Shown: positions 1 to 20,646 of the stretch, in pieces | How the letters are laid out: each line of letters begins with the position of its first letter | Position numbering within the stretch: the stretch's first letter is position 1 | Virus record (IMG/VR): IMGVR_UViG_3300044612_002560 | Location: 1-20,646 of that record | Source: a virus | Length of the DNA stretch: 20,646 nt | Reading direction: 5' to 3' (one strand) | Translations under genes and position numbers: made by a program | The notes under the pieces: model-generated | The model's input: only the letters and a program-made list of their open reading frames with translations | What the model was told of the DNA's origin: nothing | Database searches by the model: none

Positions 1-107
1 TCACCCCAAATCCCCCAATCCACCCAACCACAACCAATGGGGTCTCCCATTCCCTCCTCACACTCCTCCCTTTACCCTCTACCTGTATCTTTCGGGGAAT
101 ATTTGGA

Positions 108-116
108 TTATCCACA
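108..116 (+). promoter_or_regulatory. Perfect DnaA-box match TTATCCACA
   Basis: TTATCCACA is identical to the bacterial DnaA consensus box and sits just after an A/T-rich stretch (gaatatttgga) in otherwise G+C-rich noncoding DNA. One box alone is weak evidence of an origin. Nearby iteron-like repeats make it more interesting. Confidence 0.45.
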
Positions 117-195
117 TCTCCCTGTAGCGCAATGAATTGCGCGCATTCCAGGCACCATGTCTCCAGAAACCTTGCTTGACAAGATGGTCGTGTGA

Positions 196-228
196 ATACG
201 AGTATGCGAGCGCAGCGAGCATACGAGT
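196..228 (+). repeat. Direct and inverted repeat ATACGAGT / GTATGC-GCATAC
   Basis: ATACGAGT occurs at 196-203 and again at 221-228. The inner sequences GTATGC (202-207) and GCATAC (219-224) are reverse complements and can form a hairpin. It lies just upstream of the second iteron-like copy. Confidence 0.4.
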
Positions 229-240
229 GCCCGTGCTTGC

Positions 241-269
241 GCGCATTCAGTGCTTTCAGCACTGTGCGC
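241..269 (+). repeat. Inverted repeat between iteron copies
   Basis: CAGTGC (248-253) and GCACTG (259-264) form a 6-bp stem with loop TTTCA. GCGCA (241-245) and TGCGC (265-269) extend it after a two-base bulge. The hairpin therefore links iteron copies two and three and could form a cruciform. Confidence 0.4.
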
Positions 270-549
270 ATTACCCGGAATTCTCGAACTGCGCGCACTC
301 CCAACACTGCGCGCACTTAACGCGCACGCGCGAGACAAATTCTCGCAATTGCTCTCCGGTCTCTTCCCGGATGGAGCATCCCCCGGATGTGGCTACCCGG
401 CTTCCCACGCCCCTCTCCGCGTGGCCCCACCACCCTTTCGACTCCCACATCATCCGGAGTCCCAGGATGCTCTCCTGCGCAAAGCGGTGGCACCACACGA
501 CCATGTGACCCCACCCGGCTTTCACTCCCTCCACCCCCGGTGCGTCCGC

Positions 550-598
550 CACCCTTTCAAATTCGTAATTTGATCTCTCGGACACAGACGAATAAACT
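550..598 (+). promoter_or_regulatory. Promoter P1 with dyad operator
   Basis: A -35 element TTGATC (570-575) and a -10 element TAAACT (593-598) are separated by 17 bp. The dyad CAAATT-cgt-AATTTG (558-572) covers the left part of the -35. A 23-bp stretch here (550-572) is identical to 1651-1673. The start point would lie near 605, giving a leader of about 36 nt for the methyltransferase gene. The dyad overlapping the -35 is where a repressor would block polymerase. Confidence 0.7.
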
Positions 599-640
599 GC
601 CCACACGAACTGACGCCCACGTTCCAACAAAGGACCACTC

Positions 641-1669
641 ATGTCCGGCGACTGCGCGCACAAGATCATCCACGGCGACTGCCTCAAGAGCCTCGACGGC
701 ATCCCGCCTGTGGACTCGATCGTCACGGACCCGCCCTATGGGATCTCATTCATGGGGAACTCATGGGATCATGGAGTCCCCGGTGTGGACTTCTGGCGTG
801 GCTTCCTCGCGCACTCCAAACCCGGCGCGCATCTCCTCGCCTTCGGAGGAACCCGAACCTTCCACCGCCTCACCTGCGCGATCGAGGATGCAGGCTGGGA
901 GATCCGGGATTGCCTGATGTGGGTCTATGGCACCGGATTCCCGAAGTCCCACAACCTCAAGGGTGAGTGGGAAGGCTGGGGAACCACGCTCAAGCCTGCG
1001 TGGGAACCCATCATTCTCGCACGTAAGCCAATCTCCGGAACCGTTGAAGGAAATGCCCACACTCACGGCACTGGCGCTTTAAACATCGACGCATGTCGCG
1101 TGGAGCCTACCGGGGAGTCTTCATCCCGAGACGGAGAAGAATCCAGAGATGCCAGATACACGGATCGAGGAGCCACAAACTTCGCTGCTACTCCTGGTCC
1201 TCGCGGAGGAGACGCGAAAGGCCGTTGGCCCGCCAATCTCATCCACGACGGCAGCGAAGATGTGGTCGATCTCTTCCCGCACAGCAAGGATGGAGTTGCG
1301 GTCCAGCGCAATCGCGACGGAGAGGTCCACAACCAGATCTACGGCAAGTACAAGAAACCGCCTGGGGAAGATGTGGGATACGGAGGCTCCGGATCAGCAT
1401 CGCGATTCTTCTACTGCGCCAAACCATCCAAATCCGAACGCGGCGAAGGCAACAACCACCCCACCGTGAAGCCCATCGCCCTCATGCGATACCTCTGCCG
1501 CCTCATCACCCCTCCTGGAGGTGTGGTTCTTGACCCATTCGCCGGATCTGGAACCACAGGTGTGGCAGCGAAGCTCGAAGGATTCCGGTTCATCGGCGTG
1601 GAGATGGAGAAAGCCTTCTCAGAGATCGCCGAGAGTCGGATTTCTTCGATCACCCTTTCAAATTCGTAA
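641..1669 (+). CDS. Orphan DNA methyltransferase (N4-cytosine/N6-adenine type)
   Basis: This 342-residue protein is an S-adenosylmethionine-dependent DNA methyltransferase that would methylate an exocyclic amino group of adenine or cytosine in phage DNA. The catalytic motif TDPPYG is near residues 29-34, and the AdoMet-binding motif LDPFAGSGTT is near 297-306. Catalytic motif before binding motif is the beta-type order of the N-4/N-6 methylase family. HPTVKP before the binding motif is also typical. The ATG at 641 follows AAAGGA at a good distance and promoter P1. No restriction endonuclease is adjacent, so it is an orphan enzyme, likely protecting phage DNA or marking it for regulation. The target base and recognition site cannot be read from sequence. 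The stop codon lies inside the operator dyad of promoter P2. Confidence 0.92.
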   Translation: MSGDCAHKIIHGDCLKSLDGIPPVDSIVTDPPYGISFMGNSWDHGVPGVDFWRGFLAHSKPGAHLLAFGGTRTFHRLTCAIEDAGWEIRDCLMWVYGTGFPKSHNLKGEWEGWGTTLKPAWEPIILARKPISGTVEGNAHTHGTGALNIDACRVEPTGESSSRDGEESRDARYTDRGATNFAATPGPRGGDAKGRWPANLIHDGSEDVVDLFPHSKDGVAVQRNRDGEVHNQIYGKYKKPPGEDVGYGGSGSASRFFYCAKPSKSERGEGNNHPTVKPIALMRYLCRLITPPGGVVLDPFAGSGTTGVAAKLEGFRFIGVEMEKAFSEIAESRISSITLSNS

Positions 1670-1699
1670 TTTGCCCACACCAACACAGACGGATACACT
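1651..1699 (+). promoter_or_regulatory. Promoter P2 with dyad operator
   Basis: The -35 element TTGCCC (1671-1676) and -10 element TACACT (1694-1699) are 17 bp apart. The dyad CAAATT-cgt-AATTTG occupies 1659-1673, and the 23 bp at 1651-1673 are identical to those of P1. The dyad overlaps the methyltransferase stop codon. A second TACACT lies at 1719-1724 without a good -35. Confidence 0.7.
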
Positions 1700-1738
1700 T
1701 CCGCACCGTTCGTCATACACTGCTCCGCGGAGACGCTC

Positions 1739-1993
1739 ATGATCCGAGAGATCCACGTCGGGAACATCGTCATCACCGAGACACCAACCACCGAGGGGTT
1801 TTCGGCAGTCTCAATCCTCTACCGCAATCCCGTCCGCGTCGGGATCGACAGCTTCAAGACTCAGCCTACGAAGTCATCGCGGGAGCTTCTCCAAGCTGCG
1901 ATCGCGCAGATCAACGCCAAGACGATTGGGCTGCTTCAGGTGAACGACGAACTCATGCACAAGCCGATGGTCGAGATCGACCTCTACAGCTAA
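1739..1993 (+). CDS. Small unknown protein, paralogue of the 2323 gene
   Basis: This 84-residue acidic-to-neutral protein has no recognised family. The ATG at 1739 follows GGAGACGCTC, a good ribosome binding site, about 33 nt after the predicted start of promoter P2. Its N-terminal half, with VITETP near residues 10-15 and a YRNPVRVGI segment near 28-36, aligns with the N-terminal half of the protein at 2323-2652 (IITQTP and NPHRV), so the two probably arose by duplication. The C-terminal half is predicted helical (SSRELLQAAIAQINAK). There is no signal peptide or membrane segment. A likely layout is a beta-rich N-terminus followed by a helix. Function unknown; probably an early accessory phage protein. 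Confidence 0.75.
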   Translation: MIREIHVGNIVITETPTTEGFSAVSILYRNPVRVGIDSFKTQPTKSSRELLQAAIAQINAKTIGLLQVNDELMHKPMVEIDLYS

Positions 1994-2005
1994 CCGGAGA
2001 ACCCC

Positions 2006-2302
2006 ATGACCGAACTGGAAGCTCTCAAATGCGCTGTCTTCGACAACGCTCAAGCGATTGGATTGCTCCGCACCCGGACGCGCGATCTCCACGAAAGGAT
2101 AACCACACTCGAAACGCCTGACGCTCCACACGCGCCACACGAGTACCCAGGGTCCGACAACATCCGCGCACTCATTGCGAACATGAACCTCATCGTCAAG
2201 AACCTCGGCCGCATCGAGCGCGCACTCAGCGTGTTGGGCAGTCTCGCAGGACAACAAGACCGAATCGAACTCATCCTCAAAGGCTTCGGCGATGTCGGCT
2301 GA
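2006..2302 (+). CDS. Small helical protein, unknown function
   Basis: This 98-residue protein starts at an ATG preceded by CCGGAGAACCCC and lies 12 nt after the previous stop, so it is probably in the same operon. It is mostly helical with two heptad-like stretches (about residues 3-37 and 50-95) separated by a Pro/His-rich linker (PDAPHAPHEYPG). This pattern suggests a coiled-coil or helical-hairpin protein that oligomerises or binds a partner. There are no catalytic motifs, cysteines paired for metal, or membrane segments. No family is recognised. Confidence 0.75.
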   Translation: MTELEALKCAVFDNAQAIGLLRTRTRDLHERITTLETPDAPHAPHEYPGSDNIRALIANMNLIVKNLGRIERALSVLGSLAGQQDRIELILKGFGDVG

Positions 2303-2322
2303 GCCACACACAAGGAAGCCCC

Positions 2323-2652
2323 ATGAAAGTCTCCATCGGCCCCTACATCATCACGCAAACACCCAACCACGGACTGGGCACATTCACCACAAGTGTGGCC
2401 CCCGAATCAAACCCCCACCGTGTGGACATGCAGATGTTCGGCCTTGAAGCGACCGGAAAGCTCGGTCTCGTCGAGTCCGTCAGAGAAGAACTCATCCGAC
2501 GCATCAGGGCCTACTCGACAATCCTCCACAGGATTGAAGGCAAGCACCCTGTCAAGCTGCAAGCCCTCAGCTACCTCACCGCCTACCGCACCATCTCCGG
2601 CAAGGACTGGGCACCCCTCGGAGAACTCGACCATCTCCGCAGGCGTGGATAA
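2323..2652 (+). CDS. Small unknown protein, paralogue of the 1739 gene
   Basis: This 109-residue protein begins at an ATG after AAGGAAGCCCC, a strong ribosome binding site. Residues 3-40 resemble the start of the protein at 1739-1993: IITQTP matches VITETP and NPHRV matches NPVRV with similar spacing. The following region (about 45-90) is helical and basic, ending in LDHLRRRG. No known domain, signal peptide or membrane segment is visible. Duplicated small beta-helix proteins in early phage operons are often host-interaction or anti-defence factors, but nothing here proves that. Confidence 0.75.
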   Translation: MKVSIGPYIITQTPNHGLGTFTTSVAPESNPHRVDMQMFGLEATGKLGLVESVREELIRRIRAYSTILHRIEGKHPVKLQALSYLTAYRTISGKDWAPLGELDHLRRRG

Positions 2653-2660
2653 CCTGTCGC

Positions 2661-2698
2661 ATTCGTAATTTGCCTTCCACGACACCGATTCTTACACT
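2661..2698 (+). promoter_or_regulatory. Promoter P3 with half-conserved operator
   Basis: The -35 element TTGCCT (2670-2675) and -10 element TACACT (2693-2698) are 17 bp apart. ATTCGTAATTTG (2661-2672) is identical to the core of P1 and P2, but the left arm reads GC instead of CAA, so only the right half-site and the centre are kept. It should drive the genes from 2731 onward. Confidence 0.65.
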
Positions 2699-2730
2699 GC
2701 TCGCACAGAACGAATCACAAAGGACCCCCA

Positions 2731-2994
2731 ATGATCGTCCACCGCGGCACCGTCAGTGCCATGTACCACAGAACAAACGAACACGGCGTTGGTGTGGTTG
2801 GAGTTCTCTCCGACTCACACTTCGAGCACAGAAGCGTCCTCGAACCTGTGGAATCCGAGGATCACCTGGTTCAGTACGCTTCGCAGATACTCGCTGAGAA
2901 GATCCGACACGCCCTGTACGAATTCGAGCAATTCTCCGGCAAGACTTACTTCCAATTCGTGGAAGACCTGAACGATCGCGTCGGCTCGTTCTGA
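2731..2994 (+). CDS. Small unknown protein
   Basis: This 87-residue protein starts at an ATG after AAAGGACCCCCA, about 26 nt beyond the predicted start of promoter P3. The first 40 residues look like beta strands (VHRGTVSAMYHRTNE then VGVVGVLSD), and the rest is helical and acidic with aromatic residues (YEFEQFSGKTYFQFVEDL). The beta-then-helix layout recalls the proteins at 1739 and 2323, but sequence similarity is weak and I do not claim homology. No known motif or membrane segment is seen. Confidence 0.75.
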   Translation: MIVHRGTVSAMYHRTNEHGVGVVGVLSDSHFEHRSVLEPVESEDHLVQYASQILAEKIRHALYEFEQFSGKTYFQFVEDLNDRVGSF

Positions 2995-3025
2995 CACACT
3001 GCCCACACACACCGAAAGGCTCGCA

Positions 3026-3295
3026 ATGCCGCCAAAAGCCAACAAAGCGCCCACGAAGCCCACCCCAAAGGTCCGAAGCCTCGGGCAAGTCCTCGAACTG
3101 CCGAATGAGGTCACTACAAGCAACCCGCTTGTCATCTCGTGGGATGGAAAGTCCGCTCATGTCAGCATTCTGGACAAGGAGGGTAGGAATGACATGGAAC
3201 CCGAAGACCTCCCATCCATCAGCAAGGAATCCGCCCAAGTCCTGATCGATGTCCTCACCACCTTCGTCAAGCATGGCGTGCTTGATCTGGGTTGA
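3026..3295 (+). CDS. Small unknown protein with basic N-terminal tail
   Basis: This 89-residue protein starts at an ATG after GAAAGGCTCGCA, 31 nt after the preceding stop. The first 16 residues are a Lys/Pro-rich tail (four PK or KP-type pairs) that could bind nucleic acid or acidic surfaces. The remainder is acidic and probably a small alpha/beta domain ending in a helix (AQVLIDVLTTFVKHGVL). The intergenic region before it repeats the ACTGCCCACAC sequence also found after P1 and before the 18074 gene. No family recognised. Confidence 0.75.
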   Translation: MPPKANKAPTKPTPKVRSLGQVLELPNEVTTSNPLVISWDGKSAHVSILDKEGRNDMEPEDLPSISKESAQVLIDVLTTFVKHGVLDLG

Positions 3296-3310
3296 ACCAC
3301 AGGAGTCCCA

Positions 3311-3625
3311 ATGGCCATTTGCCCACTACCAATCCCGTTCATGTGTGGATCGTCAAAGTCCGAATGCGCCGCGATCGAGGTGCAGATCCTCGAAGCGGCC
3401 GCAGAGCGAGATCTCGACATCCCCACGCTCGCGGACAAGCCAATCATCACGGCTTCCGTGTGGTCCGGAGTTCACGAGGCAATCCTGGTTCACCGGAGAT
3501 ACCGACTCCAGCAGTTCCCAGACCCGGAAATGATCCTCTTTCGTGCGTACGGGTCTTCTCGCAAGGAAGCCCTCGAACTTCTCCTGTCCAAGGTCCAGAA
3601 CCTTCAGAAGGGAAAACGTGGCTGA
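3311..3625 (+). CDS. Small unknown protein
   Basis: This 104-residue protein starts at an ATG after CACAGGAGTCCCA, 15 nt after the previous stop. It overlaps the next gene by 8 nt, whose ribosome binding site (AGAAGGGA) lies in its end, so translation is probably coupled. Residues 20-36 form an acidic helix; a WSGVHEAILVHRRYRL segment follows around 50-66; the C-terminus is helical and basic (SSRKEALELLLSKVQNLQKG). Two cysteines occur near the N-terminus but not in a metal-binding pair. No known domain. Confidence 0.75.
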   Translation: MAICPLPIPFMCGSSKSECAAIEVQILEAAAERDLDIPTLADKPIITASVWSGVHEAILVHRRYRLQQFPDPEMILFRAYGSSRKEALELLLSKVQNLQKGKRG

Positions 3626-3938
3626 CGACAAAAGCGGAATCGGCATCACCCCTGAATTCATGGAGTCAATCGGACTCTCTCGTGCCCATCCGATCTGCTC
3701 GGAAACACTGGAGGTGTGGGGAGCGAGGTGCCGCGATGACTCCTTCACGGCTTCCGGTGTCGAATACCACGAAGAACGATGCGTCTACGTGTACAACGAC
3801 TCCGGGTTTTTTACGCTCCACGTAACACGCCGGGAGAAGATGGCAGGCCGATACGACACATGCCAAATCTGCGTCCTGAAGGATGCCGCCCACCTTCAGC
3901 GCATGATTTACAACCTCACTCTCGACTGGAGGTCCTGA
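3618..3938 (+). CDS. Small unknown protein
   Basis: The chosen start is GTG at 3618, inside the end of the preceding gene and directly after AGAAGGGAAAAC; reading further upstream gives a low-quality Arg/Ser-rich extension. The product is 106 residues with several cysteines (ICSE, GARC, ERCVYVY, TCQICV). The TCQIC pair near residue 84-88 could bind metal but lacks an obvious partner pair. The middle (RCVYVYNDSGFFTLHV) looks like beta strands. No family recognised. Confidence 0.72.
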   Translation: MADDKSGIGITPEFMESIGLSRAHPICSETLEVWGARCRDDSFTASGVEYHEERCVYVYNDSGFFTLHVTRREKMAGRYDTCQICVLKDAAHLQRMIYNLTLDWRS

Positions 3939-3942
3939 ACCC

Positions 3943-4212
3943 GTGTCCTACACCGTAAGAACCCCGGCTGAACCACACCCTCTCCACGGCATCGCCTTCC
4001 ACATCAAGGAAGACAACGAGGAGTACGTGGGCCTGGATGTGGAGAAGCTCTCCGCGGAGCGAGATGTGGTCAACGGAGACATCCGTGGCGCTTTCCTCGA
4101 AGCGTTCACGGAGTTCCACAAGAAGTCCGATGACCTCTTCCGCCAGATGATCCGAGCGCAGATCCGACAGGACCCGTTCCCGGAAGAGTGGGTTACAGTC
4201 CTGAAGAAGTAA
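3943..4212 (+). CDS. Small acidic unknown protein, end of left operon
   Basis: The start is a GTG at 3943 preceded by GGAGGTCCTGAACCC, 4 nt after the previous stop. The 89-residue product has a short beta-type start (YTVRTPAEPHPLHGIAFHIKED) and an acidic helical C-terminal half with a run of aromatic and charged residues (AFTEFHKKSDDLFRQMIRAQIRQ). No motif or membrane segment is seen. It is the last gene of the left + strand block. The structured RNA at 4220-4299 begins 8 nt after its stop and may terminate or stabilise this transcript. Confidence 0.75.
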   Translation: MSYTVRTPAEPHPLHGIAFHIKEDNEEYVGLDVEKLSAERDVVNGDIRGAFLEAFTEFHKKSDDLFRQMIRAQIRQDPFPEEWVTVLKK

Positions 4213-4219
4213 CCGAACT

Positions 4220-4303
4220 CCCGACGCGCCAGCCATCGTCAAGGATTAGTTCCCCTTGTCGATGTGGGTGATTGACCGATCCACCCGTGGCGCGTCGGGT
4301 TTT
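4220..4303 (+). ncRNA. Three-way-junction structured RNA with U tail
   Basis: Two arms, 4220-4231 (CCCGACGCGCCA) and 4288-4299 (TGGCGCGTCGGG), form a perfect 12-bp stem followed by four T residues. Inside are two further hairpins. One pairs 4234-4244 with 4254-4264 (two 5-bp helices around a T-T mismatch, 9-nt loop). The other pairs GGGTG 4266-4270 with CACCC 4282-4286 (11-nt loop). Only two, one and one bases remain unpaired at the junction. It fits an intrinsic terminator with an elaborate head, a processed small RNA, or both. The tRNA begins immediately after the T run. Confidence 0.6.
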
Positions 4304-4377
4304 GCATCCATAGCTCAGATGGATAGAGCAGCGAGCTTCTACCTCGCCGGTCGGGTGTTCGAGTCGCCCTGGATGCA
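4304..4377 (+). tRNA. tRNA-Arg (anticodon TCT)
   Basis: A complete cloverleaf is visible. The acceptor pairs GCATCCA with TGGATGC, the D-arm is GCTC/GAGC, and the anticodon arm is GCGAG-CTTCTAC-CTCGC giving anticodon TCT. The variable loop has 5 nt and the T-arm is GGGTG-TTCGAGT-CGCCC. The discriminator is A and CCA is not encoded. It reads AGA, a codon rare in many G+C-rich genomes, as phage tRNAs often do. Confidence 0.96.
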
Positions 4378-4390
4378 CCTGAAAACACAA

Positions 4391-4433
4391 ACACCCCGCA
4401 AGGTCCCGGAGATTCCGAGGCTTTGCGGGGTGT
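4391..4433 (+). terminator. Terminator-like hairpin between convergent gene blocks
   Basis: ACACCCCGCAA (4391-4401) pairs with TTGCGGGGTGT (4423-4433) in a perfect 11-bp stem; the 21-nt head contains a small CGGA/TCCG stem. The + strand is followed by ggttgtttt and the - strand by tttgtgtttt, so it could act in both directions. It stands between tRNA-Arg and the end of the leftward gene at 4477, where a bidirectional stop is expected. Confidence 0.75.
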
Positions 4434-4476
4434 GGTTGTTTTGCGGATTCGGCTCAGCAAGGCACGGCGGACTTAC

Positions 4477-4752
4477 TCACAGCTTCTCTCCCACCAACGC
4501 CCGCAGCTTCGCCTCACACTCACGCCACGTCTCTTCCAAGCTCTCGTCCCCGGTGTTCGCGGACTCCCGGTAATCCACCGCGTGAACCGCCTCATACGTC
4601 ACCTGACACAACGCCGCGACCTTCCGCATGATGGCGATGGTCCCGTCGCTGTGCTGGTGCTCCCGCGTGGAGTTGCTCGCGATCAGTTCGATGATCGCTT
4701 CGGCCAGGCTGTCGATGTGGTGCTCTTGGTATCCGAATGCTCTGTCGCTCAT
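4477..4752 (-). CDS. Small helical unknown protein
   Basis: This 91-residue protein ends the leftward operon. The ATG at 4752 follows GGGGAGAAGCA and overlaps the stop of the upstream gene (ATGA), implying translational coupling. It is almost entirely helical and acidic (DSLAEAIIELIASN, IAIMRKVAALCQVTYEAVHAVDYRE, SLEETWRECEAKLRALV). It has two cysteines and no membrane segment or known motif. An upstream in-frame ATG at 4824 exists, but the coupled start has the better binding site. Confidence 0.72.
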   Translation of the reverse strand: MSDRAFGYQEHHIDSLAEAIIELIASNSTREHQHSDGTIAIMRKVAALCQVTYEAVHAVDYRESANTGDESLEETWRECEAKLRALVGEKL

Positions 4753-4964
4753 TGCTTCTCCCCAATCATCCGCCACAGGCTTCCCATGCTCATCAACGGC
4801 AATCGCGGCCCATTCAGCCAGCAACCCCCGTCCGCATACTCGATCACCTCAAACCCGCCCTTCTCCCACCGTCTCGGGAAGCCTCGGGCCTTGTCTTCCT
4901 CGTTCAGCACCCAGCCGTCAGACGCAAGGTTGTCGCAGGTGACGGGGGATTGGTCGGTAAGCAT
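4749..4964 (-). CDS. Small unknown protein
   Basis: The ATG at 4964 overlaps the stop of the upstream gene (TGATG) and follows GGGGGCGAAGTG. The 71-residue product contains ARGFPRRWEKGGFEVIEYADGGCWLNG, read here as a compact beta-type segment, and ends with a Met-rich stretch (LPLMSMGSLWRMIGEK). There is no recognised family, signal peptide or metal site. The tight overlaps on both sides show it belongs to the same operon as its neighbours. Confidence 0.7.
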   Translation of the reverse strand: MLTDQSPVTCDNLASDGWVLNEEDKARGFPRRWEKGGFEVIEYADGGCWLNGPRLPLMSMGSLWRMIGEKQ

Positions 4965-5170
4965 CACTTCGCCCCCATCGCCATGCACAACTTCACACCC
5001 CAGGCCATCGCCCATGTGGCTAGCGCAGGCTCCTGCTTGCAGGCTCGGAGCGCGTCGAGGGCGAGTTGTGGGTCGAGGCTTGGATCACCCGTGTGGCACT
5101 TACCACACTTCTTGGATGCCGCGGCTTCCTTGCGTTGCTCTGCCATCTCTCTGGTCACTTCGTCGGACAT
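4964..5170 (-). CDS. Small unknown protein with CxxC
   Basis: The ATG at 5170 lies 11 nt after the stop of the dioxygenase-like gene and has AAAGG upstream. The 68-residue product is helical with a KKCGKCHTGDP segment near residues 20-30, a CxxCH arrangement. One CxxCH could suggest haem attachment, but there is no signal peptide to send it outside the cytoplasm, so a small metal-binding or redox role is equally possible. Two more cysteines (RACKQE, KLCMAMG) follow. Its stop overlaps the next start. Confidence 0.7.
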   Translation of the reverse strand: MSDEVTREMAEQRKEAAASKKCGKCHTGDPSLDPQLALDALRACKQEPALATWAMAWGVKLCMAMGAK

Positions 5171-5181
5171 GGGGTTGCCTT

Positions 5182-5928
5182 TCACTTGATGAGCAGCTTC
5201 GAGATATCCCGCTTGTGAATCTGATCCGGAACCACACTCAGGAGCGGGGTCCAGAAATACTCCGCACCCTCGAAGAAGTAGTGCGTGACCTGCGACAGTC
5301 GCGTGCGGGTCTTGTCCCACCGCAACGCTCCACCATGAAGCAGATTCGAGGCCCAGATGAGGCACTGGCCCTTCTTCATGATCCCGAGTCGCTTGTTGCG
5401 AGTCAGGCCCTGCTGTACGACCAACCGAGCGATGTAATCCTCGTAGTGGTGATACGAAGACTCCTTGGCCGCCACGCCGATCGTCTGCATGTTCACCTCG
5501 GGCAACTTGTGGCTGCCTTCGTAGAACACGAGCGGGCCGTTATTTTCGTCCACATCTTCGAGGGCCAGCCAGACGCCGCACATCAACCCAGCAGGGTGTG
5601 AGTTGAAGTGAATCGTGTCGGAATGAATTTCCTGTTCCGTGCCGACCTTGAAGCTCAGTGTCTGGAACGGCAGAGGCTTGGATGCGTAGAGCCCCTTGAG
5701 GACAACATCCACGTTTTCGTTGAGAGCGATCGCCCTGCACGCCTCGGATGTCTTCCACAGGTCCTGCTTGCGGCCGTGCATGGCGTTGCCGAACACTGCA
5801 TTCATATCCTGGATGGCCTGATCCAGAATCGAAACGTCAATCTCCGGATCAAAAATCAGGTATCCAGATTCTTTGTACTGATCCCGAGCATCGAGCACGG
5901 AATCGTCCATTGTCCACACCTTGGTCAT
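5182..5928 (-). CDS. Phytanoyl-CoA dioxygenase-like Fe(II)/2-oxoglutarate enzyme
   Basis: This 248-residue protein matches the phytanoyl-CoA dioxygenase superfamily: Fe(II)- and 2-oxoglutarate-dependent oxygenases that hydroxylate or halogenate small molecules. The iron ligands are visible as HSD (His102, Asp104) and the distal His198 in NLLHGG, with Arg210 (TRLSQ) placed to bind the 2-oxoglutarate carboxylate. GVWLALEDVDENNGPLVFYEGSH is the characteristic core strand region. The ATG at 5928 follows GGAGAGAACGCA. It sits 19 nt after the stop of the GNAT-like gene, so the two are probably cotranscribed. In phages such enzymes are auxiliary metabolic genes or possible nucleic-acid modifiers. 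The substrate cannot be inferred; all catalytic residues appear intact. Confidence 0.88.
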   Translation of the reverse strand: MTKVWTMDDSVLDARDQYKESGYLIFDPEIDVSILDQAIQDMNAVFGNAMHGRKQDLWKTSEACRAIALNENVDVVLKGLYASKPLPFQTLSFKVGTEQEIHSDTIHFNSHPAGLMCGVWLALEDVDENNGPLVFYEGSHKLPEVNMQTIGVAAKESSYHHYEDYIARLVVQQGLTRNKRLGIMKKGQCLIWASNLLHGGALRWDKTRTRLSQVTHYFFEGAEYFWTPLLSVVPDQIHKRDISKLLIK

Positions 5929-5947
5929 TGCGTTCTCTCCGTGATGC

Positions 5948-6424
5948 TTAGAGGTTGTGGGCTTCAAAATACTTCGTCATGCGATTACGCGGTCCCTTAG
6001 TACCACCTGATCCAATTCGCCACACAAACAACCGCGCGTCCCCGGTTGTCTCCAACTCCGCAAACCCCGCGTCGCGGAGATGCGCCATCAGCTCGAAATT
6101 CTCCTCCTTCACCACCACCTTCGCATGCCGATCGGTGTGTCCCAGCAGTGTGTCCTTGAGCTGGTACAAACACACCGGAACCATCTCCATCGGGCAGGAG
6201 TAGATCAACAGGCGATTCGCCATGCCGTCCTTGGAGATCTGGAACCAGCCCTCGATGCCGTCAATCGATTCGATGAGAAAAATCGTACTGTGCTTGCCAG
6301 ACAATCTGTTTCTCACGATTGCGGCAGTATCCCCGCTCGGCCCGAACCTCTTGGAGCAACTCAGAATCCCCTTCGTGTCGGCGAGTGTCGCAATCCTGAC
6401 TCTTGCGTGAACGCTGTTTTCCAT
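5948..6424 (-). CDS. GNAT-like acyltransferase fold protein
   Basis: The ATG at 6424 follows GGGAAGGC and gives 158 residues. RVRIATLADTKGIL at the start, GIEGWFQISKDG and IYSC near the middle, and LRDAGFAELE towards the end follow the order of a GNAT N-acetyltransferase fold. The acetyl-CoA binding Q/RxxGxG/A motif is not clearly present, so it may be a divergent or inactive member or bind another acyl donor. It is directly upstream of the dioxygenase-like gene, and the pair could act on one substrate. The gene upstream runs 164 nt into this one in another frame, which is unusual here. Confidence 0.6.
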   Translation of the reverse strand: MENSVHARVRIATLADTKGILSCSKRFGPSGDTAAIVRNRLSGKHSTIFLIESIDGIEGWFQISKDGMANRLLIYSCPMEMVPVCLYQLKDTLLGHTDRHAKVVVKEENFELMAHLRDAGFAELETTGDARLFVWRIGSGGTKGPRNRMTKYFEAHNL

Positions 6425-6725
6425 GCCTTCCCGACCCTCGTGATTTGAGCCATCGCTGTCGTGTCGCATTGAACCAGCTCCTGTCGAGCTTCCAGAGGGT
6501 GATAACCGTGGGGACCCGCTCATCCACAACAAACACAATCCCGGCAGCGATCCAGTAGGAGATGTTCTCCTGCTTCATGATCGCCCCGAAGTCTTCCTCC
6601 GTGGCCCGACGTGCGTTTCTGATCGCAAGTCGGATGAGATGTGGGCTTCCTTCCCGTGAAACCCTCTCCTTCCACCGCTTCATCGCGTGGAACGTGAACC
6701 AGGTGCTCTCAGGTAGCCGAGTCAC
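6261..6725 (-). CDS. Small basic protein, paralogue of the 8641 gene
   Basis: The GTG at 6725 overlaps the preceding stop (ATGTGA) and follows GGCGGAAGGG at good spacing. The first 95 or so residues contain FHAMKRWKERVSRE, IAAGIVFVVDERVPTVITLW and TRQRWLK, the same order as KHCHKRFQERFER, AIWVVRRECGEAVILTVW in the protein at 8641-8949. This resembles a widespread family of small phage proteins with an H-KR-ER start and a V-TVI strand; its function is unknown to me. The last 55 residues overlap the GNAT-like gene by 164 nt and are Arg/Ser-rich, so the tail may be a read-on after loss of the original stop. Confidence 0.6.
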   Translation of the reverse strand: MTRLPESTWFTFHAMKRWKERVSREGSPHLIRLAIRNARRATEEDFGAIMKQENISYWIAAGIVFVVDERVPTVITLWKLDRSWFNATRQRWLKSRGSGRHGKQRSRKSQDCDTRRHEGDSELLQEVRAERGYCRNREKQIVWQAQYDFSHRID

Positions 6726-7108
6726 ATTGTGGACCCTTCCGCCTCGGTAGGCTCGAAGATGCTGTGGGTGACGAAGACTCGATCGTTACCCTTGGAATAG
6801 TTCAGGACGTAATCAAAAAAGTGACCTTCGGCACACCCGAACGGGATCCTCACGAACGGCGCTGCGTCGTCAGATGGGGCAGTGGTGATCCCGTGGAGAT
6901 TCGCCATCGATCGGGTCGGTCCAGTGCTCACGAGAACCGGCAACATGACGAGATCCGGAGACGCACATTCCGGGCATCTGAGTTCACACACGGGAGCAGC
7001 GCCACGCACTTGCCCCACGATCACCCGGAACTCCCTCAACCCCGGTTCCGGCTCCTCATCGCCATCCCAAGACTCGTGTGGCCCTTCGAGAGTTCCGTCA
7101 TAAGCCAT
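6722..7108 (-). CDS. Zinc-ribbon-like small protein
   Basis: The ATG at 7108 has AAGGATCG upstream and gives 128 residues. Two candidate metal-binding elements are visible: LRCPECASPDLV near residue 45 and FGCAEGHFFDYVLNY near 90, giving a CPxC and C-x3-H pattern spaced about 45 residues apart as in zinc ribbons. The N-terminus is acidic (HESWDGDEEPEPG), and FEPTEAEG ends it. The 5' end overlaps the upstream gene by 73 nt, and its stop overlaps the next start. It may bind nucleic acid or a protein partner; the exact family is not recognised. Confidence 0.68.
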   Translation of the reverse strand: MAYDGTLEGPHESWDGDEEPEPGLREFRVIVGQVRGAAPVCELRCPECASPDLVMLPVLVSTGPTRSMANLHGITTAPSDDAAPFVRIPFGCAEGHFFDYVLNYSKGNDRVFVTHSIFEPTEAEGSTM

Positions 7109-7428
7109 GAAACGATCCTTGCGACCACCCAGGCAATCCTGATCCACGCCACGAGACCGGCAATACCGACAAACCCGTACTTCTGCCTGTGGAGCAAGTA
7201 GACCTCGTCCCTGACAAGCTGCGTGAGCCTGGATTTGCCTGGAAGCTCGCCTGAATGCACAGAGCGATAGATCTGGTCGATGGTGAGCCTCGAAGACCAA
7301 TCCACCCAGATCGCGTCATGCTGGTGAGCGCCAAATCCCACGGCCGGTTGCTTGCCAGCTTGGTATTCCCCGAGGAAGTGTCTCTGGCACTGCTCGACGA
7401 TCTCTTTGTGTTCTGGAAGCTCTATCAC
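7036..7428 (-). CDS. Small protein with one C-terminal membrane segment
   Basis: The GTG at 7428 overlaps the stop of the upstream gene (GTGA). The 130-residue product has a soluble N-terminal part with several His residues and AIWVDWSSRLTIDQIYRSVHSG, then a hydrophobic amphipathic stretch from about residue 85 to 110 (VGIAGLVAWIRIAWVVARIVSW) that may insert in the membrane. It ends in a short basic tail. Following a two-helix membrane protein gene, it could be part of a small membrane-acting pair, but no holin or spanin signature is seen. Function unknown. Confidence 0.65.
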   Translation of the reverse strand: MIELPEHKEIVEQCQRHFLGEYQAGKQPAVGFGAHQHDAIWVDWSSRLTIDQIYRSVHSGELPGKSRLTQLVRDEVYLLHRQKYGFVGIAGLVAWIRIAWVVARIVSWLMTELSKGHTSLGMAMRSRNRG

Positions 7429-7652
7429 AGGGCACCGTGTTCCTCGTCTTGCTCCGGGTCTCCGGTCAACTCCACACCCACACCAATCCCGATGTTCATC
7501 ACACAGACCGTGAACGATCCCGTGAGTGCTGCTGTGGCCAGCATGAGCAATCCGAGGGCGATCGGCTGATCCATCTTGGATGCGTAGGCTCCCACGGATG
7601 CCGCGACGAGCGCGACACCAACCATGAGCATCGTCTTCGCGTAGTCCTTCAT
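7425..7652 (-). CDS. Small two-helix membrane protein
   Basis: The ATG at 7652 follows GGAGCGCCAGAG and gives 75 residues. Two hydrophobic helices are clear: about residues 7-24 (TMLMVGVALVAASVGAYA) and 30-55 (IALGLLMLATAALTGSFTVCVM). An acidic tail follows (DPEQDEEHGAL). The size and hairpin topology would suit a holin-like or other inner-membrane phage protein, but the sequence matches no family I recognise and no lysin gene is nearby. Longer upstream starts give an implausible basic extension. Confidence 0.7.
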   Translation of the reverse strand: MKDYAKTMLMVGVALVAASVGAYASKMDQPIALGLLMLATAALTGSFTVCVMNIGIGVGVELTGDPEQDEEHGAL

Positions 7653-7695
7653 CTCTGGCGCTCCGTGTGTTCGGGCAGTGTGTGCCGAAGTGTAA

Positions 7696-8184
7696 TCAAG
7701 GGGACGTGGCGAGGGAAGTGTTCGTTTTCGGTTTTTTCCCGACACGTTGTCTCTTTCGATGCTTTCCGGGATTCTTCTTCCCGGTTTTCTTGGGCTTTCC
7801 ACGCAGGACAGCCTGCGCAGCCCGATAGGCGAAGGACTCCTTGTCCTCGAATGTGGCGACGATCCACTTCAGGTAATCCCGAGGGACGTTTCTCCACAGC
7901 AGCCCCTTGTGCTTCCCGAATGCGATCGGATAGGACCCGAAGTCCACGCCTTTAGGCTCCACGGGCTTCTTGGGCGGAGACTTCACGCTCTCTCGGCCAA
8001 TCCGCAGGAACTCGTCCCAGTCCTCGACAGGGATCATTCTGGCGCACGCACGGACCTTCCATCCCTTCTGTGGAGGCCACGACTCACCGAGGATCTCAAT
8101 TTGCCGTTTTGTCCAACCGCGATTCTTCGTGGCTCCGTAGACGATGAACGACTCCGTAACCAGCCTGTGGGTTCCAAGTTTCAT
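7696..8184 (-). CDS. DUF3820-like protein
   Basis: This 162-residue protein contains YPIAFGKHKGLLWRNVPRDYLKWIV near residues 86-110, the signature of the DUF3820 family (FGK-KG...LP-YL-W). That motif occurs alone and at the end of DnaQ-like exonucleases, where it may bind nucleic acid. The N-terminal half (GATKNRGWTKRQIEILGESWPPQKGW) is basic and aromatic. The C-terminal 30 residues are extremely Lys/Arg-rich, suggesting nucleic-acid contact. No DEDD nuclease residues are seen, so it is not an exonuclease itself. The ATG at 8184 follows AAAGGCGAGC. A dyad at 8219-8240 lies upstream. Confidence 0.75.
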   Translation of the reverse strand: MKLGTHRLVTESFIVYGATKNRGWTKRQIEILGESWPPQKGWKVRACARMIPVEDWDEFLRIGRESVKSPPKKPVEPKGVDFGSYPIAFGKHKGLLWRNVPRDYLKWIVATFEDKESFAYRAAQAVLRGKPKKTGKKNPGKHRKRQRVGKKPKTNTSLATSP

Positions 8185-8218
8185 GCTCGCCTTTCTCTGC
8201 GCGCAGTGTGGTCATCCC

Positions 8219-8240
8219 CTGTTGTTGTTCTAAACAACAG
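8219..8240. promoter_or_regulatory. Dyad CTGTTGTT-N6-AACAACAG
   Basis: A perfect 8-bp inverted repeat with a 6-bp spacer lies 35 bp upstream of the leftward gene starting at 8184. It can be an operator or a transcript hairpin. No convincing promoter was found directly beside it. Confidence 0.4.
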
Positions 8241-8355
8241 AGCTGGAGATCTTCAGTGCTGCCTGGTTAAGCCTGTTTCAGATTCGCTGAATCGGGATTT
8301 GGCGGATTGCTTGCTTTTTGAACTTGGTGACTGGGACACTGACCACTATGCAGGA

Positions 8356-8598
8356 TCAATTACCTGCGCGTTCCCCAGGAAAACCGACGCATCGGTGCAA
8401 TCCTTTTTCCTCCTCAGAAGGCCCGGCCTCGAAAAGCGGAGCCCGCGAACCACCCGTTGGTACTGACGGTGGCTTCCCACAGATGTGGGTTGAGTTGCCT
8501 TTTTCGCGGGAGAAGGTTCTCAAGAACACAACCCGAGGACGAAAGTCGTCCAGTCTACGGCAGCCCACCAAATCCTCCGGAAGATCTCTCTCCTCCAT
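8356..8598 (-). CDS. Possible small protein in the 8185-8640 gap
   Basis: An open frame from an ATG at 8598 gives 80 residues with an acidic start (MEERDLPEDLVG), a basic/aromatic centre (DDFRPRVVFLRTFSREKG) and a Gly/Pro/Ser-rich end. Composition is plausible for a phage protein and it fits the operon direction, but the ribosome binding site is poor. A TTG start at 8631 would add 11 residues and has GAGG upstream. The same DNA can form several hairpins, so it may instead be noncoding. The rest of the gap (8185-8355) contains no gene I can support. Confidence 0.33.
   Translation of the reverse strand: MEERDLPEDLVGCRRLDDFRPRVVFLRTFSREKGNSTHICGKPPSVPTGGSRAPLFEAGPSEEEKGLHRCVGFPGERAGN
8442..8551. 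other. Hairpin-rich segment
   Basis: CCCGCGAA (8442-8449) pairs with TTCGCGGG (8503-8510). Inside are CCACC-c-GT/AC-GGTGG (8450-8457 with 8466-8472) and CCCAC-AGAT-GTGGG (8476-8489). A further stem, GGACGA/TCGTCC, lies at 8537-8551. The layout is a three-way junction on either strand and overlaps the doubtful small gene. Confidence 0.4.
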
Positions 8599-8640
8599 CG
8601 GATCACTTAGGGAGATGTGGCATTGAGGCAAGCCTCGTTG

Positions 8641-8949
8641 TCAATTCCCCGTCTCGTACATCCAAACCGTCAAAATCACCGCTTCACCGCATTCTCTCCG
8701 GACAACCCAAATCGCCCTTCGATACGGCGAAGCGTAGTATTCATACCCACGCTTCCATTCGACCTTCTTCAGTCCGGCTTCACGCCGAAACCGATCGATT
8801 CGTCGTCTCAACCGCCTCCGAAGAGGCTGAGCCTGCTTGGCCACGTTCTCCACACGACGCTTCGGAGCCGTTCTCTCGAATCGCTCCTGGAACCTCTTGT
8901 GGCAGTGCTTCGTGACCGTGATAGGCCCCCTCACAGGTCGTCTCTCCAT
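8641..8949 (-). CDS. Small basic protein, paralogue of the 6261 gene
   Basis: The ATG at 8949 follows GGAGACAC and overlaps the end of the upstream gene. The 102-residue product is strongly basic: TVTKHCHKRFQERFER near residues 11-26, an Arg-rich helix (PLRRRLRRRIDRFRREAG), and a final beta region RAIWVVRRECGEAVILTVWMYETG. The same elements occur in the gene at 6261-6725, so this operon contains a duplicated pair. The H-KR-ER start followed by a Val-rich strand is common in small phage proteins of unknown function. A nucleic-acid role is suggested by charge only. Confidence 0.72.
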   Translation of the reverse strand: MERRPVRGPITVTKHCHKRFQERFERTAPKRRVENVAKQAQPLRRRLRRRIDRFRREAGLKKVEWKRGYEYYASPYRRAIWVVRRECGEAVILTVWMYETGN

Positions 8950-9113
8950 GTGTCTCCGTGGAAGTCCCGATCAACCCGACGCATCTTCGGGATCGGAATC
9001 GCGGTGTCCTCGAAGAGTTCATCCAGGTCTTCGTCGTGGATGATTTCGAGATCGTCGAGATCCTCGTCCCGGAACGGGTCAGGTTTCTTCTTCTCGGGCT
9101 TACGGCAACTCAT
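8931..9113 (-). CDS. Very acidic small protein, first gene of leftward operon
   Basis: The chosen ATG at 9113 gives 60 residues; a longer reading to 9176 would start upstream of the predicted transcription start and is rejected. The protein begins with a basic patch (CRKPEKKKPDPFRDE) and continues with three D/E-rich repeats (LDDLEIIHDEDLDELFED), ending in DRDFHGDTWRDD. Net charge is strongly negative, as in DNA-mimic or regulator-binding phage proteins. That idea is inference from composition alone. Its ribosome binding site is weak. It is the first gene after the leftward promoter at 9156-9184. Confidence 0.62.
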   Translation of the reverse strand: MSCRKPEKKKPDPFRDEDLDDLEIIHDEDLDELFEDTAIPIPKMRRVDRDFHGDTWRDDL

Positions 9114-9135
9114 GGCGAAAAACTCTGTGAGGCAT

Positions 9136-9165
9136 GTTGACACTCTCTGCCCGCAAGCATAGACT
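9136..9165 (+). promoter_or_regulatory. Rightward promoter TTGACA-17-TAGACT
   Basis: TTGACA (9137-9142) and TAGACT (9160-9165) are separated by 17 bp. Initiation near 9172 would drive the gene at 9223 and possibly the tRNA cluster. Its -10 overlaps the -10 of an opposing promoter by two bases. Confidence 0.75.
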
Positions 9166-9185
9166 GCACTTGCCAACGTGTCAAC
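9156..9185 (-). promoter_or_regulatory. Leftward promoter TTGACA-17-TATGCT
   Basis: On the - strand TTGACA (9184-9179) and TATGCT (9161-9156) are separated by 17 bp. It points into the leftward operon beginning at 9113. The outer sequences GTTGACAC (9136-9143) and GTGTCAAC (9178-9185) are a perfect inverted repeat centred on the overlapping -10 boxes. Confidence 0.75.
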
Positions 9186-9222
9186 GAGTTTGACGTGTGG
9201 TTTTTCTTCGGAAGGGGAACGG

Positions 9223-9732
9223 ATGCGATTCGAGACATTTTCGGATTCTTCGTGCGTCGTTCAGGGATGCTTCGCCACGTCCCTTGGTCCGGTTTATGTG
9301 ACTCAAGGGTCAACGACCGTACTCCTCAAGGACGCCGACGAAGATTCCGTGGAGTTCAACCCTGCTGAATGTGAAGAACTCTGGCCCGCCCTCAAGGCGT
9401 TCGCCGAGACCGGCGACATTCGGAATGCCGACTACGGGCCGCGGATTCCTCCGCTTCCGGTGAAGCCGTGCGAGGGTGGCACTGGCTACGGGGCGAACTT
9501 CCTGAGTGAGGGGGATTCTCCGTGTCACGCCGGGATCTCTCAGGATGCCGGTTCCGAATTCGTCAATTTGCGAACTTCGGAGACTCCCGGCGCTGAGATT
9601 ACCCTCGACCAAGACACCGCCGAACGTCTCGCTCTCGTGCTCCTGCGGTTCGCGCGCACGGGGCGGATCGAGGAGAAGCAGGCCACGAAGGATGTGGCTG
9701 AGACGGTTGACCCGGCTGTGGATCAGAATTGA
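9223..9732 (+). CDS. Internally duplicated unknown protein
   Basis: The ATG at 9223 follows GGAAGGGGAACGG. A GTG at 9178 in frame is too close to the predicted transcription start near 9172 and is rejected. The 169-residue acidic protein consists of two similar halves: residues about 20-66 (strands, then FNPAECEELWPALKAFAETGDI) and 104-149 (strands, then LDQDTAERLALVLLRFARTGRI). Each ends with a helix and FAxTGxI. A linker with PRIPPLPVKPCEGG joins them. No catalytic residues are visible. It is the only protein gene between the face-to-face promoters and the tRNA cluster. Its role is unknown; the repeated beta-helix unit suggests binding. Confidence 0.75.
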   Translation: MRFETFSDSSCVVQGCFATSLGPVYVTQGSTTVLLKDADEDSVEFNPAECEELWPALKAFAETGDIRNADYGPRIPPLPVKPCEGGTGYGANFLSEGDSPCHAGISQDAGSEFVNLRTSETPGAEITLDQDTAERLALVLLRFARTGRIEEKQATKDVAETVDPAVDQN

Positions 9733-9799
9733 ACGCCCTATCCACCATGTGTGGAAAAGGATCGCTGCTCGCTTGAATCGCGAGTGGTGCAAGTTGAAG
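9733..9799 (+). other. Noncoding leader of the tRNA cluster with hairpins
   Basis: No gene is seen. CCAC (9742-9745) and GTGG (9751-9754) form a small stem, and CTCGC-TTGAATC-GCGAG (9768-9784) forms a 5-bp stem with a 7-nt loop resembling an anticodon arm. CGCGAG (9779-9784) can instead pair with CTCGCG (9879-9884) after the permuted tRNA, bringing the two tRNA halves together. Confidence 0.45.
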
Positions 9800-9800
9800 C

Positions 9801-9879
9801 AATCCGGAGATGCGAGGTTCGACCCCCGCCGGTGGCATTGGCCAGCCGCTGTAGTTTAATGGTAGAACGCCGTGATTCC
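9801..9879 (+). tRNA. Candidate circularly permuted tRNA-Gly (TCC)
   Basis: The 3' half comes first: loop bases AA, stem TCCGG (9803-9807), variable AGAT, T-arm around TTCGACC (9818-9824), acceptor CGGTGGC (9830-9836) and A. Then follow a 7-nt linker and the 5' half: acceptor GCCGCTG (9845-9851), TA, D-arm GTTT-AATGGTA-GAAC, stem CCGTG (9870-9874) and loop ATTCC. Reassembled, the acceptor has seven pairs (two wobbles) and the anticodon loop reads ATTCCAA with TCC, U33 and A37. The D-arm is glycine-like. Defects: one T-C mismatch in the anticodon stem and an extra A in the T-stem. It may be functional after circular joining or a rearranged remnant. Confidence 0.5.
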
Positions 9880-9948
9880 TCGCGTAGCTCAATTGGCAGA
9901 GCACCGGCAGACGTGCCGTCAGTGTTGGTTCGAGTCCAACCGCGTGGT
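9878..9948 (+). tRNA. tRNA-like element with collapsed anticodon loop
   Basis: D-arm GCTC-AATTGGCA-GAGC and T-arm GTTGG-TTCGAGT-CCAAC are perfect. The acceptor CCTCGCG/CGCGTGG has one T-T mismatch. The anticodon region is one or two bases short. Read one way, it is a GAC (valine-like) 6-nt loop AGACGT without U33. Read the other way, it is a 5-bp stem CGGCA/TGCCG closed by only GACG. It is unlikely to decode normally. It could be a decaying tRNA-Val or a tRNA-shaped RNA with another role. It overlaps the permuted tRNA half by two bases. Confidence 0.5.
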
Positions 9949-9950
9949 AT

Positions 9951-10035
9951 CCGACAGGCTGGGGAACCCGGTGAGTCGGCGAGCCGCAATCGTAACTGCG
10001 GTGACGACGGGGAAAATTAGACAAGGCTGACCCGT
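9951..10035 (+). ncRNA. Structured spacer with three hairpins
   Basis: Three consecutive stems fill the space before tRNA-Lys. CCGAC/GTCGG (9951-9955, 9975-9979) encloses CTGGG-GAA-CCCGG. CCGCA/TGCGG pairs 9984-9988 with 9997-10001. ACGGG/CCCGT pairs 10007-10011 with 10031-10035. It contains no plausible gene. The third hairpin resembles, from memory, the P4-P5 region of tRNA group I introns, but no other intron core part was found. Confidence 0.4.
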
Positions 10036-10040
10036 AGCGT

Positions 10041-10113
10041 TCTGGCGTAGCTCAACTGGTAGAGCAGTATACTTTTAATATGCCCGTTGGATGTTCGAGT
10101 CATCCCGCCAGAA
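10041..10113 (+). tRNA. tRNA-Lys (anticodon TTT)
   Basis: The complete cloverleaf has acceptor TCTGGCG/CGCCAGA and D-arm GCTC/GAGC. The anticodon arm GTATA-CTTTTAA-TATGC has one T-G wobble and gives TTT. The T-arm is GGATG-TTCGAGT-CATCC, and the discriminator is A. CCA is not encoded (TCC follows). The next gene's ATG lies only three bases after the discriminator. Confidence 0.96.
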
Positions 10114-10116
10114 TCC

Positions 10117-10452
10117 ATGCCAAAACCAGACACCAGCCTCCGCGTCGTCATCAACGACCAACCGTGGCACCTGATTTTCGCCACACGGAAGCGAATCTCC
10201 GAGGAAGCCAAGAAGCACCAACTCTCCTACCGACTCAACGGGATGTGCGACTGGGACGCGAGGACCATCTGGATCTACCGAGGTCTTACCGGCAAGGAGT
10301 TGATGGACACGATCACCCACGAGTATTTCCACGCCAAACGTGGGGATTGCACTGAGGAGTGGGTGACTCAGGCGGCTTCGGAGTTGACAGATATTCAGTT
10401 TGATGTGTTGGGGTACAGGAGAATGGAATCCCACAAGGACGTGGCGAGTTGA
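10117..10452 (+). CDS. HExxH metallopeptidase-like protein
   Basis: This 111-residue protein carries ITHEYFHAKRGD, a zinc-metallopeptidase HExxH signature (His68, Glu69, His72), followed by an acidic pair (CTEEW, about residues 80-81) that could supply a third ligand. The N-terminus looks beta-rich and YRLNGMCDWDARTIWIYRGL precedes the helix, as in SprT/ImmA-type minimal metallopeptidases. The ATG at 10117 is used because the in-frame upstream TTG at 10087 lies inside tRNA-Lys. No Shine-Dalgarno sequence exists, because the leader is tRNA. It precedes the terminase genes. It may process a phage or host protein, but the target is unknown. Confidence 0.75.
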   Translation: MPKPDTSLRVVINDQPWHLIFATRKRISEEAKKHQLSYRLNGMCDWDARTIWIYRGLTGKELMDTITHEYFHAKRGDCTEEWVTQAASELTDIQFDVLGYRRMESHKDVAS

Positions 10453-10919
10453 TCCCAGACAACAACCGATCCTCCGAGCTTCGAGCCGCGGTAACGATCG
10501 TTCGATCGGCACTCGAAAAGGGCATCGACGCCTACAACATACGCCAGTACATCCGGGACGCAGGCGACATCGAGGTGGATGGAAATCCCATCTCGGACGC
10601 CATGTTCCAGGGTGTGCTGGCTATCGCCATTCAGCAGATCCAATCCGAGACTGACACTCGGGAATTCTCGGCGAAGCGAGCGAGAACCGAGGCGTACAAC
10701 CTAGCCCAAGCGATCGCGCAGGCTTGTCTCGTTGGTGGGGACGTGAGGGAGGCGAACAAGGCTGTCTCGAACATGATCGCCGTGATCGCCACGAGACCTC
10801 CACCGAAACCACCGAAGCAAGCCAAGGATGTGGGCAAGAAGGACTCGATCCCCAATCTGACGAATGACCAGCTCCGCGAGCTGATTGGAGAGAAGACGAG
10901 TGGCGAAGAGGAAGGCTAG
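10449..10919 (+). CDS. Candidate small terminase subunit
   Basis: The TTG at 10449 overlaps the previous stop (TTGA) with AAGGACGTGGCGAG upstream. The 156-residue product is helical: SSELRAAVTIVRSALEKGIDAYNIRQYIRDA near the N-terminus could be a helix-turn-helix-like DNA-binding part. AYNLAQAIAQACLVGGDVREANKAVSNMI could form an oligomerisation helix pair. It ends in a Pro/Lys-rich linker (RPPPKPPKQAKDVGKK) and acidic tail. Size, charge pattern and position directly before the large terminase, which starts inside its end, fit a DNA-recognising small terminase. No sequence signature proves it. Confidence 0.6.
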   Translation: MIPDNNRSSELRAAVTIVRSALEKGIDAYNIRQYIRDAGDIEVDGNPISDAMFQGVLAIAIQQIQSETDTREFSAKRARTEAYNLAQAIAQACLVGGDVREANKAVSNMIAVIATRPPPKPPKQAKDVGKKDSIPNLTNDQLRELIGEKTSGEEEG

Positions 10920-12369
10920 CGATCAGGACGCGCTGCTGGAGCTTTCCCGACGTGAGCCCAAGGTCTTCCGCGCCATGCTGGAGATCGATGGTGCCGGGTC
11001 GGAGCGGGTTCGGTACGCCAATGTGATTGCGCCGTTCCAGGAGAGGGACTTCGCCGCACTCGACCCGATCTTCATGTGGACTGCCGGATCTCCGGGCGCG
11101 GAAGATCCGGCGAAGAAGAAGGCGTGGATTCAGCGCGCACGCGGACACTCCAAGACCACAGACATTGCGTCTGAACTGACGTGGTTGTGTTACGCCGGAC
11201 GGAAGCAAGCCTCGGTGATCGTGGGTGCCGCAGACCGGGACCAGGCGAAGCTCGTCTCTTCCAGCATCCGGAAGCTGATCGAGATGAATCCGTGGCTGTC
11301 GGACTTCGTGGACCACACGACCTACGAGATCCGCTCCAAAAACGGAAACGTGGTCATCGAAATCCTTCCGGCTGATGCGGCTTCGTCGTTCGGCTACACC
11401 CCACACCTGACGATCTGCGACGAATTCACACACTGGCGGAAGGCGGAGTTCTGGGGATCTCTCGTCTCTTCCGCCGAGAAGAAGCGTGGCTGCCTCGTCG
11501 TCTGCTGCAATGCTGGTGTGGGCAAGGACTGGAAGTTCAACGTCAGGGAAGCCGCGAGGACGGACCCACAGTGGTACTACTCGGCCCCCGAAGGGTGTGT
11601 GGCTCCGTGGTTCACACAGAAACAACTCGACGGACAACGCAAGCTCCTCCCGCCCGCGGAATACTCCCGTCTGTGGGAGAACAAGTGGCAGGAATCGGGA
11701 GGTGAGCTTGTCTCGCTGGAAGAGGCGCTGGCCTGCGTCAATCACGACATCACCGAGCAAGATTACGGCACGCCAGGATGGTCCTACGTGGCATCTGTGG
11801 ACTACGCCGAGAAGCACGACTTCACGGTCGGTGGAATCGGCCACGTTTACGACCACAAGATCTACCTCGACCGCATGGATGTGGAAATGCCGAGGCCCGG
11901 CAAGTCCGTGAAGACATCCTGGGTCCGGAATTGGATGGAGAACATTCAGGAAAGATTCCTCGATGTTCTCTTCATCGTGGACCCGTACCAGCTTGTGACG
12001 ATCATCGAAGAACTCGGGGCGCAGGGATTCGACATCGAGCGGTTCGACTTCGGCTCCGGCAAGGGCAACTACGAGATCGGGATTGCGCTGCGTCAGGCGA
12101 TCATCCACAACCGTGTGGAATGGTATCCGAATTGTGGCGCTGTTCAGCGTGAATGGGGCAGGGAAGGACTGGAAGACGAACTCGCGTCTCTGATCGTGAA
12201 GCCCACATCGGGCGGTAAGCGATGGAGATTCGATCACATCAACGACAACGTCCACCATGACGACAGGTCGTACGTGCTGGGCTCGATGATTCACGCCTGC
12301 GTGAGACAGTTCCCCGAGGGTGGGGAGTATTTTGGGATGTCCGACTGGCAAGGTCTCTTGGAGGATTGA
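10900..12369 (+). CDS. terL: Terminase large subunit (packaging ATPase/nuclease)
   Basis: This 489-residue protein cuts concatemeric DNA and drives it into the prohead through the portal. The ATPase domain has a Walker A-like RARGHSKT (79-86) and Walker B LTICDEF (170-176) with catalytic Glu175. The nuclease domain has Asp301 in VASVDYAEKHDFT, Asp361 in LFIVDPYQL and a later HHDD cluster, the expected RNase H-like metal ligands. The start is the GTG at 10900 after GGAGAGAAGACGA, overlapping the small-subunit candidate by 20 nt. A longer TTG start at 10885 is less likely. The Walker A uses H-S rather than the usual G, seen in some terminases. The next ATG overlaps the stop. Confidence 0.93.
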   Translation: MAKRKASDQDALLELSRREPKVFRAMLEIDGAGSERVRYANVIAPFQERDFAALDPIFMWTAGSPGAEDPAKKKAWIQRARGHSKTTDIASELTWLCYAGRKQASVIVGAADRDQAKLVSSSIRKLIEMNPWLSDFVDHTTYEIRSKNGNVVIEILPADAASSFGYTPHLTICDEFTHWRKAEFWGSLVSSAEKKRGCLVVCCNAGVGKDWKFNVREAARTDPQWYYSAPEGCVAPWFTQKQLDGQRKLLPPAEYSRLWENKWQESGGELVSLEEALACVNHDITEQDYGTPGWSYVASVDYAEKHDFTVGGIGHVYDHKIYLDRMDVEMPRPGKSVKTSWVRNWMENIQERFLDVLFIVDPYQLVTIIEELGAQGFDIERFDFGSGKGNYEIGIALRQAIIHNRVEWYPNCGAVQREWGREGLEDELASLIVKPTSGGKRWRFDHINDNVHHDDRSYVLGSMIHACVRQFPEGGEYFGMSDWQGLLED

Positions 12370-13187
12370 TGACTCCCCGTATCAAGGAATGGAGCAACGA
12401 CTTCCTGATTCTCAGCGAGGATCTGGCTGGTCCCATCGCGCTCGCGAAGAAGATGCGAATCGAGGATGAGATTCGCGTGTGTCAGGGTCAGATCGAGGGT
12501 CTTCGTAAGTCTCGCCCGGAGGGGAAGAGACTGATCGAGATGATCGTGAGCGACCTGAATCGGCTTCAGGAAGCGAATTCCCAGGAGCGCGCGGAGTCCG
12601 TGCTTCTGCGGAATGCACGGGAGTTGTCGGAGAGCTACCAGCGGCAGTCGCAGGGGTATCCCTCGAACTCCAAGGCGTTGCTTCAGGAGATCGCCAGCTA
12701 CTTCTCACTCCTCGACATCGAGACAATCGCTGAGACGCTGGAGAAGCGAATCGCTCCGGCAGCAATCGATGTGGACGAGCAGATCGAAGAACTCCAGATG
12801 CGGATCGAGGACCTCAAGAGCGCGCCTCCGTACCACTGGCCTTCCGACGAAGATGTGGGCGAATTCTTTCGCTCCGGACACGTTCCGACGAACTGGCGTG
12901 GTCGCTCCGTGAGTGCGACGTACTTCCCCGCACAGATCGCCGAGCGCATCTGTTCCGACTTCCTCATCGAGTACCGGACTCGTGCGGTCTGCTACCTGAA
13001 GCCGGTCACGAATGTGGGTGTTCTGGTTTCCACGCTGCCCGAGAAGAAGAAGGCCGTGTGGACGGAGCTTTATACACTGCTGGCAATCACTCCCCAATCT
13101 CGTCGCCACATCTACATCCCGATCTCCGCCGCCAAGGAGACCAGCGACGAATCTGTGCCCGAAAACCCGATGTTCAAGCGAGGTTGA
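12369..13187 (+). CDS. Coiled-coil protein between terminase and portal
   Basis: The ATG at 12369 overlaps the terminase stop (TGATG), so the 272-residue product is translationally coupled. Residues 20-150 are mostly helical with heptad-like charge patterns (AKKMRIEDEIRVCQGQIEGLRK, DEQIEELQMRIEDLKS). The C-terminal third (SATYFPAQIAERICSDFLIEYRTRAVCYLKPV) looks globular. No enzymatic motif or membrane segment is visible. A long protein at this position is not standard in terminase-portal modules. It could be a packaging accessory, portal partner or lineage-specific scaffold. No family recognised. Confidence 0.8.
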   Translation: MTPRIKEWSNDFLILSEDLAGPIALAKKMRIEDEIRVCQGQIEGLRKSRPEGKRLIEMIVSDLNRLQEANSQERAESVLLRNARELSESYQRQSQGYPSNSKALLQEIASYFSLLDIETIAETLEKRIAPAAIDVDEQIEELQMRIEDLKSAPPYHWPSDEDVGEFFRSGHVPTNWRGRSVSATYFPAQIAERICSDFLIEYRTRAVCYLKPVTNVGVLVSTLPEKKKAVWTELYTLLAITPQSRRHIYIPISAAKETSDESVPENPMFKRG

Positions 13188-13189
13188 CC

Positions 13190-15190
13190 GTGAGCGACAC
13201 ACTCATTCACAGCGAAGGCGAGGTCTTCCGCGCTGAGCCGTACTCCGAAGAAGAGTTCGCAAAACGCGAACAGTCCGGAGATCCGATCCAGATCTTCGAG
13301 ACCGATCGTGGCTTCTTCATGGGGTCGGAAAAGGTCAACTCTCGGATCGTCGCGCTCTTCGGGCAAGAGGCTCTGCGGAAAGAGTCCACGAATCAGATTG
13401 TGGATGAAGATCCGGATCAGGCGGACTGGAATACTTCCGCTCAGTCCGCGAAGGACGACACGCCTGCGGCTCGCGAGAAGTATCGGGAAGCCTGTCGCTA
13501 CCTCGCGAAGTGGCACCCGAATGCGCGCGCTGCGATTCGGCTGTATCGGAACTACGTCGCCGGGAAGGAGCTGAAGCTCGAAATTGAGCCGGTCGACGAT
13601 TCCGAGGACGACTACGAGGACGAAGATCGTCGCGAGCGATGGGCCGCGCAGTTCATGGACTTCCTCCGGGTGAATTCCGGCAGCTACTCCATGACCTCGC
13701 ATGTGGTCAGAACATATCGCGATGGCGAAGCGTTCGTGTGGGGACTTCCGGAAAGTGCGTGGGATCGGGATTGGCCTCCCCGTGTGGCTTTCCTGCGCCC
13801 AGAAGAGATCGCCGATCCGAACGACAAGGATGCTGCGAATCAGGACCACGTTGACTACACGCACGGGATCATCACGGACCCGAACGACATCTACACCGTG
13901 CGTCAGTACCTGCGGGTGAAGACTCGTGGTGACGCGATCGGGACAAGCCTTCCCCCGATTCCGGCCGACCAGGTCATCCACACGAAGATCGACTGCGACG
14001 AGGACGAGCTGAGAGGTAATCCGCGGCTGCTTCCCGTCATCAAGCCAGCGCGGCAGATCGAGGGGATGGTCGACACGGAGTTGGTCGGGCGAAAGCTGCA
14101 AGCCTCGGTCGTGCTCCAAAAGAAGGTCGCCGGTGGTCCGAATGCGGTTCGATCCGTCTCGGACAATGCGCGCACGAGCACGAGCAACTACTCAAGCGGA
14201 TCGATGAATCGCGAGAAGGTGCGCCCCGGCACGATCGTGACCACCGGCACGAATGTGGAGTATGCGTTCCTCACGCCGGACACGAACTTCTCCGACGCAT
14301 CCCCACTCGCGCGCCAGATCCTGCTTCAGATCAGCGCTGCCACCGGTTGGCCGGAGTACATGATTACGGGTGATGCCTCCAACGGGAACCTCGCGAGCGC
14401 GCTGGTTCAGGAGGGGCCTGTGGTCAAGATGGTTCAGGACGAGCAAGAGTTCTTCGCGAAGGAATTCGAGAAGCTATTCCGCTGGTATCTGAAGCTGGCG
14501 ATCGAGAAGGGTGTGGTCGAAGACCTCGCCGACATGGACGAGTTCGACGAGAAGTACCGGATCACATGGAACTTCCCTGTCGCCGTGACTCGGGACAACC
14601 TGAAGGATCGTCAGGCGGACAACCTGAGCCTCATGGGTGGCGTGATCTCCCGCACCCAGGCGATGCGCAACCTTGGAGTCAAGCCCGCCAAGATGAAGCG
14701 CGAGATGAAGGAAGAGATGGACGAGCTTCCCGCGATGGGGAATGGGCTCGCTGCCATGAATCCTTCGATGGCGGACAAGCAGGACAGTTCCGCGGCAAAC
14801 GCTCAGGACGGAAGCGGAACGAACCAGGGTGACAGCCCAATCGTTCAGCACGACGACCGCACCGAATCCGAGGGTTATGTCGCTCCGGAAGGTGCCAAAG
14901 CTGAGGCGAAGCGTGGCCTCGAATGGCGACAGGAGTTCGGTCGCGGCGGGACTGCTGTGGGTGTCGCGCGTGCGCGGGACATCTCGGGTGGCAAGTCGCT
15001 CTCCGCAGACACGATCGGCCGGATGGTTTCGTTCTTCGCTCGTCACGAAGTCGACAAGCAGGGCACGGGATGGTCTCCGGGTGAAGAGGGATATCCGTCG
15101 AATGGGCGGATCGCGTGGGCGCTCTGGGGCGGTGACGCCGGTCGTGCGTGGGCAAACAAGGTCTACGACTCCTTCGAGGATGCGGAGTAA
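13190..15190 (+). CDS. Portal protein with C-terminal extra domain
   Basis: This 666-residue protein forms the dodecameric DNA gate of the head vertex. Portal features include WNTSAQSAKDD near the start, YRNYVAGKELKLE, DGEAFVWGLPES, the VIHTKIDCDEDELRGNPRLLPVIKPARQIE region, and SAATGWPEYMITGDASNGN followed by the long helix ending WYLKLAIEKG, as in phage portal families. From about residue 575 (EWRQEFGRGGTAVGVARARD) to the end there is a separate domain with VSFFARHEVDK, EEGYPSNGRIAWALWGGDAGRAWA. That module is known to me from other phage proteins without a firm function. The GTG at 13190 follows GCGAGG; longer starts run through the previous gene in another frame. Confidence 0.9.
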   Translation: MSDTLIHSEGEVFRAEPYSEEEFAKREQSGDPIQIFETDRGFFMGSEKVNSRIVALFGQEALRKESTNQIVDEDPDQADWNTSAQSAKDDTPAAREKYREACRYLAKWHPNARAAIRLYRNYVAGKELKLEIEPVDDSEDDYEDEDRRERWAAQFMDFLRVNSGSYSMTSHVVRTYRDGEAFVWGLPESAWDRDWPPRVAFLRPEEIADPNDKDAANQDHVDYTHGIITDPNDIYTVRQYLRVKTRGDAIGTSLPPIPADQVIHTKIDCDEDELRGNPRLLPVIKPARQIEGMVDTELVGRKLQASVVLQKKVAGGPNAVRSVSDNARTSTSNYSSGSMNREKVRPGTIVTTGTNVEYAFLTPDTNFSDASPLARQILLQISAATGWPEYMITGDASNGNLASALVQEGPVVKMVQDEQEFFAKEFEKLFRWYLKLAIEKGVVEDLADMDEFDEKYRITWNFPVAVTRDNLKDRQADNLSLMGGVISRTQAMRNLGVKPAKMKREMKEEMDELPAMGNGLAAMNPSMADKQDSSAANAQDGSGTNQGDSPIVQHDDRTESEGYVAPEGAKAEAKRGLEWRQEFGRGGTAVGVARARDISGGKSLSADTIGRMVSFFARHEVDKQGTGWSPGEEGYPSNGRIAWALWGGDAGRAWANKVYDSFEDAE

Positions 15191-15194
15191 CCAC

Positions 15195-15623
15195 ATGATC
15201 CTGCGATACGTCACCCACTTCTACATGGGACAGTCGGACACCACACACTTCGCTGCCGTGGACAAGAACGGCAGGGCCTTCACCGCGTGTGGGGCAATCT
15301 TCTCACCTCCGGACTCGGCCTGTGCGAATGGGCAGATGGAGATGCACCTGAAGATGCCGAGCACGGCGATTTGCAAGTCGTGCGCGTCCAGGGCCACAGG
15401 GAAGTGGGCGAAGGACAGGTTCGGGGACAAGCCGAAGAACTGGTCGCCTCCTCCGAAGATCGCGAGAGAAACGAAGACGGACGACCATGAATACTTCGAC
15501 GACATTGACTGGAGCAATGATGTCTTCTATCTCGAATCCCCCGTGGAGCGAGTTTCAAAGAACAAAAAGCCAAAGGCTGTTCAATCGCTCGATCCGGTAC
15601 GCAGTCAGAATCGCACAGCTTGA
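15195..15623 (+). CDS. Small protein with possible metal-binding cysteines
   Basis: The ATG at 15195 follows GGAGTAACCAC, 4 nt after the portal stop. The 142-residue product starts with beta strands (MILRYVTHFYMGQSDTTHFAAVD) and contains ACGAIFSPPDSAC and AICKSCASR, so four cysteines and a nearby His could coordinate zinc. The C-terminus is basic to acidic and probably disordered (PKNWSPPPKIARETKTDDHEYFDD). Its last 104 nt overlap the MuF-like gene in another frame. It may be a small head-joining or structural accessory, but there is no recognised family. Confidence 0.7.
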   Translation: MILRYVTHFYMGQSDTTHFAAVDKNGRAFTACGAIFSPPDSACANGQMEMHLKMPSTAICKSCASRATGKWAKDRFGDKPKNWSPPPKIARETKTDDHEYFDDIDWSNDVFYLESPVERVSKNKKPKAVQSLDPVRSQNRTA

Positions 15624-16641
15624 GTCGCGGTTCGAGCTGGTCGCGGCGAAGATCGTCAAGGCCGCTCAGGATGTGGCTTTGAGATCCTTCGACATGCTCG
15701 ATGGACTTCGCGGCATCTCGCCGAATGTGATCGCGTCCTCTGTCGCAGCAAATGTGGGCCAAGAGCTGCGCGCCGCATGGCCGGGACTGAAGGCGGCGAT
15801 CGAGAAGCTCCACAATCGCGCTACGGCAGCATCCCTGAAGATCGTGGCCCCGTCCAAGCCTGTGGGCAAGGAAGGCCCCGAGGAAGACGCCGAAGATGCC
15901 GTGTTCGATGAGTTCAGCGAGACCCTCGAAGACCTCGCGCTCGATGTCTCGCTTCTCGGGCTGATCTCTCAGATTCAACAGCGTTCACGCTTCGCAGGAA
16001 TCCTCATCAATGGACTCACGCTCAATGAATACTGGGACTCGATGGTCGTCACGCAGCAGAATCGCGTTTTCAGCGTGGTCATGGCTGTTCTGGCTGATGA
16101 CCAATCCGGTGCTGCTGGTAATACGAGAGCGGTGGTCCGCAACCTCACATCCCCACAGCGAAGCGCGGGATCGCAAGTCGCTCTGCTATCGGGACAGTCT
16201 GACTCGTCGGTTGTCGCGGCTGTCCAAAAGCACCTCGGAAGCGCCGTCCACGCCATCGGGAATGATGCTCTGGTGCTGGCATCATCTGCATTGCCGGGAC
16301 TGACGGGATGGGTTCACTCGGCGATTCTGGATGAGGCCACATGCCGGGTGTGTCGGGATCTCGATGGGACGTTCTATTCCGCGGATGCGTCGGGTGGGTT
16401 CTCTGGGAGATCGCTCCCGATTCACTATCTGTGCCGGTGCAAGTACCTGCCAGTGACCGGTGGTGAGGAGCAAGCCCACATGGCGATCCCACCGAAGAAG
16501 TTCGGCAAGTGGTTCAGGGATCAGTCGTGGGAATTCCAGAAGAGTGTGGTTGATCCGGATACGTGGTTCGAGACATTCCCGGAGCTGCGCAAGAACGGCC
16601 GCATCATCTCCAAGACCACGCCAGAAATCGAGGTTCTGTGA
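15520..16641 (+). CDS. MuF-like minor head protein
   Basis: The best start is the ATG at 15520, five bases after GGAG; an ATG at 15517 and one at 15487 with a weaker site are alternatives. The 373-residue protein has a helical N-terminal two-thirds and a C-terminal MuF signature: LDEATCRVCRDLDGTFYS (Cys275, Cys278) followed by LPIHYLCRCKYLPV (His302, Cys305, Cys307). This is the Mu gpF/SPP1 gp7 type that sits near the portal and may enter the cell with DNA. FGKWFRDQSWEFQKSVV near the end is also typical. It belongs between portal and protease. The overlap with the preceding gene is longer than usual here. Confidence 0.87.
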   Translation: MSSISNPPWSEFQRTKSQRLFNRSIRYAVRIAQLESRFELVAAKIVKAAQDVALRSFDMLDGLRGISPNVIASSVAANVGQELRAAWPGLKAAIEKLHNRATAASLKIVAPSKPVGKEGPEEDAEDAVFDEFSETLEDLALDVSLLGLISQIQQRSRFAGILINGLTLNEYWDSMVVTQQNRVFSVVMAVLADDQSGAAGNTRAVVRNLTSPQRSAGSQVALLSGQSDSSVVAAVQKHLGSAVHAIGNDALVLASSALPGLTGWVHSAILDEATCRVCRDLDGTFYSADASGGFSGRSLPIHYLCRCKYLPVTGGEEQAHMAIPPKKFGKWFRDQSWEFQKSVVDPDTWFETFPELRKNGRIISKTTPEIEVL

Positions 16642-17066
16642 TGGACATCGTCGTCAAGCCGCGCGAGAAGATCGTCAAGATGCTGGTGTGGCACACGGAC
16701 AGCCCCAAGAACGAGGCGGACGCCAAGCGGATTGTCTGCGCTGTGGGTGTGGACCAGGAGCAAGCGAATTACGCGCTGCACATGCTGGAGTTGCCCGAGC
16801 GAGATCGCATCTCGTACTCCACGCAGATCCGGAATTGCATTCAGCAACTCATCATGGCGCAGAAGCTGACGCCTGATTGCCACATCCGCATGTCCAACAA
16901 GGTGACGGGGCATGGGATGAATGTTTACTGGCGATTGGCGAACTGGCTGGGATACGCGCTGGCGTGTCGCGATGAAGCGAGATTGGCTGTGACGAAGGCT
17001 GATATCCGCGCTTTTATCGGTGGCAAGCCGACTGAACTCATCATCAACAAAAAGAAGAAACCATAA
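16641..17066 (+). CDS. Small unknown protein before the capsid module
   Basis: The ATG at 16641 overlaps the preceding stop (TGATG) and has CGAGG upstream. The 141-residue product is helical in the middle (ANYALHMLELPERDRISYSTQIRNCIQQLIMAQKL) and more compact toward the end, finishing with a Lys-rich tail (IINKKKKP). No motif or membrane segment is seen. It is the last gene before the internal promoter at 17074. Position suggests a structural or head-assembly accessory, but there is no sequence evidence for a specific role. Confidence 0.75.
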   Translation: MDIVVKPREKIVKMLVWHTDSPKNEADAKRIVCAVGVDQEQANYALHMLELPERDRISYSTQIRNCIQQLIMAQKLTPDCHIRMSNKVTGHGMNVYWRLANWLGYALACRDEARLAVTKADIRAFIGGKPTELIINKKKKP

Positions 17067-17073
17067 AAAGTTG

Positions 17074-17103
17074 TTGACACGTTGCCAGAGTGTGATGTAG
17101 ACA
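17074..17103 (+). promoter_or_regulatory. Internal late promoter TTGACA-18-TAGACA
   Basis: TTGACA (17074-17079) and TAGACA (17098-17103) are 18 bp apart. The first eight bases GTTGACAC (17073-17080) equal the arms of the 9136/9185 promoter pair, and the following CGTTG matches the leftward member too. Initiation near 17110 leaves about four bases before the ATG at 17114. Confidence 0.65.
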
Positions 17104-17113
17104 CAACATCACC

Positions 17114-18037
17114 ATGAGCAAATACACCGACGAATACACCGAGTGGTGCCAGGAAGCCATCTGCGAGGCGGACAGCAAGTTCGTGCGCAATGTTCTGCTC
17201 TGTGGCAACCAGTCGAGAAACGGCTATGCGATCCCCGAGTCTGCTTTTGGCCGGGGAGCCTCGACGCTCTACGAAGGCAAGCCCGTTTACCTCGACCACT
17301 CCCCCGCGGGGACGGAACACAGTCGTTCCGTGCGTGATCTCGTCGGCCATGTCGTGGGCGTGAGAATGGAAGGAGGTCGCCCCCGTGGCGATGTCCACGT
17401 TCTCGATACCGAAAGCGGGAACTTGTTCCTGTCGCTGGCCAAGGAAAAGCGTCGTGGCCTCGGTATGTCCCATGTGGCCATGTACAAGTTCAACAAGGGT
17501 CGCACCTCGGTCGAATCGGTCGAGGATGTGATTTCTGTCGATGTGGTCTGCGGTCCCGCCACCACGAAGACATTCTCGGAACAGACCAAGACCGGAGACA
17601 CCATCTTGACCGAAACCGAAATCAAGGCGCTGAACGATCGCCTCGCCACCGCTGAAGCCGAACTCAAGGTCGCCAAGGCTGATCTCGAATCGGTTCGCGC
17701 GAAGCTGGAAGTCGCCGACAAGAACCTCGCCACGGTCACGACCGAGCGCGACACCCTCAAGGCCCAAGCCGACAAGCTGGCCGTGAAGGAGTCGGTTCGT
17801 GCGGAACTCGCCGCGGGTGGTCTCGACATCGCCGACAAGGATTTGTGCTCGGAGGCCTTCATCGGCCTTCTGGAGACCATCTCCGACGCCAATGTTCGCA
17901 AACTCCACATCGAAGACCGGGCGAAGCTCAAGAAAGAGTCGACCCTCGTGATTGGCCAAGGCGCTGGTCGCACCGCCACGGACGCCAAAACGTCCTTCGA
18001 GGCGATGCTTCCCGCTGGCGTTTCCCTCTTCGAGTGA
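17114..18037 (+). CDS. Prohead protease with scaffold region
   Basis: This 307-residue protein is probably a self-cleaving prohead protease fused to its scaffold. Residues 20-155 resemble herpes-assemblin/Mu gpI-type proteases: PVYLDHSPAG with His62, DLVGHVVGVR, RGLGMSHVAMYKF with Ser119 as nucleophile, and a hydrophobic strand VEDVISVDVVCGPATT. Residues 165-230 form a long coiled coil typical of scaffolds (TEIKALNDRLATAEAELKVAK). The end (KTSFEAMLPAGVSLFE) is a likely anchor segment. No Shine-Dalgarno sequence precedes the ATG at 17114, and the predicted transcript starts only about four bases upstream, so it may be translated as a leaderless message. Confidence 0.85.
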   Translation: MSKYTDEYTEWCQEAICEADSKFVRNVLLCGNQSRNGYAIPESAFGRGASTLYEGKPVYLDHSPAGTEHSRSVRDLVGHVVGVRMEGGRPRGDVHVLDTESGNLFLSLAKEKRRGLGMSHVAMYKFNKGRTSVESVEDVISVDVVCGPATTKTFSEQTKTGDTILTETEIKALNDRLATAEAELKVAKADLESVRAKLEVADKNLATVTTERDTLKAQADKLAVKESVRAELAAGGLDIADKDLCSEAFIGLLETISDANVRKLHIEDRAKLKKESTLVIGQGAGRTATDAKTSFEAMLPAGVSLFE

Positions 18038-18073
18038 TTTTCCACACACTGCCCACACGGGGATTTGACACAC

Positions 18074-18556
18074 ATGGCTAACGCCCACAACTACCGAAAT
18101 GGCGAGCAAGTCTTCGTTCGCCCGGCCGTTGACAGCGCGATCGTGATTGAGCGTGGCGACATCTGCTTCCTCAACACCGATGACGTTCGACCGGCCTCGT
18201 CCTACGCCTACGACACCAGCGAATCGGTGACGCAAGCCGCGTTCACGGCGGTGTTCCTCGGTATCGCCGATGACGCTTCGGCGTCTGGCGACACTGACCC
18301 CATCAACGTGGACATCGGAGCGACCTCAGTCTACGAGTTCACCTGCTCGTCCACGACGTGGGAAATCGGAACCACGTTCGCTGTGGATGTGAATGGTACG
18401 AGCGCTCTGTACAGCCAGATCCTGGACAAGCAGGCCACGGCTTCTCGCTGTATCGCTCGTGCTCGCAACCGCGCCACCGCGGCTTCGACGAAGGTCCAAG
18501 TGTCCTTCGCCAGCGCCTACAACACTGGCTCGGCGAACTCCAACGCCGCGCTGTGA
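18074..18556 (+). CDS. Head decoration protein
   Basis: This 160-residue protein lies between protease/scaffold and capsid, the usual place for a capsid-stabilising decoration protein. The ATG at 18074 has GGGGAT about 10 bases upstream; a TTG three codons earlier is less likely. The sequence is beta-rich and small-residue-rich: EQVFVRPAVDSAIVIERGDICFLN at the start, TAVFLGIADDASASGD in the middle and STKVQVSFASAYN at the end, consistent with a beta-tulip or similar fold. No membrane segment or enzyme motif. Assignment rests on position, size and composition. Confidence 0.7.
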   Translation: MANAHNYRNGEQVFVRPAVDSAIVIERGDICFLNTDDVRPASSYAYDTSESVTQAAFTAVFLGIADDASASGDTDPINVDIGATSVYEFTCSSTTWEIGTTFAVDVNGTSALYSQILDKQATASRCIARARNRATAASTKVQVSFASAYNTGSANSNAAL

Positions 18557-18576
18557 TCGACTGAATCTCCCTCCTC

Positions 18577-18619
18577 GGCCGGGTTTCTTGCGACTCCGTT
18601 CTGTGAGTCGCACCCGGCC
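18577..18619 (+). other. Strong hairpin upstream of the capsid gene
   Basis: GGCCGGGT (18577-18584) pairs with ACCCGGCC (18612-18619), and GCGACTC (18590-18596) pairs with GAGTCGC (18605-18611) after a five-base bulge. The 15-bp structure is followed by no T run, so it is more likely an mRNA processing or stability element than a terminator. It sits 40 bases before the capsid ATG. Confidence 0.6.
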
Positions 18620-18658
18620 TGATGGCTCGCAATCTCACCTCATTCGAGGACCCTCCCC

Positions 18659-19933
18659 ATGCGTAAGGTCTCTGTGGACGCCCTCAAGGCGGTCTACGAT
18701 GCCCACGGCCCCAAGGGGCTGTTGAAATTCGTCCGTGAAGGCTTGAAGGCGAAGACCTTTTCGCTGGAAGACTTCTCGATCCGTCAACTGGCGATGGTCA
18801 CGGGCGCGATCGACCCGTGGACCGAAGAAGCCTCGCTGCTTCGCGTTTCCGGGCAAGACCGGATGCTCGAAGCCTCGCCTTCGCTCTATGCGAACGAGTG
18901 CCACAATCAGTGGGAGCGCGCCAAGGGCTCGGCTCTGGCTCGCGAGTCACTGACGACCACGATCTTCCCGGTCGTGACGGCGGAACTGCTCCAGAACAAG
19001 ATCATCGAAGCGTATCAGTCGGCTCCCGGCATCGCGATGGATCTCATCACGGTGGTTCCGAGCAAGGTTCGCAACCAGAAGATGGCCGGGTTCACGGGCA
19101 TCGGTGGTTCGCTGGATGTGCCGGAAGGGATGCCTTACCAAGAAACCGGCTTCGGTGAAAAGTACGTCACCACGTCGGAATCGAAGAAAGGCCGCATCCT
19201 CTCGATCAACGAAGAAACCATCATGTTCGACCAGACGGGTGAAATCGCCCGTCGCGCGAACATGCTCGGTGAGTACGTTCGTCAGGAATGGGAACGGTCG
19301 ACGGTTCGGGCGATCATGGATGCCGACACCGCGACTGGCAAGTACGTGTACCGTCCGAACGGGACCGCGGAAGCCCTCTACAACACGGACGGCTCGAACT
19401 ACAACTACATCGGTGCCAGCAACACGACCAGCACGTCGTTCAATGCTGCGTCCCCGATGGTCGACTGGACCGACTTCGACCACGTCCGGAAGTACCGGGC
19501 CACGGAAGTCAAGGATGATCGTCAAGACGGCACGCAACTGCCGATCGGGATGATTAACTCCGGGCTGACGCTGCTCTGCCCGGAATCGCTGCTCGGCACG
19601 GCTCTGTCGATCTACAACGCGACCTCGGTTGACGCCTCTGGTGCGACGACCTCGGCTCACGTTGCTCACACGGGCGGGAACCAGGTCCGTGCGATGATCT
19701 CGCGGATCGTCTCCAGCCCGTACGTGGATGAAGTGAGCGCGGCTGACTACTACATCGGTCAGTTCAACCGCCAGTTCATCTGGAATGAAATCATGCCGCT
19801 CCAGACCTTCGTGCAAGGATCTGGCAGCGAATCGGCGTTCGAGCGTGACGTGGTCCTCCGCATCAAGGCCCGCTACTACGGCGGTCTGTCGGCGGTTGAC
19901 TCGGTCTTCGTGACGAAGGTCGACGGTGCCTGA
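18659..19933 (+). CDS. Major capsid protein
   Basis: This 424-residue protein is the expected major head subunit, judged by its place after protease/scaffold and decoration genes, its size and its sequence style. The N-terminal helix (VSVDALKAVYDAHGPKGLLKFV) could be an arm removed by the protease. Residues about 140-200 (PSKVRNQKMAGFTGIGG, YVTTSESKKGRILSINEETIMFDQTGEI) fit an HK97-fold E-loop and spine helix. The end FERDVVLRIKARYYGGLSAVDSVFVTKV is a typical capsid C-terminal strand, close in style to Mu gpT-type subunits. The ATG at 18659 follows GAGGACC. Strong hairpins flank the gene at 18577 and 19951. Confidence 0.85.
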   Translation: MRKVSVDALKAVYDAHGPKGLLKFVREGLKAKTFSLEDFSIRQLAMVTGAIDPWTEEASLLRVSGQDRMLEASPSLYANECHNQWERAKGSALARESLTTTIFPVVTAELLQNKIIEAYQSAPGIAMDLITVVPSKVRNQKMAGFTGIGGSLDVPEGMPYQETGFGEKYVTTSESKKGRILSINEETIMFDQTGEIARRANMLGEYVRQEWERSTVRAIMDADTATGKYVYRPNGTAEALYNTDGSNYNYIGASNTTSTSFNAASPMVDWTDFDHVRKYRATEVKDDRQDGTQLPIGMINSGLTLLCPESLLGTALSIYNATSVDASGATTSAHVAHTGGNQVRAMISRIVSSPYVDEVSAADYYIGQFNRQFIWNEIMPLQTFVQGSGSESAFERDVVLRIKARYYGGLSAVDSVFVTKVDGA

Positions 19934-19950
19934 CCCTGATTGACATCACA

Positions 19951-19982
19951 CCGGGAGAGAGTGGTTTACTGCTCTCTCCCGG
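19951..19982 (+). terminator. Hairpin after the capsid gene
   Basis: CCGGGAGAGAG (19951-19961) and CTCTCTCCCGG (19972-19982) form a perfect 11-bp stem with a 10-nt loop, 17 bases after the capsid stop. Only TTCT follows, so it is a weak or partial terminator, or a 3' stabilising element that lets capsid mRNA outnumber downstream mRNA. Confidence 0.65.
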
Positions 19983-20008
19983 TTCTGACACTCACTGAAA
20001 GGTTTGAT

Positions 20009-20542
20009 ATGAAGGTTGGTGGGAAGTCCGCGCTGGTGAAGAACTCTAGGTCCCTGACGCTGAAGTCGGGTGACGAGAAGATCGACCTGGTTCTCACCGC
20101 CGTTCCGATGGGGTGGCGGGACAAGATTCTGAAGACCAAGGCGTTCGTGTTTCCGGAAGCACCGAAGAAGCCCCTCAAGGACAGCAAGGGGAAGGTGATT
20201 CGCCGGGAAGATGGAACCGCCGAGATCTTCCAGGATGAAGAGGATCAGGAATACAAGGAAGGCATGGCTGATGTCGGCGCTCGATTGCGTGCCGTCAAGG
20301 TCTACCAGCTCCTCAAGGAAGACCCGAACATCTCGTTCGATTCGCAGGAGCCTGTCTCCCTGAACACGGACGAGTGGTTGAAGTTCTCCAAGAGCATCCT
20401 CGAAGAACTCGCCCAATTCGGACTGACGGAAGCCGAGATCGTCTCGATCGACTACCTCGGCGACAAGCTGTCTGTCCGTGTGGACATGGATCAGGTGAAG
20501 ACTGATTTTTTGTCCGGAGAGAGCCAGGACTCGCAGGAGTAG
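20009..20542 (+). CDS. Tail assembly chaperone, zero-frame (gpG-like) product
   Basis: The ATG at 20009 follows GAAAGG, giving 177 residues. The protein is a mix of beta and helix (LTAVPMGWRDKI, ARLRAVKVYQLLKEDP, FSKSILEELAQFGLTEAEIVSIDYLG). The last part resembles chaperone proteins that precede tape-measure genes. Near its end the zero frame reads GAT TTT TTG, so T TTT TTG at 20506-20512 is a classic -1 slippery heptamer, and the zero-frame stop comes 30 bases later. The -1 frame is open to the window edge, so this gene likely makes a short and a fused long form as in lambda G/GT. Finding it straight after the capsid gene is earlier than usual. Confidence 0.7.
   Translation: MKVGGKSALVKNSRSLTLKSGDEKIDLVLTAVPMGWRDKILKTKAFVFPEAPKKPLKDSKGKVIRREDGTAEIFQDEEDQEYKEGMADVGARLRAVKVYQLLKEDPNISFDSQEPVSLNTDEWLKFSKSILEELAQFGLTEAEIVSIDYLGDKLSVRVDMDQVKTDFLSGESQDSQE
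20506..20512 (+). promoter_or_regulatory. Ribosomal -1 slippery site T TTT TTG
   Basis: The heptamer fits X XXY YYZ in the correct phase: zero-frame codons are TTT (20507-20509) and TTG (20510-20512). After a -1 slip reading continues TTT GTC CGG with no stop through position 20646. A small ACTC-GCAG-GAGT stem lies downstream. Confidence 0.75.
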
Positions 20543-20646
20543 GCGGGAAGGGCAAGTGCATCCTCTACGAAGGGGATGACAGGCTCGATCCCACAGACCT
20601 CTACTTCGAGTACAGGGCGTGTGAGCTTCTCGGATACAAGCCCGAG
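20506..20646 (+). CDS. Start-less downstream frame of tail chaperone fusion (partial)
   Basis: In the -1 frame relative to the gene at 20009, codons are open from just after a TGA at 20503-20505 to the window end, and none of ATG, GTG or TTG occurs before the clearly coding part. The translation contains KCILYEGDDRLDPTD and YFEYRACELLGYKPE, protein-like and reminiscent of the T part of G/GT chaperones that contact the tape-measure protein. It should be made only as a fusion by frameshifting at 20506-20512. It is cut by the window edge, so length and end are unknown. Confidence 0.7.

Follow-up and report, generated by a model that had tools for sequence, protein, structure and literature searches.

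The gap between two divergent genes in IMG/VR virus record IMGVR_UViG_3300044612_002560 carries two strong promoter-like sequences that face each other and overlap, raising the question of whether they form a single bidirectional promoter and whether that promoter forces a choice between two operons. The record, 20,646 bases long, is referred to here as the window. The presence of terminase, portal and head protein genes, together with the other genes listed in Table 1, indicates that the record is part of a tailed phage. The whole element, 48 bp at 9137–9184, lies inside a 109 bp gap (9114–9222) separating the gene starts at 9113 (-) and 9223 (+). A purine-rich GGAAGGGG precedes the ATG of the rightward gene, while no good Shine-Dalgarno sequence is found upstream of the leftward ATG. 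The protein encoded by the first leftward gene has no family match in PHROGs, Pfam or NCBIfam. The GC skew changes from negative to positive along the window, with the minimum of the cumulative GC skew in the 8501–9500 step, the region that holds the paired promoter. The leftward block ending at 9113 is a phage accessory operon in which a PhyH-type dioxygenase gene sits.

Table 1. Features of the paired promoter, its flanking genes and the remainder of the window.
Feature	Position	Strand	Basis or remark
Rightward promoter -35 box, TTGACA (6/6)	9137–9142	+	Sequence and promoter scan
Rightward promoter -10 box, TAGACT (4/6), 17 bp spacer	9160–9165	+	Sequence and promoter scan
Leftward promoter -35 box, TTGACA (6/6)	9184–9179	-	Sequence and promoter scan
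Leftward promoter -10 box, TATGCT (4/6), 17 bp spacer	9161–9156	-	Sequence and promoter scan
Start predicted for the rightward transcript, a G 7 bp past the -10	9172	+	Inferred from spacing
Predicted leftward transcription start	9148–9150	-	Inferred from spacing
Hairpin-capable imperfect repeat with T-rich tail	9176–9198	+	Directly after predicted rightward start; overlaps leftward -35
First leftward gene, 60 aa	8931–9113	-	Overlapped by the next gene, 102 aa, 8641–8949
First rightward gene, 169 aa	9223–9732	+	C-terminal match to phrog_3849 (unknown function); sub-cutoff DUF match
DNA methyltransferase	641–1669	+	Gene content of window
PhyH-type oxygenase (dioxygenase)	5182–5967	-	Pfam E 5.7e-16; in leftward block ending 9113
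Terminase large subunit	10885–12369	+	Protein family search
Portal	13058–15190	+	Protein family search
Head protein	18659–19933	+	Matches head maturation protease family
tRNA genes	4304, 9878, 10040		ARAGORN/Rfam tRNA calling

The sequence is exactly as the preliminary description had it, with two facing TTGACA promoters, 17 bp spacers and -10 boxes sharing two bases. The 8 bp arms that it had placed symmetrically about 9160.5, GTTGACAC at 9136–9143 and GTGTCAAC at 9178–9185, are 100% complementary, with 34 nt between them. The two shared bases are the TA at 9160–9161, inside AGCATAGACT (9156–9165), where the key -11A and -7T are found on both strands (ANNNTANNNT). Each promoter matches the sigma-70-type TTGACA/TATAAT consensus at 10 of 12 positions, and neither of the -10 boxes, both only 4/6, has a TG extension. 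Use of a sigma factor of this type is assumed. The claim that the promoters point at each other holds for the boxes and not for the RNAs; because the -10 boxes overlap, transcripts are predicted to diverge rather than converge. The predicted starts are 22–24 bp apart, or 23 bp given the 2 bp overlap and a -10-to-start distance of 7 bp on each side.

This arrangement is rare in the window and by chance. TTGACA-N16-18-TANNNT has just two matches in the 20.6 kb record, both belonging to this pair, and the pair provides the sole 10/12 sites in the promoter scan. Face-to-face pairs of promoters of at least 10/12 with overlapping -10 boxes were counted in 4,000 dinucleotide-preserving shuffles. Only one shuffle generated any such pair and none generated one with two perfect -35 boxes. 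Sites of at least 10/12 number two, against a shuffle mean of 0.45. A looser 9/12 scan of the record found no enrichment over shuffles (4 found, 5.3 expected), so the case depends on this single arrangement, not on how dense promoters are in the record.

The site is probably an example of a known, widespread and recently recognised kind of bacterial promoter, here with unusually perfect -35 boxes on both sides. A spacing of 7–25 bp between divergent starts defines bidirectional promoters in PMC10268837. In PMC12825309 the commonest start spacing is 18 bp, with 10 bp and 23 bp also common, and the 2 bp -10 overlap at 9160–9161 corresponds to the preferred 23 bp configuration. The site resembles the bacterial bidirectional promoters of Warman and Grainger in its shared -10 DNA, the distance between its predicted starts, the divergent genes and the steric exclusion expected of it. 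It differs from them in belonging to a phage, in combining two perfect -35 boxes with 17 bp spacers and in having starts predicted from sequence; the -35 of mapped Salmonella promoters is described as poorly conserved in PMC10268837. A search of an open-licence library listed no paper dealing specifically with bidirectional promoters in phages.

Further evidence comes from the same architecture elsewhere. The pattern TTGACA-N13-ANNNTANNNT-N13-TGTCAA, which has the 17 bp spacing, was searched in public viral contigs and bacterial genomes, the controls in viral contigs being the same specified bases with spacers of 13 bp or 21 bp. Sites were classed with a crude longest-ORF gene caller and collapsed to distinct sites at 75% site identity, a cluster being scored as in-gene if any member was in-gene. 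The window's own record is absent from the collection listings. In the viral contigs there are 85 stretches at 17 bp spacing versus 37 at 13 bp and 8 at 21 bp, representing 39, 23 and 7 distinct sites, with unequal numbers from the two controls. The 17 bp sites are concentrated in gaps flanked by divergent genes, which hold 12 of the 39 distinct sites and none of the 30 controls (Fisher p=0.0007) and where only 2.8% of random positions from the same viral loci fall, the random-position tests here and below taking sites as independent. Two pairs of divergent clusters, L009/L081 and L021/L066, have right-hand genes that are alike by eye, and after merging these the count is 10 of 37 versus 0 of 30 (p=0.0015). 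Conversely, 8 of the 39 viral sites are in-gene, versus 21 of the 30 controls. A single family accounts for 23 of the 85 viral stretches and is in-gene by the cluster rule, 12 of its 23 loci being called in-gene. The L022 group, divergent in 2 of 4 cases, is also scored in-gene because any in-gene member decides the cluster.

The bacterial genome scan, which has no spacing control, gave at least 118 stretches, all 118 listed being classified, and at least 97 distinct sites. Among the matches listed, divergent genes flank 36 of the 97 distinct sites, versus 3.6% of random positions. The difference in placement between the 17 bp sites and their controls thus ties this spacing to divergent genes, which is what two working promoters would predict. 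The counts suggest that selection favours the geometry in divergent-gene gaps of both viruses and bacteria. The genes beside the viral divergent sites are mixed, including a late sigma factor, DNA polymerase, HNH, RNA ligase and one repressor (10 of the 23 listed proteins scanned), and no common switch role can therefore be drawn from them. Near-perfect mirror promoters between divergent genes are seen in L005 (2510–2557, adjoining the late sigma factor gene), L022 (12188–12235, in the group adjoining the repressor gene) and further loci.

Rarity, the divergent-gene gap, the predicted start spacing of about 23 bp and the placement of similar sites together make a real bidirectional promoter the most likely explanation. 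On this sequence evidence, 9137–9184 is probably a bidirectional promoter of the sigma-70 type and the 23 bp class, carried by a tailed phage. The host's RNA polymerase would bind in either orientation, each offering a consensus -35, the optimal 17 bp spacing and a -10 box of moderate quality. Since the -10 boxes share one TA step, the two complexes would overlap on the DNA and either would shut out the other. RNA made in one orientation would run rightward from about 9172 into the 169 aa gene, followed by tRNA and head genes, and RNA made in the other would run leftward from about 9149 into the operon that holds the small genes and PhyH. A population would be expected to show both outputs, with competition arising only at high occupancy.

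Only one polymerase at a time, and with it an either/or choice between the leftward accessory operon and a rightward RNA and structural side, had been proposed for this site. The nature of the rightward side is borne out, as two tRNAs followed by terminase, portal and head protein lie to the right. That the two orientations should not be bound together agrees with the steric constraints that rule out simultaneous polymerase binding at bidirectional promoters, as given in PMC12825309, and the site does lie between divergent units. The functional choice fares less well, since in that paper all five natural E. coli bidirectional promoters tested, one of them bioA/bioB, had basal activity too low for substantial competition. 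Competition arose there once a -35 was improved in E. coli constructs, with one of the five -35 improvements, bdcR, leaving transcription unraised (PMC12825309). With two perfect -35 boxes competition is more plausible here than is usual, though the -10 boxes are only 4/6, and this combination makes its degree unpredictable.

A stronger form of the bidirectional promoter would be a true built-in switch, in which exclusive occupancy would make the two operons take turns during infection, perhaps with a phage factor that improves one side tilting the balance. The perfect -35 boxes and the E. coli constructs argue for this, as do the left and right genes, which look functionally different (small genes and PhyH versus head genes). 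Set against these are the lack of basal competition at the natural promoters and the weak -10 boxes, and the scan of window proteins revealed no recognisable regulator or activator, making such a switch unlikely. The lambda PR/PRM and 186 pR/pL lysogeny switches likewise place two opposed promoters at a phage operon boundary. They have a repressor gene and operators beside the promoters, and are not known to share a -10. At the phage site neither flanking gene matches a repressor, and searching both in protein families found no repressor/cro-type gene beside the site. A wider proposal, that phages use a distinct high-strength bidirectional subclass, is improbable. Mirrored -35 boxes of perfect match would there be combined with 17 bp spacers and a 2 bp -10 overlap, and polymerase competition, unlike that at the E. 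coli promoters tested, would suffice without an activator to split expression of two operons cell by cell. If the promoter is real, it offers a small system in which to ask whether bidirectional promoters that are both strong and symmetric compete when no activator is present, a question arising from the E. coli work.

A single working promoter, its partner being a chance mirror or a source of trivial RNA, would suit the 4/6 match of either -10 box and the fact that directional promoters are more usual. Yet each side is followed at once by a correctly oriented gene, the scan holds no other 10/12 promoter for either unit, and a chance mirror is improbable at one in 4,000 shuffles; this explanation is quite unlikely.

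The symmetric arms had also been suggested to bind a dimeric regulator, which would make them an operator covering both promoters. E. coli bioA/bioB, which are also divergent genes with a bidirectional promoter, are regulated by BirA at a palindromic operator; the phage site differs in having no supported operator or regulator. The exact 8 bp arms and the second imperfect repeat overlapping the leftward -35 are consistent with an operator here. However, six of the eight bases in each arm are the -35 box, with one extra matching base each side, therefore the 8 bp repeat is not independent evidence, and the 34 nt gap is long for one dimer. Across 9137–9184, 11 of 24 half-positions are symmetric, six being the -35 and two the key -10 bases. 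Outside the promoter boxes only 3 of 16 are symmetric, below the quarter expected by chance. The arm base adjoining TTGACA is symmetric in 14 of the 39 other viral sites and in 36 of the 97 genome sites among the matches listed, only somewhat above a quarter. With the symmetry outside the boxes at background and no regulator gene among the window proteins scanned, the suggestion is not upheld, and an operator for a dimeric regulator is very unlikely. Chance resemblance, the phage using another polymerase or sigma factor here, hardly deserves credence given that the pair provides the sole TTGACA-N16-18-TANNNT matches, is rare in shuffles and lies between divergent genes, even with a sigma factor type that is assumed and a record that covers part of a genome.

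The imperfect repeat at 9176–9198 was considered separately as a terminator or attenuator and rejected as unsupported. It folds no better than shuffles, the hairpin scoring z -0.38 and the leader z -0.26, and the number of terminator-like sites in the window, 17 versus a shuffle mean of 16.0, also counts against a terminator.

Conservation of the site was sought in phages, viral contigs and genomes, where no relative of the window turned up. Megablast of 8400–10200 against phages gave no match, nor did tblastn of the 169 aa protein in phages or a terminase search in genomes, while terminase and portal searches in phages gave partial matches only. Searches of viral contigs with the 102 aa leftward gene, the 169 aa rightward gene, the terminase and the head protein found no relative. 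The PhyH search of the viral contigs found one distant locus, L004, at 37% identity, which has essentially only the PhyH gene in common with the window by tblastx. Distant blastn matches of 8900–9400 in 9 records were set aside as short and weak (E 3e-3 to 4e-2).

Two other features of the rightward side were seen. At 9845–9879 a stretch resembling the 5' part of a tRNA (GCCGCTGTAGTTTAATGGTAGAACGCCGTGATTCC) leads straight into the tRNA-Val gene at 9878; it is not called as a tRNA by ARAGORN or Rfam and, judged by eye, is possibly a truncated tRNA. Portal residues 607–710, the C-terminal domain, match part of six Roseobacter phage proteins from the capsid/portal region at 61–65% identity and have 51% identity to Synechococcus phage S-CBS3 and Pseudomonas phage PaBG. 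The remainder of the portal has no comparable match, and the C-terminal domain is perhaps a mobile one.

What the first reader, a model, noticed from the sequence alone, without database searches (positions are those of the whole stretch)
9779..9884. Circularly permuted tRNA-Gly(TCC): 3' half encoded before 5' half
A tRNA 3' half (9801-9837) lies 7 bases upstream of a tRNA 5' half (9845-9879). Joined in reverse order they give a seven-pair acceptor, a glycine-style D-arm and a loop ATTCCAA with anticodon TCC. Flanks can hold the two ends together: CGCGAG (9779-9784) with CTCGCG (9879-9884), and AATC-CGG with CCG-(T)-GATT. Permuted tRNA genes are known in some algae and archaea. In a phage, joining would need a ligase, a splicing endonuclease or a ribozyme, none identified here. 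Weaknesses are an extra A in the T-stem and one anticodon-stem mismatch. A tandem tRNA-Gly duplication with both outer halves deleted would leave the same pattern as a dead remnant.
Basis: partly seen in the sequence, partly recalled or inferred. Interest (0 to 1): 0.85.

Follow-up and report, generated by a model that had tools for sequence, protein, structure and literature searches.

The report
Phage Y-RNA-like permuted tRNA mimic
A phage tRNA cluster contains a tRNA-like RNA encoded back to front; the same layout recurs in many other phages and matches bacterial Y RNAs, which copy the tRNA shape, so it is probably a small tRNA look-alike and not a tRNA that must be spliced together.

Summary
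Window 9801-9877 encodes, in this order, a T-arm, a 7/7-paired acceptor stem closed by an 8-nt loop, a glycine-style D-arm, and a 7-bp basal stem with one bulged U. Neither half is part of a normal tRNA. About 20 other phage RNAs have the same permuted layout in tRNA clusters. Sixteen of 26 unbiased candidates pair 7/7, against 0 of 303 tandem tRNAs. A covariance model built without the window scores it 53.5 bits. Several of these phages encode Ro60/TROVE protein, some directly beside the RNA. Rfam's YrlA (Y RNA) matches them below its threshold. Y RNAs are known tRNA mimics, circularly permuted relative to tRNA, and need no ligation. Best reading: a compact, Y-RNA-type tRNA mimic excised from the tRNA transcript. 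It lacks the Ro-binding motif and rsr was not found in this fragment, so it is not filed as a bona fide Y RNA. A dead remnant remains the main rival, because no close relative of this phage was found.

The parts
9765..9787 (+). leader hairpin (9765-9772 with 9780-9787) upstream of the element
   Evidence: folding
9801..9877 (+). permuted tRNA-like RNA (whole element as delimited here)
   Evidence: model R1 hit 9801-9876 at 53.5 bits; MFE of the 77-nt segment is the permuted cloverleaf
9801..9807 (+). basal (anticodon-like) stem, 5' strand AATCCGG
   Evidence: pairs with 9870-9877 with one bulged U at 9873
9812..9829 (+). T-arm with one bulged A (9815)
   Evidence: same-place insertion in a Big4 RNA
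9830..9836 (+). acceptor stem, 3' strand, encoded first
   Evidence: 7/7 pairs with 9845-9851
9837..9844 (+). loop closing the acceptor stem
   Evidence: by position; other phage members have 3-18 nt between base 73 and base 1
9845..9851 (+). acceptor stem, 5' strand, encoded second
9854..9868 (+). D-arm of glycine type
9870..9877 (+). basal stem, 3' strand CCGTGATT; its end abuts tRNA-Val
   Evidence: ARAGORN, Rfam tRNA 45.6 bits
10040..10117 (+). tRNA-Lys(TTT), next member of the cluster
   Evidence: ARAGORN, Rfam 59.3 bits

Best explanation
The element is a phage-encoded tRNA mimic of the Y-RNA (YrlA) kind, in a compact form. The RNA folds in the permuted order as encoded: basal stem, T-arm, acceptor hairpin, D-arm. 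It is cut out of the tRNA-cluster transcript when host RNase P cleaves the 5' end of the abutting tRNA-Val at 9877/9878 (inferred), and its 5' end is made near 9800 by another nuclease (inferred). It then works as a stable tRNA look-alike without anticodon or amino-acid end, docking proteins that recognise the T/D/acceptor elbow (PNPase, TruB, DusA or a Ro60 protein are the precedents from bacterial YrlA), or acting as a decoy for tRNA-directed nucleases. Shown: layout, pairing, recurrence in phages, association of the class with Ro60 genes. Inferred: expression, processing, partner and function.
For: A permuted CM built from 14 other phage RNAs finds it at 53.5 bits. Unbiased count: with neither half in a tRNA, 16 of 26 candidates have 7/7 acceptor pairs, versus 0 of 303 tandem tRNAs, 0 of 58 mixed cases and 0 of 104 slid controls; 0 of 741 in a second control. 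Structure of the class: 97.9% of cells paired, all 7 acceptor pairs change on both sides (members were partly chosen by pairing). TROVE/Ro60 in records with such RNAs, about 200 nt from the RNA in G064 and about 500 nt in G004. Named Ro-encoding actinophages Sebata, Sixama and Big4 also score. Rfam YrlA matches class members at 27-47 bits. Compact precedents without an outer stem: L021, two permuted RNAs tightly flanked by tRNAs. MFE of 9801-9877 is the permuted fold.
Against: No Ro-binding flank motif and no CAGCAA flank motif. No TROVE gene in the 20.6-kb fragment. Rfam YrlA gives only 13.1 bits here. Extending the folded segment upstream to 9765 gives a different optimum. The segment is no more stable than shuffles. 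T-stem bulge and bulged U in the basal stem. No relative of this phage was found, so conservation of this very element is untested. T33-TCC-AA around the junction looks like a Gly anticodon loop.
Confidence: 0.62

Rival explanations
1. Dead remnant: a tandem tRNA-Gly duplication (or a former phage Y RNA) lost its outer parts, leaving a 3' half before a 5' half next to tRNA-Val.
For: T-stem bulge and one basal-stem bulge; A37-A38 and TTCC at the junction fit a Gly(UCC) anticodon loop; no relatives to show conservation; no Ro motif.
Against: No trace of a decayed 5' half upstream (score not above shuffles). Even same-isotype neighbours (62 pairs) never pair 7/7 across genes. Both breakpoints fall at the same anticodon position. 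The D-arm and acceptor are intact.
Confidence: 0.3
2. True circularly permuted tRNA-Gly(UCC) gene whose ends are ligated to make a functional tRNA, as in some algae and Thermofilum.
For: Junction in the anticodon loop, as in many algal permuted tRNAs (PMC3978253); a Gly anticodon TCC results from joining; ARAGORN accepts it at a relaxed threshold.
Against: No bulge-helix-bulge motif by inspection; the anticodon bases are shared with tRNA-Val; the rotated RNA prefers a rod fold; no ligase or endonuclease among the window proteins tested; discriminator A73, where bacterial tRNA-Gly usually has U (own knowledge).
Confidence: 0.05
3. Chance similarity with no tRNA ancestry.
For: Single occurrence in an unrelated contig; no exact match elsewhere.
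Against: Model score and pairing statistics.
Confidence: 0.02

Closest known systems
Bacterial Y RNA YrlA (Rfam RF02553; Salmonella YrlA structure PDB 6CU1)
   Same: T-arm, acceptor-like hairpin and D-arm in that order, circularly permuted relative to tRNA (PMC11472068); works without ligation; recognised by tRNA-modifying enzymes (PMC8394870).
   Different: The window element has only a short basal stem, no long Ro-binding stem, scores 13.1 bits against a cut-off of 69, and lies in a tRNA cluster with no rsr seen.
Phage Y RNAs and Ro-like proteins of actinobacteriophages (Y RNAs in mycobacteriophages, cited in PMC12282133; Ro-like genes)
   Same: Phage-borne, near tRNA genes, same permuted core; a Big4 RNA even shares the T-stem insertion.
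   Different: Those carry a GTTAYC motif 24-25 nt before the T-stem and a Ro gene in the phage; the window has neither in the fragment seen.
Circularly permuted tRNA genes of algae and Thermofilum pendens
   Same: 3' half encoded before 5' half with a short intervening sequence closing the acceptor.
   Different: Those have a BHB-type junction and are spliced and ligated into tRNA (PMC3978253); here no BHB motif and the junction overlaps tRNA-Val.

Membership tests
Bacterial/phage Y RNA (YrlA) | permuted tRNA-like module: T-arm, acceptor hairpin, D-arm | tested here: met
Bacterial/phage Y RNA (YrlA) | Rfam YrlA gathering score | tested here: not met
   13.1 of 69 bits; other phage members 27-47 bits
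Bacterial/phage Y RNA (YrlA) | long basal stem with Ro-binding motif | tested here: not met
   no GTTAYC or CAGCA motif upstream; tRNA-Val follows with zero spacer
Bacterial/phage Y RNA (YrlA) | rsr (TROVE) gene in the same genome | tested here: inconclusive
   none in the 20.6-kb record, which is probably a fragment; the host could supply it
Bacterial/phage Y RNA (YrlA) | binding to Rsr or PNPase | not testable with these tools
   needs biochemistry
Circularly permuted tRNA gene | 3' half before 5' half, ends in a tRNA loop | tested here: met
Circularly permuted tRNA gene | rotated sequence recognised as a tRNA | tested here: inconclusive
   ARAGORN none at default, Gly(tcc) at 60% threshold; rotated RNA folds as a rod
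Circularly permuted tRNA gene | bulge-helix-bulge at the junction | tested here: not met
Circularly permuted tRNA gene | mature ligated tRNA in cells | not testable with these tools
   needs RNA sequencing
tRNA pseudogene remnant | recognisable remains of the missing halves, or intact copies in relatives | tested here: inconclusive
   no remains upstream; no relatives found

The most novel reading that the evidence does not exclude
Phages carry a wide, largely unannotated class of permuted tRNA mimics, and the compact members in tRNA arrays (window, L021a, L021b) are a Ro-independent subclass made by ordinary tRNA processing, working as anticodon-less tRNA decoys or protein docks. A second subclass with a conserved CAGCA(A) flank and an outer stem was found in phages where no Ro gene was seen.
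Probability: 0.3. Interest if true: 0.72.

Novelty: new variant of a known kind. Interest (0 to 1): 0.5.

Why it matters
It turns an apparent broken or exotic tRNA into a member of a recurrent phage RNA design that tRNA finders miss and that Rfam's YrlA model scores below threshold. If confirmed, tRNA clusters of many phages also make tRNA look-alikes, which bears on how phages escape or manipulate tRNA-cutting defences and RNA decay, and on how Y RNAs arose from tRNA genes. The class is testable in Ro-encoding actinophages that already grow on laboratory hosts.

Tried and rejected
(1) Ligated permuted tRNA: see rivals. (2) Decayed 5' half upstream of 9801: alignment not above shuffles. (3) Phage T4 rnaC and rnaD as the same thing: rnaC has a T-arm at its 3' end in normal order, rnaD none; no hit above background. 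(4) PAK_P3 sRNA2, reported to share a T-loop stretch with tRNAs: normal-order tRNA-like RNA by eye, not permuted. (5) Integration-site (attP) idea for the 3' half: no integrase among the proteins tested, and the 5' half would be unexplained. (6) Relatives of the phage by TerL, portal, capsid, the ORF after tRNA-Lys, and by element DNA: none. (7) Folding energy as evidence: not decisive. (8) Model score alone as evidence: tandem tRNAs reach similar bits, so pairing counts and ARAGORN status were used instead. (9) The strand filter misses minus-strand tRNAs, so its PERM flags for minus-strand loci were not used without a second check.

Full report
What is there. The window is a complete 20,646-base IMG/VR record with head genes of a tailed phage: terminase, portal, capsid. 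Between an ORF ending at 9732 and the terminase region lies a tRNA cluster with tRNA-Val (9878-9948) and tRNA-Lys (10040-10117). Its two halves are as described. Read as it stands, 9801-9877 makes a basal stem AATC-CGG/CCG-U-GAUU, a T-arm with one extra A, a 7/7 acceptor stem closed by the loop ATTGGCCA, and a D-arm TAGTTTAATGGTAGAAC. The last base of the basal stem, 9877, is directly followed by tRNA-Val base 1.

Is it chance? In 741 distinct adjacent normal tRNA pairs from phage contigs, the acceptor 3' strand of one and the 5' strand of the next never pair 7/7; 38 pair 6/7. In an unbiased count over the fetched contigs, taking only the first D-arm after each T-arm, 26 candidates have neither half inside an ARAGORN tRNA. 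Sixteen of these pair 7/7 and four 6/7. The tandem-tRNA class has 0 of 303 at 7/7, the mixed class 0 of 58, and a register-slid control 0 of 104. So a permuted class exists, and the window belongs to the 7/7 group.

Relatives of the layout. A structural script and a covariance model built from 14 of them, without the window (R1), found about 20 permuted tRNA-like RNAs in phage tRNA clusters. R1 scores the window 53.5 bits. Tandem tRNAs reach up to about 62 bits, so score is necessary but not sufficient. In the 21-sequence alignment 97.9% of cells are paired, against 39-51% in slid versions, and every acceptor pair changes on both sides. Membership was partly selected on pairing, so the unbiased count is the cleaner evidence.

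What the class is. The same order defines the tRNA-like module of bacterial Y RNA YrlA, a known tRNA mimic that superposes on tRNA only with a circular permutation (PMC11472068; PMC8394870). Rfam YrlA matches class members at 27-47 bits, below its cut-off of 69, and the window at 13.1. Ro60/TROVE genes occur in 4 of about 16 records with permuted RNAs and in 3 of about 53 without (Fisher p 0.046; hand-counted records, contig length not controlled). More telling is adjacency: about 200 nt in G064 and about 500 nt in G004. The phage proteins are full-length Ro-like ORFs. Named Ro-encoding phages Sebata, Sixama and Big4 carry R1 and sub-threshold YrlA hits. Y RNAs in mycobacteriophages are already reported (cited in PMC12282133), and TROVE proteins in jumbo phages too (PMC7824862). 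So the kind is known.

Subclasses. A GTTAYC motif lies 19-26 nt before the T-stem in RNAs of Ro-encoding phages G002, G004, Sebata, Sixama and Big4 (one further G002 copy, L008b, has it at a different distance). CAGCA, with an outer stem, lies 27-44 nt before it in 11 RNAs of other phages. The window and L021 have neither. L021 carries two compact permuted RNAs, 72 nt between tRNA-Pro and tRNA-Ala and about 90 nt between tRNA-Phe and tRNA-Pro, both with the permuted cloverleaf as MFE. The window is of that compact kind. Its T-stem extra base is matched by an insertion at the same place in a Big4 RNA.

How it most likely works. The RNA is functional in the permuted form. Ends would come from tRNA processing: RNase P at tRNA-Val on the 3' side, another nuclease near 9800 (inferred). 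It offers a tRNA elbow without anticodon or CCA end. From YrlA, candidate partners are PNPase, TruB, DusA and Ro60 (PMC8394870); a decoy for an anticodon nuclease has been suggested for YrlA (PMC7790460). None of this is shown for the window.

Limits. No relative of this phage was found in viral or genome contigs, so conservation of this very element is untested. Folding depends on the segment chosen: 9801-9877 gives the permuted fold, 9765-9877 does not, and neither beats shuffles clearly. A dead remnant therefore keeps a substantial share.

Noticed in passing
window 9950-10039: 92 nt between tRNA-Val and tRNA-Lys fold better than shuffles (z -2.6) and by eye recall a cobalamin-riboswitch core, but Rfam gives no such match even at E<=10.
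   Followed up: partly
L073, L057, L089, L116, L110, L013, L088, L139: Permuted RNAs share an outer stem and a CAGCA(A) motif 27-44 nt before the T-stem, often with CCTG after the 3' strand; no Ro gene seen in the records tested; may be a distinct Y-like family.
   Followed up: partly
L166 1080-1147: Microbacterium phage Big4 annotated tRNA-Ser(cga) overlaps a permuted Y-like RNA hit (1112-1186; YrlA 1092-1199) and may be misannotated.
   Followed up: partly
L116 (G011): Four permuted tRNA-like RNAs within about 850 nt of one 15-kb phage contig.
   Followed up: partly
L013 11682-11793: Sub-threshold RAGATH-33 RNA match inside a phage tRNA cluster.
   Followed up: no
L123 1909-2172: T4 stable RNAs rnaC and rnaD are still of unknown function; rnaC has a normal-order T-arm at its 3' end, not a permuted core.
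   Followed up: partly
window 9878-9948: tRNA-Val has C1-G72 and a U3xU70 mismatch in the acceptor, and its leader can extend pairing with the trailer.
   Followed up: no
window 5182-5967 (-): Phytanoyl-CoA dioxygenase-family (PhyH) protein in a phage fragment.
   Followed up: no
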